A stretch of DNA of 64,000 bases from Myxococcota bacterium (GTDB lineage Bacteria; Myxococcota_A; UBA9160; UBA6930), in the NCBI GenBank assembly GCA_028277885.1, contig JANQFK010000022.1, forward strand, positions 1-64,000, given 5' to 3'. This document shows positions 1 to 64,000 of this stretch, piece after piece. A program made the position numbers and the translations under genes. Numbering within the stretch: position 1 is the stretch's first letter; each line of letters starts with the position of its first letter. The notes under the pieces are model-generated. The model was given only the letters and a program-made list of their open reading frames with translations, was not told the origin of the DNA and searched no databases.

Positions 1-3000
1 GGCCAGAAGCGGCCGCCGGCGACGATGAGGGGCAGGAACCCGCCGATGGTGGTGAGGGTGGTCGCGACGATGTGGCGGGTGGCGGTGACCACCACCTCGC
101 GGATCGCCTCGGGGTCGCCGTCCCGGGCGGCCTTGTCGGCCTTCAGGGCCGAGAGCACCACGATCCCGCCGTTGATGGCCAGGCCCGCGAGCCCCATGGT
201 GCCCACGATGGCGAGGAAGCCCAGGGGGTGGCCGAAGGTCCAGACGCCGAGCAGCGCCAGCCCGATGCTCAGGCCCCCCACGCTGAAGATCACGGCGGCG
301 TAGCGGAAGGAGTTGAACGAGAGGATGATGGCGCCGACCATGACCACGAACAGCGGCAGCGCGAAGGCGGCGAGGTTCGCGAGGGCCTCGCTGCGCTGCT
401 CGCTCTCGCCCCCGAGCTCGAGGCGGTAGCCCGCCGGGAGCTGGAAGTCCGACGCGGCCAGGCGCTCCTGGAAGTCGACCAGGGACTCGGCGATGAGCGC
501 GTAGGGCTCGAGGTAGGCCTGCACGGTGTTTGAGCGCTCGCCGTCGAAGCGGGTGATGCCGGCCAGCTCGGGCACCAGGTCGATGCGCGACAGCACGCCG
601 AGGGGCACGCCGGGCACGGTCCGGTCCGAGGTCTCGGCGGGGCGCGCACCGGGCAGCACGTAGTCCGAGGCGATGCGGGCGAGGTCGGCCCGCTCGTCGC
701 CCGTCACGCGCACGCGCACCGGGATCTCCTCGGTGGCCTCCACCACGCTGCCGCCGATCACGCCCTCGAGCTTCGCCTCGAGCTGGTTCGAGATGTCCAC
801 GAGTCGCAGGCCCGCCAGCCGGGCCTCGTCCTCGTCGGCCCGCACCATGAGCTTCGGCTCGCCGCCCGAGAGCTGGGCGCGGGTGTAGGTGACGCGGTTC
901 GTCTCCGCGAGGACGGCCCGGACCTCGTCACCGAGGGCGCGCAGGCGGTCGAGGTCGGGGCCGATGATGCGCACCTCGATGGGGGCGTCGAAGGGCGGGC
1001 CCTGCTCGAAGGGGATCGCGATCGCCATGGCGTCCGGGAAGGCGGCGATCAGCTCGTCCTGGAGCCGGGGCAGCAGCCGCTCGGTCGCCTCGGGAGAGCG
1101 CGTGGTGATGAAGCCGCCGGCGAAGCTCGAGATGCCGTCCTGGTTCCCGATCATCGTGTAGAACACGCGCGGGGCGGACTCGCCCACGAACCAGTGGCTC
1201 TCCAGCACCTCGTCGTGGGCCCCCACCAGGGCGTGGGCGCGCAGCGCGGCGGCGCGCGTCTCGGCCAGGGAGACCTGGGAGGGCAGCACCAGCTCGATCT
1301 GGAACTGGTTGCGGTCGTTGGGCGGGAAGAACTGCTCGCTGAGGGTCGTGCTGGCCACGAACCCCGAGATCGGCAGCACCAGGGCGACGCCCACTCCCAG
1401 GGCCGGCCGGCGGATCACCGCGTCGAGGGAGCGCCGGTACACGCGGCCCAGGCGCGGGCTCGTGAAGCCCTCGCGCCACCAGTGCGGCCTTCCGCTCCGC
1501 GGGCGCGAGCGGGGCTCCCGGGGCGTGACGAAGCCGGCCAGGGCGGGGATCACCGTGAGCGAGACCGCCAGGGAGGTCACCACCGAGAGGCCCACGCCCA
1601 CGGAGATCGGACCCACGAACTCGCCGGCTCCGCCGGGCATGAGCACGATGGGGAGGAAGGCCAGCACCGTGGTGAGGGTGGAGGCCATCAGCGGGACGAA
1701 GAGGTGGCTCACCGCCTTCGCGACGGCGTCGCCGGGCGAGCGGCCCGCCCGCAGGTGCTCGTTGTAGTCGTCCACCACGACGATGGCGTTGTCGATGAGC
1801 AGGCCCAGGGCGATGATGAGGCCCGTCACCGAGGTCTGGTGCAGCGGCATGCCGATCCAGTTCAGCTCGGCCAGCACGGCGACGAGGGTGAGGGGCAGGG
1901 CGGTGGCGACGATGAGGGCCGAGCGCACCCCCATCGTGAAGAACAGCACCGCGACGACGATCAGCGCGCCCGCCAGGAGGTTCCAGGCCAGGGACCCGAG
2001 GCGCTCCTCGGTGTAGACGCTCTGGTCGAAGAGCAGCTCGAGGCCGACGCCGCCGGGCAGCTCGGCGCGGAAGTCCTCCACGGTCCCCCGGGCGCGCGCC
2101 GCCCACAGGTCCACGCGGCGGTCGGTCTCCATGGTGGCGCTCACCACCACGGCCGCGCGTCCGTCGGCGAAGGCCAGGGTCTCCGGCGGGTCGCGCACGG
2201 TCTTGGAGACCCGCGCGACGTCGCCCACGCGCAGGAAGCGCCCGTCCGGCTCCTGGCGCAGCGGGATGCCGCGGATGCGCTCGACCGAGTCGAGCTCGCC
2301 CGCCACCTCGATCAGCAGGTCGTTGCTTCCGTGGCGCAGCTGGCCCGCCGGCACCTTGGCGTCGGCGCGGTCGATCGCGGCCGAGATCTCCGAGGCGGTG
2401 AGGTTGACCGCCGCCAGGGCGAAGGAGTCGATGGCGACCCGGATCTCCTCCTCGGGCTCGCCGAACAGCTCGGCTTCCTCGGTGCCGGGCAGGTTCTGGA
2501 GCCGGGCCTCGAGCTCCTCGGCGAGGCGGCGCAGGATGTCGAGCTGGGGAGCCCCCTCCCGCTCCCACACCAGCCCCGCGACCAGGGTGGTGGCCACCGC
2601 GCCGGCGTCCTCGAGGTCCGGCGCCGAGGCGCCCGGCGGAAGGCTCGGCTCCACGTCGTCGAGCCGGTCGCGCATCTTCGACCAGACGCGCTCGACCCCC
2701 GAGCCCTCGATCTCGTCCTGGAGCTCCACGCGGATCACCGAGACGCCGGCCCGGGAGAGCGAGCTCAGCTCGGTGATCTCGTACATCTCCAACAGCTCGG
2801 CCTCGATCTTCTCGGTGACGAGGGACTCGACGCGCAACGCGCTGGCGCCGGGCAGGTAGGTGACGATGGTGCCGAAGCGGCGCGCGAGGGTCGGGTCCTC
2901 CTGGCGCGGCAGCGTGCGCAGCGCGGCGAGCCCGGCCACCAGCACCAGCCCGATGGTGAGCGCGGTGAGTCGGGTGTTGCGGTAGAACAGGTTCGCCAGC

Positions 3001-3002
3001 AT
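1..3002 (-). CDS. RND-family efflux permease (AcrB/MdtB-like), 3' end outside window
   Basis: Inner-membrane, proton-driven RND pump subunit. About 1000 residues are visible and the C-terminal end lies beyond base 1, so the gene is cut. The N-terminus reads MLANLFYRNTRLTALTIGLV, the usual first RND helix, followed by RQEDP, typical of the family. TM4 carries GLLIDNAIVVVDDYNEH, with Asp-Asn where AcrB has the Asp-Asp pair; this variant is frequent in other RND pumps. A second internal repeat with the same porter/TM arrangement follows. The ATG lies 3 bp after the stop of the membrane-fusion gene, so the two are co-transcribed with the TetR gene upstream. Substrate cannot be read from the sequence. 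Confidence 0.9.
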   Translation of the reverse strand, partial: MLANLFYRNTRLTALTIGLVLVAGLAALRTLPRQEDPTLARRFGTIVTYLPGASALRVESLVTEKIEAELLEMYEITELSSLSRAGVSVIRVELQDEIEGSGVERVWSKMRDRLDDVEPSLPPGASAPDLEDAGAVATTLVAGLVWEREGAPQLDILRRLAEELEARLQNLPGTEEAELFGEPEEEIRVAIDSFALAAVNLTASEISAAIDRADAKVPAGQLRHGSNDLLIEVAGELDSVERIRGIPLRQEPDGRFLRVGDVARVSKTVRDPPETLAFADGRAAVVVSATMETDRRVDLWAARARGTVEDFRAELPGGVGLELLFDQSVYTEERLGSLAWNLLAGALIVVAVLFFTMGVRSALIVATALPLTLVAVLAELNWIGMPLHQTSVTGLIIALGLLIDNAIVVVDDYNEHLRAGRSPGDAVAKAVSHLFVPLMASTLTTVLAFLPIVLMPGGAGEFVGPISVGVGLSVVTSLAVSLTVIPALAGFVTPREPRSRPRSGRPHWWREGFTSPRLGRVYRRSLDAVIRRPALGVGVALVLPISGFVASTTLSEQFFPPNDRNQFQIELVLPSQVSLAETRAAALRAHALVGAHDEVLESHWFVGESAPRVFYTMIGNQDGISSFAGGFITTRSPEATERLLPRLQDELIAAFPDAMAIAIPFEQGPPFDAPIEVRIIGPDLDRLRALGDEVRAVLAETNRVTYTRAQLSGGEPKLMVRADEDEARLAGLRLVDISNQLEAKLEGVIGGSVVEATEEIPVRVRVTGDERADLARIASDYVLPGARPAETSDRTVPGVPLGVLSRIDLVPELAGITRFDGERSNTVQAYLEPYALIAESLVDFQERLAASDFQLPAGYRLELGGESEQRSEALANLAAFALPLFVVMVGAIILSFNSFRYAAVIFSVGGLSIGLALLGVWTFGHPLGFLAIVGTMGLAGLAINGGIVVLSALKADKAARDGDPEAIREVVVTATRHIVATTLTTIGGFLPLIVAGGRFW

Positions 3003-3005
3003 CGG

Positions 3006-4082
3006 CTACTCGACGGCGCGCACGCGCTGCCCGGGCACCAGGCGATGCAGTCCCGTCGCGACGACGCGCTCGCCGTCCCGGAGGGTTCCGCGTACGAAGG
3101 CCCGGTCCGAGTCCACGTGGAGGAGCTGGAGCTCGCGGCGCTCCACCCGCGTCTCCCCGTCCTCGACCACCACCGCGTAGGCGGACCAGAGCCCGCGGCG
3201 TCCCTCGGTGAGCGCCGTGATGGGCAGCCAGTAGCCCGCGCTGCTGCGCTCGGTCTCGACCGACAGCCGTCCCAGGCTGCCGTTGCGCAGGTCGTCGGGC
3301 GGCTCCTCGAAGGAGAGCACGGCGGTCACGGTGCGGGTGTCGGGCTCGACGCTCGGCACCACGGTGTCGAGGCGGGCGTCGAGGGCGCGGCTCCCGACCT
3401 GGACCGGGTAGGACCGGCCCACCTCGAGCTGGGCGGCGGTCTCCGGCGGCAGCCCCACCCGGAACTCCATGGCGCCATCCTCGATCAGGCGCAGCAGGGT
3501 CTGGCCCGGTGCCACCACCGTGCCCTCGTCCACGAGCCGCGCCGTCACGCTGCCCGCGTAGGGGGCGGTCAGGCTCGAGAGCTCGAGGTCCACGCGCACG
3601 CCCTCGAGCGAGGCGCGCGCCGCGGCGAGCTGGGAGGCAAGGGCGCTCTCCTCGTGGACCGCCTCGTCGTAGCGCTGGGCGGAGATGCTGTCCTGCTCCA
3701 TCAGGCGCTCGCGGCGCTCGCGGGTGAGCTTCGCCAGGGCGAGGCGCGCCTGGGTCTCGCGCACGCGGGCCGCGAGCTCCCGGCTGCGCGCCGTCAGCTG
3801 GCGCTGCTCCAGGCGGGCCAGGGTCTGCCCGGCCTCGACGCGGTCGCCTTCGTCGACCCGCACCTCGTCGAGGCGGCCCCCGCGCTCGAAGCCCAGCTCG
3901 CTGCTGCGCCGGCTCACCACGCGGCCCGCGAACCCCTCGCTCACCGCGTAGCCCTCGACGGCCTGCACGGGTCGGGTCTGGACCGGCAGGGGCCCCTCGG
4001 CGGCGACGGGCTCCGTGGTGCCGTCGCGTCCGCCGCAGGCGAGCGCCAGGGTCGCGACCCCGAGGAGGGCGAGGCGCCTCAC
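3006..4082 (-). CDS. RND efflux membrane-fusion protein (HlyD/AcrA family)
   Basis: Periplasmic adaptor linking the RND permease at its 3' side to an outer-membrane channel. 358 aa from a GTG start that overlaps the TetR stop by 4 bp (GTGA). The N-terminus RRLALLGVATLALACGG is a lipoprotein signal with lipobox LALAC, so it is probably lipid-anchored. It is followed by a biotinyl-lipoyl half (VDEGDRVEAGQTLARL), a helical hairpin (about residues 95-165), the second lipoyl half (APYAGSVTARLVDEG) and a beta-barrel/MP domain. The AcrA-like length and the gene order fit. No outer-membrane factor gene is visible nearby. Confidence 0.9.
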   Translation of the reverse strand: MRRLALLGVATLALACGGRDGTTEPVAAEGPLPVQTRPVQAVEGYAVSEGFAGRVVSRRSSELGFERGGRLDEVRVDEGDRVEAGQTLARLEQRQLTARSRELAARVRETQARLALAKLTRERRERLMEQDSISAQRYDEAVHEESALASQLAAARASLEGVRVDLELSSLTAPYAGSVTARLVDEGTVVAPGQTLLRLIEDGAMEFRVGLPPETAAQLEVGRSYPVQVGSRALDARLDTVVPSVEPDTRTVTAVLSFEEPPDDLRNGSLGRLSVETERSSAGYWLPITALTEGRRGLWSAYAVVVEDGETRVERRELQLLHVDSDRAFVRGTLRDGERVVATGLHRLVPGQRVRAVE

Positions 4083-4693
4083 GGCCGCGCCTCCGGCCGC
4101 ACGCCGTCGAGCAGCATCCGCATCGCGGTCTCCAGGTAGGTGTCGTCGTCGGGCAGGCCGTCGCCGAAGCGCGCGCGCAGCGCCGGCCGTGCCTGGAACC
4201 AGTGCTCCACCAGGCCGAAGAAGGCGGCCAGCACCGCGGCCGGGTCGAGGTCGGCGCGCAGCTTGCCCGCGCGCTGCATCTCCCGCAGGCGGGCCACGCC
4301 GCGCGTGGTGAGGTCGCCGGACTCGGGGAAGCCGCCGCCGGCACCGGCGTTGGTCCAGCCGTGGAGCCGCGAGACCGGCGGGTTGTCGGTCAGGAAGCGG
4401 AACATCATGCCGAGGGACTCGGCCAGGTCCTCGGCGCCGAGCTCTTCGCGGTCGAGGACGCCGTGCTGGACCCGCGCGTAGGGCCGGAAGCGGCGCCCCA
4501 CGACCTCCTGCCACAGGCCCTCCTTGGAGCCGAAGTGGTGGTGGATCAGGCTGCGGGTCACGCCCGCCTGGGCGGCGACGTCGCGCAGGGCGGTCTCGCC
4601 GAAGCCCCGCTCGGCGAAGAGCCGCTCGGCGGCGTCGAGGATCGCCTCGCGGGTCGAGGAGGGGGGGGTCGGGGTGACGGGCGCGGCTTCCAA
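4079..4693 (-). CDS. TetR/AcrR-family transcriptional regulator of the efflux operon
   Basis: 204 aa, the usual TetR length. The N-terminal helix-turn-helix reads REAILDAAERLFAERGF, then RDVAAQAGVTRSLIHHHFGS, a classic TetR DNA-binding domain at residues 14-60. The C-terminal ligand-binding domain is divergent and contains GWTNAGAGGGFPESGD. It is the first gene of the operon, with MFP and RND immediately downstream, so local autoregulated repression is the likely job. A perfect 14-bp GC palindrome lies 29 bp upstream of the start and is a candidate operator. The inducer is unknown. Confidence 0.9.
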   Translation of the reverse strand: MEAAPVTPTPPSSTREAILDAAERLFAERGFGETALRDVAAQAGVTRSLIHHHFGSKEGLWQEVVGRRFRPYARVQHGVLDREELGAEDLAESLGMMFRFLTDNPPVSRLHGWTNAGAGGGFPESGDLTTRGVARLREMQRAGKLRADLDPAAVLAAFFGLVEHWFQARPALRARFGDGLPDDDTYLETAMRMLLDGVRPEARP

Positions 4694-4721
4694 GACGTCC
4701 TCCAGGGCCGCCCGGCAGGGT

Positions 4722-4735
4722 TGGCCGGCCGGCCA
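4722..4735 (-). promoter_or_regulatory. Candidate TetR operator (14-bp palindrome)
   Basis: TGGCCGGCCGGCCA is a perfect inverted repeat upstream of the TetR-MFP-RND operon. A TTGACT hexamer (minus strand, 4740-4735) abuts it and could be a -35 box, which would put the palindrome in the promoter spacer. No convincing -10 box is seen. GC-rich palindromes occur by chance more often in this genome, so confidence is moderate. Confidence 0.4.
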
Positions 4736-4831
4736 GTCAAGAGGATGCCCAACGGCGCGCGGGCGTCAAACCCGCCCGGGGGCTGGAGCCCAACTACCCG
4801 TTCTGGCTCAGGATACTCTGGCAGGAAGGCG

Positions 4832-6625
4832 TCAGGAGGCCGGCAGGGCGCGGGCCCAGGTCGGGATCCCGCGGGAGAGCTGGGTCTCCAGCTCGGCCGC
4901 CGAGCTGGGGCGCGCGAACAGGTAGCCCTGCATGCGGGTGCAGCCCCGCTCGAGGAGCACGTCCCGCTGGGCCCGGTTCTCGACGCCCTCGGCCACCACC
5001 GCCACGCCGAGCTCCCGGGCGATCCCGATCAGCCCGGCGGTGATCGTCATGTCGGCGCTGCGCTTCGGGATCTCGCTCACGAAGCTGCGGTCGAGCTTGA
5101 TGGTGTCGACGCTCAGGTGCTTGAGGGCCGAGAGGGCCGAGTAGCCCGTGCCGAAGTCGTCGATGGCGATGCGCACGCCGAGGTCCTGGATGCGGCGGAC
5201 CGTGGTGAGGGTGATGCCGCGCTCCTGGAGCACGCTGCTCTCGGTGATCTCCAGCTCGAGGCGGTCCGGGGGGAGCGCGCTGTCGCGCAGCGCCCGGGCC
5301 ACCACGAGGGCGAAGCTCGGGTCGGCGAGCTGGCGGGTGGAGACGTTCACGCCGATCTTGACGCCGCGTCCGCGCGGGTCGTTCCAGGCCGCGCCCTCGT
5401 TGCAGGCGGTGCGCATCACCCACTCGCCGATGGGGTGGATCAGCCCGGTCTCCTCGGCGATCGCGATCAGCTCCGGGGTGGCGACCGTGGTCCGGTCGGG
5501 CCCGCGCCAGCGCAGCAGCGCCTCCACGCCGTAGAGCGTCCCCGTCTCGAGATCGATCTGGGGCTGGTAGGCGAGGCCGAAGCCCTCCTCCTCGATGGCG
5601 CCGCGCAGGCCGTTCTCGAGCTCGAGGCGCCGGCTCACCACGGAGTTCATGGCCTCGGAGTAGTGGGAGAAGCGGTTCAGGCCCTCGGACTTGGCGTGGT
5701 ACATCGCCGTGTCCGCGTTGCGCACCAGGGTCTCGGGGTCGAGCCCGTCGCGGGGGTAGAGCGCGATCCCGATGCTGGCCGTGACGCGGTAGTCGCTGCC
5801 CTCGAGCGCGCAGGGGGCGCTGATCGCCTCGATGAGCTTCTGGCAGACGCGGCCCGGGTCGTGCTCGCGCTTCACGTCCTGGAGCATCAGGACGAACTCG
5901 TCGCCGCCGAGCCGGGCCACCATGTCGCTCGAGCGCAGCACGCCGCGGATGCGCTCGGCCACGGTGCGCAGGAGCTGGTCGCCCGCCGGGTGGCCCAGGG
6001 TGTCGTTGATGTTCTTGAAGCGGTCGACGTCCAGGAACAGGACGCCCACCTCCTTGTTGCTGCGCGAGCTGTAGGCCAGGGTGCGGCGCAGCTGCTCCTC
6101 GTAGGCGAGCCGGTTGGGCAGGCCGGTGAGGGAGTCGTGGGTGGCGAGGTAGTGCTCCTGGCGCCGGGCCTGGGCGAGGTCGGCGAGGATGCGGTGGCGC
6201 TCCACGGCGTGGCGCACGGTGCGGTGCACGAGGCGCGGCTCCGGGTCGCGCTTCACCAGGTAGTCCTGGGCGCCGTAGCGCAGCGCCTCGAGCGCCAGGA
6301 CCTCGTCGTCCTGGGACGTCATCGCGATGATGGGCACCGTGGCGGCGGCGACGCGAGCCCGGGCGAGCGCGTTGAGCCCCTCGCCCTCCTCGAGGCTCAG
6401 GTCGAGGAGCACGCACTGGAAGTCGCCGTCGCGCAGCGCGCGCAGGCCCTGCTCGAGGCCCTCCACGTGGGTGATGTCGAAGTGAACCTCCCGAGCCTGG
6501 GAGAGAATCGCTTCGATCCACTTCGCGTCGTCGGCCTCGTCCTCGACGAGCAGGACCGGGATTCGCGGGATCGCGGCGGGACGCGCCGCGTCTGCGATGG
6601 CGGTAGCCGACATGAGCTGTGTCAT
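4832..6625 (-). CDS. Response regulator with GGDEF and EAL domains (c-di-GMP turnover)
   Basis: About 597 aa from the ATG at 6625 (MTQLMSATA); a TTG at 6631 and an ATG at 6613 are alternatives, and no strong ribosome-binding site separates them. Domains in order: receiver (VLLVEDEADDA, phospho-acceptor Asp in VLLDLSL, Lys in YLVKRD), GGDEF with intact signature RLGGDEFVLM, and EAL with EALLRW, NVSTRQ, DDFGTGYS, KLDRSF, AEGVE and QGYLF. Both catalytic domains keep their key residues, so it could make and degrade cyclic-di-GMP, with one activity perhaps dominant. No partner histidine kinase is adjacent; it stands alone between two unrelated clusters. Confidence 0.92.
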   Translation of the reverse strand: MTQLMSATAIADAARPAAIPRIPVLLVEDEADDAKWIEAILSQAREVHFDITHVEGLEQGLRALRDGDFQCVLLDLSLEEGEGLNALARARVAAATVPIIAMTSQDDEVLALEALRYGAQDYLVKRDPEPRLVHRTVRHAVERHRILADLAQARRQEHYLATHDSLTGLPNRLAYEEQLRRTLAYSSRSNKEVGVLFLDVDRFKNINDTLGHPAGDQLLRTVAERIRGVLRSSDMVARLGGDEFVLMLQDVKREHDPGRVCQKLIEAISAPCALEGSDYRVTASIGIALYPRDGLDPETLVRNADTAMYHAKSEGLNRFSHYSEAMNSVVSRRLELENGLRGAIEEEGFGLAYQPQIDLETGTLYGVEALLRWRGPDRTTVATPELIAIAEETGLIHPIGEWVMRTACNEGAAWNDPRGRGVKIGVNVSTRQLADPSFALVVARALRDSALPPDRLELEITESSVLQERGITLTTVRRIQDLGVRIAIDDFGTGYSALSALKHLSVDTIKLDRSFVSEIPKRSADMTITAGLIGIARELGVAVVAEGVENRAQRDVLLERGCTRMQGYLFARPSSAAELETQLSRGIPTWARALPAS

Positions 6626-6751
6626 CGGCAATACGCATGCAGAGGGTGAGTTTGAGTGAGGCTAAACACCCCGCTCCAACAGGGGGGGAGCAGTACGGTG
6701 ACATTGGAAGGAGCCGTCTGCCGGAGCCGGGCCCGCCGCCGGGCCCCGGCG

Positions 6752-7168
6752 CTAGGAGGCGGAGCGCCCCTCCAGGGTGAGCGCCACCTCCTGGCCGTGG
6801 GCGATCTCGAGGGTGTGCTGGTCCGGGTCGGAGATCAGCGCCCAGTAGCCCACGGGGTAGCCCGAGTCGACGGGGCCGTGCACCGCGTGGCCGTCGGCCC
6901 GGGCCTTCTCGCACAGCGCATCCACCTCCTCCCGGGTGCGACAGCCGACGCCGAGGTGCGCGATGGGGAGCAGCGGGTTGCGCACCTCGGGCAGCTCGAG
7001 CAGCACGATCACGAAGGGACGCGTGCGGTCGCTGATCCAGGCCACCCGCATGCCGGTGTCGCTGCGCTGGTGAACCACCTCCATGCGGGCGTACTCGGCG
7101 TAGAACGCGAGGCTCGCGTCGAGGTCGGTCACCGGCAGCGCCACGTGGGTGAGGCCGACGTCGCTCAT
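6752..7168 (-). CDS. VOC (glyoxalase/bleomycin-resistance/dioxygenase fold) protein
   Basis: 138 aa, the size of a single VOC module pair. Potential metal ligands are His in LTHVALPV, His in IAHLGVG and Glu in HTLEIAHG, with the typical ending DPDQHTLEI. Such proteins are lactoylglutathione-lyase-like enzymes, epimerases or dioxygenases; the substrate cannot be assigned. It is last in a minus-strand run behind an acyl-CoA ligase and a DsbA-fold isomerase, 45 bp after the ligase stop, so a role in the same degradation pathway is the inference. Confidence 0.8.
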   Translation of the reverse strand: MSDVGLTHVALPVTDLDASLAFYAEYARMEVVHQRSDTGMRVAWISDRTRPFVIVLLELPEVRNPLLPIAHLGVGCRTREEVDALCEKARADGHAVHGPVDSGYPVGYWALISDPDQHTLEIAHGQEVALTLEGRSAS

Positions 7169-7213
7169 CGGCGCGCAGTGTAGCGCCTCGTCCCTTCCGC
7201 GGGCCGGGCGGGC

Positions 7214-8755
7214 CTAGACGATCCGGCTCTCGTGGCCCTTCCAGTAGCGATCCCGCAGCAGGCGCTTGTAGAGCTTGCCCGTGGGATGGCGCGGCAGCTC
7301 CCGCTCGAAGTCGATGCTGCGCGGGCACTTGACGTGGGCGAGGCGCTCGCGACACCACGCCAGCAGCTCCTCGGCGAGCTCGGGGCCGGCCTCGTCGGGA
7401 TCCAGCAGCTGGACCGCGGCCTTCACCTCCTCGCCGAACTCCTCGTTGGGGACGCCGAAGACCGCCACGTCTGCCACCCGGGGATGGGTGACGAGCACGT
7501 TCTCCGCCTCCTGGGGGTAGATGTTCACGCCCCCGGAGATGATCATGTAGGCCTTGCGGTCGGTGAGGAACAGGAAGCCCTCGTCGTCGAGGTAGCCGAC
7601 GTCGCCGAGGGTCGACCAGCCGCTCGCGGTGCGGGACGCCGCCGTCTTCTCGGGGTCGTTGTGGTACTCGAAGCTCTCGCCGCCGCCGAAGTACACGGTC
7701 CCGGTCTCTCCCGCCGGCAGCTCCTCGCCGTGCTCGCCGAGGACGTGGACCTCGCCCCGCAGCGGCCTTCCCACGGAGCCCTTCTTGCGCAGCCACGTCT
7801 CGGAGTCGATGGCGGTGAAGCCGTTGCCCTCGGTGCCGGCGTAGTACTCGTGGATCACCGGCCCCCACCACTCGATCATCTGCTCCTTCACCGGGATCGG
7901 GCAGGGCGCCGCGGCGTGGATCGCGCAGCGCAGGCTCGACACGTCGAAGCGGACGCGCTCGGCCTCGGGGAGCTTCAGCATGCGGACGAACATGGTGGGC
8001 ACCCACTGGCCGTGGGTCACCCGGTGCGCCTCGATCAGCTCGAGGGCGCGCAGGGCGTCGAAGTGCTCCATCACCACGCAGGTCGCGCCGATCCGCTGCA
8101 TCGCCAGGTTGAAGCGCAGCGGCGCCGCGTGGTAGAGCGGGGCCGGCGAGAGGTAGACGCTGCTCTCGTCGCAGCCGTAGAGCACTCCCATCAGCGCGAG
8201 GAGCGGCGGCGTGGTGCCGAAGGGCGCCCCCGCGCCGCGCACCACCACGCCCTTGGGCCGCCCCGTGGTGCCCGAGGAGTAGAGCATGTCGGCGCCCTCC
8301 ACCTCGTCGGCGATGGGCGTGGCGGGCTGGGCCGCGGTGGCCTCCTCCCAGGAGGTCCAGCCGCGGCGCGCCTCGTCGAGCACGAGGTGGTGCTTCACGC
8401 CGGGCAGCCGGCCCGCGAGCCCGTCGGCGAGCTCGCCCAGGGCCGCGGAGGTGAGGAACGCCCGGGCACCGCAGTCCCCCACGATGTAGGCGACCTCGTC
8501 GGGGGTGAGGCGCGAGCTGATGGGGGTGTAGATCAGGCCCGAGCGCTGGGCCGCCCAGCACAGCTCGAAGAAGCGCGGGTGGTTCTCGAGGCAGAACGCG
8601 ATGGATTCGCCCGCGGCGAGGCCGAGGGAGCGGAACAGCTGGGCGCCCTGGTTGGAGCGCTCGTCGAGCTGGCGGTAGGTGGTCGTCTGGCCGCCGTCGG
8701 CCATCACGACGGCGGGCTTGTCGGGATGACGGCGCGCGTGCTCTCCGGGGTGCAT
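7214..8755 (-). CDS. AMP-dependent acyl-CoA synthetase/ligase
   Basis: 513 aa ANL-superfamily enzyme activating a carboxylic acid to its CoA thioester through an acyl-AMP. Visible motifs: P-loop YSSGTTGRPKGVV, YYAGTEGNGF, hinge region LGDVGYLDDEGFLFLTDRKA, and the C-terminal catalytic Lys in PRHPTGKLYKR. It lies 9 bp downstream of the isomerase gene and upstream of the VOC gene on the same strand. It resembles the fatty- and aromatic-acid ligases abundant in environmental lipid degraders; chain length or ring specificity is not readable. Confidence 0.9.
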   Translation of the reverse strand: MHPGEHARRHPDKPAVVMADGGQTTTYRQLDERSNQGAQLFRSLGLAAGESIAFCLENHPRFFELCWAAQRSGLIYTPISSRLTPDEVAYIVGDCGARAFLTSAALGELADGLAGRLPGVKHHLVLDEARRGWTSWEEATAAQPATPIADEVEGADMLYSSGTTGRPKGVVVRGAGAPFGTTPPLLALMGVLYGCDESSVYLSPAPLYHAAPLRFNLAMQRIGATCVVMEHFDALRALELIEAHRVTHGQWVPTMFVRMLKLPEAERVRFDVSSLRCAIHAAAPCPIPVKEQMIEWWGPVIHEYYAGTEGNGFTAIDSETWLRKKGSVGRPLRGEVHVLGEHGEELPAGETGTVYFGGGESFEYHNDPEKTAASRTASGWSTLGDVGYLDDEGFLFLTDRKAYMIISGGVNIYPQEAENVLVTHPRVADVAVFGVPNEEFGEEVKAAVQLLDPDEAGPELAEELLAWCRERLAHVKCPRSIDFERELPRHPTGKLYKRLLRDRYWKGHESRIV

Positions 8756-8764
8756 GGCGTCTCC

Positions 8765-9433
8765 TCAGGCCGTGGGCCGGCGCTCGAGCCCGTGCTGCTG
8801 GAGCCGCCAGAGCAGCAGGTCGAGGCGGTCCTGGCCGAAGAAGGGCTCGCCCTCGAACACGCAGGTGGGCACGCCCCAGTGGCCGCCGGCCTCGAGGGCC
8901 TGCTGGTTGGCCTCGATGGCGGCGTCGAAGCGCGGCGTGTCCGCGGCGACGGCTGCCTCGAGCTCCGCGAGGTCGAGGCCTGCGCGCGCGGTGGCGTCGG
9001 CCAGGTGGGAGCCCTCGTTCCAGCCGTCGACCTTGCCGTCCCAGATGATCTTCGAGACCTCGTCGAGGAAGGGCAGGCCGCGCCCGCGCTCCGCCGCGGC
9101 CACGCCCAGGCGGGTGAGACGGTGGGCGTGGGGCTGCTCCGGGGCGGTGCGCAGTCGGCCGTCCACCGGGGTCTGGACCACCGGGTCGGGTCGCGGGATC
9201 CCGATGTCGATGCCGTGGAACTGGCCCAGGCGCACCACGTCGCGCACCAGGTAGGGCGGCCACAGCGGGTTCACGCGGTCGAAGAAGTCCGGCTCGCGCA
9301 CCGCGATGGGGAGCACCGGCCGCACGTTCACGTCGAGGTCCCACTCGGCCTCGAGCTCCACGATGCGGGCCGTCGCCAGGTACGAGTAGGGGCTGCGGAA
9401 GGACCAGAACAGATCGAAGGCGAGGGTCGCCAC
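8765..9433 (-). CDS. DsbA-fold 2-hydroxychromene-2-carboxylate isomerase-like protein
   Basis: 222 aa thioredoxin-fold protein of the HCCA isomerase/kappa-GST type. The N-terminal SFRSPYSYLAT motif carries the Ser that replaces the DsbA active-site cysteines (no CXXC). The C-terminus WGVPTCVFEGEPFFGQDRLD is the family's GVPT-F-V-FGQDR signature. Family members isomerise naphthalene-pathway intermediates with glutathione. Here it is 37 bp behind the Tat-lipoprotein gene and directly before an acyl-CoA ligase, suggesting a place in catabolism of an aromatic or other xenobiotic-like compound. Confidence 0.82.
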   Translation of the reverse strand: MATLAFDLFWSFRSPYSYLATARIVELEAEWDLDVNVRPVLPIAVREPDFFDRVNPLWPPYLVRDVVRLGQFHGIDIGIPRPDPVVQTPVDGRLRTAPEQPHAHRLTRLGVAAAERGRGLPFLDEVSKIIWDGKVDGWNEGSHLADATARAGLDLAELEAAVAADTPRFDAAIEANQQALEAGGHWGVPTCVFEGEPFFGQDRLDLLLWRLQQHGLERRPTA

Positions 9434-9470
9434 GGCGCCTCCAGCCCCCCAGCGGCGCCGCCAACGTAGC

Positions 9471-10054
9471 TCAGGGGTCCGGCGACCACGCCATGGCGGC
9501 CGCGACGTCCCGCGCGGTGCCGAAGGGGCCCGGGTAGCCGATGGCGCGGTGGCTCGCGGGCTCGCCGTAGAAGGCCAGGGCCGCCACGGACTTCACGCCC
9601 TTGAAGAGGTCGCGCTTCAGGTCGAGGCGGGAGCCCATGCAGCTCGCGAGCACCGCGTCCTGGGCCGGCCCGGCGAGGGTGGTGAAGGGCCGCAGCTTCG
9701 GCAGCAGCGGCCACACCCCGAGCTCGAGGGCGAGGAGCCCCTGACCCAGCACGGCGCCGAGGGCGGGCGTCTCGCCCAGCCAGTCGTCGGCGCGGGCCGC
9801 CGGGTCGACGCGGCGGGTCTGGATCAGCACCTCGGCGGGCGGGCCGAGCAGCCGGGCGGCGGCGGCGTTGAGGGTCGCGTAGGCGCGGGGAGAGAGAACG
9901 CGCAGGCTGCGGTCCGCGGGCGGCCCGAGCTCGGGATCCCGGCAGCCGAGGGGCACGAGCCCGGCCGCCGACGCCGCGGCGACCCCGCGCAGGAAGGCTC
10001 GCCGGTGCATGGGAGCCAGTGCGCGCTCGAGGGCGGCGGTGGGCTCGGGACGGG

Positions 10055-10058
<4 letters not shown>
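9471..10058 (-). CDS. Tat-exported lipoprotein, probable small partner of the GMC oxidoreductase
   Basis: 195 aa. The N-terminal HRRAFLRGVAAASAAGLVPLGC combines a twin-arginine motif with a lipobox (VPLGC), so it is predicted to leave by Tat folded and be lipidated. The remainder resembles gluconate 2-dehydrogenase subunit 3-type proteins that accompany GMC flavoproteins. The GTG start overlaps the GMC stop by 4 bp (GTGA), tight coupling that supports a two-subunit dehydrogenase. The flavoprotein has no signal peptide of its own and could be exported with this partner; that is inference. Confidence 0.6.
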
Positions 10059-11527
<1,469 letters not shown>

Positions 11528-11568
11528 GGCCCGAGTATAGGAAGCGGTGGACGCGGTACCCTCGCTGC

Positions 11569-12165
11569 GTGCTCGAGCTCGCCGCCGAGACGTCGCCGGA
11601 GTGGGCCCGCTGGGCCGCCGCCCACCGCGACGAGGTCCTGGTGGACCACGCCCACTGCGAGAAGAAGGCGGCGGGCGCGGCGGTGAACCTGATCTTCCGC
11701 CACCCCGAGCGTCCCGGCTGGCTGGCGCCGCTCTCGGCCCTCGCCCGGGAGGAGCTCTCGCACTTCGAGGGCATGCTCGCCCACCTCGCGCGTCTCGGCG
11801 TGGCGTTCGGGCGCCAGCGTCCCGGCCCCTACGGCGGGAAGCTCCACGCCCGGGTCCGTGGCCGCGAGGGCGAGCGGCTGCTCGACACCCTGCTGTGCTG
11901 CGCCCTCATCGAGGCGCGCAGCTGCGAGCGCCTGGGCCTGCTCGCCGCCGAGCTCGACGACCCGGAGCTGGCCGCCTTCTACCGCGGGCTCCACGCCGCC
12001 GAGGCGCGGCACCACCGGCTCTACCTCGATCTCGCCGCCGAGGTGGCGCCCGCTGCGGAGGTGGCGACGCGCCTCGCCGAGCTGGCCCGCCACGAGGCCG
12101 CGGTGCTGGCCGCCACGCCCCCGCTGCCGCGGCTCCACGCCGGCGGGCTGGGGGGGTGCGATTGA
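11569..12165 (+). CDS. miaE: tRNA-(ms2io6A37) hydroxylase (MiaE)
   Basis: 198 aa di-iron hydroxylase acting on the hypermodified A37 of tRNAs. Diagnostic motifs: DHAHCEKKAAGAAV, REELSHFEGML, IEARSCERLGLL and EARHHRLY, which supply the Glu/His ligands of a ferritin-like di-iron site. Length matches the short MiaE branch. The GTG start follows a short leader, divergent from the GMC gene. The promoter of the next operon overlaps its stop region (12162-12191). Confidence 0.9.
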   Translation: MLELAAETSPEWARWAAAHRDEVLVDHAHCEKKAAGAAVNLIFRHPERPGWLAPLSALAREELSHFEGMLAHLARLGVAFGRQRPGPYGGKLHARVRGREGERLLDTLLCCALIEARSCERLGLLAAELDDPELAAFYRGLHAAEARHHRLYLDLAAEVAPAAEVATRLAELARHEAAVLAATPPLPRLHAGGLGGCD

Positions 12166-12191
12166 CGCGGGGCCGAGCCCTGTGGTACCGA
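12162..12191 (+). promoter_or_regulatory. Predicted sigma70-type promoter of the cobalamin-regulated operon
   Basis: TTGACG (12162-12167), 18 bp, TACCGA (12186-12191). It places transcription start near 12198, just before the first riboswitch helix. It overlaps the miaE stop codon. The same TTGAC-spaced pattern recurs upstream of other operons in the window. Confidence 0.5.
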
Positions 12192-12204
12192 GCCCGCTGG
12201 ACAT

Positions 12205-12430
12205 AGACGCTGGAAGGTGGCCCCGCTCCCTCGGAGCGGGGCGGCTCGACCTCCCGGGCACGGCGCCGCGCTGGCGCCCGCGACCGGGGGGGAGGGCTTC
12301 GGGAAGCCGGTGGGAATCCGGCACGAGCCCGTCGCTGTAACCGGACGCAATCCTCGAAGGACGCCACTGGCCCGCCGGGCTGGGAAGGCTCGAGGACCGG
12401 AGTCCGGAAGTCAGAAGACCGGCCTCCCAG
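12205..12430 (+). promoter_or_regulatory. Cobalamin riboswitch
   Basis: Hallmark segments occur in the right order: GCCGGTGGGAATCCGGC (12306-12322), B12-box GAGCCCGTCGCTGTAA (12325-12340) and the distal AGTCAGAAGACCGGCC (12409-12424). They are preceded by helices such as CCCCGCTCC/GGAGCGGGG around 12222-12239. The family binds adenosyl- or methylcobalamin and normally represses B12 uptake or synthesis genes. Here it precedes a five-gene operon containing a BtuB-like receptor, exactly the expected target. The subclass was not determined. Confidence 0.92.
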
Positions 12431-12463
12431 CGAGCTCAGCACTTCCTTCGGGAGCAAGGAGGC
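12422..12463 (+). promoter_or_regulatory. Possible riboswitch expression platform
   Basis: GCCTCC (12422-12427) can pair with GGAGGC (12458-12463). The first arm overlaps the last conserved riboswitch strand (12409-12424), so the two pairings would be mutually exclusive, as in a switch. No U-tract follows, so this is not a canonical intrinsic terminator. Confidence 0.4.
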
Positions 12464-12644
12464 GAGTCGTCGTGAGCGGCGCATTCCCGGTCGGCATTCC
12501 TGCCCGCGCGTCGCGTCGCTCACGCCGTGTCCATCCGCAGGGGGCCAGGTCGGCGCCCGCGGTGCACCGGCCCCCGGCTGGAGCGACCCGCTCCCTCGTA
12601 CCCCACCGGGCGGCGTCGCCGCGCCGCCCCACCGGAGGCACCCC
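12464..12644 (+). other. Structured untranslated leader between riboswitch and first gene
   Basis: No gene is seen. Two perfect inverted repeats could fold: CGTGAGCG/CGCTCACG (12471-12478 with 12517-12524) and GGGGGCC/GGCCCCC (12540-12546 with 12569-12575). The leader ends in a strong ribosome-binding site, GGAGG at 12634-12638, 6 bp before the ATG. At about 180 nt past the aptamer it is longer than a minimal expression platform needs. Confidence 0.6.
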
Positions 12645-13598
12645 ATGGCCCCTCGCTGGCTGCGCATCCATCTTCCCTTCTTCCTCTCCGCAATCCTGAC
12701 CGCGACGGCTCACGCCGCTCCGATCGCGCCGGACTTCGTCGAGAGCCAGATCGCCACGCCCGACGTCGCCACCGGCGACCTGGTCGTCGTCGGTGACACG
12801 CTCTTCGTCGGGATCGGCCCCTTCCTCGACCAGGCGATCGTCCGCATCGGCCCGGGTGGCACCACGGTGATCGCCGACGGCTTCCAGTCCCTCGCGGGCC
12901 TGGCCTACGACGCGGTGGGCGACCGGCTCGTGGCCGGCGACAACGTCGAGCAGAACGTCTTCTCCATCGCGTCGCCGTTCGGGAGCTTCGCGAGCCCCGT
13001 GGATCGCGGCACGCCGCTCATCTCCGCGGGCGGCCCGATCCCGGGCATCTCCGACGTGGTGCTCGACCCGGCCGATCCGACCGCGCTCCTCGTCTCGGAC
13101 GCCGACGACGACTTCGTGAGCCCCGACGGCAAGCTCTGGCGGGTCGCGGGAGGCGCAGCCACGGTGCTGCAGTCCGGCTTCGACTTCGCTGCTGGTCTGG
13201 CGGCCGACGTCGGCGGCCTGTTCCTCGGCGAGTCCGACGCCATCACCTTCGGCGGCACGGTGCTCGGCCTCGCGCCCGACGGCACGGGCACGCCCTCCGT
13301 CCTCGCCTCGGGCCTGCCGGGCCAGTTCGACCTGGAGTTCGACGCCAACGGCGACCTGCTCTCCACCTCGGGGTCCCTGGTCCAGCGCATCGACGCGACC
13401 ACCGGCGCCGTGGAGACCCTCGCGACGGGCTTCGTCTTCGCCGCCGGCCTGGCAACGAGCGGCGAGTCGTTCTACGTGATCGAAGGAGGCAGCCCCACCG
13501 CCGCGGTCTTTGCCTTCGATCCCGTTCCCGAGCCTTCGGTGGCGCTGCTGCTCGGGCTGGGTCTGGTCGGCATGGCACGGGTGACGGCGCGCCAATGA
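12645..13598 (+). CDS. Secreted PEP-CTERM propeller-like protein, first gene of the B12 operon
   Basis: 317 aa. Sec signal peptide (residues 1-24, ending AHAA). The body has repeated beta-strand units such as DLVVVGDTLFVGIG, DRLVAGDNVEQNVFSI and GLFLGESD, fitting an NHL/YncE-like beta-propeller. The C-terminus VPEPSVALLLGLGLVGMARV followed by TARQ is a PEP-CTERM sorting signal (VPEP, hydrophobic helix, basic tail), processed by exosortase in other bacteria. No exosortase is in the window. Strong SD. Its stop overlaps the receptor start (ATGA). A surface or extracellular corrinoid-binding role is inferred from its place behind the riboswitch. Confidence 0.8.
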   Translation: MAPRWLRIHLPFFLSAILTATAHAAPIAPDFVESQIATPDVATGDLVVVGDTLFVGIGPFLDQAIVRIGPGGTTVIADGFQSLAGLAYDAVGDRLVAGDNVEQNVFSIASPFGSFASPVDRGTPLISAGGPIPGISDVVLDPADPTALLVSDADDDFVSPDGKLWRVAGGAATVLQSGFDFAAGLAADVGGLFLGESDAITFGGTVLGLAPDGTGTPSVLASGLPGQFDLEFDANGDLLSTSGSLVQRIDATTGAVETLATGFVFAAGLATSGESFYVIEGGSPTAAVFAFDPVPEPSVALLLGLGLVGMARVTARQ

Positions 13599-15595
13599 CC
13601 GCCGCCCGGGCTGCGGCCGGCCTGGCGGCCCTCGTCTTCGCGGCCCCGCTGCTGGCGGAGCCGGCCCCGGAGAGCGAGCCGCCCGTGGTGCGCCGGACCG
13701 GACCGGCCCGGGTCGAGACCGTGGTCCCGAGCGAGCTCCCCGAGGACCCCACCGCGTTCACGACCGTGATCGAGGTGGACGACTTCGAGGCCGAGGCGGC
13801 GAGCGTCGAGGAGCTGCTCGGAGACGCCGTCGGCGTGCAGGTGCGCCGGTTCGGGGGCCCGGGGGAGCGCTCCGAGGTGTCGATCCGGGGCTCTACCTCG
13901 TCCCAGGTCGTCGTGCTCCTCGACGGCGTGCGGCTCAACACCGCACAGTCGGGAACCGTGGACCTCTCCACCGTTCCCCTCTCCCTGCTCGACCGGATCG
14001 AGGTCTCCCGGGGCGGAGGGTCGGTGCAGGCGGGGAGCGACTCCATCGGGGGCGTGATCAACCTGGTCACGCGGCGGCCCGGAGCCGAGACGGAGCGGCG
14101 CGTCGAGGGCAGCGCGGGCTCCTTCAGCACCTGGCAGGGGGCCGCGTTCCACCGCGGCCGCGTCGGCGGCACCGAGCTCGTGGCCGGCGTCGACGGGTTC
14201 ACGACCGGCGGCGACTTCGAGTTCCAGCGCGCCTTCGAGACGCTTCCCGGGGGCGGCTCGGCGCCGCGTCTGCCCAATCCCCTCGAACGCATCAACAACC
14301 GCTCGCGCCGCTCCTCGTCCCTGGTCCGCATCGGTCGCGAGCTCGGGGACCGGACCCAGCTCTCGTTCCTGAACCACCTCGCCTACACGAGCCGTGGGCA
14401 GCCCGGACTCGACAACACGTCGGACGCCGTCGGGGGGCAGCAGCGCGACGCGTGGGAGCGACGAACGCGAGTCGTGTCCTCCCTGCTCCTGGAGCGCTCC
14501 GAGCTGCCGCTCTCGACGATCGGACGCGCGCGCCTGTACCACCGCTGGGAGCGCACCCGCTTCGACGATCCGGCGCCCCAGCTCGGCGGGCCCATCGACA
14601 CCCTGAACCGCAACGGCGCCTTCGGGCTCGACCTCGAGCTCGACGGCTCGTTCCGGACCGGCTGGATCGACCATCGCCCCCGCTTCGTCGGTGCGCTCCG
14701 CCGTGACACCCTCGACTCGAACGAGTCCGACGACCAGCGGCGCCGCTCGCTGGGGCTCGCCGTCCAGGACGATCTCAGCCTGTTCGGCTCGCGCCTGCGT
14801 CTGGTGCCCGCCCTCCGACTGGACGACACCGAGGGGTTCGGTGCCGAGTACCTTCCACGGATCGGGGTGGCGGTGGAGCTGCTGCCCGGGCTGCGCCTGC
14901 TCGCCAACGCCGAGCGCTCCTACCGGGCGCCCAACCTCGACGAGCTCTTCTTTCCGGACAAGGGCTTCCTGCGCGGAAACCCGGGGCTGCTTCCGGAAGA
15001 GGCGGAGAACCTCGATGCCGGCCTCCAGCTCGCCCTGGCCCGGCTGGGTCCGCTCGAAGACGTGAACGTCGAGCTCGTCGGCTTCCGCAACGAGATCGAG
15101 AACTCGATCGTCTTCGTCCTGGTGAGCTCGGGCACCGTGGCGCCCGTCAACACCGGCGACGCCCGGATCGAAGGACTCGAGGTCTCGCTCTCCTTCGGCG
15201 TGGCGGGCTGGATTCGGGTCGCCGCCAACTACACCGACCTCGACGCCGAGCTGAGCTCGCTGGGCACGCCGCTGCCCGGCCGCGCGGACCGGGAGGCCTC
15301 GGTGCGGGTCGAGCTGGGGCCGCCCTCGGGCGTGCTGCGCCTGACCGGCGAGCTCCGGCACACGGGCGAGATCCCGGTGAGCTTCTCGGGGCTCACGGCG
15401 CTCTCGGACCGGACCGTCTACGACGCCAGCATCGTCGCCGACCTCACCCGCTTCGCCCCGCGGCTCGGATTGGAGCTGCGGTCCCTGCTGCTCTCCTTCG
15501 GTGGCCGGAACCTCACGGATCGGGCCGTGCGGGACGCCCAGTTCTTCCCCCAGCCGGGCCGCTCGCTCTTCCTGGGCTTCCAGGTGGGCTTCTGA
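13595..15595 (+). CDS. btuB: TonB-dependent outer-membrane receptor, BtuB-like (cobalamin/corrinoid)
   Basis: 666 aa, close to BtuB length (about 600). Signal peptide (LAALVFAAPLLAEPA), then a plug domain (about residues 60-170) with VEELLGDAVGVQVRRFGG, EVSIRGSTSSQVVVLLDGVR, SLLDRIEVSRGG and IGGVINLVTRR. It is followed by a 22-strand-type barrel ending in Phe (LFLGFQVGF), the outer-membrane assembly signal. Specificity is inferred from the upstream cobalamin riboswitch and general BtuB resemblance. No btuFCD ABC genes are in the window. It overlaps both neighbours (ATGA, TGATG), so it is translationally coupled. Confidence 0.88.
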   Translation: MTAARAAAGLAALVFAAPLLAEPAPESEPPVVRRTGPARVETVVPSELPEDPTAFTTVIEVDDFEAEAASVEELLGDAVGVQVRRFGGPGERSEVSIRGSTSSQVVVLLDGVRLNTAQSGTVDLSTVPLSLLDRIEVSRGGGSVQAGSDSIGGVINLVTRRPGAETERRVEGSAGSFSTWQGAAFHRGRVGGTELVAGVDGFTTGGDFEFQRAFETLPGGGSAPRLPNPLERINNRSRRSSSLVRIGRELGDRTQLSFLNHLAYTSRGQPGLDNTSDAVGGQQRDAWERRTRVVSSLLLERSELPLSTIGRARLYHRWERTRFDDPAPQLGGPIDTLNRNGAFGLDLELDGSFRTGWIDHRPRFVGALRRDTLDSNESDDQRRRSLGLAVQDDLSLFGSRLRLVPALRLDDTEGFGAEYLPRIGVAVELLPGLRLLANAERSYRAPNLDELFFPDKGFLRGNPGLLPEEAENLDAGLQLALARLGPLEDVNVELVGFRNEIENSIVFVLVSSGTVAPVNTGDARIEGLEVSLSFGVAGWIRVAANYTDLDAELSSLGTPLPGRADREASVRVELGPPSGVLRLTGELRHTGEIPVSFSGLTALSDRTVYDASIVADLTRFAPRLGLELRSLLLSFGGRNLTDRAVRDAQFFPQPGRSLFLGFQVGF

Positions 15596-17172
15596 TGCGG
15601 CGCTGGGGAGCGTGCGTCGGGATCGCGACGACGTCCCTGCTGCTGGTCGCGGGGTCCTGCGGCGGCGGCAGCGGCAGCGGGGGGCGCGGCAGCGTCGACC
15701 GCTCCGGAAGCGTCGGCGGCCCCGACGGGGTGGCGTGCACGCTGCTGCCGGGGATCTTTCCACCGGGCCTCGACTTCGTACCGGGCCTGCCCGACCGGCT
15801 CGTGGCTGCGAACCTCTCGCCGGCCGGCCTGTTTCCCTTCGAAGCCACGTCGCCGCCGGTGGTCTCGGCGCCGGGGGCCCCGCAGATCCCGCCCGACAGC
15901 GACGGGGACGGGCTGCCCGACTTCCTCGCCCCCGTGCTCGACGGGGTGCTGGCCGTGAACCCCGACCTCGCGCTGCTCACGGCCAGCACGAACGAGCAGG
16001 TGCTGTTTGTCGACCCCGAGAGCGGCGAGCTGCGCTTCTTCGAGATCGAGGTGCCGGCCGGATTCGACCCCGACGCCTACCGCTTCCTCCCGGCCCCGGG
16101 GACCAGCGCCTTGCGGACCGCGGTCTCGACCCGGGCCTGCGTGCCCCTTCCGCCCGGCGCCGTGGACTCCGCCGGCGACCCCTTCGCGGGCTCCGCGGAT
16201 TGCGCCCCCGGTCGTGTCTCGACGAGCTTCACCTCGGGCGTCGCCGTCGCCGCGGGGCGGCTCTTCGTCTCCACCTCGAACCTGGGCGCCCGCCAGGGCG
16301 CAGCGGACACGCAGTTCCTGCCCGGCACGGTGCTGGTGTTCGAGCTGGACCTGGGTCTCGACCCGCCGCGGGTGCGCCCCGACCCGGCGGCGCCCTTTCT
16401 CCTCACGACGGCCTTCAACCCGACCCACGTGACCCGCGTGGTGACGCCGGGCGGGCGCGAGCTCGTCCTCGTCACCCTCTCCGGCGCGTTGGGGCTGATC
16501 CTCGACGACCCCGGCACGCCGCAGCTCGAGGCGGGCGGCATCCCCCTCAGCGACGCGGCGATCGACGTGATCGACCCCGCGACGCTGGAGCCGATCGCGA
16601 CGATCCCCCTCGGCCTGGCGGCTCCGTCCTTCGACCGGCTGGCGGTGGACCCGAGCGGTCGCGTCGCCTTCACGGGAGGCAACGCGGCGCGGGAGCTCTT
16701 CGCGGTGGATCTGGCCGCCCTCGACTTGGCACCCACGACGGGTCCGCCGGCGGTGCTCGACGGGACGGATCCCCGCGCGAGCAACGCCGACGCACGGATC
16801 TTCGACGCGACCCGACCGCTCGCGATCCCCGGGATCGCGGGCGGCGCTCCGCCCGAGACCTGCGCGGGATTCGTCACCAGCACCGCCTTCGACGCCGTGG
16901 GCGGCGAGCTCTTCGCACTCGACTTCTGCGACGGGACCCTCGCCCGGGTGAGCGTGGACCTCTCGGGCGCTCCGCCGGTCCCCGTGCCGGGCGACCGCTT
17001 CGTGGTGGACCGGGTGGTTCCCGTGGCCGCGCCCGTGGGTGCGGGCTCCCTGGGCCTCTCCCGAGCCCCGGGAGCGCTGCGCGTCCGCCCGGGCCCGGGT
17101 CAGCCGGACCTCTTCTTCCTCCTGAGCCTCGAGGAGGGGCAGCTGTGCGCCGCCGACAGCACCTCGCTCTGA
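15595..17172 (+). CDS. Surface lipoprotein, probable beta-propeller, B12 operon
   Basis: 525 aa. Lipoprotein signal with lipobox LVAGSC (Cys about residue 20) and a Gly/Ser tether. A DSDGDGLPD loop near residue 101 is a thrombospondin-3/EF-hand-like calcium motif. Repeated strand blocks such as DPATLEPIATIPLGLAAPSF and DRLAVDPSGRVAFTGGN look like a YVTN/YncE-type propeller. Several Cys occur. In Bacteroides, BtuG is a propeller lipoprotein that sits beside BtuB and binds cobalamin very tightly; the resemblance here is in fold type, anchoring and position, not in demonstrated sequence homology. It begins 1 nt into the receptor stop (TGATG). Confidence 0.7.
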   Translation: MRRWGACVGIATTSLLLVAGSCGGGSGSGGRGSVDRSGSVGGPDGVACTLLPGIFPPGLDFVPGLPDRLVAANLSPAGLFPFEATSPPVVSAPGAPQIPPDSDGDGLPDFLAPVLDGVLAVNPDLALLTASTNEQVLFVDPESGELRFFEIEVPAGFDPDAYRFLPAPGTSALRTAVSTRACVPLPPGAVDSAGDPFAGSADCAPGRVSTSFTSGVAVAAGRLFVSTSNLGARQGAADTQFLPGTVLVFELDLGLDPPRVRPDPAAPFLLTTAFNPTHVTRVVTPGGRELVLVTLSGALGLILDDPGTPQLEAGGIPLSDAAIDVIDPATLEPIATIPLGLAAPSFDRLAVDPSGRVAFTGGNAARELFAVDLAALDLAPTTGPPAVLDGTDPRASNADARIFDATRPLAIPGIAGGAPPETCAGFVTSTAFDAVGGELFALDFCDGTLARVSVDLSGAPPVPVPGDRFVVDRVVPVAAPVGAGSLGLSRAPGALRVRPGPGQPDLFFLLSLEEGQLCAADSTSL

Positions 17173-18086
17173 TCGCGTCCGGCCTGCTCGGGCTCGTGGC
17201 CCTGCCGGTGCTCGACGTCCCGGCGTCCCGGTCGGAACGCCCGCCGGCCGGCGATGGCCCGGGGAGCGCGGGGCGGGAGCCGCCCCATGTTCCGGCTGCC
17301 TCCGGCCCGTCGCGTGCGTCGCCTGCCACGCCGGGCGACCCGGCTGCCCGCGCACCGGTGCGATCGACCTCCGTCGGCGCCGCCCGGGAGGTGGCGCGGC
17401 CCGCCGAAGCGGTTGCGGGGGCCGAGGTTCGCGGCGTTGCGGCGCCGGACCCGGGAAGACCCGGCTCCTCGGCGGGGGCGCCGCAGCTCGACGCCATCGT
17501 GGCCGACCCGGGTGCGCTCACGGTGCGCGTCACCGGCGTCGATCCGCGCGCGCCGCGGCTCCTCGATCTCTGGCACGTCCGGGAGGATCCGGTCCGTCGC
17601 ATGACGCTCGGCGGTCCGGTGGAGATCCGCCACGCGGTCGGCCTCGCCGCGCGCGGCTGGAGCGACTCCTCGGGAGAGATCCACTTCCCTCCGGTGCCGG
17701 TCGCCCCGGGATCCGTGCGCTTCGCGGCCGCACCCGAGGGCGTTCATCCCCTGGCGGCGCCGGCCTCGCCGCTCCAGGGCGTGACGCGCCCCGCGCCCGA
17801 GCCCCCCGGCTTCGAGGTTCTCGAGCAGGGCGGCGGAGAGGTGCGTCTCAGGGTCTCGCCACGGGAGCCGGGCGGGCGCGTCGTCGTCGCCGACTCCGCC
17901 CTCGAGCCCCACGCCGTGGAGGCGCTCCCGGCGGGCCCGGGCCCCCGGCCGCTCGTCTTCGAGGTGGACCTCGCGCTCGGCCCGCGGGCCCACTCGCTGT
18001 TTCTGGCCCAGGAACGTCCGGACGGACAGCGCTCGAGCTGGGCGCGCGTCGCACTGGACCTCGACTCCAAGGAGGAGAAACCATGA
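17145..18086 (+). CDS. Exported protein of unknown function, B12 operon
   Basis: 313 aa from a GTG (17145) inside the end of the preceding gene, with a strong SD (GGAGG at about 17134-17138) embedded in that gene; the two reading frames overlap 28 bp. The N-terminus RRRQHLALIASGLLGLVALP is a signal or anchor helix. Residues 30-115 are Ala/Pro/Gly-rich, probably a disordered spacer. Residues about 120-310 form a beta-rich region with no motif I recognise (LLDLWHVREDPVRRMTLGG; FEVLEQGGGEVRLRVSPREP). Spacer plus domain would suit an envelope-spanning or surface accessory, but no function is assigned. Confidence 0.75.
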   Translation: MRRRQHLALIASGLLGLVALPVLDVPASRSERPPAGDGPGSAGREPPHVPAASGPSRASPATPGDPAARAPVRSTSVGAAREVARPAEAVAGAEVRGVAAPDPGRPGSSAGAPQLDAIVADPGALTVRVTGVDPRAPRLLDLWHVREDPVRRMTLGGPVEIRHAVGLAARGWSDSSGEIHFPPVPVAPGSVRFAAAPEGVHPLAAPASPLQGVTRPAPEPPGFEVLEQGGGEVRLRVSPREPGGRVVVADSALEPHAVEALPAGPGPRPLVFEVDLALGPRAHSLFLAQERPDGQRSSWARVALDLDSKEEKP

Positions 18087-19135
18087 AGGCCCTTCCCACC
18101 ATCGGAGCCCTCGCTGGCCTCGCCGTCGCGCTCCTCGGCGCCAACTGCACGCCCGCGAAGCCCCGGATCAAGCCCGTCGAGCCCGCCGTCGGCTCCACCG
18201 TCACCTGGGCACCGATCGACGTGGTGTTCGACCTGGCCCAGAGCGTCGACGTCGGCACGCTCCTCGTCGAGCTCAACGGAACGGACGTGACCGGCTTCTT
18301 CCAGGTCGGGCCCCCCGTCGGTGGGCGCATCCTCGTGAGCGCCGACCGGCTCTGGCTGGACGGGGCCCTCCTGCAGGGACCGAACGTCGTCCGGCTCGAG
18401 GCCCGCTTCAACGGCAACGTCGTCTCGAGGAGCGTCCCCTTCGAGGCCGAGGGCGACGCCTACGCCGATGCGCTGGTCCAGTACACCGCGGGGAGCGGCG
18501 GGGGGTTCGGGGCGAGCGGCCTGCCCGACGTCGTGACGGGCCCGCCCTCGGGTGCGGGCTACTTCCAGGGCTCGTTCGACGTGGTGTCCCTCGGCCTCGG
18601 GGGCTCCATCGAGCTCGAGTTCGTCGACAACGTGGTCGTGGATGGCCCGGGCTTCGACCTCACGATCTTCGAGAACGCCTTCCTCACCCTCCTGGGCCTG
18701 ATCACCGACTCGGTGTTCAGCGAGCCGGGGCGGGTGCTGGTGAGCCAGGACGGGGTGGGCTGGGTGGCGTTCCCCTGTGCGCTCGACGTCCTCGAGCATC
18801 CCCTCTACCCCGGCTGCGCGGGCGTCTACCCCGTGTTGTCGAACGCGCTGTATCCCGCGACGGGCCACGCGTCGATTCCGAGTGAGACGCCCGTCGACGA
18901 TCTGCTCGGAGTCGATGCCACCACCCTGGTGCCCGAGGGCTCCGGTGGAGACAGCTTCGACCTCGCCGACGTGGGCCTCACCTGGGCGCGCTTCGTCCGG
19001 ATCGAGGCGGCTCCCTTCGTGGTCGGTCCCGTGGGCGCCGATACCGCGGGCTTCGACCTCGACGCCGTCGTGGCGGCGCGCTCCGCCCCGGCGACGGACC
19101 TGAACGGCAACGGCATCCCGGACGCGGTCGAGTAG
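18083..19135 (+). CDS. Cell-surface lipoprotein, last gene of B12 operon
   Basis: 350 aa. Signal peptide with lipobox LLGANC. An Ig-like N-terminal part (KPVEPAVGSTVTWAPIDVVF) is followed by a domain with FDLTIFENAF and EPGRVLVSQDGVGWVAFPC, reminiscent of surface proteins found beside BtuB-type receptors in other phyla (recalled, not checked). It ends with DLNGNGIPDAVE, a calcium-loop-like motif comparable with DSDGDGLPD in the lipoprotein two genes upstream. ATGA overlap with the preceding gene and an AAGGAGGAGA ribosome-binding site. Its stop faces the TonB-C lipoprotein 3 bp away. Confidence 0.7.
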   Translation: MKALPTIGALAGLAVALLGANCTPAKPRIKPVEPAVGSTVTWAPIDVVFDLAQSVDVGTLLVELNGTDVTGFFQVGPPVGGRILVSADRLWLDGALLQGPNVVRLEARFNGNVVSRSVPFEAEGDAYADALVQYTAGSGGGFGASGLPDVVTGPPSGAGYFQGSFDVVSLGLGGSIELEFVDNVVVDGPGFDLTIFENAFLTLLGLITDSVFSEPGRVLVSQDGVGWVAFPCALDVLEHPLYPGCAGVYPVLSNALYPATGHASIPSETPVDDLLGVDATTLVPEGSGGDSFDLADVGLTWARFVRIEAAPFVVGPVGADTAGFDLDAVVAARSAPATDLNGNGIPDAVE

Positions 19136-19138
19136 GCC

Positions 19139-19588
19139 CTAGCGGGGAGCGTCGATCTCGAAGCGGATGGGGACCTCGATGCGTCCGTAGACCGCCGGGA
19201 AGGGGCCGGCCCGGCTCACGGCACGCAGGGCCGCCCGATCCAGCGCGGGCGAGCCCGAGGAGCGCTCGATGCGGACGTCCCGCGCGTGGCGTCGGCCGTC
19301 GAGAGCGAAGCCCACGATCGCCTCGCCCTCGACGCCTCGGTGGCGGGCGAGGCTCGGGTACTCGAGGGCGCCTTCGACTCGACGCCGGATCTCGTCGAGG
19401 CGGTCGGCGAGGGGCCGGCCCGCAGGGACGGCATCCATGACCGGGGGCCGGGCCGGCACGTCGACGGGACGGACCGACGGCTCCGTGGGCTCCGCTGGGG
19501 TCGCGCACGCGAGGGCCAGGCCAGCACCCATGCCGATCCCTGCGGCGAGGACCGCGAGCCGGCCACGGTGGGAGTCACGGACCCTCAA
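19139..19588 (-). CDS. Lipoprotein with TonB C-terminal domain
   Basis: 149 aa from a TTG start that overlaps the upstream aminotransferase stop by 4 bp (TTGA). The N-terminus RLAVLAAGIGMGAGLALACA is a lipoprotein signal with a plausible lipobox. The C-terminal ~75 residues (VEGEAIVGFALDGRRHARDV ... SSGSPALDRAALRAV ... PFPAVYGRIEVPIRFEI) match the TonB-C fold. A usual TonB has an N-terminal membrane anchor and a long Pro-rich spacer; here the linker is only about 50 residues. It may be a periplasmic TonB-box binder for the neighbouring receptor or an unrelated TonB-C lipoprotein. The start codon is the weakest part. Confidence 0.65.
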   Translation of the reverse strand: MRVRDSHRGRLAVLAAGIGMGAGLALACATPAEPTEPSVRPVDVPARPPVMDAVPAGRPLADRLDEIRRRVEGALEYPSLARHRGVEGEAIVGFALDGRRHARDVRIERSSGSPALDRAALRAVSRAGPFPAVYGRIEVPIRFEIDAPR

Positions 19589-20709
19589 CCGGCAGCCCCA
19601 ACCCGCTCGGCCCGCAGGGCCGCGAGCAGGCGCTCCACGTTCTCCACCCGGGCGTTCTCGCCCATCAGCCCCACCCGCCAGATCGCGCCGGCGAGCTTGC
19701 CGAGGCCGCCGCCCACCTCGATGCCGTGCTCCGTGAGGAGCCGCCGGCGCAGCGCCGCCTCGGGCGCACCGCACAGGGCCTCGGGCAGCCGCAGGGTGGT
19801 GAGCATCGGCAGGCGGATCGCCTCGGGCACCAGGGGCTCGAAGCCCAGCGGAGCGACGCCCTCGAGGAGCGCACCGGCGGCCTCGCGGTGGCGTGCGGCC
19901 CGTGCCTCGAGGCCCTCCTCGCCGACCAGGCGCAGCCCCTCGAGCAGCGCGTAGATCGCCGAGATGGGTGCGGTGTGGTGGTAGACGCGCTCGCCGCCGA
20001 AGTAGCCGGCCAGCAGGGTGACGTCGAGGTACCAGCTCTGGACCGGTGTCGCGCGCCCGCGCACCCGCTCGACGGCGCGCTCGCTGAAGCTCACCGGGGA
20101 GAGGCCGGGCGGGCAGGAGAGGCACTTCTGGGTGCCGCTGTAGGCCGCGTCCACCCCCCAGGCGTCGAGCTCCACGGGCAGCCCGGAGAGCGAGGTGACG
20201 CAGTCGAGCACCACGAAGGCGTCGACGCCGCGCGCCGCCGCTGCGATCTCCTCGACGGGCTGGTACACCCCCGTCGACGTCTCGGCGTGGACGAGGCTCA
20301 CCACCGTGGGCCGCACCCGCTCGATGGCGGAGCCCATCGCGTCGGGGTCGAGGGCGGTGCCGGGCTCGGTCTCGACCCGCGTGACGCGTGCGCCGATGCG
20401 CGTCGCCACGTCGGCCATGCGCTCGCCGAACACGCCCGCCACACCCACCACCACGTCGTCTCCGCGCTCGAGCAGGTTGGCGAGGCAGGCCTCCATGCCG
20501 GCGCTGCCCGTGGCCGAGAGCGGCAGGGTGAACGGGTTGCGCGTGCCGAACAGCGGTCGCAGCCGCTCCTGGACCTCGTCCATCAGCGCCAGGAACGCGG
20601 GGTCCAGGTGACCGAGCAGGGGCTGGGCCATGGCGCGCCGCACGCGCTCGGGCACGTTCGACGGGCCCGGGCCCAGGAGCAGGCGGGCGGGCAGGGTGGG
20701 GCTCGACAT
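19585..20709 (-). CDS. Class V PLP aminotransferase (serine/alanine-glyoxylate type)
   Basis: 374 aa. MSSPTLPARLLLGPGPSNVP is the classic start of the alanine-glyoxylate/serine-pyruvate aminotransferase family; Schiff-base Lys in DAAYSGTQKCLSCPPGL; AETSTGVYQPVEEI and HHTAPISAIYAL are further family blocks. It transfers an amino group from serine or alanine to glyoxylate or pyruvate. ATG start at 20709. It is followed by the TonB-C lipoprotein through a 4-bp overlap, an odd functional pairing. Divergent from the small membrane peptide/dNTPase operon. Confidence 0.9.
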   Translation of the reverse strand: MSSPTLPARLLLGPGPSNVPERVRRAMAQPLLGHLDPAFLALMDEVQERLRPLFGTRNPFTLPLSATGSAGMEACLANLLERGDDVVVGVAGVFGERMADVATRIGARVTRVETEPGTALDPDAMGSAIERVRPTVVSLVHAETSTGVYQPVEEIAAAARGVDAFVVLDCVTSLSGLPVELDAWGVDAAYSGTQKCLSCPPGLSPVSFSERAVERVRGRATPVQSWYLDVTLLAGYFGGERVYHHTAPISAIYALLEGLRLVGEEGLEARAARHREAAGALLEGVAPLGFEPLVPEAIRLPMLTTLRLPEALCGAPEAALRRRLLTEHGIEVGGGLGKLAGAIWRVGLMGENARVENVERLLAALRAERVGAAG

Positions 20710-20766
20710 GCCCGCGAGAGTACCCGGCCCGCGCGGCGACGCGCCTCGCGCGTGGAGCCGGGCTGC

Positions 20767-20795
20767 TTGACACCCCCGGGGCCCCTCCGTAGGGT
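20767..20795 (+). promoter_or_regulatory. Predicted sigma70-type promoter
   Basis: TTGACA (20767-20772), 17 bp, TAGGGT (20790-20795), upstream of the 50-aa peptide/dNTPase operon in the divergent gap behind the aminotransferase. Perfect -35 consensus; the -10 has the GC-rich form repeated elsewhere in the window. Confidence 0.55.
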
Positions 20796-20853
20796 CTTCC
20801 GCGTTCCCCCGCCTCATCCCCCACCCGGCCGGTCTGCAGGAGATCCCCCTCGC

Positions 20854-21006
20854 GTGAGGCGCTGGCTCGCAGTCTCCCTCGCCCTCGTCGTCGCACTGGG
20901 TGCCGCCTACGTGCTGGCCACGAGCGGCGCCCACCAGCACGCGCCGGAGATCGACGAGGCCTCGCGCCGCAAGCTGGTCGAGGTGCTGAGGGACGAGTCC
21001 CCGTGA
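20854..21006 (+). CDS. 50-aa single-pass membrane peptide coupled to dNTPase gene
   Basis: GTG start 11 bp after an AGGAG (20838-20842). The sequence begins RRWLAVSLALVVALGAAYVL, one transmembrane or signal helix, followed by a His-containing and then charged tail (GAHQHAPEIDEASRRKLVEV). The stop overlaps the dNTPase GTG start by 4 bp (GTGA), so it is probably translated and coupled. I recognise no family. It could be a small envelope protein or a leader peptide controlling translation of the dNTPase. Confidence 0.6.
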   Translation: MRRWLAVSLALVVALGAAYVLATSGAHQHAPEIDEASRRKLVEVLRDESP

Positions 21007-22187
21007 GCGCCGACGCCATCGAGGAGGGGCCCGCCGTGGTGCGGCGCCGCGAGCAGTACGAGGGTGAGGAGGCCGAGCGTCTGGCTCCCTTCGCCTCCCT
21101 CGCCATGCGCTCCCGCGGCCGCGTCGTGGACGAGCCGGAGCACCCCTACCGCACCGCCTTCCAGCGCGACCGCGACCGGATCGTCCACTCGCGGGCCTTC
21201 CGCCGCCTCGAGTACAAGACCCAGGTCTTCGTCTACCACGAGGGCGACCACTACCGCGACCGGCTGACCCACACCCTCGAGGCCAGCCAGATCGCCCGGA
21301 CCGTGGCGCGCGCGCTGCGCGTGAACGAGGACCTCGCCGAGGCGGTCGCCCTGGCCCACGACCTCGGCCACACGCCCTTCGGCCACGCCGGCGAGCGCGT
21401 GCTCGACGAGCTGCTCCGCGACGACGGCGGCTTCGACCACAACCGCCAGACCCTGCGCATCGTGGACTGGCTCGAGGAGCGCTCCCCGGGCTTCCGCGGG
21501 CTCAACCTCACCTGGGAGACCCGCGAGGGGCTGCTCAAGCACGGCTGCCGCTGGGAGCACCCGGTGCCGGTGCCGCCCGCCACGCCCCAGTCCAGCCTCG
21601 AGGCCCAGATCGCCGACGCCTGCGACGAGATCGCCTACACGAACCACGACCTCGACGACGGGCTGCGCTCGGGCCTGCTCGACCTCGAGCGCCTCGAGGC
21701 GGTGCCGCTGTGGCGCGACGCACGGCGTGGCGCCGAGCGGCGCGCGGGGCCGGCGCGGGAGCGGGTGCTGCGCGCCCAGACCATCGTGAGCCTGATCAAC
21801 GCCCTGGTGACGGACCTCGTGGAGACCACGGCGAGCCGGCTCGAGAAGGCCGACCTCGCCGACGCCGACGCCCTGCGCCAGAGCGACGAGCGCCTGCTCG
21901 GCTTCTCGGAGCCCATGGCGGCGGCGAAGGCCGAGCTCAAGGCCTTCCTCCACGAGCACCTCTACCACCACCCCCGGGTGGTGCGCATGACGCGCAAGGG
22001 CGAGCGGGTGCTGGCGGACCTGTATCGCGTCTACCGCGAGGACCCGCGCCTGCTCCCGGAGCACGTGCGCGAGCGCTTCGCCGAGGACGGCGAGGCGCGC
22101 GCGACGGCGGACTACGTGGCCGGCATGACGGACCGCTTCGCCCTGGTGGAACACCGCAAGCTGCTGGACGTGCATGAGCCCGCCTGA
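21003..22187 (+). CDS. dgt: Deoxyguanosinetriphosphate triphosphohydrolase-like protein
   Basis: 394 aa HD-domain dNTP triphosphohydrolase of the shorter Dgt-like class. Substrate and metal motifs: RDRIVHSRAFRRLEYKTQVF, HYRDRLTHTLEASQIAR, AHDLGHTPFGHAGE (the His-Asp pair) and DEIAYTNHDLDDGLRSG. It hydrolyses dNTPs to nucleoside plus triphosphate and lowers dNTP pools. Second gene of a run with the 50-aa peptide upstream and cutA overlapping its last 14 bp. Confidence 0.93.
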   Translation: MSADAIEEGPAVVRRREQYEGEEAERLAPFASLAMRSRGRVVDEPEHPYRTAFQRDRDRIVHSRAFRRLEYKTQVFVYHEGDHYRDRLTHTLEASQIARTVARALRVNEDLAEAVALAHDLGHTPFGHAGERVLDELLRDDGGFDHNRQTLRIVDWLEERSPGFRGLNLTWETREGLLKHGCRWEHPVPVPPATPQSSLEAQIADACDEIAYTNHDLDDGLRSGLLDLERLEAVPLWRDARRGAERRAGPARERVLRAQTIVSLINALVTDLVETTASRLEKADLADADALRQSDERLLGFSEPMAAAKAELKAFLHEHLYHHPRVVRMTRKGERVLADLYRVYREDPRLLPEHVRERFAEDGEARATADYVAGMTDRFALVEHRKLLDVHEPA

Positions 22188-22515
22188 GCCGCGGGCCGAG
22201 GACGTCGAGGTCGCGCTGGTGACCGCGCCCGACGCCGAGACCGGCGAGCGCATCGCCCGTGCCCTGGTGGAGGAGCGCCTCGCCGCCTGCGTGAACCTGG
22301 TGCCCGGGCTGCGCTCGATCTATCGCTGGGAGGGCGCCGTCGAGAGCGCGGAGGAGGTGCTGCTCGTGGTGAAGACCCGCGCCGATCGCGCCGAACGGCT
22401 TGAGGAGCGGCTGCTGGCGCTGCACCCCTACGACGTCCCCGAGCTGCTGCGCATCCCGACCCGCGGCGGGCACGCCGCCTACCTGCGCTGGGTGCTGGCG
22501 GAGACCGGCTCGTGA
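22174..22515 (+). CDS. cutA: CutA1 divalent-cation tolerance protein
   Basis: 113 aa trimeric ferredoxin-like CutA1. Typical blocks: EERLAACVNLVPGLRSIYRW, EEVLLVVKTRA, HPYDVPELLRIP and YLRWVLAET. Often linked to copper or other metal tolerance, but its biochemical role is unsettled. Starts inside the end of the dNTPase gene and ends in a GTGA overlap with the next gene, so it is part of a coupled operon. Confidence 0.93.
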   Translation: MSPPEPRAEDVEVALVTAPDAETGERIARALVEERLAACVNLVPGLRSIYRWEGAVESAEEVLLVVKTRADRAERLEERLLALHPYDVPELLRIPTRGGHAAYLRWVLAETGS

Positions 22516-23717
22516 GCCTCGCCGACGCCCTGGAGCGGGCCGCCGGGGAGCTCCCCGGCGAGGCCGATGCGATCCGCCCCGCGAACGGCGACCCGGTGCG
22601 CCTGCTCGAGAGCCTCGACGCCGGCGCGGCGGGCCGTGTGCTGGGCTGGCTGCTGGCCCACGAGGCCGACGCTGCCGAGGAGCTGGTCGAGGCCTGGCTC
22701 GAGCACGACGCCGGCCTCGCGGCCCTCGGCGCCCTCGACGAGGGCGGCCTGCCCAAGGCCGGCCGCAAGCTGCTGCGCCGCGCCCGCCACCGGCTGCGCT
22801 CCCGCGGTGTGGCGCTGCCCGAGGCCTCGCCCGAGGAGCGCGTCGCCAAGCTGCCCGAGGTCGACGACGCCATCGAGGCGGCGCTCGTCACCGCCCTCGA
22901 CCCCTCGGGCGCGCGCCTCGTCTACCGCGTCGAGCCCGATCCCTCGGGCGGCGCGCGGCTGTTCGAGGTGGCGATCGACGACCGCCGCGGGGTGCTCGAC
23001 GCGAGCCTCTACAGCGCCAGCCGCAGCCGGGTGCGCGCGTTCCTGCGCGAGGTGACGGGACGCTCGGGCCTGGTCGCCATCGAGGTGCCCGGCGACGCGC
23101 TGCGCGCGCTGCTGGCCCGGGCGGCGGCGCGCCACCCCGCGGACCGGCGGCTGCCGGGCGACTTCGGCGACTGGAAGGGGCGCCTCACCGCCGGCGGCGA
23201 GGAGGCCGCGACGCCCGGGCAGATCGTCGCCGAGGCCCTGGGCGAGGAGCTCGAGCCGACGCGCCTGCGGGAGGTCGCCGAGCGGGTGAGGGCGGGGGCG
23301 CTCGGGCCGTGGCCCGAGCCCGCCGAGGTGCTGCGGCCGGTGGCCGATCGCATCCGCGAGCGCGCCGAGAGCCCGGTGCTGGTGAACGCCCAGCAGCGCC
23401 GCGAGCAGGCCGAGGCCGCGCTGGTCGAGGCGCTCGACGAGGTCTACGCGGGGGAGGCGGCGGCGGTGGCGGCGGAGCGCTTCCGGGAGTGCGCCTACGT
23501 GCTCTGGCGGCGAGACGAGGAGGCCGCCGCGCGCGACTGCCTGGCCGCCGCGGCGAGCTTCGCCAAGCTGCCCGCGGCCGAGAACCCGGTGGCGCGTGCG
23601 CTGCTCGAGGTGGCGCTCGGCCCGTTGTTCGAATCCATCGATCGGGACGCGCCCTCGGCGTCGGACGAGGCCGACGAGGCCGAGCCCGAGGGCTCCCCGA
23701 TCCTGACCAAACCCTGA
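22512..23717 (+). CDS. Conserved-looking hypothetical protein, 401 aa
   Basis: Not recognised. Predominantly alpha-helical and Ala/Glu/Arg-rich, soluble, without signal peptide. Residues 130-210 look like a compact alpha/beta segment (RLVYRVEPDPSGGARLFEVA ... SRVRAFLREVTGR); residues 280-380 are helical repeats. The acidic C-terminal tail (DEADEAEPEG) is probably disordered. GTG start overlapping the cutA stop (GTGA). Position suggests co-expression with dNTPase and cutA, but no function can be inferred. Confidence 0.7.
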   Translation: MSLADALERAAGELPGEADAIRPANGDPVRLLESLDAGAAGRVLGWLLAHEADAAEELVEAWLEHDAGLAALGALDEGGLPKAGRKLLRRARHRLRSRGVALPEASPEERVAKLPEVDDAIEAALVTALDPSGARLVYRVEPDPSGGARLFEVAIDDRRGVLDASLYSASRSRVRAFLREVTGRSGLVAIEVPGDALRALLARAAARHPADRRLPGDFGDWKGRLTAGGEEAATPGQIVAEALGEELEPTRLREVAERVRAGALGPWPEPAEVLRPVADRIRERAESPVLVNAQQRREQAEAALVEALDEVYAGEAAAVAAERFRECAYVLWRRDEEAAARDCLAAAASFAKLPAAENPVARALLEVALGPLFESIDRDAPSASDEADEAEPEGSPILTKP

Positions 23718-23726
23718 GGAGGGACG

Positions 23727-24086
23727 ATGCTGCTCGGTCAGGGACGCTACTGGCAGGCCTCGGTGCGCAAGGGCAGCGAGGCGGTCGTGCTGGGGCTGCT
23801 TCGCGACGGCCTGCCCGAGGATCTCCAGGAGCTGCGGGACCTGCAGATCGAGGTGCCGTTTCCGCGCTGGAACGGGGTGCTGAAGCACGCTCGCTCGGAC
23901 CGCAAGCTGCTCGGGGGCATGCTGCTCGACTACGTGCGCAACAAGGCGGCCGGGGACCAGCTCGCCGGAGCCCTCGCCGACGACCGCCTCTACGGCGAGC
24001 TGCGCCGCGTGGTGGTCGACACCAGCGCCGCCCTGGTGGAGGAGGGCCTGCTGGCCCTCTCGCCCCCCGACGTCCCGGACTCCTGA
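23727..24086 (+). CDS. Small hypothetical protein, 119 aa
   Basis: Not recognised. Begins 9 bp after the 401-aa gene with an AGGAGGG ribosome-binding site (23717-23723), so it is the last gene of that run. Helical, soluble, with the conserved-looking block KLLGGMLLDYVRNKAAGDQL and no cysteines or signal peptide. Followed immediately by the 36-bp repeat array. Confidence 0.65.
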   Translation: MLLGQGRYWQASVRKGSEAVVLGLLRDGLPEDLQELRDLQIEVPFPRWNGVLKHARSDRKLLGGMLLDYVRNKAAGDQLAGALADDRLYGELRRVVVDTSAALVEEGLLALSPPDVPDS

Positions 24087-24104
24087 CCCGCGGCCCCGGG
24101 CCCC

Positions 24105-24310
24105 GGCCGAGGCCCGGCGCTCGGACCCCCAGCCGGGCCGCCTCGAGGCCCGGCGCCCAGGCCCCGAGCCGGGCCGCCTCGAGGCCCGGCGCCCAGACCC
24201 CGAGCCGGGCCGCCTCGAGGCCCGGCGTTCAGACCCCGAGCCGGGCCGCCTCGAGGCCCGGCGTTCAGACCCCGAGCCGGGCCGCCTTGAGGCCCGGCGT
24301 TCAGACCGTT
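24105..24310. repeat. Tandem 36-bp hairpin repeat (five copies plus a degenerate one)
   Basis: Copies start at 24131, 24167, 24203, 24239 and 24275, with a diverged partial copy from about 24105. Each unit contains arms GCCGGGCC and GGCCCGGC separated by a 7-nt loop, with the 10-bp palindrome GCCTCGAGGC inside. Units differ at a few positions (GCCC/GTTC; one C-to-T in the last copy). No spacers, so not CRISPR. It fills most of the 308-bp gap between the 119-aa gene and the RG-rich protein gene. Possible roles: REP-like element, transcription barrier or binding array. Confidence 0.85.
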
Positions 24311-24394
24311 AGGTAAGAGGGCTCATCTCGACGCCGCCCGCCGAGCTCCCCGGCCGGCCCTTCCCGGCCACCGGCCGGATGGAGGAAACCCCCC

Positions 24395-27214
24395 ATGCGA
24401 GGACGCTTCGGCCGCCGCCGCACGCGCGGCTCCAAGCCCGAAGGCGCCGCCATCGAGGCCCACTGGCTCGACCGCATCCGGGAGGCCGGGCTGGTGCCCG
24501 TGCCGGCCCTCGAGCCCCTCTCCATCGACGACGTTCCCGACTCCTTCGCGCTGGTCGCCCGGGGCAGCGCCGAGGACGGCACGGCCTGGCTGGTGACGTT
24601 CTCGCCGACCTCGGGCGGCGATGCGCTGCTGGCCGGGGTGGCGGCGGTGACGCGCCTGGCCCGGGACGAGGCCTTCGGCGGCCGGGCGGTCGCGGTCTCG
24701 CCGGTGTGGCGCGCCGCCGACCGGCGGCGCCTCGCCGCCCTGGCCGCGCTCCCCGTCGGGCTGCGGGCCCTGCCCCTGGCCGGCGACGGCGAGCCCGGAG
24801 TCGAGCCCGAGAGCGCGGCCCCGAGCCTCGTGCCCGTGGAGCGGGTGGGGGCCCAGCTCCCGGCCCCCGCGGATCGCGACGTCTTCGAGCGGGCCCTGGA
24901 GGGCCTGCGGGGCCTCGCGGCCAAGCACGGGGGTGCGGTGCGCGGCGCCGGCCGCTCCGCGGAGCTGGCGATCCTGGCGCGCCGCGTGGCCGCGCTGCAC
25001 GCCGACGAGGGCCCCCGCCTCGAGACCTTCCTGCCCACGCGCTCGAGCGTCCGGCTCGACGAGGCGAACCTCTCGGAGGCTCTGGATCGACTCGAGGGGT
25101 ACGTCCGCAAGCGCCTGAACGAGCGAAGGGTTCGCGATGGCGAGGAGGGCCTGCGCGGACGCGCGCTGCCCGGCCTGCGCCGGGCCGCCGAGCTGCGCTT
25201 CGCCGAGCCCTGGCCCATGGGCGGTGCCGATCTCGACTGCCTCGATCTGGCCGGCGTGGCGGCCGACGGCACCCCCGTTGTGGGGGCGATCCGCGAGCGC
25301 CTCGATCTCGCGGCCCTCGGCGAGATCCTGGACGGCGTGCTCGCGCTGGACGGCGTGCTGCCGGCGCTGCTGGCCCGGGCCGAGCCGCCGGTCCGCATCC
25401 TGCGCCCGCAGCTGCTGCTGGCCGCCCGGGAGACCGCGGCCTCGGTCGACGATGCGCTCTCGGGGCTCGCCCTCGACGCCTCGCTCTTCGATCTGCGCGA
25501 GGCCGCGGGCGCCCTCGAGCTGGTGGCGCGGGGCAGCCGCGGCGCCGGCGTGGCGGCCGCCGTGGTGCCGGCCGTCGAGGCGCCGGCGGCCTCGGGCCGC
25601 CGCGAGTCCGGCGGCGAGGCGCGCGCGGCTCGCGGCGAGCGCGGCCGCGGTCGCGGCCGGGAGCGAGCCGCTCCCGACGAGGGGGCCGTGGGCGGCGAGG
25701 AGGGCGAGCGCCGCGAGCGTGACGGTCGGCGCGGCAGCCGGGGCGGCCGCCGGCGTCGCGGCCGGGGCCGGGGCCGCGGCACCGCGGCGGCGGTCGCCGC
25801 CGAGGACGTGGACGGGCCGGCGGAGTCGGGCTTCGAGGAGGTCTCCCTCTTCGACCTCGCCGACGAGGGCGGTGGCGACGCCGAGGAGAGCCGGGGCGAC
25901 GACGCGCCGCGCGGCCGCAGTCGGCGCCGCGGCCGGCGCCGCGGCCGCCGCAGCGGCGAGGCCTCCAGCGAGGCGCGCAGCGAAGGCGCTCCAGAGGGCC
26001 GCGACGATCTCGAGGACGGGGACGAGCTTCCCGCCCTCGCGCCCGAGGCCCCGGAGCTCGAGGAGGACGTCGAGTCCTCCTACGACGCCGAGGAGCTCCA
26101 GGAGGAGCCCCTCACCGCCGCCGAGCGCATCCGCCTGGAGCGCGAGCGGCGCCGGCTCGCCCGGGTCGCGAAGACGGGCCCCGACACGCCGGAGCCGCCC
26201 GAGGCGCCGGAAGGGGAGGTGGAGCCCGAGGAGGTCGAGCTGCGCCTGCCCCGGGGCCGCGCCGCGATCCTGGCCCTCGCCGACCGCGAGTCCATCGCCG
26301 CCGCGGTGCTGCTCGCCCGCGAGGTGCGCAACATCGAGGGCCTCTGGGTCTACCCCCAGGAGGAGCTGATGACCTTCTTCCGCAGCGTCTGCACCGACCT
26401 GCGGGAGAACACGCCGATCTACGTGGTGGGCTTCGTGGCGCGGCCGGCGCGCGACGCCCTCCAGGCGGCGGCGCTCTACCGCGATCGCCTGGTCTGGTTC
26501 GACCACCACGACTGGCCGCCCGAGGACCTGGGCGCACTGCGCGACGCCATCGGCGAGCCCATGGTGCACGTGGTGGAGGGCTGCGGCAGCTCGCTGCCCC
26601 TCGCCCTCGCCCAGTGCACGCGGCGCAGCCGCTTCACCGACAAGCTGGTGGACCTCGTCACCGGCCGCTTCACGCAGCACGACTTCGAGCGCTGGGGCCG
26701 GCTGTGGTGGTCGCGGCTGGGCGCGATGGCGGAGCGGCCCGGGGACCACCGCGCCGACGTCGAGATGCTGCTCGCCGGACGGCCCTCGGACCTCGCCAAG
26801 GAGGCGGCGCGCCTGCCGGCACCGCCGCCCCCCGACGAGGTCGCCTGGGTGGCCGAGCGCGACTTCCGCCTGGTGCACTTCGGCGGGTTCGTGCTGGTGG
26901 TGGCCGACGTTCCCGGCCACCTGAGCCTCAACCTGGTCTCCCGGGTGATGCGCGAGCGCTACGGCGCGGCCATCAGCCTGGCGCGCAGCGAGGGCGGCGA
27001 CGTCTTCGTGCTGGGCGCCGACGAGGTGACGGGCCGGCGCGCCATCGACGCGGGCGCCATGGTGGACCACCTGGACGCGAAGTTCGCCTGGGTGGAGGCG
27101 CTGCCCCAGGCCGACCACGTGGCGCGCTTCCGCGCCGACGTCGCGGAAGCGCCGGAGCGCCTCGACGAGCTGGTCTCGGAGATCGCCATGGGGCGCTCGA
27201 TCCTCGAAGGCTGA
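24395..27214 (+). CDS. Large Arg/Gly-rich protein with C-terminal DHH-like domain
   Basis: 939 aa, strong GGAGG ribosome-binding site (24381-24385). Residues 1-395: mixed alpha/beta region I do not recognise. Residues about 400-535: low-complexity Arg/Gly blocks such as RGRGRGRE, RRRRGRGRGRG and [12 protein letters not shown], interleaved with acidic stretches, resembling RNA-binding linkers of RNase E-type proteins. Residues about 620-939: alpha/beta domain with LVWFDHHDWPPEDL, the DHH motif of RecJ/NrnA-like phosphoesterases near residue 703; the upstream Asp motif appears weak (ALADRES). A nucleic-acid-binding or RNA-turnover factor is inferred. Activity is uncertain. Followed by queE 2 bp later. 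Confidence 0.75.
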   Translation: MRGRFGRRRTRGSKPEGAAIEAHWLDRIREAGLVPVPALEPLSIDDVPDSFALVARGSAEDGTAWLVTFSPTSGGDALLAGVAAVTRLARDEAFGGRAVAVSPVWRAADRRRLAALAALPVGLRALPLAGDGEPGVEPESAAPSLVPVERVGAQLPAPADRDVFERALEGLRGLAAKHGGAVRGAGRSAELAILARRVAALHADEGPRLETFLPTRSSVRLDEANLSEALDRLEGYVRKRLNERRVRDGEEGLRGRALPGLRRAAELRFAEPWPMGGADLDCLDLAGVAADGTPVVGAIRERLDLAALGEILDGVLALDGVLPALLARAEPPVRILRPQLLLAARETAASVDDALSGLALDASLFDLREAAGALELVARGSRGAGVAAAVVPAVEAPAASGRRESGGEARAARGERGRGRGRERAAPDEGAVGGEEGERRERDGRRGSRGGRRRRGRGRGRGTAAAVAAEDVDGPAESGFEEVSLFDLADEGGGDAEESRGDDAPRGRSRRRGRRRGRRSGEASSEARSEGAPEGRDDLEDGDELPALAPEAPELEEDVESSYDAEELQEEPLTAAERIRLERERRRLARVAKTGPDTPEPPEAPEGEVEPEEVELRLPRGRAAILALADRESIAAAVLLAREVRNIEGLWVYPQEELMTFFRSVCTDLRENTPIYVVGFVARPARDALQAAALYRDRLVWFDHHDWPPEDLGALRDAIGEPMVHVVEGCGSSLPLALAQCTRRSRFTDKLVDLVTGRFTQHDFERWGRLWWSRLGAMAERPGDHRADVEMLLAGRPSDLAKEAARLPAPPPPDEVAWVAERDFRLVHFGGFVLVVADVPGHLSLNLVSRVMRERYGAAISLARSEGGDVFVLGADEVTGRRAIDAGAMVDHLDAKFAWVEALPQADHVARFRADVAEAPERLDELVSEIAMGRSILEG

Positions 27215-27216
27215 GC

Positions 27217-27993
27217 ATGGCCGCGGTGAACGCCGTCGAGATCTTCTCCTCGGTGCAGGGGGAGGGGCCCGACGTCGGTCGCAGCACGCTCTTCGTGCGT
27301 TTCGGCGGCTGCGACCTGCGCTGCCGCTGGTGCGACTCCCCCCACACCTGGCAGCCCGCCGCCAGCTGCCGGGTGGAGACCGCCCGCGGCACCGGGAGCT
27401 TCCGCACCCTCGACAACCCGCTCGCCCTCGACACCGTGGTGGAGTGCGCGAAGGCGCTCGACGCGCCGGCCCACGCCATGCTGGCCCTCACCGGCGGCGA
27501 GCCCCTGCTGCAGCCCGAGGCGGCCGCCGGCCTGGCCCGCGCCCTCGGCGCGCTGGGCCCCGAGGTGCTGCTCGAGACCCACGGCGTCGCCCACGAGGCG
27601 CTGCCCGAGGTGCTGCCCCACGTGGACGTCGTCTCCATGGACTGGAAGCTCGCCGGCGAGGTACGCCGAGCCTCGGACCCGGCGCGCGGCGCCGTCGCGC
27701 CCTTCGACGACGACCACGAGCGCTTCCTCGGCGTGGCGCGCGCGGCGCCCCGGGTGGTGGTGAAGATCGTCGTGACGCCCGCGAGCGCGGACGCGGAGAT
27801 CGACGAGGCGGTGGGGCGCATCGCGCGCGTGGCCCCGGCCGCCGTGCTCGTCCTCCAGCCGGTCACCCCGCGCGGTCCGGTGACCGAGCGGCCCGACGCC
27901 GCGCGGATGCTCGGCCTGGCGGCGCGCGCCGGCCAGCGCCTGGCCGACGTGCGCGTGATCCCCCAGACCCATCCGGTCTGGGGTGCGCTCTAG
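27217..27993 (+). CDS. queE: 7-carboxy-7-deazaguanine synthase (QueE), radical SAM
   Basis: 258 aa. Radical-SAM cluster CDLRCRWCDSPHTW; N-terminal VEIFSSVQGEGPDVGRSTLF and LALTGGEPLLQPE are QueE hallmarks; the C-terminus RVIPQTHPVWG fits. Converts 6-carboxytetrahydropterin to 7-carboxy-7-deazaguanine on the way to queuosine. Starts 2 bp after the RG-rich gene. No queC, queD or queF is in the window. Its 3' end overlaps the convergent gmhB by 4 bp. Confidence 0.93.
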   Translation: MAAVNAVEIFSSVQGEGPDVGRSTLFVRFGGCDLRCRWCDSPHTWQPAASCRVETARGTGSFRTLDNPLALDTVVECAKALDAPAHAMLALTGGEPLLQPEAAAGLARALGALGPEVLLETHGVAHEALPEVLPHVDVVSMDWKLAGEVRRASDPARGAVAPFDDDHERFLGVARAAPRVVVKIVVTPASADAEIDEAVGRIARVAPAAVLVLQPVTPRGPVTERPDAARMLGLAARAGQRLADVRVIPQTHPVWGAL

Positions 27994-28577
27994 CGGACGC
28001 GTGCGCCGCCCTCGCGCCCTCCGCCCTGCGGCTGGGCCGCCGCGGCGTCGGACTCCAGCAGCAGGCGGACCGCCGTCGCCAGGTCCGGAGCCGCACCGGC
28101 CTCGCCGTGGAGCTCCGGGGCGCGCGGGGCCGCGCCGGGCACGAGGTGGACGGCGCCGCGCAGTCCGGCGCGGCGCGCCAGCTCGAGGTCGAGCTCGCCG
28201 TCGCCGATCATCCAGCTCGCCCGCAGCTCGGCGCCCAGCTCGTCGCGAGCGCGCACCAGCATGCCCGGCTCGGGCTTGCGGCACGGGCAGCCCGCCTCGG
28301 GGCGGTGGGGGCAGTGGTAGGTGCGCTCGATGGCGACCCCCGCAGCCTCGAGGTCCGCCAGCAGGAGGTGCTGGAAGCGCTCGAAGTCCGCCTCGCCGAA
28401 CAGGCCGCGGCCGATCCCGCTCTGGTTGGTCACGATGGCGAGGCGGAAGCCGGCCTTGCCCAGGCGCCGCAGGGCACCCGGGACCCCGGCGAGGAGCGCG
28501 TAGTCCTCGGGGCGGTGGGGGTAGCCGGTGTCGCGCACCAGCGTGCCGTCGCGGTCGAGGAACACGAAGCGGCTCAC
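27990..28577 (-). CDS. gmhB: D-glycero-D-manno-heptose-1,7-bisphosphate 7-phosphatase (GmhB)
   Basis: 195 aa HAD-IIIA phosphatase. Motif I FLDRDGTLV, motif II IVTNQSGIGRG, zinc-binding CPHRPEAGCPCRKP, motif III and IV around KPEPGML and WMIGDGELDLELA. In motif IV the usual GDxxxD is present as GDGELD. Removes the 7-phosphate in ADP-heptose synthesis for LPS core. The C-terminal tail (AAAAQPQGGGREGGARVR) is extra. Supports a Gram-negative envelope with heptose. Confidence 0.88.
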   Translation of the reverse strand: MSRFVFLDRDGTLVRDTGYPHRPEDYALLAGVPGALRRLGKAGFRLAIVTNQSGIGRGLFGEADFERFQHLLLADLEAAGVAIERTYHCPHRPEAGCPCRKPEPGMLVRARDELGAELRASWMIGDGELDLELARRAGLRGAVHLVPGAAPRAPELHGEAGAAPDLATAVRLLLESDAAAAQPQGGGREGGARVR

Positions 28578-28654
28578 GCGCGCAAGCTAGCAGGGGCTCC
28601 CCTGCGTGGCCGAGAAACCACTCGAGATCCGAGGCCCCAACGCTCCGAGGTGGT

Positions 28655-29725
28655 TCAGGAATCCGGGTCCTTCGGTGAGGCGCAGATTCCGAGCAGGGCG
28701 CAGCGCGGCTCGGGCGCCTCGGCGGCCTCGCGGGCGGCGGCGAGCAGCTCCGTCAGGTCCCCGTCGAGCTCGGCGAGGCGCTGCGCGTAGGCGGGGAGGT
28801 CCGACTGGTAGGCACCCACCAGGGCCTGGCAGGCGTCGTTGAGCCGCACCGCGGCGGCCAGCTTCGCCGCGTCCCGGGAGCCGAGGGGCAGGGCGGCGAG
28901 GCGCTCGCGGGTCTCGGCCTCGAGGCCGGCGCGGCGCCGGTCGCGCTCGGGCCCCGCGGCAAACTCGGCGTAGAGGTCCGCCACCGCGCCGCGGAAGCGC
29001 GCCAGGTCGTCGGCGATGCGGCGGTCGTCGGCGACCCGTGCGCGCTCGCGGCGGGCGTCCTCGCCGTCGGGCCCCGAGGCCGCCTCCCAGAAGCGGATCG
29101 CCGCCTCCTCGCCCACGAAGGTGGCGAGGCCCTCGTTGAAGTCGGCGTCGCCGGCCACGAAGACCGTGGCGTGGGTGAGCTCGTGGAGCAGCACCTCAAC
29201 CAGGAGACCGTCCTCGAGGCGCAGCAGCGGCGTGGTGAGGGGATCGTCGAACCAGCCCAGGGTCGAGTAGGCGCGCACCGGGGAGACGCAGGTGTCGAGG
29301 CCGCTCGCCGCCAGGCGCTCCGCCTCGGCCCGGGCGCGGTCCGGGTCGAAGAAGCCCTTGTAGGGCAGGCGGCCCACCACCGGGAACCAGAAGCCGGCCG
29401 GCTCGATCTCGCCCGGGCGGGTCCCCACCACGGTGGTCACCACGGCCTCGCCCGGCACCTCGACCAAGCTCGTATACTGCCCGTCCACGTCGAGGCCGAG
29501 CTCCGCCCCGAAGCCGCGCACCCGCTCCACCAGCTCCAGGCGCGCGCGCAGCGGGGCGGGGGTGGCGGCGTCCTCGAGCAGGCGCGCCACGGGCTGCCGG
29601 CCCCAGAGCAGGCGCATCTGGCCGCCGGCCACGTGGGCGAGGTAGCAGCCCTGCGCCGGCGCGAGGGCGAGGAGGAGGGCCAGGGTGAAGGCGCGCTTCG
29701 TTCGCCTCGCGGTGGCCGCCGCCAC
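28655..29725 (-). CDS. Predicted aminopeptidase lipoprotein (HEXXH metalloprotease)
   Basis: About 356 aa from a GTG at 29725; the lipoprotein signal TLALLLALAPAQGC starts soon after. Family blocks: AHVAGGQMRLLWGRQP at the mature N-terminus, GLDTCVSPVRAYSTLGWFDDP, zinc site LLHELTHATVF with EGLATFVGEE supplying the third ligand. This is the DUF-type aminopeptidase family common in proteobacteria; the substrate is unknown. Its 5' end overlaps prmA, which runs the other way, by 41 bp. An upstream GTG at 29815 is possible but would deepen the overlap. Confidence 0.85.
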   Translation of the reverse strand: MAAATARRTKRAFTLALLLALAPAQGCYLAHVAGGQMRLLWGRQPVARLLEDAATPAPLRARLELVERVRGFGAELGLDVDGQYTSLVEVPGEAVVTTVVGTRPGEIEPAGFWFPVVGRLPYKGFFDPDRARAEAERLAASGLDTCVSPVRAYSTLGWFDDPLTTPLLRLEDGLLVEVLLHELTHATVFVAGDADFNEGLATFVGEEAAIRFWEAASGPDGEDARRERARVADDRRIADDLARFRGAVADLYAEFAAGPERDRRRAGLEAETRERLAALPLGSRDAAKLAAAVRLNDACQALVGAYQSDLPAYAQRLAELDGDLTELLAAAREAAEAPEPRCALLGICASPKDPDS

Positions 29726-30593
29726 CCCCGAGCTCGCCGAGCGTGCCGCCGCCGAGGCCTTCGGGGCCGGGGCCTCGGGGGTCGAGGAGCTCGACGGCGG
29801 GGACGGGACGGGCACGCGCTGGCTCCTCTACGCGCCGGCCGAGCGCGCGGCGGCGCTCGGCGAGGCGCTGCGGGCCCTGGGCGAGCCCGGCCTTCGCATC
29901 GGCGATCCCGAGCCGGTCCCGGAGCGCGACTGGTCCCGGGACTGGCAGATCGGGCTGCGCGCGACGCGCATCTCCCCGCGCCTCGCGGTGCGGCCCGAGA
30001 GCGTCGCCCTCGAGCCGGAGCCCGGGCAGCGCGTGCTGGTGATTCCGCCCGCCCAGGCCTTCGGCACCGGCGGCCACGCCTCGACGCGCCTCGCGCTCGC
30101 CTGGCTCGACGCGCTCACGGAGGGCCCGCTGCGCGGCGCCCGGGTGCTCGACGTCGGCTCCGGGAGTGGCGTGCTGGTCCTCGCCGCGCTGGCCCTCGGT
30201 GCGCGCCGCGGGGTGGCGTTCGACCTCGACCCGGTCGCGGCCCGCGCCACCCGGGACAACGCCGCGGGCAACGACCTCGCCGACGGGCTGCTCACCTTCT
30301 GCGGCGGGCCGGCGGCGCTCCGCGCGCCGGGTCGCTTCGAGGTCGTCGTGGCGAACCTGCTGCGCAGTGAGGTCGAGCCGGTGCTCCCGGAGCTCGCGGC
30401 GGCGCTCGCGCCCGGCGGTCGGCTGGTGCTGTCGGGCCTGCTCGACCGCGACCGCGAGCCCCTCTCGCGGGCGCTCGCGAAGTGCGGCCTCACCGCCGTG
30501 GGGGAGCGCCGCGAGGACGACGGCGGCGACGTGTGGATCGCGCTCCTCACCCGGCGGCGACCTGCTTCCGCCAGTGGTCGAGGAGACGGCTGA
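29685..30593 (+). CDS. prmA: Ribosomal protein L11 methyltransferase (PrmA)
   Basis: 302 aa. The N-terminal substrate domain (LAVAAATPELAERAAAEAFG ... GASGVEELDGG) is followed by a class I SAM methyltransferase: PAQAFGTGGHASTRLALAWL, motif I VLDVGSGSGVLVLAALALGA and motif IV VVVANLLRSEVEPVLPELAA. Trimethylates L11 Lys residues and the N-terminus. GTG start with a strong GGAGGAGG 6 bp upstream (29671-29678), which favours this start despite the overlap with the divergent lipoprotein gene. The 3' end overlaps the convergent epimerase by 47 bp. Confidence 0.9.
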   Translation: MKARFVRLAVAAATPELAERAAAEAFGAGASGVEELDGGDGTGTRWLLYAPAERAAALGEALRALGEPGLRIGDPEPVPERDWSRDWQIGLRATRISPRLAVRPESVALEPEPGQRVLVIPPAQAFGTGGHASTRLALAWLDALTEGPLRGARVLDVGSGSGVLVLAALALGARRGVAFDLDPVAARATRDNAAGNDLADGLLTFCGGPAALRAPGRFEVVVANLLRSEVEPVLPELAAALAPGGRLVLSGLLDRDREPLSRALAKCGLTAVGERREDDGGDVWIALLTRRRPASASGRGDG

Positions 30594-31443
30594 GGGTGTC
30601 CTCGAAGGCGATGCGGGGCTGCCAGCCCGTGACCTCGCGCAGCCGCGAGGCGTCGCCCACGCCGGCGTCGGCGGGACGCCAGCGCGCCGGGTCCTCGCGG
30701 ATCGCGGGCCGCTGGGAGGTGAGGGCCAGCAGCCCGTCCAGCACCGCGCGGATCGGGCGGCCGCGGCCGCTCGCCACGTTGTAGACGCCCGCGGGCGTGG
30801 TCGGGTCGAGCAGGCGCAGGTAGGCGTCCACCACGTCGTCGACGTCGAGGAAGTCGCGCACCGCGTCGAGGTTCCCGACCGCGACGCGTCCGTCGCCCCG
30901 GCCGGCCTCGAGCTCGGCGAGCTGGCGCGCGAAGCTCGACTCCACGAAGGCGTCCGGCCGGCCGGGCCCGGTGTGGTTGAAGGGCCGGGCACGGACCACG
31001 TCGAGGCCCCGGGCCGCGCGCAGCGCGCCCAGGCGGTCGGCGGCCGCCTTGCTCCAGGCGTAGGGCGAGGCGGGGCGCAGGGGCGCGGACTCGTCGAAAG
31101 GCGGGGTGCCCGGCGCGGCGCTGCCGTAGACGGCCCCGGAGCCCACCAGCAGCACCCGCGCGGCGGGGGCCGCGGCCGCGGCGGCGTCCAGCACCGAGCG
31201 CCCGCCGAGGAAGTTCACCCGGAAGGCGGCCTCGGGGGCGCTCCAGGAGTCCGGCACGAAGCTCAGTGCGGCGAGGTGGGCGACGGCGTCGGGTCGGAAG
31301 CCCGCGAGGGCGGCCCCGACCGCGTCGGGCCGCGTCACGTCGAGCTCGCGGTCGGTGGCCTCCACGGCGTCGCCCCGCGCGCGCAGCCGCGCGACCAGGC
31401 GGCTCCCCACGAACCCCGCCGCGCCGGTGACGAAGACCCGCAT
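30547..31443 (-). CDS. NAD(P)-dependent sugar epimerase/dehydratase (SDR)
   Basis: 298 aa from ATG 31443. Extended SDR: GAAGFVGSRLVARL, HLAALSFVPDSWSAPEAAFR, catalytic SGAVYG and YAWSK, and RPFNHTGPGRPDAFVESSFA, close to GDP-mannose 4,6-dehydratase/GDP-6-deoxy-mannose reductase (Rmd-like) enzymes. It probably makes a deoxy-sugar nucleotide for surface glycans, in keeping with the nearby gmhB, DegT aminotransferases and GT4 gene. Confidence 0.85.
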   Translation of the reverse strand: MRVFVTGAAGFVGSRLVARLRARGDAVEATDRELDVTRPDAVGAALAGFRPDAVAHLAALSFVPDSWSAPEAAFRVNFLGGRSVLDAAAAAAPAARVLLVGSGAVYGSAAPGTPPFDESAPLRPASPYAWSKAAADRLGALRAARGLDVVRARPFNHTGPGRPDAFVESSFARQLAELEAGRGDGRVAVGNLDAVRDFLDVDDVVDAYLRLLDPTTPAGVYNVASGRGRPIRAVLDGLLALTSQRPAIREDPARWRPADAGVGDASRLREVTGWQPRIAFEDTLSRLLDHWRKQVAAG

Positions 31444-31499
31444 CGGGACCAAGCTAGCGGCCCCACGCGGCGAGTTCGCGCGGGGCCCCGCGGGCCGGG

Positions 31500-31528
31500 T
31501 TGACCGCGCCCGGCCGGGACGGTACGAG
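31500..31528 (+). promoter_or_regulatory. Predicted promoter of dCMP deaminase gene
   Basis: TTGACC (31500-31505), 17 bp, TACGAG (31523-31528). The -10 lies only 8 bp before the ATG, so the transcript would have almost no leader even though GAGGAGGG overlaps the -10 region; either the site is wrong or the RBS serves a longer transcript. Confidence 0.3.
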
Positions 31529-31535
31529 GAGGGCC

Positions 31536-32555
31536 ATGATCCTGGGAGTGTCGGGCCCCTACGCGGCGGGCAAGAGCGCCGTGGTGGCGTTCCTGGAGGC
31601 GCGCAGCTTCTACGGGCTCTCGCTCTCGGACGTGCTGCGCGAGGAGCTCTCGGCGCGGGGCCTCGAGGAGACCCGCGAGCGCATGATCGAGCTCGGCAAC
31701 GAGCTGCGGGCCGCCGAAGGGCCCGGCGCGCTCGCCGTGCGCCTCGGCCGCCGCTTCCAGCCCGACCGCAACCACGTCATCGACTCGATCCGGCACCCCG
31801 CCGAGGTCGAGGCGCTGCGCGCGGCGAGCCCGCACTTCCAGCTGCTGTGGGTGGAGGCCGAGGAGGGGACGCGGCTCGAGCGCCTCCAGGCCCGCGGGCG
31901 CGGCGGCGACCCCACCAGCCTCGGCGAGATGCGCGCGCTCGAGGGCCGGGAGCTCGCCAGCGACGACCCCGCGGCCCAGCAGCTGCTCGCCGTGCGGGAG
32001 CTCGCCGACGAGGTGATCGCCAACGACGGCAGCCTCGAGGACCTCCACCGCAGCGTGCAGGCCGTCCTCAAAAAAAGTCTCTACTTCGACCGGCCGAGCT
32101 GGGACGAGTACTTCATGAGCATCGCCCGGGTGGTGGCGTCGCGCAGCAACTGCGTGAAGCGAAAGGTGGCCGCGGTCATCACCCTGGACAAGCGCATCAT
32201 ATCCACGGGCTACAACGGCACGCCCCGGGGCGTGCGCAACTGCAACGAGGGCGGCTGCCCGCGCTGCAACACCTTCTCTCCGGGCGGGGCGGACCTGGGC
32301 GAGTGCCTGTGCTCCCACGGCGAGGAGAACGCCATCACCCAGGCCAGCTACCACGGCGTCTCGGTGGCCGGCGGGACCATCTACACCACCTTCTGCCCCT
32401 GCCTGCTCTGCACCAAGATGATCATCAACTCGGGCATCGCCGAGGTGGTCTACAACGCCGACTACCCGCTCGGCGACGTCTCCCTGGCCCTGCTGCGCGA
32501 GGCGGGCCTCAAGGTCCGCCAGGTCGAGCCGTCGGGAGACGCCCCGGGAGGCTGA
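31536..32555 (+). CDS. P-loop kinase-like/dCMP deaminase fusion protein
   Basis: 339 aa from ATG 31536, with GAGGAGGG close upstream. Residues 1-175: nucleotide-kinase-like domain with Walker A GPYAAGKSAV and IDSIRHPAEVEALR, resembling dephospho-CoA/AAA kinases. Residues about 186-330: zinc cytidine/deoxycytidylate deaminase with SRSNCVKRKVAAVI, GYNGTPRG, CSHGEENAI (HGE in place of the common HAE) and CPCLLCTKMIINSGI. Makes dUMP from dCMP; the role of the kinase-like half is unknown. The two domains meet at a 7-A run (32070-32076). The tRNA-Met gene follows. Confidence 0.88.
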   Translation: MILGVSGPYAAGKSAVVAFLEARSFYGLSLSDVLREELSARGLEETRERMIELGNELRAAEGPGALAVRLGRRFQPDRNHVIDSIRHPAEVEALRAASPHFQLLWVEAEEGTRLERLQARGRGGDPTSLGEMRALEGRELASDDPAAQQLLAVRELADEVIANDGSLEDLHRSVQAVLKKSLYFDRPSWDEYFMSIARVVASRSNCVKRKVAAVITLDKRIISTGYNGTPRGVRNCNEGGCPRCNTFSPGGADLGECLCSHGEENAITQASYHGVSVAGGTIYTTFCPCLLCTKMIINSGIAEVVYNADYPLGDVSLALLREAGLKVRQVEPSGDAPGG

Positions 32556-32591
32556 CCCCGCCGGGCCTTTCGCTAATCTCCCCGACCCCGT

Positions 32592-32667
32592 GGCGGTGTA
32601 GCTCAGGGGTTAGAGCAGCGGTTTCATAAGCCGCGTGTCGGTAGTTCGATTCTACCCACCGCCACCA
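32592..32667 (+). tRNA. tRNA-Met (CAU), elongator type
   Basis: 76 nt with encoded CCA. Acceptor GGCGGTG/CACCGCC, D-stem GCTC/GAGC, anticodon stem GCGGT/GCCGC with loop TTCATAA (anticodon CAT), T-arm GGTAG-TTCGATT-CTACC. GTGTC in the variable region and the body resemble elongator Met. A CAU anticodon is also used by tRNA-Ile2 (TilS substrate), so that identity is not fully excluded. First base pair is G-C, unlike initiator tRNA. Confidence 0.9.
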
Positions 32668-32684
32668 GCTCTCCTGGAGACGGC

Positions 32685-33854
32685 GTGAGCGACGTCCGAG
32701 TTCCGCTCCTCGACCTGCGACCGCAGTACGCCGGCCTCCGCGAGGAGATCGCGGAGGCGATCCAGGGCGTTCTCGACTCCCAGCAGTTCGTGCTGGGTCC
32801 CGAGGTCGAGGCCCTGGAGGCGGAGGTCGCGGCCTACAGCGGCGCCGCCCACGGCGTGGGCTGTGCATCCGGCTCCGACGCGCTGCTGCTGCCGCTGATG
32901 GCCCTGGGCGTGGGGCCCGGCGACCAGGTCGTGGTGCCGACCTACACCTTCTTCTCCACGGCGGGAAGCGTCTACCGCCTGGGCGCCGAGCCGGTCTTCG
33001 CCGACATCGAGCCGCGCACCTACAACGCCACCCCCGAGACCCTCGCCCGGGCCGCCGAGCGCTGCACGCGACTGAAGGCGATCATGCCCGTGCACCTCTA
33101 CGGACAGGCGGCGGACGTGGACGGCATCGCCGCCCTGGGCGCGTCCCTCGGCGTTCCGGTCTACGAGGACGCCGCCCAGGCGATCGGCGCCGAGGACGCC
33201 CGCGGACGGCGCGTGGGCGGGGCCGGGCAGACGGCTTGCTTCAGCTTCTTCCCGACCAAGAACCTCGGCAGCTTCGGCGAGGGCGGCATGGTGACCACCG
33301 ACGACCCCGACCTCGCCCGGGAGCTGCGCCAGCTCCGGGTCCACGGCATGGAGCCGAAGTACTACCACGCGAAGGTCGGGCTGAACGCCCGGCTGCACGC
33401 GCTCCAGGCCGCGGTGCTGCGGGTGAAGCTGCGCCACCTGGAGCCCTGGCAGGAGGCGCGCCGCCGCAACGCGAGCCACTACGACGAGCTCTTCCGCAAC
33501 GCCGGGGCCCGGACCTCGGCGGTGCCGCTCGCGGAGGGCGGCCTGCCCCTGCGCGTGCCCGCGATCCCCGAGGAGCCCGTGCGCCACGTCTTCAACCAGT
33601 ACGTGGTCCGGGTGCCCGCGGAGCGCCGCGATGCGCTGCGCGCCCACCTGACCGAGCACCGCATCGGCAGCGAGATCTACTACCCGGTCCCGCTCCACCT
33701 CCAGGAGTGCTTCCGCGAGCTGGGCGGCAAGCCCGGCGACCTCCCCGAGTCCGAGGCCGCGGCCCGCGAGACCCTGGCGCTGCCCATCTTCCCGGAGCTC
33801 GAGAAGCGCCAGCGCGAGCACGTGGCCGCGACGATCGTCGACTTCCTGTCCTAG
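32685..33854 (+). CDS. DegT/DnrJ/EryC1/StrS-family sugar aminotransferase
   Basis: 389 aa, GTG start with GGAGACGG upstream. PLP family blocks: VPLLDLRPQYAGL (typical start), CASGSDALLLPLMALGVGPG, TPETLARAAERCTRLKAIMP, EDAAQAIGAE, Schiff-base Lys in SFFPTKNLGSFGEGG and VGLNARLHALQAAVL. Transaminates a keto-sugar nucleotide to an amino sugar for surface polysaccharide. The specific sugar cannot be read. A second DegT gene lies about 1.5 kb downstream on the other strand. Confidence 0.9.
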   Translation: MSDVRVPLLDLRPQYAGLREEIAEAIQGVLDSQQFVLGPEVEALEAEVAAYSGAAHGVGCASGSDALLLPLMALGVGPGDQVVVPTYTFFSTAGSVYRLGAEPVFADIEPRTYNATPETLARAAERCTRLKAIMPVHLYGQAADVDGIAALGASLGVPVYEDAAQAIGAEDARGRRVGGAGQTACFSFFPTKNLGSFGEGGMVTTDDPDLARELRQLRVHGMEPKYYHAKVGLNARLHALQAAVLRVKLRHLEPWQEARRRNASHYDELFRNAGARTSAVPLAEGGLPLRVPAIPEEPVRHVFNQYVVRVPAERRDALRAHLTEHRIGSEIYYPVPLHLQECFRELGGKPGDLPESEAAARETLALPIFPELEKRQREHVAATIVDFLS

Positions 33855-35392
33855 GGTCCCTCGACCAGGCGGTGCTTCTGGACCTTGCCCGTCACCGTGC
33901 GCGGCAGCTCCTTCTCGGCCACGAACTGCCGGGGGACCTTGAAGACGGCGAGGCGCTCGCGCCCCCAGGCCTGGAGCGCCTCGGGGTCGAGGCTCGCGCC
34001 GGGCGCCAGCACCACGTGGGCGCGGCCGACCTCCCCCCAGCGCTCGTCGGGCACGCCCACCACCGCGATGTCGGCCACCGCGGGGTGCTCGCGGTAGGCA
34101 GCCTCCACCTGGGCGGGGTAGACGTTCTCGCCGCCGGAGATGTAGAGCTCCCGGGCGCGTCCGGTGAGGAAGAAGAACCCCTCGGCGTCGCGGTGGGCGA
34201 GGTCGCCGGTACGCACCCAGCCCGCGCGCAGGGTCTCGGCGGTGGCCTCGGGGCGGCGCCAGTAGCCCAGCATGGTGATGGGCCCGCGCACCACGATCTC
34301 GCCGCTCTCGCCGACGTCGGTGTCCTCCCACGCCTCGGGGCCGCGCTCGAGGGTCGCGGGGCGCACGATGCGCACCTCGGCGTGGAACACGGGCCGCCCG
34401 ACGCTGCCGGCCTTGCGCACCGCGTCCCCGGCGTCGAGGCAGCACAGGATCGAGGTCTCGGTCTGGCCGAAGCCCTGCTTCAGCACCAGCCCCCGCGCCT
34501 CGAAGGAGCGGATGCGCTCCACCGGGATGGCGGCGCCGGCGGTGAACAGGAAGCGCAGGCTGTCGAGCGAGACGGGCGACGCCGCGCTCTCGAGGGCGGC
34601 GTCGAGGGCGTCGAACATGGTCGGGACGCCGCCCAGGTAGGTGACTCCGTGCTCCTCGACGGCGCGCCACACCGCCTCGGCGTCGAAGCGCCGCTGGAGC
34701 ACCACCTCGGCGCCGGCGTAGAGGGCCGGGATCGCCAGGATCTTGAGCCCGAAGGAGTGGAACAGAGGCACCACGACGAGCACGCGGTCCCGCGCCGTGA
34801 GCTCGAAGAAGAGCTGGGCGTTCAGGCTGTTGAAGAGCGTCTTGCGATGGGGGAGCAGCGCTCCCTTGGGCCGCCCCGTGGTGCCCGAGGTGTACATCAG
34901 GATCATGGGGTCCTCGGGGCTCACCGCCTCGACGTGGGGGTCGGGTGTGGCGGCCGCGAGCGCCTGCTCCCAGGCGTCGGGCGCGCCGCCCACCGCGAGT
35001 CTCCGCTCCGGCGGCTCCTCGGCGGCGTCGCAGGCCGCGGCGGCGAGGGCCTCGAGGGAGGCCTCGTGGACCAGCACCCGGGGCGCGCAGTCGTCGAGGA
35101 GCTCGCGCACCTCGGGTGCGGCGAGTCGCGCGTTCACCGGCACCGCGATGGCGCCGAGGCGCGCGGCGGCGAAGACGAGCTCGAGGTAGGCGGAGCGGTT
35201 CGCGAGCAGCAGCACCACCCGGTCGCCGCGGCCCACGCCTGCGCCGCGCAGCCAGGCGACGGCGCGCCGGCAGCGGTCCTCGAGCTCCGCCCAGGTGAGC
35301 CGCCGCTCGTCGTCGACGACGGCGACCCGCCCGCCCCTCAGCGTCGCGCGGCGGGTGAGCCAGCCGCCCACGTTGTGGACGGGCGATCGCAC
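33851..35392 (-). CDS. AMP-dependent acyl-CoA synthetase (long-chain type)
   Basis: 513 aa from a GTG (35392) inside the end of the upstream DegT gene; HNVGGWLTRRA matches the usual start of FadD-like ligases. P-loop MYTSGTTGRPKGAL, VVPLFHSFGLK, GFGQTETS, RTGDLAHRDAEGFFFLTGR, ISGGENVYPAQVEA, and catalytic Lys in RTVTGKVQKHRL. Activates a fatty or related acid to CoA. It overlaps the DegT coding end by 55 bp, unusually long; a later GTG at 35371 would shorten it. Its 3' end overlaps the convergent DegT by 4 bp. Confidence 0.88.
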   Translation of the reverse strand: MRSPVHNVGGWLTRRATLRGGRVAVVDDERRLTWAELEDRCRRAVAWLRGAGVGRGDRVVLLLANRSAYLELVFAAARLGAIAVPVNARLAAPEVRELLDDCAPRVLVHEASLEALAAAACDAAEEPPERRLAVGGAPDAWEQALAAATPDPHVEAVSPEDPMILMYTSGTTGRPKGALLPHRKTLFNSLNAQLFFELTARDRVLVVVPLFHSFGLKILAIPALYAGAEVVLQRRFDAEAVWRAVEEHGVTYLGGVPTMFDALDAALESAASPVSLDSLRFLFTAGAAIPVERIRSFEARGLVLKQGFGQTETSILCCLDAGDAVRKAGSVGRPVFHAEVRIVRPATLERGPEAWEDTDVGESGEIVVRGPITMLGYWRRPEATAETLRAGWVRTGDLAHRDAEGFFFLTGRARELYISGGENVYPAQVEAAYREHPAVADIAVVGVPDERWGEVGRAHVVLAPGASLDPEALQAWGRERLAVFKVPRQFVAEKELPRTVTGKVQKHRLVEGP

Positions 35393-36594
35393 GGCGCCCG
35401 GGATACCCGAGGCCGGCGCGGGCTGCCAGCGCGCGCGGGCAGGCGATCCAGGGCCGCGAGGGCGTCGATCACCCGGGCCAGGTCGGCCTCGCCGAGCTGG
35501 GGCCCGATCGGCAGCGAGAAGGTCGTGGCCCCGACGTGCTCGGCAACCGGGAAGCGGCCCGGCGCGTGGCCCAGGGTGCGGCGGTACCAGGGCTGCAGGT
35601 GGACCGGCTGGTAGTGGACGGCGGCCCCCACGCCGCGGCGCCGCAGCTCGAGCAGCCCCTCGTCGCGGTCGATGCCGTCGGCGCTGACGGTGAAGAGGTG
35701 CCAGGCGTGGCGGCCCGGTCCGTCGGGCGGCGGTCCCGACAGCCGCTCGAGGCGGCCGAGGGCCTCGCGGTAGCACGCCGCCTGCTCCTCGCGGGCGGTG
35801 AGGAAGCCCTCGAGCCGGCCGAGCTGCACCCGGCCCAGCGCGGCCTGGAGATCGGTCATGTTGTACTTGAAGCCGAGCTCCTGCATCTCGCTGCGCACCA
35901 GCTCGCGCGAGCCGTAGCGCTTCCAGGCGTCGTTGCTGAGCCCGTGGAGGCGCAGCCGCCGGTAGCGGCGCGCACGCGCCGCGCTGCGCGTGGTGAGCAT
36001 GCCGCCCTCGCAGCTCGTGAGGTTCTTGTTCGGGTAGAAGCTGAAGCAGGCGTCGGTGCCGCCGCCCACGGGCCGGCCGTCGGCGTAGGTGGCGCCCACG
36101 GCGTGGGCCGCGTCCTCGATCAGGGCCAGGCCGTGGCGCGCGGCGATGCGCCGCAGCGGCGTCATGTCGCAGGCCCGCCCGGCGAAGTGGACGGGCAGCA
36201 GGGCCCGGGTGCGCGGCGTGAGGGCGCGCTCGACCTGCTCCGGGTCGAGGTTGAAGGTGTCGGGCTCGACGTCGACCAGGACGGGCCGGGCGCCGGCGTG
36301 GAGGATCGCGTTCGCGGTGGCGACGAAGGTGAGGGTCGGGGTCACGACCTCGTCCCCGGGGCCCACGCCCGCGCCGAGCAGCGCGAGGTGGAGCGCCGCC
36401 GTGCACGACGAGACCGCGACGGCGTGGCGCGCCCCCACCGCGGCCGCGAACTCCTCCTCGAAGGCCGCCACCTCGGGTCCGGTCCCGATCCAGCCGCTGC
36501 GCATGACCCGCAGCACGGCCGCCTCCTCCTCGGGGCCGAGGCTCGGGACCCCGAAGGCGAGGAAGGCAGGGGAGGGGTGCTCGGCGGCCGCCAT
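35338..36594 (-). CDS. DegT/DnrJ/EryC1/StrS-family aminotransferase
   Basis: 418 aa from ATG 36594 (MAAAEHPSPAFLAFGVPSLG). Key blocks: VRSGWIGTGPEVAAFEEEFA, SSCTAALHLALLGAGVGPGD, TPTLTFVATANAILHAGARP, EDAAHAVGATYADGRPVGGG, Schiff-base Lys in FSFYPNKNLTSCEGG, and GFKYNMTDLQAALG. It resembles the ArnB/perosamine-synthase-like branch. It probably acts with the neighbouring epimerase and glycosyltransferase on a surface amino sugar. The C-terminal ~25 residues (RPRVSRAPCDRPSTTWAAGS) are low-similarity tail overlapping the next gene. Confidence 0.88.
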   Translation of the reverse strand: MAAAEHPSPAFLAFGVPSLGPEEEAAVLRVMRSGWIGTGPEVAAFEEEFAAAVGARHAVAVSSCTAALHLALLGAGVGPGDEVVTPTLTFVATANAILHAGARPVLVDVEPDTFNLDPEQVERALTPRTRALLPVHFAGRACDMTPLRRIAARHGLALIEDAAHAVGATYADGRPVGGGTDACFSFYPNKNLTSCEGGMLTTRSAARARRYRRLRLHGLSNDAWKRYGSRELVRSEMQELGFKYNMTDLQAALGRVQLGRLEGFLTAREEQAACYREALGRLERLSGPPPDGPGRHAWHLFTVSADGIDRDEGLLELRRRGVGAAVHYQPVHLQPWYRRTLGHAPGRFPVAEHVGATTFSLPIGPQLGEADLARVIDALAALDRLPARAGSPRRPRVSRAPCDRPSTTWAAGSPAARR

Positions 36595-36711
36595 GGCCTC
36601 GGGGATCGGCAGAACGGGTGCGGATCCTGAGAAGAACGGACGCGAACTCCCCGGAATCACGGAGTGGCGGCTCCCCTCAAGGCCCGAGGCCCGGCCTCCG
36701 ATCCGGGAGCC

Positions 36712-37929
36712 ATGCGCCCCGCTCGCGTCCTCTACGTGGTGGAGACCCTGGCCCCCTGCGGCACCACGGATCTGGTGCGCCAGCTCGCTTGCCAGCTCGA
36801 CCGGCGCCGCTTCGCGCCCGGGGTGCTGGCCCTGCGCGCGGAGGGCAGCGGGGGGCCGCCGGCGCGAGAGGCCGAGGGCGCGCGGCGCCTCGCCGAGGCG
36901 GAGATCCCCGCCGACACGTTGGCCCTGGATCCCGGCGTCTCCTTCCGTGGCCGCATCCGACCGCTGGTGGCCCGGCTCGCGCGCCAGCGACCGGACGTGA
37001 TCCATGCCCACAGCCGGCCGGGGGACCTGTGGAGCACCTGGGCCGCGGCCTCGGCCGGCGTGCCCGTGCGGCTCTACACCCGGCAGGCGACCTACGGCGG
37101 TCTCGCCGCGGCGACCCGGGCCCGCTACGCCCTCACCGCGCGGATCGCGACCCGGGTGGTGGCGCCCTCCGAGGCGGTGCGCAGCCATCTGGTCCGGCGC
37201 GAGGGCGTGCCGCGCGGCCGCATCGAGCTGATCCACGACGGCATCGACCTCGAGGCCCTGGCCCGGCCCGTTCCGGCCGCCGCCGTGCGACGGAGCCTCG
37301 GGGTGCCCGAGCACGCGCCCCTGGTGGGCTGCGTGGCCTCCCTCGAGCCGCGCAAGGGAGCCCACCACCTGGTCTCCGCCGCGGCGCGCCTGCGCGCGCG
37401 ACACCCGGAGGCGCGCTTCGTGTGGATCGGCGACGGCCCGGAGCGCGAGATCCTCGCTCGGCGCATCGCGTCCCTCGGGCTGGCGGACCGCTTCCTGCTG
37501 CCGGGCTTCCGCGCCGACTTCGCCGACTGCATCGCGGCCCTCGACGTCTTCGTGCTGCCGTCCCTGTGGGAGGGGTTCAACCTCTCGCTCCTCACCGCCT
37601 GTGCGCTCGGCCGCGCCGTGGTCGCGACCCACCTCGCCTCCAACCGCGAGATGATCGTGCCCGGCACCACCGGGCTCCTGCCCACGCCCCCGGAGCCGGT
37701 GCTCGAGGCCCGCGACGACGACGTCGACCCCGACGCCCTCGCCGACGCGATCCACGGCCTGCTCCAGGACTCGGAGCGCCGGGCGCGGCTGGGGGCCCGG
37801 GCCCGCCAGCACGCCTGGGCGCGCTTCGGCGCCCGCGCCATGGCGGCCCGCCACGAGGAGCTCTACGGCCGCCTGCTGCGCCGGCGCGCCCGAGCGCGGG
37901 CCGCGGCGCCGCTCCACCCCACGCCCTGA
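36712..37929 (+). CDS. GT4-family glycosyltransferase
   Basis: 405 aa from ATG 36712 (MRPARVLYVVETLAPCGTT). GT-B fold: N-terminal acceptor half with VIHAHSRPGDLW; C-terminal donor half with VGCVASLEPRKGAHHLVSAA, WIGDGPEREIL, FLLPGFRADFADCIAALDVF and SLWEGFNLSLLTACALGRAV. The family EX7E motif is present as E-GFNLSLL-T, so the second Glu is Thr. Transfers a sugar from a nucleotide donor onto a surface glycan or lipid acceptor. Divergent from the DegT gene. Confidence 0.88.
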   Translation: MRPARVLYVVETLAPCGTTDLVRQLACQLDRRRFAPGVLALRAEGSGGPPAREAEGARRLAEAEIPADTLALDPGVSFRGRIRPLVARLARQRPDVIHAHSRPGDLWSTWAAASAGVPVRLYTRQATYGGLAAATRARYALTARIATRVVAPSEAVRSHLVRREGVPRGRIELIHDGIDLEALARPVPAAAVRRSLGVPEHAPLVGCVASLEPRKGAHHLVSAAARLRARHPEARFVWIGDGPEREILARRIASLGLADRFLLPGFRADFADCIAALDVFVLPSLWEGFNLSLLTACALGRAVVATHLASNREMIVPGTTGLLPTPPEPVLEARDDDVDPDALADAIHGLLQDSERRARLGARARQHAWARFGARAMAARHEELYGRLLRRRARARAAAPLHPTP

Positions 37930-37975
37930 GCCGCGCGCCCGCCTGTGGTACGACTCCGGCACCACCGGAGGCCCC

Positions 37976-38833
37976 ATGAACCTGCTGGGACAGCCCGCCC
38001 ACGTCGGCCGCCACTGCGGCAGCCACGAGTACGACGTCACCCCCGAGGTCGTGGCGTTCTACGCCGACGCCCTCGACGACCGCCACCCGCTCCAGGCCGA
38101 CTTCGCGCCGCCGCTGCTCCACCACTCCGAGTGCTACACCGTGCTCGGCGAGTGGTACCTGAAGAACCTGTTCGGGAACCTCCACGCCCGCCAGGACTGG
38201 GAGCTCTTCGCGCTCATCCGGATCGGCAGCCGGGTGCGCACGCGCTCCACCATCGTCGAGCGCTACGCGAAGCGCGGACGCGACTACGTGGTGAACGAGA
38301 CGGACCTGATGGACGCCGCCGACGGCCGCCTGCTCGTGCGTGGCCGCACCCACCAGTCCTTCCTGCCTCCCGAGAAGGAGAAGGGCGACGGCTTCGTGGT
38401 GGACGAGAGCACGGCGAAGAAGAAGGAGCCGCGGGCCCCGTTCCCCACCGCCACCGGCGAGGACCTCGAGCCCGTGGTGAAGACCGTGGACGCCCGGCGC
38501 TGCTGGATGTTCTCCGGCCCCGGGCGCAACTACCACACCGACGCCGAGGAGGCGCGCAAGCTGGGCTTCCCCAACATCGTGGTCCAGGGCATGATGAGCA
38601 CCTGCTTCGTCTCCGAGGTGATGCAGCGGCGCTTCGGGATGGGCTGGCTCGAGGGGGGCAAGCTGAGCGTGAAGCTCACCAACGTGCTCTGGGTGGACGA
38701 GCGCGTCACCGCCCACGCCCGGGAGCGCGAGCGCCACGCCGAGGGCACCCGCACCCGCGTCCACTGCGACGTCTGGATCGACAAGGACGACGGCACCCGG
38801 ATCCTGCTCGGCGACGCGAGCGGGCTCGAGTAG
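37976..38833 (+). CDS. MaoC-like double hot-dog dehydratase/hydratase
   Basis: 285 aa, about twice a single hot-dog domain. The second half carries NYHTDAEEARKLGFPNIVVQ-GMMS, the Asp/His-containing MaoC hydratase segment, with GRTHQSFLPPEKEK and VKLTNVLWVDERV as further family blocks. Likely hydrates an enoyl-CoA or binds a related acyl-CoA. GGAGG ribosome-binding site just before the ATG. It is separate from, but fits with, the several acyl-CoA ligases and the thiolase in the window. Confidence 0.8.
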   Translation: MNLLGQPAHVGRHCGSHEYDVTPEVVAFYADALDDRHPLQADFAPPLLHHSECYTVLGEWYLKNLFGNLHARQDWELFALIRIGSRVRTRSTIVERYAKRGRDYVVNETDLMDAADGRLLVRGRTHQSFLPPEKEKGDGFVVDESTAKKKEPRAPFPTATGEDLEPVVKTVDARRCWMFSGPGRNYHTDAEEARKLGFPNIVVQGMMSTCFVSEVMQRRFGMGWLEGGKLSVKLTNVLWVDERVTAHARERERHAEGTRTRVHCDVWIDKDDGTRILLGDASGLE

Positions 38834-38848
38834 CTCCAGCCCGGCCCG

Positions 38849-42126
<3,278 letters not shown>

Positions 42127-42130
<4 letters not shown>

Positions 42131-43323
42131 GGCCGGCTCCGGGCGAGCTCCGCGCTCTCCACCGCGATGCGCACCGCCATGCCGTCCACCGCGGCGGAGA
42201 GCGGCGACACGCAGACCTGCTCGCCTGCGCGGAGACCCGCGCCGATCACGACGCGCTCGCGCTCGGTGCGCAGCACCTCGACGTCGCGGAAGCGCAGGCG
42301 TCCCTCGGCGTCCACCACCAGCACGCGGTCGCCCTCGCGCAGGGCGGCGCGGGGCAGCACCACCGCGTCCGCGACCGAGCGGCCCTCGATCTCCGCCTCC
42401 ACGAACAGGCCCACGGCGAGCGGCGGCGCGGCGCCGGCCTCGCCGCGGCCGTAGGGGTCCTCCACCCGCGCGACGGCGTTCACCATCCGGCTGCGCGGGT
42501 CGATCTCGCCCTCGGTGCGCACGATGCGTCCCGTCCACACCTGGGACGCGCCGGCGAACTCGGCTCGCAGCTTCACCGTCGGGCCCGCCTCGTGGGCCTC
42601 GGGCTCGGCGGCGGCGGCGCGGCGGCCGAGGGGCAGGTCGAGGAAGGCGAGCTCGCGGTCCGGCAGCGGCAGGCGCACCTCGGCCCAGTCGACGGCGTAG
42701 AGGGTCGCCACCGAGACGCCCCGGGAGACGAACTGGCCCACGTCGACGCGCTCCTCGCGCACGCGGCCCGCGTAGGGGGCGACGAGCTCGGTGCGCTCGA
42801 GGTCCCGCTCGGCCCGGGTCACCCGGGCGCGGGCCTCGCGCAGCGCGGCCTGGGCCACGCGGGCGGCGTTCTCCGCGTCGTCGATGCGGGCCTGGCTGGT
42901 CACCGACTGGGCGGCGAGGCGGCGCTGGCGCTCGAGCTCCTTGCGGGCGCGGGCGGCCTCGCTCGACGTGCGCGCCACGGCGGCGCGGGCGCTCTCGAGC
43001 TCGATCTCGTAGTCGGTGCGCTCGACGCGCAGCAGCGGCTCCCCCTCCTCGAAGGAGCCCCCCGAGACCAGGCCCGGGGAGAGCCACACCACCTCGCCCG
43101 ACACCTGGGGCACCAGCTCGCTCTCGGTGCGCGGCACCACGGTGCCCTGGGTGTGGACCGCGAAGCGGACGGGCTCGGGCGCGACCGTCACGACGCGCAC
43201 CAGCGGGGCCACCGCCTCGGGCGGCTCCGGCTCCACCACCGGCCGCGTGAGCCAGACCAGCGCCGTGGCGAGCAGCCCGGCGCCGAGGACGTAGAGGGCG
43301 ATCACGGCCTTGCGGAAGCTCAT
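42127..43323 (-). CDS. RND membrane-fusion protein (HlyD/AcrA family), second system
   Basis: 398 aa from ATG 43323, overlapping the TetR stop (ATGA). Single N-terminal membrane anchor (VIALYVLGAGLLATALVWLT), no lipobox. Lipoyl half VPQVSGEVVWLSPGLVSGGS, coiled-coil hairpin about residues 110-190 (SSEAARARKELERQRRLAAQ), second lipoyl half VAPYAGRVREERVDVGQFVS, then beta-barrel and MP domains. Adaptor for the RND pump directly downstream. Confidence 0.92.
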
Positions 43324-44036
43324 GCGGATCCTCCTTCGGGCGCCGGGGCGGCCGGCCGCGTCGCGCGCATCCCGGCGGCGACGAAGTCCAGCATCCGCTG
43401 AAGCAGGCTCTCGTCGGAGAGCTCGCCGAGGTCGAGGGGCGTGCCCGGCACGGACTCGAGGTGGCCCGCCATCACGTGCACCATCACGCCCACGGTGAAC
43501 TGCCAGCCGAGTGCGATCGCCTCGGGGCCGTGGCCCGGCAGGGCGCGATCCAGTGCGCCCATGAAGCGGGCCCCGATGCTGCTGAACATCTCGCGCTTGA
43601 TGGCGTTCACGAGCTCCGGCGGATCGGAGTAGAGCCGCGCCGCGACGCGCCGGTAGCGCATGCGGGACTCGACGCTCGCCGAGCGCATCTCGAAGCCGGG
43701 GCGCAGGAAGGCGTCGAGGACGGCCTCGAGCGAGGGGCGGGCGCCGTCGGCCTCCAGGGCGTCGAGGCGCTCGATCCGCAGCCGGTTCACCGGCTCGAGG
43801 CGCCGCATCAGGGTCGCGCGGAGCAGGCCCTCCTTGGAGCCGAAGTGGTAGTTGACCGCCGAGAGGCTCGAGGCGGCGGCGCTCGTGATCGCGCGCATCG
43901 AGGTCCCCTCGAAGCCGCGCTCGGCGAACAGGTCCTCGGCGGCGTCGAGCAGGCGCTCCCGGGTGTCCTGGCCGCGATCGGGGCTGCCGGAGCCGTCCGG
44001 GGTCTCGGTGGGGGTGGGCTGGATCTCGCTGGCCAA
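43320..44036 (-). CDS. TetR/AcrR-family regulator of the second efflux operon
   Basis: 238 aa from a TTG (44036) with GGAG 7 bp upstream; no ATG or GTG fits better downstream of the promoter at 44098-44126. HTH: RERLLDAAEDLFAERGFEGT, then MRAITSAAASSLSAVNYHFG. The C-terminal domain matches CerR-type TetR regulators (DLGELSDESLLQRMLDFVAA). An N-terminal ~30-residue Pro/Thr-rich lead precedes the HTH. It lies first in the TetR-MFP-RND operon, with palindromic operators about 47-73 bp upstream of the start. Confidence 0.85.
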   Translation of the reverse strand: MASEIQPTPTETPDGSGSPDRGQDTRERLLDAAEDLFAERGFEGTSMRAITSAAASSLSAVNYHFGSKEGLLRATLMRRLEPVNRLRIERLDALEADGARPSLEAVLDAFLRPGFEMRSASVESRMRYRRVAARLYSDPPELVNAIKREMFSSIGARFMGALDRALPGHGPEAIALGWQFTVGVMVHVMAGHLESVPGTPLDLGELSDESLLQRMLDFVAAGMRATRPAAPAPEGGSA

Positions 44037-44082
44037 ACGGCGTCTCCAAACGGGCGGGCTCCCATGGGCGCTCGGGAGCCCT

Positions 44083-44109
44083 CGAACGGTCGTTCGGAAC
44101 GTACGTTCC
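44083..44109 (-). promoter_or_regulatory. Tandem palindromic operator for the TetR regulator
   Basis: Perfect 14-bp palindrome GGAACGTACGTTCC (44096-44109) adjoins a second, slightly imperfect repeat CGAACGGTCGTTCG (44083-44096). Both use the half-site GAACG/CGTTC typical of TetR-family operators. The first overlaps the predicted -10 box, so binding would block transcription. Confidence 0.7.
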
Positions 44110-44126
44110 AGATCTGAAGCTGTCAA
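44098..44126 (-). promoter_or_regulatory. Promoter of the second TetR-MFP-RND operon
   Basis: On the minus strand: consensus TTGACA (44126-44121), 17-bp spacer, TACGTT (44103-44098). The -10 lies inside the operator palindrome. Strongest promoter-plus-operator arrangement in the window. Confidence 0.65.
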
Positions 44127-44255
44127 ATCGGGGGAGGGGGGCCGCGCCTCGGGAGCGGGGCGGCCGGGACGGCCGCCGGCGGGCTTCCTGGGGCCTAGCT
44201 GGCGGGCCGGGCGCAGCCCAGCGGCGGCTCCGGATGTGGGGGCCATCGGGGGCGG

Positions 44256-45239
44256 CTACTCGTCGCCACCGCCTCCGGCCGCCCGGCTGATCTGCTCCGC
44301 CTTGATCTTCCCGGGCTCGAACTTCGCTGCCTTGTCCTGCATGTGGTCGAGCAGGCCCTCGACGTCGGGCGCGGGCTTGCCCCGGGGCCGGAAGGGCCGG
44401 ATGCGCGCCACCACGAAGTTGCGCAGGTAGGGGCTGTCGAAGCCCCGCTCCTTCAGCCCGGCGATGATCCCGGTCACCTGGGCGTCGATGGCGAGCAGCC
44501 GCTCGGCCCAGCCCGCGCGGCGCTCGAGGGCCGCCGCGATGCCGCCGTCGGAGAACGCGTCGCTGGCGCGCAGCGCCGGCGCGTAGGCGCCCCCGGCGAA
44601 GCGCGCCCGCCCCTCGTAGCAGAGGCCCAGGGTGACGAGGGCCGCCTCCTCGAGCTCGAGGGCGTAGCGGCTCTCGGGCGCTTCGGGCTCCGCCTCGGCC
44701 AGCCCGCGCGCCATGCGCACGGCCTCGAGGGCGCGCTCCTTCACCGTGTGGGCCTTCTCGGTGTTGAGGGCGAGGATGCGGTAGGCGAGGGCGGGGTCCG
44801 CGGAGACGAGGGCGGTCACGCTCCTCGCGCCGAGGCGCGTGAGCGCGGTCAGCCGGTGCAGCCCGTTGGGGGTCCAGAAGCGCACGGGCGCGGGGGTGGC
44901 GTCCGGCGCCGGCACCGCGACCAGCGGATCCAGGAACACGTCGAGCTTCTCGATCACGTCGGTGAGCCGCTTGGCGTGGGCGTCGGAGAGGTCGCGCTGG
45001 AAGGGCGTGGGCGCCACGCTCTCGACGGGGAGCGCGGCGAGGGCCAGCCAGTGGCCGCCGAGGGGGTCGCGGTAGTGGGCCAGCGCGCTCCCGCCGGCCT
45101 CGCGGATCGCGTCGTCCAGGGCCTCGGCGGCGGCGGGCGGGTCGCCGGCCGCCACCTCGGCCGCGGCCAGCCCGCGCGAGCCCGGCTCCGCGGCCTTCTT
45201 CCGCGTGGTCTTCCGCGTCGCCTTCTTTCTCGCCGCCAC
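44256..45239 (-). CDS. ParB-like nucleic-acid-binding protein with Lys/Arg-rich N-terminus
   Basis: 327 aa from GTG 45239, with GGGAGG upstream. Residues 1-20 are AARKKATRKTTRKKAA-like, a histone-H1-type basic tail. Residues about 60-150 (PFQRDLSDAHAKRLTDVIEK, LDPLVAVP, WTPNGLHRLTALTRLG) look like a ParB/Spo0J N-domain, with LHRLTAL in place of the usual GHRR box. The C-terminal half is helical (ALELEEAALVTLGLCYEGRA; SPYLRNFVVARIRP). No parA neighbour and not in a parAB context, so a chromosomal ParB-like orphan; DNA- or nucleotide-binding is inferred. Divergent from tilS. Confidence 0.75.
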   Translation of the reverse strand: MAARKKATRKTTRKKAAEPGSRGLAAAEVAAGDPPAAAEALDDAIREAGGSALAHYRDPLGGHWLALAALPVESVAPTPFQRDLSDAHAKRLTDVIEKLDVFLDPLVAVPAPDATPAPVRFWTPNGLHRLTALTRLGARSVTALVSADPALAYRILALNTEKAHTVKERALEAVRMARGLAEAEPEAPESRYALELEEAALVTLGLCYEGRARFAGGAYAPALRASDAFSDGGIAAALERRAGWAERLLAIDAQVTGIIAGLKERGFDSPYLRNFVVARIRPFRPRGKPAPDVEGLLDHMQDKAAKFEPGKIKAEQISRAAGGGGDE

Positions 45240-45275
45240 CGGGCACCTCCCCGAGCGAGCATATAAGATCGCGTC

Positions 45276-46286
45276 ATGATCCAACGCGCGGTCCTCGCGG
45301 CGGCGCGCGCCCACGGCCTCGCGGGTCGGCGGGTCCTGGTCGCCGTCTCCGGCGGCGTCGACTCCACGGTGCTGCTGCATCTGCTGCGCGAGGGCGCGAC
45401 GGCCCTCGACCTCGAGCTCGCCGTGGGCCACGTCGACCACGGGCTGCGCGGCGCGGCCTCGGCGGCCGACGCCGAGTTCGTGGGCCGGCTGGCGGCGAAG
45501 CTCGACCTGCCGTTCCTGTCGGCCCGGGTGGCGCCCGGGTCGCTCCGCGCGGGCCGCCCCAGCCGCGCGCGTCCGACCCTCCAGGAGGCCGCGCGGCGCG
45601 CCCGCTACGACGCGCTGGACGGGCTGGCCCGCCGCACCGGCGCCGAGCGGATCGCCACCGCCCACACCGCGGACGACCAGGCGGAGACGGTGCTGCTGCG
45701 GCTGCTGCGCGGTGCCGGCCCCGACGGCCTGGGCGGCATCCCGGAGCGCTCCCCGGACGGCCGGCTGGTGCGACCGCTCCTGGGCGTGACCCGGGCGCAG
45801 ATCCTCGCCTGGGCCGGAGAGCGGGGCATCGACTGGCGCGAGGACCCCAGCAACGCGGACCCACGCTTCGCCCGGGCGCGGCTGCGCGGCCGGTGGCTTC
45901 CGGGCCTCGCCGAGGAGTTCAACCCGCGGCTGCTCAGGGCCCTCGCCGATCTGGCCGAAGCGCAACGCAGGGACGCGGAGTGGATCGACGCGTGGGTGGA
46001 GCACGAGGCGGCGAGGCGGCTCCGGATGGAGCCCGACGGGCTGGCCATCGAGGCCGGGGGGTGGTCCGCGCTTCCCGAGGCCCTGGCGCGGCGCCTGGCG
46101 CGCCGTGCGCTCCGCGAGCTGGGTGGCGGGCGTGAGGTCTCCCGCACCCATCTCCATCGCATGCTGGAGTTCCTCCGCAGCGGCCGGCGGGGCGCCGAGC
46201 TCCAGTTCCCTGGGGGAATCGTGCTTCGCCGGGGCCGCGACGGGTTCCGCCTCTCGCGGCCGGTGGGGCGCGATGGCTCCGGCTAG
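45276..46286 (+). CDS. tilS: tRNA(Ile)-lysidine synthase (TilS)
   Basis: 336 aa. N-type ATP-pyrophosphatase PP-loop VAVSGGVDSTVLLHLL; VGHVDHGLRG; TAHTADDQAETVLLRLLRGA; GIDWREDPSNADPRFARARL. Adds lysine to C34 of tRNA-Ile2 (CAU) so it reads AUA. A TATAAG hexamer (45262-45267) lies 8 bp before the ATG and no ribosome-binding site is visible, so it might be leaderless or the TATA is chance. Followed after 150 bp by ftsH. Confidence 0.93.
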   Translation: MIQRAVLAAARAHGLAGRRVLVAVSGGVDSTVLLHLLREGATALDLELAVGHVDHGLRGAASAADAEFVGRLAAKLDLPFLSARVAPGSLRAGRPSRARPTLQEAARRARYDALDGLARRTGAERIATAHTADDQAETVLLRLLRGAGPDGLGGIPERSPDGRLVRPLLGVTRAQILAWAGERGIDWREDPSNADPRFARARLRGRWLPGLAEEFNPRLLRALADLAEAQRRDAEWIDAWVEHEAARRLRMEPDGLAIEAGGWSALPEALARRLARRALRELGGGREVSRTHLHRMLEFLRSGRRGAELQFPGGIVLRRGRDGFRLSRPVGRDGSG

Positions 46287-46436
46287 GACCCGCGGGGGTG
46301 CGGCGCCACGGCGCATGCTACCCTCCGGATGCTCCCAAGCATCAGAAGGATCGAGGACGGGCAGCCCCGGGGGGAGCAGCGAGGACACTCGTCGGCCCCA
46401 TCGTCCCCGGGTGGAGAAGCGGCGCCAGGAGACCAA

Positions 46437-48353
<1,917 letters not shown>

Positions 48354-48392
48354 CCCCGAGCGCGCCGAGGACCGCCTCCCAGGGAGAAGCCC

Positions 48393-49259
48393 GTGACCCA
48401 GCACCCGACGATCCTCCCGCGCGACCGCGTGACGATCGTCGGGGTGCTGAACGTCACCCCCGACTCCTTCTCCGACGGCGGCCGCTTCGTGGGCGACACC
48501 GGCCTCGACCTCGAGGCCGCCGTGGCGGCGGGCGCCGCCCTGGCGGCCGAGGGCGCCCGCTGGATCGACGTGGGCGGCGAGTCGACCCGGCCCGGCTCGC
48601 GCGCCGTCCCCGTGGAGGAGGAGATCGCGCGCACGCGACCGGTGATCGAGGCGCTCGCCAAGGAGCTCCCGGTCCCGCTCTCCATCGACACCCGCAAGGC
48701 CGAGGTCGCCGAGGCCGCCCTCGAGGCCGGCGCCCGGGTGGTGAACGACGTCTCCGGCGGCGCCCACGACCCGGCGCTGCTCGCCGTGGCGGCGCGCGCC
48801 GGCGCCGGGCTCGTCCTCGGGCACCTGCGCGGCGAGCCCGCCACCATGCAGGATGGGATCGCGTTCGACGACGTGGTGGCCGAGGTGGGGGACGAGCTCG
48901 AGGCCGCCGTGTCCCGGGCGCGGGACGCGGGCGTGCCCCGCGCCCGCCTCGCCGTCGACCCCGGCATCGGGTTCGGCAAGCAGCTCGACCACAACCTCGC
49001 GCTGCTCGCCAACGTGGGAGCGCTGCGCCGGCGCCTGGGTCTGCCGGTCCTGGTCGGTCCCTCGCGCAAGTCCTTCCTCGGCGCCCTCACCGGGGATCCG
49101 GCCGCCGAGCGCGACCTCGCCAGCCACGCGGCCTGCGCGGTGGCGATCTTCGCCGGCGCCGACGCGGTGCGGGTCCACGACGTGGCCGGGGCGCGGCGCG
49201 CCGTCGCCGTCGCCGAGGCGCTGCGTGGCGCGCGCGCGGCGGGGGAGGGGGCGGCGTGA
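48393..49259 (+). CDS. folP: Dihydropteroate synthase (FolP)
   Basis: 288 aa, GTG start with GGGAGAAG upstream. VGVLNVTPDSFSDGGRF, VGGESTRPGSRAVPVEEE, VNDVSGGAHDPALLAV, DPGIGFGKQLDHNLALLANV and VGPSRKSFLGALTG are the pterin- and pABA-binding blocks. Joins pterin to p-aminobenzoate in folate synthesis; the sulfonamide target. Overlaps cdaA by 4 bp (GTGA). Confidence 0.96.
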   Translation: MTQHPTILPRDRVTIVGVLNVTPDSFSDGGRFVGDTGLDLEAAVAAGAALAAEGARWIDVGGESTRPGSRAVPVEEEIARTRPVIEALAKELPVPLSIDTRKAEVAEAALEAGARVVNDVSGGAHDPALLAVAARAGAGLVLGHLRGEPATMQDGIAFDDVVAEVGDELEAAVSRARDAGVPRARLAVDPGIGFGKQLDHNLALLANVGALRRRLGLPVLVGPSRKSFLGALTGDPAAERDLASHAACAVAIFAGADAVRVHDVAGARRAVAVAEALRGARAAGEGAA

Positions 49260-50155
49260 TCGAGTTCCTGTGGCAGCGCGTGAGCGACCTGGCCTCGGAC
49301 CTGCTCGCCTTCCTGACGTCGAGCTTCGATCCGTTCCGCGACACCCTCGACATCGTCCTGGTGTTCCTGGCCGTCTACTGGGTGCTGCTGCTCATCAAGG
49401 GCACCCGCGCCGTGCAGATCCTCGTCGGCGTGCTGGCGCTGATCGCGGCGCGGCTGGTGGCCGAGCTCGCCCAGCTCGCCACCCTGTCCTGGATCCTCGA
49501 CACCTTCTTCGTCTACGGCGTCCTGATCATCATCATCATCTTCCAGGCCGACATCCGGCGCGCCCTGGCCCGGGTCGGACGCGGCTTCTTCCGCGGCGTC
49601 TCCGAGCACCAGGAGTCCCAGATCCTCGAGGAGATCGTGCGCGCCGCCCAGGTGCTGGCCCAGAAGCGGGTGGGCGCCCTCATCGCGCTGGAGCGGATGA
49701 GCGGCCTGGAGGACCTGATCGAGGCGGGCACGCCGCTCGATGCGGTGGTGTCGAAGGAGCTCCTCACGGCGATCTTCCTGCCCTACTCGCCGCTCCACGA
49801 CGGCGCCGTGGTGGTGGGCGGCGGGCGGGTCACCCACGCGGGCTGCATCCTGCCCCTCACCCTGCGCACCGACCTGCCCGAGGGCGTCGGCACCCGGCAC
49901 CGCGCCGCGGTGGGGATCACCGAGGAGAGCGACGCGGTGGTGATCGTGGTCTCCGAGGAGACCGCCGCGATCTCGGTGGTGGTGGGGGGCGAGCTGATCC
50001 ACGGCCTCGACGCCCCGCGCCTGCGCGAGGTGCTGCGCGACCTGTTCGTGCGCGGGGACGGCAGCGGCGAGGCCGAGCCCGACGCGCCCGAGCCCGAGCC
50101 CCCGGGCTCGGAGGCCGCCCCCGGTGCGGCCGCCGATCTCGAATCCACCGGCTAG
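49256..50155 (+). CDS. cdaA: Diadenylate cyclase (CdaA)
   Basis: 299 aa from GTG 49256. Three TM helices (IVLVFLAVYWVLLLI; VQILVGVLALIAARLVAEL; FFVYGVLIIIIIFQADI), then DAC domain with PLHDGAVVVGGGRVTHAGC (DGA motif), GTRHRAAVGITEESDAVVIV (RHR) and SEETAAISV. Makes c-di-AMP from two ATP. In the conserved cdaA-ybbR-glmM order, where YbbR and GlmM modulate it. The C-terminal tail is Pro/Glu-rich. Confidence 0.95.
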   Translation: MIEFLWQRVSDLASDLLAFLTSSFDPFRDTLDIVLVFLAVYWVLLLIKGTRAVQILVGVLALIAARLVAELAQLATLSWILDTFFVYGVLIIIIIFQADIRRALARVGRGFFRGVSEHQESQILEEIVRAAQVLAQKRVGALIALERMSGLEDLIEAGTPLDAVVSKELLTAIFLPYSPLHDGAVVVGGGRVTHAGCILPLTLRTDLPEGVGTRHRAAVGITEESDAVVIVVSEETAAISVVVGGELIHGLDAPRLREVLRDLFVRGDGSGEAEPDAPEPEPPGSEAAPGAAADLESTG

Positions 50156-50179
50156 CATGTCGCGCGGGGGGAACCTGAG

Positions 50180-50866
50180 GTGAGGTGGCTCTACGCCAAC
50201 CCGGGCTACAAGCTGCTCGCGCTGGCGATCGCGCTCGGCCTGTGGGGTCTCTCCCACAGCTCCTCGGACGAGGAGCGGGGCATCGAGGTGCCCGTGGTGA
50301 TCACCGGGGTTCCCGAGGACCTGGTCGTCACCGAGAAGAGCGCCGAGGAGGTCAACCTGCGCGTGATGGGCACCCGCGCCGCCCTGCGCAACCTCGCCGC
50401 CGGCGAGCTCGAGTACCCCATCGACCTCTCGGGCGCGAAGCCCGGTGAGACCGTGGTGGAGGTGGAGGCGGAGTCCCTGAACCTGCCCCGGGGCACCCGC
50501 GTGGTGCGCCGCTCCCCCTCCCAGGTGGCCCTGTCCCTCTCGCGGCGGGGCAGCCGCTCCGTCGAGGTCCGGGTGGACGTGGAGGGCGAGCCCGCCGAGG
50601 GCCACCGCATCACGGCGGTCGAGGTGGAGCCCCCGCGGGTCCGAATCACCGGCGCACGCGCGGAGGTGCTTCGGTTGAGCGCCGTGATGACCGAAACGGT
50701 GGATGTGAACGGTGCCGAAGCCGACGTCGAGCGCGAGGTGCGGCTCTCCCTGGGCCAGGGGAACGTGTGGCTCGAGGAGCCCACCAAGATCCAGGTGAAG
50801 GTGCGCATCGCCACCGAGCCCACCGAGGCCGAGGGGGCCGGGGCCGAGCCCGAGGAGACGGCGTGA
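50180..50866 (+). CDS. ybbR: YbbR-domain protein (CdaR-like regulator of CdaA)
   Basis: 228 aa from GTG 50180. N-terminal TM helix YKLLALAIALGLWGLSHSS, then two YbbR-type beta domains (EVPVVITGVPEDLVVTEKSA; VEVRVDVEGEPAEGHRITAV). Fewer YbbR copies than Bacillus CdaR (four). Extracytoplasmic partner of the diadenylate cyclase by context. Overlaps glmM by 4 bp (GTGA). Confidence 0.88.
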   Translation: MRWLYANPGYKLLALAIALGLWGLSHSSSDEERGIEVPVVITGVPEDLVVTEKSAEEVNLRVMGTRAALRNLAAGELEYPIDLSGAKPGETVVEVEAESLNLPRGTRVVRRSPSQVALSLSRRGSRSVEVRVDVEGEPAEGHRITAVEVEPPRVRITGARAEVLRLSAVMTETVDVNGAEADVEREVRLSLGQGNVWLEEPTKIQVKVRIATEPTEAEGAGAEPEETA

Positions 50867-52242
50867 GCTCCCGTGGCCGGCTCTCCCTGTTCGGGACCGA
50901 CGGCGTGCGCGGCACCGCCAACGTCTACCCGATGACCGCCGAGATGGCCCTCGCCCTGGGCCAGGCCGTGGCCCACGTGTTCCGCGGGGGCGGCAACGGC
51001 AACCACCGCATCCTGATCGGCAAGGACACCCGGCTCTCGGGCTATATGTTCGAGGACGCCCTGGCGGCGGGCATCTCCTCCATGGGGGTGAACGTGATCC
51101 AGGTCGGCCCGATGCCGACCCCGGGCATGGCGTTCCTCACCGCCGACATGCGCTGCGACGCCGGCGTGATGATCTCCGCCAGCCACAACGGCTACCGCGA
51201 CAACGGCATCAAGTTCTTCGGCGCCGACGGCTACAAGCTCGCCGACGAGCTCGAGGACCGCATCGAGGACCTGATCGCCTCGGGCGAGCTCGACGGCCTG
51301 CGCGCGGGGCCCGACGACATCGGGCGCGCCCGGCGCATCGAGGACGCCGAGGGGCGCTACGTGGTCTTCCTCAAGAAGACCTTCCCGCGGGACCTCACCC
51401 TCGACGGCCTGCGGGTGGTGCTCGACTGCGCCAACGGCGCCGCCTACAAGGTGGGCCCCACGGTGCTCGAGGAGCTGGGCGCCGAGGTCTTCACCATGGG
51501 GGTGGAGCCGAACGGTCGCAACATCAACCGGGACTGCGGCTCGCTCTATCCCGAGAAGGTGGCGGCCCGGGTGCGCGAGCTGCGTGCCGACGTGGGCATC
51601 GCCCTCGACGGCGACGCGGACCGCTGCGTGGTGGTCTCCGAGCGCGGCGAGGTGGTGGACGGCGACGCCGTGCTGGCCCTGTGCGCCCGGGACCTGGCCA
51701 TGCGGGGCGAGCTCAAGGGCGGCAGCGTGGTGGCCACGGTGATGAGCAACCTCGGCCTCGAGAAGGCGCTCGAGGAGCTGGGGGTGGGCCTGGTGCGCAC
51801 CCAGGTGGGCGACCGCTACGTCGTCGAGGCCATGCGCAATGGCGGCTACAACCTGGGCGGCGAGCAGTCCGGCCACATCGTCTACCTCGACCACAACACC
51901 ACCGGCGACGGGCTGCTCACGGGGCTCCAGACCCTGGCGATCATGCGTCGCGCCGAGCGGCCGCTCTCGGAGCTGGCCGGCCACATCAAGCGCTTCCCCC
52001 AGGCCCTCGTGAACGTCACCGTGGCGGAGAAGCGGCCCCTCGAGTCGCTGCCCGACTTCCAGGAGTCGGTCCGCAAGGTGGAGGACCGCCTCGCCGGCCG
52101 CGGGCGCGTGCTGATCCGCTACAGCGGCACCGAGCCCAAGGCGCGGGTGATGGTCGAGGGCGACGACGAGGCCCAGGTGAACGAGCTCGCCGAGGACCTG
52201 GCCGCGAGGCTCCAGCGCGCGCTCGCCGGGGCGGGAGCCTAG
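50863..52242 (+). CDS. glmM: Phosphoglucosamine mutase (GlmM)
   Basis: 459 aa from GTG 50863. LFGTDGVRGTANVYPMTAEM (family start), phospho-Ser loop MISASHNGYRDNGIKFFG, metal loop ALDGDADRCVVV, GGEQSGHIVYLDHNTTGDGL and the C-terminal RYSGTEPKARVMVEG. Converts glucosamine-6-P to glucosamine-1-P for peptidoglycan and LPS. Third gene of the cdaA-ybbR-glmM module. Confidence 0.96.
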   Translation: MSSRGRLSLFGTDGVRGTANVYPMTAEMALALGQAVAHVFRGGGNGNHRILIGKDTRLSGYMFEDALAAGISSMGVNVIQVGPMPTPGMAFLTADMRCDAGVMISASHNGYRDNGIKFFGADGYKLADELEDRIEDLIASGELDGLRAGPDDIGRARRIEDAEGRYVVFLKKTFPRDLTLDGLRVVLDCANGAAYKVGPTVLEELGAEVFTMGVEPNGRNINRDCGSLYPEKVAARVRELRADVGIALDGDADRCVVVSERGEVVDGDAVLALCARDLAMRGELKGGSVVATVMSNLGLEKALEELGVGLVRTQVGDRYVVEAMRNGGYNLGGEQSGHIVYLDHNTTGDGLLTGLQTLAIMRRAERPLSELAGHIKRFPQALVNVTVAEKRPLESLPDFQESVRKVEDRLAGRGRVLIRYSGTEPKARVMVEGDDEAQVNELAEDLAARLQRALAGAGA

Positions 52243-52244
52243 GG

Positions 52245-52952
52245 ATGCCGCGCCTCACCGTCGTGCTCGACGCCGTGGCCGCGCTGCGCGAGGCCGCCGA
52301 CGCGCCGGACGCCGATCCCACGGCCTCGGCGACCCTGGCCGAGCTCGCCGGCGCCGACGCGCTGCAGCTGGGCGTCTGCGAGGAGCTGCGTCCCGTGGGC
52401 GAGTCCGACGTGCGCCAGGTGCGTCGCGCCGCATCGGCGCTCGAGCTGCGCATGGCGCCGGCGCCGGGCCTGCTCAAGCTGGCCCTCGAGGTCCAGCCGG
52501 ATCGCGTGGTGCTGGCCAGCGAGGCCAGCTCCGGCGGCGGCCGCGCCGCGCCCCTCGACTTCCGCTCCTGGGGCACCGCCATCGCGCCCGCCGCGCGCAC
52601 GCTGCGCGAGGCGGGCATCCGGGTGGGGGCGCTCGTCACTCCCGAGCTCGACGCCGTGAAGGCGGCCCACGCCGCCGACCTCGAGGCCGTGGACCTCTAC
52701 ACCGGCTCGGTGGTGGACCTGCCCGCCGCCGAGCGCGCCGGCGCCGCGGAGACCCTCGGCGACGCCGCCCGCCTGGCGGCGAAGCTGCGCCTCGGCGTGG
52801 GGCTCTCCGGCGGGCTCGGCTTCCGCAGCCTGGGCTGGCTGCTGCCGGCGCTGCCCAGCGTGCAGCGCATCGCCGTGGGCCGCGCCTTCGCGGCGCGCGC
52901 GCTGCTGGTGGGCATCGACCGAGCGATCCGGGATCTGCGGCAGGCCTTCTGA
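52245..52952 (+). CDS. PdxJ-like protein with divergent active site
   Basis: 235 aa, the length and position of pyridoxine-5'-phosphate synthase after glmM, and the same TIM-barrel block order: [102 protein letters not shown]. But the usual NIDHVATLRQ is [10 protein letters not shown], the HLREDRRH block is GVCEELRPV, the EMA Glu is Arg, TEGGLD is RAAPLD, and NAGHGL is GLSGGL: the catalytic His/Glu set is missing. Either a paralogue with another function or a pseudo-enzyme. No frameshift. Confidence 0.75.
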
Positions 52953-53208
52953 ACCTCAGGGCTCTCTGAACTCCGCAGGGGCTTCGCCCCTGCTGCGCGC
53001 GCAGCCCGCCGGAGGCGGGCCGCGCTTGCATGCTTGCCCTCGCACACGCCGGGGTGGGCTCGCGTCCTTCGGACGCTCGTTCTCGCGGGCGATTCCATCC
53101 TGGCGCGAGGCCTCCTCGTTCGGGCTCCGTCTTGGCGTGCGGCTTCTGCTTCGCGGGCTGGAGGCCGTGCGGGGGGACCCTCGTGCGGGTGCGTGCTAAG
53201 ACCCCGGC
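52953..53208. other. Hairpin-rich intergenic segment between pdxJ-like gene and nnrD
   Basis: No credible gene is seen. Three perfect hairpins occur within 100 bp: CAGGGG-CTTCG-CCCCTG (52976-52992), GCCCGCC-GGA-GGCGGGC (53004-53020) and GCGTCC-TTC-GGACGC (53062-53076). The style suggests a REP-like or structured untranslated element, or clustered termination/processing signals. This is the position where related bacteria usually carry acpS. Confidence 0.6.
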
Positions 53209-54816
53209 ATGCTTGGTGACGTCTGGCCGTTGGTCTCGGCGGGGACGATGCGGGGGCTCGATCGGTTCACGATCGAGACGTTGGGGGTGCCGGGCGAGCT
53301 GCTGATGGAGTCGGCGGGGCGAGCGGTGGCGGTGGCGGCGCTGGGGCTGGGTGCGGCGGAGCGCGGCTGCTGGGTCGTGTGCGGCGGCGGCAACAACGGT
53401 GGCGACGGCTGGGTGGCGGCGCGTCACCTGCACCTCCAGGGCGTCCCGGTGCGTGCGGTGAGCGTCGTGGATCCGGAGGGGCTGCGCGGGGACGCGGCGG
53501 CGAACCTCGCGCGGGCCCGGGCCGCGGGCGTGGCCGAGGCCGGCACGCGCTTCCGCCCCGAGGCCGGGGCCGTGGTGGTGGACGCGATCTTCGGCACGGG
53601 GCTCGCGCGCCCGCTGGAGGGCGATGCGGCCGCGTGGGTGAAGCGGGTGAACGCCGCGCGCACGCGCGACGCCTGTCGCGTGCTCGCCGTCGACCTGCCG
53701 AGCGGCCTCGACGCGGACACGGGCCAGGTCCAGGGCGTCGCGGTGGCGGCCGACGCGACGCTGACCCTGGGCCTTCCGAAGCTGGGGCTCGCCCTCGAGC
53801 CGGGCCGGGGGCTCGCGGGCCGCATCGAGGTGGCGCGGATCGGGATCGCCGACGAGACGCCGGAGCACACCCCCGAGGCCGGCCTGCTCACCCGCGCCGG
53901 CGCGGGCGCGCGCCTGCCGGCGCGCCCCGCGGCGGGCCACAAGGGCAGCTTCGGCCACGTGCTGGTGATCGCGGGCTCCCAGGGCAAGACCGGTGCGGCG
54001 GCGCTGGCCGCCGAGGGCGCGGGCCGGGTCGGGGCCGGCCTCGTCACGTTGGCCTGCCCGGCGGGCCTGAACCCGATCCTCGAGGCCAAGTGCACCGAGG
54101 CCATGACGGCCCCGGTGCCCGAGACCTCGGCCCACGCCTTCGCGCTCGAGGCCGAGAAGCCGCTCCTCGACCTCGTCTCGGGTCGCGACGTGGTGGCCCT
54201 CGGGCCGGGGATCGGCCGCGCCGACGAGACCACGGACCTGGTGCGGCGGCTCGCGGCGGAGATCGAGCGACCGCTCGTGCTCGACGCCGACGGCGTGGTG
54301 GCCTTCGCGGACGAGCCCGAGGGGCTGGCGGCGCGGCGCAGCGCGACGGTGGTGACGCCGCACCCCGGCGAGGCGGCGGCCCTCGGCGTGGGACGCACCG
54401 CGGAGATCAACGCCGACCGCGTCGGCGCGGCGCGGCGGCTCGCCGAGCGCACCGGCGCGGTGGCGGTGCTGAAGGGCGCGGCCACGGTGGTCGCCGCGCC
54501 CGACGGGCGCCTCGGCGTGAACCCCACCGGGGGGCCGGCGCTGGCCACCGGCGGCACCGGCGACGTGCTGACCGGGGTGATCGCGGGCCTGCTGGGGCAG
54601 GGGCTCGACGCCTTCGAGGCGGCGCGGGTCGGCGTGTTCCTGCACGGCCACGCCGCCGACGTCCTCGCGGCGCGGCGCGGCGAGGTGGGGGTGCTGGCCG
54701 GCGACCTCGCCGGGGCGCTGCCCGAGAGCGCCCGGGCGCTGCGGCTCGACGCGAGGCAGGGGCAGGGATCGGGCCCGAGGGCCGGCGATGCGGTGGCGTT
54801 CCCGGAGCCCGGCTGA
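53209..54816 (+). CDS. nnr: Bifunctional NAD(P)HX epimerase/ADP-dependent dehydratase (NnrE-NnrD)
   Basis: 535 aa fusion. N-terminal epimerase: [64 protein letters not shown]-terminal dehydratase: [74 protein letters not shown]. Repairs hydrated NAD(P)H. The last 29 bp overlap tsaE. Confidence 0.95.
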
Positions 54817-55303
54817 GACCCGCGCCGCCGCCGCCGCACTGGCTCGCGCGGTCGGGCCGGCCGGTGGCGTGATCGTGCTGGAGGGCCCCCTCGGCGCGGG
54901 CAAGACCGTCTTCGCCAAGGGGCTCGCCGAGGGCCTGGGCCTGGACCCCGACGGCGTGGCGAGCCCGACCTTCGTGATCGCCAGCGAGTACCCGGCCCCC
55001 GACGGCCGCCGCCTGGTGCACGTGGACGCCTACCGCGTGGAGAGCGAGGCCGAGCTCGAGGCCGCCGGCCTCCTCGACTGGCTCGTGCCGCGCACCCTGG
55101 TGGCGGTGGAGTGGGGCGACCGGGTGCGCTCCGCGCTGCCCGCGGACCGCCTCGAGCTGCGGCTCGAGCCGGGCGACGCCGCGACGCGCACCCTCCACCT
55201 CGACGCCACCGGGCCCGATTCCCGGGCGGTCCTCGAGCGCTTCGCCTCGGCCCGGCGTGCCGTCGAAGCGGGGGCGCGCGATACTCCCCCGGCCCGCCAC
55301 TAG
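54788..55303 (+). CDS. tsaE: tRNA threonylcarbamoyladenosine synthesis ATPase (TsaE)
   Basis: 171 aa P-loop ATPase. [53 protein letters not shown] and [10 protein letters not shown] are the TsaE motifs. Works with TsaB and TsaD in t6A37 formation. The start overlaps nnrD by 29 bp; an ATG at 54788 ([15 protein letters not shown]) fits the family start. Confidence 0.93.
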
Positions 55304-55326
55304 CGCGGGCAGCGTCGGGAGCGAGC

Positions 55327-56568
<1,242 letters not shown>

Positions 56569-56675
56569 GCCCGCCTCTCCCCGCCTTCACCCGGTCCCGC
56601 GGGTCCCCCCCACTGGACGAGCCCCTCGCCTCCCGAGGCGGCGCCGAGCCCGGCGCCCACGCGGCCGCCGGGCGG

Positions 56676-57089
56676 GTGCGCGCGGCGACCTGGCTCGCCC
56701 TGGCGCTCGGGCTGGCGGCCTGGCCCGCCGGCCCGGCTCCGCCGGTCGACTGCCCCCACCCCCGGCCCGCCGGGCCCGGGCCGGGCTGGACCCGGACCGT
56801 GCGCTGCGACCGGACGGGCCCCGGCCCCGGGCTGCGCGGTCCCGCGCGCCAGCTCTTCGGCCTCGGCCTCGACCCCAACGCCGCCGACGCCGCGACCCTC
56901 GAGACCCTGCCGGGGATCGGCCCCGCCCGGGCCCGCGCCATCGTGGAGGCACGCCGGGAGGGGCCCTACTGCCGGCCTCGGGACCTGGAGAGGGTGCCGG
57001 GAATCGGCCCCATCACGCGCGGTCGCCTCGAGTCCCGGCTCCGGCTCCGGGCGCCCCCGGGCTGCCACGGAAGTGCCGCGGGCCCGTGA
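56676..57089 (+). CDS. ComEA-like helix-hairpin-helix protein
   Basis: 137 aa, GTG start. N-terminal signal or anchor (TWLALALGLAAWPAGP), a Pro/Gly-rich linker with two Cys, then a double HhH: NAADAATLETLPGIGPARAR and RDLERVPGIGPITRGRLESR. ComEA-type proteins bind incoming DNA in the periplasm. No other competence gene is seen nearby, so DNA-uptake function is inference. The 107-bp gap to lysC holds no other feature I can name. Confidence 0.8.
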   Translation: MRAATWLALALGLAAWPAGPAPPVDCPHPRPAGPGPGWTRTVRCDRTGPGPGLRGPARQLFGLGLDPNAADAATLETLPGIGPARARAIVEARREGPYCRPRDLERVPGIGPITRGRLESRLRLRAPPGCHGSAAGP

Positions 57090-57203
57090 CGAACCGGGAA
57101 GAATGGTTATGCTGCCGACCGTTCGGACGCATCCTGCCGATCCACAACGGATTCTCCGCTCCGGATCGTGTCGCGGGATCGCTATTGCGTAGGGGGACTG
57201 TCG

Positions 57204-57896
57204 ATGTTGCGAGTTCGTTTTGCCTGCGTGGTCGTCGCCACCGCAGTAGCGACCCTGGGTTGTGCCACCACGTCCGCGCCGGATCCGAAGGTCTGCGCGG
57301 CGCTCGGCGCCATCGCGGGGGCCGGCGGCGGAGCCGCGGTCGGCCTCTCGAACGACAAGGGGAGCGACTGGGACTCGGCCACCGGGACCGGCGCCATCGG
57401 CGCCATCGGGGTGGGAGCCGCCGGCTACATCCTGTGCACGCTGCTCCAGCCCAAGGAGGAGATCGCGATGGCTCCGGCGCCGCCGCCGCCCGCGCCTCCG
57501 CCGCCGCCGCGCGCCGCCCCGCCGCCGCCGGCCCCGCCGCCGAGCGAGGGCGTGCGCGAGCGCATCGTCCTGCGCGGCGTGAACTTCGACTTCGACAAGG
57601 CGGACATCCGGGCCGACGCCGCCGTGATCCTGGACGAGGCGGCGTCGATCCTGAACCGCAGCCGCCGCTTCCAGGTGCGCGTCGAGGGCCACACCGACTC
57701 GACCGGCCCCGCGGAGTACAACCAGGGCCTGTCGGAGCGGCGCGCCGCCGCCGTGAAGCGCTACCTGGTGGAGCAGGGCGTCTCGGCCTCGCGGCTCCAG
57801 ACCGCGGGCTTCGGCGAGGGCAACCCGATCGCGGGCAACGACACGCGGGACGGGCGCGCGCTGAACCGGCGGGTCGAGCTCCAGGTCCTGGAGTAG
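57204..57896 (+). CDS. OmpA-domain outer-membrane lipoprotein (Pal/YiaD-like)
   Basis: 230 aa from ATG 57204 with AGGGGG 7 bp upstream. Lipobox VATLGC, a glycine-zipper segment (GAIAGAGGGAAVGL; GAIGAIGVGAAGYI), a poly-Pro/Ala spacer (APAPPPPAPPPPPRAAPPPP), then OmpA-like peptidoglycan-binding domain: GVNFDFDKADIRADA, VEGHTDSTGPAEYNQGLSER, NDTRDGRALNRRVEL. Tethers outer membrane to peptidoglycan. The lower-GC region upstream (57090-57203) includes GTGACG-N16-TATGCT as a weak promoter candidate. Confidence 0.9.
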   Translation: MLRVRFACVVVATAVATLGCATTSAPDPKVCAALGAIAGAGGGAAVGLSNDKGSDWDSATGTGAIGAIGVGAAGYILCTLLQPKEEIAMAPAPPPPAPPPPPRAAPPPPAPPPSEGVRERIVLRGVNFDFDKADIRADAAVILDEAASILNRSRRFQVRVEGHTDSTGPAEYNQGLSERRAAAVKRYLVEQGVSASRLQTAGFGEGNPIAGNDTRDGRALNRRVELQVLE

Positions 57897-57921
57897 GGCC
57901 ACGTCCGACTGGCTGGAGCGG

Positions 57922-57942
57922 CTCCGCCGTTTCACGGCGGAG
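57922..57942 (+). promoter_or_regulatory. Hairpin covering the ribosome-binding site of the YihY-family gene
   Basis: CTCCGCCG (57922-57929) pairs perfectly with CGGCGGAG (57935-57942) around loop TTTCA. The second arm contains the GGAG that would serve the TTG start at 57946. It could limit translation of that gene or be a U-less terminator of the OmpA gene. Confidence 0.45.
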
Positions 57943-57945
57943 CAG

Positions 57946-59247
57946 TTGTGGAGCCGGGAGCCGCTCCAGCCGGCCGCGCTCGCCTGGGCGCGCAGCGGTC
58001 TCCAGTTCGCCTTCATGGTGGGCCAGGGCTTCGTGCGCGACCACCTGCTGCTGCGCGCCCACTCGCTCACCTTCCTGAGCATCCTCTCGGTGGTGCCGCT
58101 GCTCGCCCTGGCGGTCTCCATGGTCGAGCTGTTCGGGGTGACCGAGAACCTCACGGGCTTCTTCGTGGGGTTCATCGCCGCGGGGGCCCCGGAAGCGGCG
58201 GAGCGCATCCCCGAGCTGGTCACCCAGCTGAACTTCGGCGCCCTCGGCACCGTGGGCGCCGTGGCGCTGCTCTCCACCACCGTGCTGATGATCGGGAGCA
58301 TCGAGCGCTCGCTGAACGCGATCTGGGGCATCCACAGCCAGCGGCCCTGGGTGCGCCGGATCCCGGACTACCTGGCGGTGCTGCTGGTGGCGCCGCTCCT
58401 GCTCGGCGTCTCGATCTCCCTGGGCACGAGCCTGCGCAGCCAGTGGCTCGTCCAGCGCCTGCTCGACTACCCGCTGTTCACGCAGCTCTGGGACCTGGGC
58501 CTGCGCCAGGCGCCGACGCTCTTCGTGATCGTGGGCTTCACGTTCCTCTACTGGTTCCTGCCCAACACGTCGGTGCGGCTGGCCTCGGCCGGGCTCGGCG
58601 CCGTCTTCGCGGGGCTGCTCTTCACCCTGGCCCAGCAGGCCTACGTGGGGCTCAACGTGGGCGCGGCGCGCTACAACGCGCTGTTCGCCGGCTTCGCGTG
58701 GTTCCCGCTGTTCATGGTCTGGCTCTACTTCTCCTGGGCCATCACGCTCCTGGGCGCCGAGGTCGCCTACGCGCACCAGACCCTGCGCCTGTACCGGCGG
58801 GAGGTGCGCGAGGCCGGGGCGGGCGCGGCGGCCCGGGAGAGCATCGGGCTCGCCATCGCGCTCGAGGTGGCGCGGGCCTTCCGCGACGGGTCGACGCCGT
58901 GGAGCGACGACGCGCTCTCCGAGCGGCTCGACGTGCCCGTGCGCACGGTCCGCGCCCTGCTGGCGCGGCTCGGCGAGGCCGGGCTGCTGGCCGAGCTGGG
59001 CGGGGAGGGCCGCAGCGGCACTTGGCAGCTCGCCCGCCCCGCCGACCGCATCCGCGTGGCCGACGTCATCGAGGCCCTGCGCGGCCCGCGCCTCACCCCC
59101 GCCGCGGAGCCCGAGATCGCGAAGGTGGTGACCGAGGTCTTCGCCCGCATCGACCGCGAGACGGCGGGCCAGGCCGGTGCCCAGACCCTGCGCGAGCTCG
59201 TCGAGCTCGCCGACCGGCCCGTTGACCCCCTCGGGAGCGGGGAGTAG
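57946..59247 (+). CDS. YihY/UPF0761-family inner-membrane protein
   Basis: 433 aa from a TTG at 57946; upstream sense codons (LERLRRFTAEQLW) also look coding, so a CTG at 57913 is an alternative. Six TM helices: LTFLSILSVVPLLALAVSMV, TVGAVALLSTTVLMIGSIE, YLAVLLVAPLLLGVSISLG, LFVIVGFTFLYWFLPN, GAVFAGLLFTLAQQAYVG and FPLFMVWLYFSWAITLLGAE. A cytoplasmic tail follows with a winged-helix-like part (DVPVRTVRALLARLGEAGLL). Formerly called BrkB or RNase BN; actual function unsettled. Confidence 0.88.
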   Translation: MWSREPLQPAALAWARSGLQFAFMVGQGFVRDHLLLRAHSLTFLSILSVVPLLALAVSMVELFGVTENLTGFFVGFIAAGAPEAAERIPELVTQLNFGALGTVGAVALLSTTVLMIGSIERSLNAIWGIHSQRPWVRRIPDYLAVLLVAPLLLGVSISLGTSLRSQWLVQRLLDYPLFTQLWDLGLRQAPTLFVIVGFTFLYWFLPNTSVRLASAGLGAVFAGLLFTLAQQAYVGLNVGAARYNALFAGFAWFPLFMVWLYFSWAITLLGAEVAYAHQTLRLYRREVREAGAGAAARESIGLAIALEVARAFRDGSTPWSDDALSERLDVPVRTVRALLARLGEAGLLAELGGEGRSGTWQLARPADRIRVADVIEALRGPRLTPAAEPEIAKVVTEVFARIDRETAGQAGAQTLRELVELADRPVDPLGSGE

Positions 59248-59250
59248 GGT
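59222..59250 (+). promoter_or_regulatory. Predicted promoter of the cysteine desulfurase-mnmA-rnc-era run
   Basis: TTGACC (59222-59227), 17 bp, TAGGGT (59245-59250), overlapping the stop of the YihY-family gene. Transcription would begin near 59257, about 20 bp before the GTG of the desulfurase. Confidence 0.5.
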
Positions 59251-59276
59251 CGATCCTTCTCCTCGGAGAGGGCCTC

Positions 59277-60406
59277 GTGCGCGTCTACCTCGACCACAAT
59301 GCGACCACGCCGCTGCACCCCGCGGTGCGCGACGAGATGGGGCGCGTGCTCGGCGAGGTCTTCGGCAACCCGTCGAGCGTGCACGCCGAGGGCGCCGCCG
59401 CCCGCGCGGAGCTGGAGCGCGCGCGGGCCCGGACCGCCGCCGCCGTCGGCGCCGACCCGGCCGACCTGGTCTTCACCGGCAGCGCCACCGAGGCCAACAA
59501 CACCGCGGTGTTCGCGGCGACCCGGGACGGGGGCCACGTGGTCACCACGGCGGTGGAGCATCCCTCGGTCGAGGCCCCGCTCGCGGTGCTCGAGGAGCGG
59601 GGCGTGGCGGTCACCCGGGTGGGGGTCGACGCCGACGGACGCGTCGACCCCGCGGCCTTCGAGGCCGCCTTCCGTCCCGACACCGTGCTGGCCAGCGTGC
59701 TGTGGGCCAACAACGAGACCGGCGTGATCCAGCCGGTCGCGGAGCTCGCCGCCCTCGCCCGGGCCCGCGGCGCGCTGCTGCACCTCGACGCCACCCAGGC
59801 CGTCGGCAAGCTCCCCGTGGACTGCGCGGAGCTGGGCGCGGACTTCCTGGTCGCCTCGGCCCACAAGTTCAACGGACCCAAGGGCGCCGGCTTCCTCGTG
59901 GCCCGGGGCGGCGAGCTGCGCCCGCGGCTCCACGGCGGCCCCCAGGAGCGACGCCGGCGCGGAGGCACCGAGAACCTCGCGGGCATCGTGGGCCTCGGCG
60001 TGGCGGCGGAGCTCGCCGCCCGCGACGGGCCCGAGCGCTCCGCGCGCCAGGTGCGCCTGCGCGACCGGCTCTGGGAAGGGATCGCGTCCAAGGTGCCGCG
60101 GGTGCGGCGCAACGGGAGCACCGGGCACGTGCTTCCCAACACGCTGAACGTCGAGTTCGTCGACACCGCGGGCGAGGTGCTGCTCGAGGCCCTCGACCTC
60201 GAGGGCGTCGCGGTCTCGTCCGGCGCCGCCTGCGCGTCGGGCTCGATCGAGCCCTCGGCGGTGCTGGTCGCCATGGGACGCCGCCCCGAGCAGGCCCGGG
60301 CGTCGCTCCGCTTCAGCGTCGGCCTGGGCAGCGACGAGGCCCAGATCGATCGCGTCCTGGCGCTGCTGCCGGACCTGGTCGCCCGGGTCCGGAGCGCCGT
60401 GGCGCC

Positions 60407-60410
<4 letters not shown>
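59277..60410 (+). CDS. Cysteine desulfurase (NifS/IscS family)
   Basis: 377 aa, GTG start. YLDHNATTPLHPAV, VFTGSATEANNTAVF, VEHPSVEAPL, WANNETGVIQPV, PLP Lys in VASAHKFNGPKGAGFL, and the persulfide Cys in VSSGAACASGS. The GTGA overlap with mnmA suggests it supplies sulfur for 2-thiouridine in tRNA. No iscU or iscR is near. Confidence 0.95.
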
Positions 60411-61510
<1,100 letters not shown>

Positions 61511-61521
61511 GGGCCCGGTCG

Positions 61522-62235
61522 GTGGACGCCGCGGACCGGGTGCGCCGCCTGGAGGACCGGCTCGACCACCGCTTCCGGGACCGGGGCCTGCTCGAGGCGG
61601 CGCTCACCCACCCCTCCTACTCCGCCGAGGAGCCCGAGGCCGAGGGCAACGAGCGCCTGGAGTTCCTCGGCGACGCGGTCCTCGACCTCGTGGTCGCCGG
61701 CCTGCTCTACGCCCGCCAGCCGCGCTGGAGCGAGGGCCAGCTCACCCGGGCCCGGGCCGCCCTCGTGAACACGGTCTCCCTCGCCGAGCAGGCCCGGGCC
61801 CTCGAGCTCGGTCGGGTGGCGCGCCTGGGCCGCACCGAGCGCGGCGCCGACGGCGGAACCGACAAGGAGTCGATCCTCGCGAACCTGTTCGAGGCGGTGC
61901 TCGGCGCGCTCTACCTCGACGGCGGCTTCGAGCCCGTGCGGGCGCTGGTGTCGCGCCAGTTCTCCGAGGTCCTCGACTCTGGCGAGGACGTGCTGGCCCG
62001 GGATCCCAAGACCCACTTCCAGGAGTGGGCCCACGCCCGGCTGCGCACCACCCCGCGCTACCGCGCGCTGACCGACAGCGGGGTGGAGGACGCCGAGGAC
62101 CGCTTCACCGTCGAGGTGCAGGTGGGGGGCGAGGCCTGGGGGCAGGGTACGGGGCGCACCAAGCGGGCCGCGGAGCGGGCTGCCGCTGCCGATGCCCTCG
62201 ACCGCGTGAAGGACGCCGAGCGCGCCGATGCCTGA
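61522..62235 (+). CDS. rnc: Ribonuclease III
   Basis: 237 aa, GTG start. N-terminal RNase III domain with the signature NERLEFLGDAVLDLVV, ALTHPSYSAEE, and LFEAVLGALYLDGGF with the second catalytic Glu/Asp set; C-terminal dsRBD (FQEWAHARLRTTPRYRALTD ... RTKRAAERAAAADAL). Processes rRNA precursors and dsRNA. Overlaps era by 8 bp. Confidence 0.95.
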   Translation: MDAADRVRRLEDRLDHRFRDRGLLEAALTHPSYSAEEPEAEGNERLEFLGDAVLDLVVAGLLYARQPRWSEGQLTRARAALVNTVSLAEQARALELGRVARLGRTERGADGGTDKESILANLFEAVLGALYLDGGFEPVRALVSRQFSEVLDSGEDVLARDPKTHFQEWAHARLRTTPRYRALTDSGVEDAEDRFTVEVQVGGEAWGQGTGRTKRAAERAAAADALDRVKDAERADA

Positions 62236-63106
62236 GGGCGTCTCCCGCGCCGGCGTGGTGGCCCTGCTGGGCCGGCCCAACGCGGGCAAGTCCACGCTGC
62301 TGAACCGGCTGCTGGGCGAGAAGCTCGCCATCGTGACGGCGCGCCCCCAGACCACCCGCAGCCGCATCCTGGGGATCCTCACCCGGGGCGACGCCCAGCT
62401 GCTGCTGCTCGACACCCCGGGCTTCCACGAGTCCCCCAAGGCGCTGAACCGCGCCCTCAACGCCGTGGTGGAGGAGGCCCTCGAGGACTGCGACGTCGCC
62501 GTGCTCGTGGTGGACCCCGGCGCGGGCTGGGATGCCGCCCACGACGCGGTACGGGCCCGGATCGAGAAGCGCGGGGTGCCCTGGCTGCTGGTCGGAACGC
62601 GCTCGGACCGGCCGGGGCCGGCCGGGGCGTGGCCGCCGCCGGGCGCCGCCGGGGCCCACGCCCTGCGGGTCTCGGGGCGGACGGGGGAGGGCGTGGAGGC
62701 GCTCCTCGACGGCCTGGTGGCCCGGCTCCCCGAGGGCCCGCACTTCTATGCCGAGGACGAGCTCACCGACCGGCCGCTGCGCTTCCTGGCCGCCGAGCTG
62801 GTGCGGGAGGTGGCGTTCGAGGAGCTCGCCCAGGAGGTGCCCTACTGCCTCGCCGTGGAGGTGGAGGAGTTCGACGAGTCCGGGGAGGACGGCGTCCGCA
62901 TCCGCGCGAACCTCCTCGTGGAGCGCGCCTCCCAGAAGCCCATCGTGCTCGGCCGGGGCGGGTCGCGCATCAAGGCCATCGGCAGCGAGGCGCGGCGCCG
63001 CATCGCCGAGCTGCTGGGGCGGCCCGCCCATCTGTCGCTCTGGGTGAAGCACGAGCCGCGCTGGAGCCGCCGGCCCAAGCGCCTGAAATCCCTCGGCTAC
63101 CACTGA
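62228..63106 (+). CDS. era: GTPase Era
   Basis: 292 aa. G1 GRPNAGKSTLLNRLL, G2 region TARPQTTRSRILGI, G3 LLLDTPGFHESPKALNRA, then G4 reads GTRSDR where Era has NKxD. G5 is also loose (RVSGRTGEG). C-terminal KH domain: RANLLVERASQKPIVLGRGG and SRIKAIGSEARRRIAELLG. Assembly factor for 16S rRNA. The rnc-era pair is the standard context. The altered G4 could weaken guanine specificity. Confidence 0.92.
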   Translation: MPEGVSRAGVVALLGRPNAGKSTLLNRLLGEKLAIVTARPQTTRSRILGILTRGDAQLLLLDTPGFHESPKALNRALNAVVEEALEDCDVAVLVVDPGAGWDAAHDAVRARIEKRGVPWLLVGTRSDRPGPAGAWPPPGAAGAHALRVSGRTGEGVEALLDGLVARLPEGPHFYAEDELTDRPLRFLAAELVREVAFEELAQEVPYCLAVEVEEFDESGEDGVRIRANLLVERASQKPIVLGRGGSRIKAIGSEARRRIAELLGRPAHLSLWVKHEPRWSRRPKRLKSLGYH

Positions 63107-63129
63107 CTCCCGGTCCGCCGGCGGGTCGA

Positions 63130-63159
63130 TTGACGCGCCGCGCCGCGGTAGGATAGGGT
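63130..63159 (+). promoter_or_regulatory. Predicted promoter of the thiolase gene
   Basis: TTGACG (63130-63135), 18 bp, TAGGGT (63154-63159). The spacing differs by 1 bp from similar sites at 20767 and 59222. The ATG is at 63243, leaving an ~80-nt leader that contains the palindrome at 63186-63197. Confidence 0.5.
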
Positions 63160-63185
63160 GCTCGCTTTCGAGCGGTCCCGATCGG

Positions 63186-63197
63186 TCGATCGATCGA
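63186..63197. promoter_or_regulatory. 12-bp palindrome in the thiolase leader
   Basis: TCGATCGATCGA, a perfect inverted repeat about 27 bp downstream of the predicted -10. Could be an operator for a fatty-acid or other regulator; no regulator gene is adjacent. Low-complexity repetition of TCGA weakens the case. Confidence 0.35.
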
Positions 63198-63242
63198 AGC
63201 CACCCTCCAACGACAGCCACCGACGAGAGGAAACACAGCCCC

Positions 63243-64000
63243 ATGAGTGATCAGGACGTCGTCATCGCCAGTGCCGTGCGCACCCCCATCGGCACCTTCC
63301 AGGGCGCCTTCTCGTCGCTCTCGGCCTCGGACCTCGGCGCCATCGCGGTGAAGGAGGCCGTGCGCCGCGCCCAGGCCAAGCCCGACCAGGTCGAGCGGGT
63401 CATCATGGGCAACGTGCTCTCCGGCGGCATGGGCCAGGCTCCGGCGCGCCAGACCGTGATCAAGTCCGGCCTGCCGGTCTCCGCCGGCGCCGTCACGGTG
63501 AACAAGGTCTGCGGCTCCGGCCTCCAGGCGGTGATGTTCGCCCGGCGCGAGGTGCTGATGGGCGACGCCGACGTGATCGTGGCGGGCGGCATGGAGTCCA
63601 TGACCAACGCGCCCTACGTGCTCCCCAAGGCCCGCGGCGGCTACCGGATGGGGAACGGCCAGATCGTCGACACCATGATCAACGACGGCCTGTGGGACCC
63701 CTACGACGACATGCACATGGGCAACTGCGGCGACATGGTGGCCGAGAAGTACGGCTTCACCCGCGAGGACCAGGACCGCTTCGCGACCACGAGCTACCAG
63801 CGCGCCCAGGCGGCCCAGAAGGAGGGGCGCTTCAAGGAGGAGATCGTCCCCGTCGAGGTGCCCCAGCGGAAGGGCGAGCCCCTGCTGGTGGACGAGGACG
63901 AGGACCCCAAGCGCGTGAACCTCGAGAAGATGGGCAGCCTGCGCCCGGCCTTCTCGAAGACGGGCACCGTCACCGCCGCCAACGCGTCGAGCATCAACGA
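63243..64000 (+). CDS. Acetyl-CoA acetyltransferase (thiolase), 5' part
   Basis: About 252 residues visible; the 3' part lies beyond the window. Thiolase start MSDQDVVIASAVRTPIGTFQ, active-site Cys block NKVCGSGLQAVMFARREVLM, AGGMESMTNAPYVLPKARGG, MGNCGDMVAEKYGFTREDQD, and VTAANASSIN with the following catalytic region cut. Condenses or cleaves acetoacetyl-CoA (biosynthetic) or 3-ketoacyl-CoA (degradative); the VRTPIGTFQGAFSSLSASDL start favours acetyl-CoA acetyltransferase. Confidence 0.93.
   Translation, partial: MSDQDVVIASAVRTPIGTFQGAFSSLSASDLGAIAVKEAVRRAQAKPDQVERVIMGNVLSGGMGQAPARQTVIKSGLPVSAGAVTVNKVCGSGLQAVMFARREVLMGDADVIVAGGMESMTNAPYVLPKARGGYRMGNGQIVDTMINDGLWDPYDDMHMGNCGDMVAEKYGFTREDQDRFATTSYQRAQAAQKEGRFKEEIVPVEVPQRKGEPLLVDEDEDPKRVNLEKMGSLRPAFSKTGTVTAANASSIN

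Follow-up and report, generated by a model that had tools for sequence, protein, structure and literature searches.

Does an operon of predicted surface proteins, headed by a cobalamin riboswitch in a myxobacterium, encode a corrinoid capture system comparable to those known from the gut? How B12 is captured at the cell surface is understood from gut Bacteroides, and the window examined here (the whole stretch of DNA analysed, 64,000 nucleotides) contains a cobalamin riboswitch followed by five coupled genes, hereafter P1 to P5, that a first-pass annotation had read as surface proteins grouped around a BtuB-like receptor. The same annotation had assigned the host to the proteobacteria; its relatives identify it instead as a myxobacterium, the best matches among named records, in a genome-collection scan with a narrow P3 alignment, being Myxococcota or Deltaproteobacteria MAGs (Myxococcota were formerly classed in Deltaproteobacteria). 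By linking gene order, family profiles, predicted structures and recurrence in related genomes, we consider it likely that the operon specifies a BtuB-BtuG-BtuH-like corrinoid capture system, repressed by corrinoid and located at the outer-membrane surface.

Operon layout and riboswitch control

The five genes lie on the forward strand. P1 (12645-13598) encodes an exported PEP-CTERM protein that is probably a beta-propeller (ScyD/ScyE-like); P2 (13595-15595) encodes a BtuB-like TonB-dependent outer-membrane receptor; P3 (15595-17172) encodes a putative surface lipoprotein with a predicted beta-propeller fold in the position of BtuG; P4 (17145-18086) encodes an exported protein that accompanies P3; and P5 (18083-19135) encodes a putative surface lipoprotein with an Ig-like region and a BtuH-like (LIC_13355-like) domain. 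The ORFs and couplings described earlier were confirmed base for base: ATGA overlaps join P1 to P2 and P4 to P5, TGATG joins P2 to P3, and P3 overlaps P4 by 28 bp, P4 starting at a GTG that is preceded by its own Shine-Dalgarno sequence, AGGAGGGG, at 17132-17139. All five ORFs can be regarded as real, since each is conserved as a protein in the same neighbourhood of related genomes. A sixth gene, absent from the first-pass annotation, begins a few bases past P5 in convergent orientation and encodes a TonB C-terminal-domain (TonB_C) protein (19139-19588, minus strand; PF03544, E=1e-14) with an uncertain TTG start. Upstream of the operon are genes for a MiaE-like tRNA hydroxylase (11569-12165, plus strand) and a GMC oxidoreductase (10055-11527, minus strand), both apparently unrelated to it.

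The cobalamin riboswitch proposed to head the operon scores well above threshold, its aptamer (RF00174; 12300-12421, plus strand) being recognized by cmscan with 83.3 bits (E=5e-19) against a gathering score of 31.5 bits, and the B12 box GCCACTG (12363-12369) falls inside it. No second RF00174 match was found in the 5.19 Mb of the assembly, which is ~90% complete. Downstream of the aptamer, a possible anti-Shine-Dalgarno segment, CCUUCGG (12445-12451, plus strand), is the sole 7-mer of the leader that pairs over its full length with the Shine-Dalgarno region CCGGAGG (12632-12638) before P1, and folding prediction for the leader recovers the same pairing, in a fold that is no more stable than shuffled sequence (z=-1.3). 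A search of the leader for an intrinsic terminator found no terminator-like site. Together with the pairing, this makes it plausible that the riboswitch controls the operon at translation, through sequestration of the Shine-Dalgarno region.

The receptor, its predicted propeller partner and their recurrence

P2 carries plug (PF07715) and barrel (PF00593) domains, both far above cut-off. Its best NCBIfam model, first among 33 families, is TIGR01779 (BtuB), and its top six PDB sequence matches are all BtuB (E ~1e-33); the same NCBIfam search also reveals resemblance to haem and siderophore receptors. The earlier description of P2 as BtuB-like holds for best family and best PDB sequence matches and stops short of the equivalog level, the TIGR01779 score being 173.7 bits against a cut-off of 599.7 bits, and strong family evidence points to a BtuB-type TonB-dependent importer. 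In a maximum-likelihood tree of 22 receptors from P3 loci and 14 riboswitch-controlled receptors of the same order without P3, the former constitute one clade (support 100/99), so that P3 goes along with one specific lineage of receptors. Plain riboswitch-controlled receptors without P3 are present in many genomes of the order. A TonB_C homologue follows the cobalamin receptor in four other P3 loci and in 10 plain-receptor loci, mostly on the same strand as the receptor, and the TonB_C protein of the window is probably the energiser of P2. It is possibly a lipoprotein.

Both P1 and P3 had been called propeller-like. For P3 this is borne out by an AlphaFold2 model (26-member alignment; pLDDT 89, pTM 0.88) that is all beta outside the signal peptide and some short helices, and for which Foldseek returned beta-propellers from the PDB, including WD40 proteins and E. 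coli YncE (TM-score ~0.75 by target length). The lipobox cysteine, C22, is retained in at least 90% of members, and P3 is kept directly downstream of P2-type receptors. At the sequence level, neither the window P3 nor any of the 26 members matched PF16819 (DUF5074), the P3 profile retrieved no propeller from PDB sequences, and phmmer with the single P3 sequence returned nothing relevant from the PDB; the PF16819 matches found elsewhere in the phylum are to genes other than P3. On these grounds, membership of P3 in the PF16819/BtuG family was rejected. Of the BtuG-like layout envisaged earlier, the fold and position of P3 stand and sequence likeness does not: P3 resembles BtuG in its predicted fold, its lipoprotein character and its place beside the receptor, and no link between the two could be detected by sequence. 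A comparison of P1 with P3 gave no support for their being paralogues.

P4, which has an N-terminal hydrophobic segment, a linker of low complexity and a C-terminal region that is conserved, yielded no match in Pfam or the PDB. It is conserved after P3, riboswitch-less P3 loci included, and P3-P4 paralogue pairs with neither receptor nor riboswitch nearby are found in four genomes (L046, L048, L050, L052), forming a nested clade on a long branch (support 100/100); these pairs speak against a role confined to B12. Two more P3 copies without a receptor (L053, L054) are cut by contig ends. Close to both the P3-P4 pair of L050 and the P3 fragment of L053 there is a pilT-like gene. P4 had been listed as an unknown accessory of a B12 machine; its retention in the four receptor-less pairs suggests that its role most likely lies with P3 and not with the binding of corrinoids, and on this pattern of co-occurrence it would assist or anchor P3.

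P3 was detected in 26 of 61 near genomes and in 33 of 284 sampled Myxococcota genomes. The DNA flanking each P3 locus was scanned for RNA families and compared with the window proteins. Receptor-P3 pairs occur at 33 loci, the window included, which span several families of the order and another family of the class (L109, L110). The conservation next to cobalamin riboswitches that had been anticipated is evident, a riboswitch lying upstream in 26 of the 27 receptor-P3 loci that have upstream DNA on the contig, and the one locus without (L034) being near a contig end. Gene order varies around the receptor-P3 core. Behind the riboswitch, the window has P1, receptor, P3, P4 and P5; L035 has receptor, P3, P4, P1 and P5; L031 has DUF4465, receptor, P3, P4 and P5; and L038 has P5, DUF4465, receptor, P3 and P4. 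Two further arrangements were observed: at L036, a second cobalamin riboswitch (6274-6569, minus strand) lies just past the TonB gene at the operon end, and in another phylum, Planctomycetota, an ORF for a P3-like propeller (L108:535-2628) is located directly at a cobalamin riboswitch (740-871).

Candidate capture proteins

P5 had also been regarded as an unknown accessory, a view replaced here by likeness to BtuH. The profile of the P5 family (27 members) retrieved a single PDB sequence, BtuG1 of Bacteroides thetaiotaomicron (8BLW), over residues 377-497 (E=2e-7), a part of BtuG1 described as a C-terminal extension with homology to BtuH2 (PMC10404256). Both BtuH2 and this H-domain of BtuG1 are described as B12 binders (PMC8941943, PMC10404256). 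The family profile gave no sequence match to BtuH2, the long forms of P5 alone reached 8BLW at E=0.3 only, and phmmer with the single P5 sequence returned nothing relevant from the PDB, so that the link to BtuH rests on the whole-family profile and the fold search. In the latter, run with Foldseek, the predicted structure of P5 (pLDDT 84, pTM 0.80) retrieved BtuH2 (7BIZ) at rank 1 (E=1.7e-7) and BtuG1 at rank 5, with low whole-chain TM-scores (~0.3) and many Ig domains among the remaining matches. In BtuH2, Ig-like domains precede the part that binds B12 (PMC8941943); similarly, the window P5 has a beta-rich N-terminal part, which is missing from P5 relatives placed before the receptor. Profile and predicted fold thus make a moderate, convergent case for P5 as a BtuH-like member of the cluster, and P5 appears to be the best-supported candidate B12 capture protein of the operon. 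Weak to moderate matches to NF033170 (LIC_13355) were obtained for 20 of the 27 family members, including the window P5 (31.3 bits, below the curated cut-off of 120 bits). A relationship between P5 and DUF4465 is unsupported, as hhalign aligns the sorting signal only.

P5 is present in 177, and RF00174 in 245, of the 284 Myxococcota genomes. For the 80 P5 genes checked, namely those in genomes with a listed riboswitch, at least 49 have a riboswitch on the same strand no more than 8 kb upstream, and for at least 39 of these the distance is within 1.5 kb, against a chance expectation of ~0.1% per P5 gene (a rough estimate based on 8 kb and genomes of ~5 Mb); outside the order to which the window belongs, the 8 kb limit holds for at least 27 of 56 P5 genes. 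At three loci (L109, L110, L113), P5 is preceded by a riboswitch of its own, which stands back-to-back with, and divergent from, that of the receptor. Back-to-back cobalamin riboswitches with capture proteins on both sides are also seen at L118. A further locus contains P5-type and DUF4465 domains, with PEP-CTERM-like segments, in one uninterrupted frame (L047:12601-14214, minus strand), which suggests a fused, two-headed capture protein; in six other genomes (G041, G047, G224, G229, G261, G271) the P5 match falls in open frames of 536-602 aa, lengths that hint at fusion as well.

The PEP-CTERM label given to P1 is upheld by a PF07589 match of 21.5 bits (cut-off 20.7) and by an exosortase encoded in the genome (Exosortase_EpsH, E=4.5e-55). 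Its propeller assignment is looser. P1 matches NF033206 (ScyD/ScyE) weakly (E=2e-8), as do all five homologues compared, and its profile gives weak matches only, several of them to propeller enzymes; P1 is probably, in this loose sense, a propeller-type (ScyD/ScyE) protein. One homologue of P1 (L144) stands alone behind its own cobalamin riboswitch.

The place of P1 in the operon is taken in relatives by another family. DUF4465 (BtuJ) is a jellyroll family for which B12 binding was found in eight of eight members tested, Myxococcota are among its holders, and the propeller Pfam PF16819 (DUF5074) is one of its neighbours (PMC13398666). In P3 operons of relatives, DUF4465 proteins with PEP-CTERM signals are encoded between riboswitch and receptor, and at three loci (L149, L150, L151) DUF4465 is alone behind a riboswitch. 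The family (PF14717) is present in 14 of the 61 genomes searched; a search of the window genome found none, and P1 occupies that slot.

Proposed mechanism, alternatives and known systems

The window genome encodes proteins with B12-binding domains as well as FecCD-type permeases, and a search of it for CbiC found none. Given that the genome is only ~90% complete, missing biosynthesis is weak evidence; taken together, these features suggest that the host is a corrinoid scavenger, and with CbiC not found, the operon is probably the main corrinoid entry route of the cell. Under scarce cobalamin, the riboswitch, presumed to act by occluding the Shine-Dalgarno sequence, would leave the transcript translatable. 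P2 would import corrinoid as a BtuB-type TonB-dependent receptor, energised by the neighbouring TonB protein, and P3, to judge from its fold and pairing, would sit on P2 as a BtuG-like lid, bind corrinoid and hand it over, with P4 in a supporting role. P5, with its moderately supported BtuH-type homology, may be a further capture protein, as may the PEP-CTERM propeller P1, considering its position in the DUF4465 slot and its own riboswitch elsewhere.

As an alternative, the operon could serve some other corrinoid-linked substrate (cobalt, another metal complex or a tetrapyrrole), which the capture proteins would then bind, while the riboswitch would merely tie expression to B12 sufficiency. 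Cobalamin riboswitches also regulate cobalt transporters, and the distance of P2 from the BtuB equivalog cut-off, along with its resemblance to haem and siderophore receptors, would be compatible with such a role. P2 nevertheless matches BtuB far better than any other family or PDB protein, and neither the DUF4465 proteins of relatives, B12-binding in eight members, nor the BtuH-like P5 points to free metal; we regard another substrate as very improbable. It is unlikely, too, that P2 alone imports B12 and that P3-P4 is a general surface module, for adhesion or the envelope, that was put under B12 control and in which the propeller shape of P3 is coincidental. In favour of such a module are the versatility of propellers, the many genomes of the order with a plain riboswitch-controlled receptor and no P3, and the well-supported clade of P3-P4 pairs lacking receptor and riboswitch, one of which is followed by a pilT-like gene. 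At 33 loci, however, P3 comes directly after one particular receptor clade, as a receptor partner would, and the receptor-less clade may represent a derived use because it is nested and long-branched.

Shared fold class, receptor-adjacent position and similar lipoprotein nature could reflect true orthology with BtuG, P3 then being a diverged Bacteroidota member acquired with the receptor, but none of its 26 members matches PF16819/DUF5074, its profile retrieves no PDB propeller and the PF16819 matches of the phylum are other genes; we doubt this origin. We judge it about evenly balanced whether Myxococcota, independently of Bacteroidota, recruited an unrelated propeller, P3, as the corrinoid lid for a clade of BtuB-type receptors, accompanied by an exchangeable capture set (P5, DUF4465 and P1) of which each can stand alone under its own riboswitch, with the P5-type proteins forming an undescribed, phylum-wide class for B12 scavenging.

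Enterobacterial BtuB shares with P2 the receptor fold, riboswitch control and the best PDB sequence matches. E. coli BtuB functions with no lipoprotein partners at the surface, and the plain receptors that show this layout in the same order as the window form a clade separate from the P3-linked receptors. DUF4465/BtuJ (PMC13398666) shares operons with receptor-P3 pairs in relatives, whereas the window genome lacks it, and P5 has no profile similarity to it apart from the sorting signal. Leptospira LIC_13355 (NF033170; PMC11891782), whose family model P5 matches below cut-off, falls with P5 into one wider family; PMC11891782, which examines the binding activities of the Leptospira protein, does not mention a role in B12, and its kinship with P5 provides a functional hypothesis for this lipoprotein.

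The btuB-btuG-btuH loci of B. thetaiotaomicron (BtuB1G1, BtuB2G2, BtuB3G3; PMC10404256, PMC6143338, PMC8941943) have in common with the window a riboswitch, a BtuB-type receptor, an adjacent propeller lipoprotein, a BtuH-type protein (Ig-like part plus B12 domain) and extra surface lipoproteins. They differ from it in that the window propeller, P3, cannot be linked to BtuG by sequence, in that the window adds a PEP-CTERM propeller, P4 and an adjacent TonB gene, in that inner-membrane BtuCD/F genes are not in the window operon, and in that the host is a myxobacterium. In the open-access literature, coverage of which is incomplete, we found no description of P3, P1 or Myxococcota P5-type proteins as B12 proteins. 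If the reading proposed here is true, environmental Myxococcota would have a second, differently assembled version of surface capture, and B12 uptake aided by lipoproteins would be a general strategy and not a speciality of the gut. With a BtuH-like family in most sampled genomes of the phylum, our comparison suggests that the strategy is far more widespread, and uses more types of parts, than has been described, and it offers testable functions for three unannotated families (P1, P3 and P5). A natural comparison would be that of BtuG in B. thetaiotaomicron with P3 in Myxococcota, unrelated propellers that would both act as the lid of a receptor.
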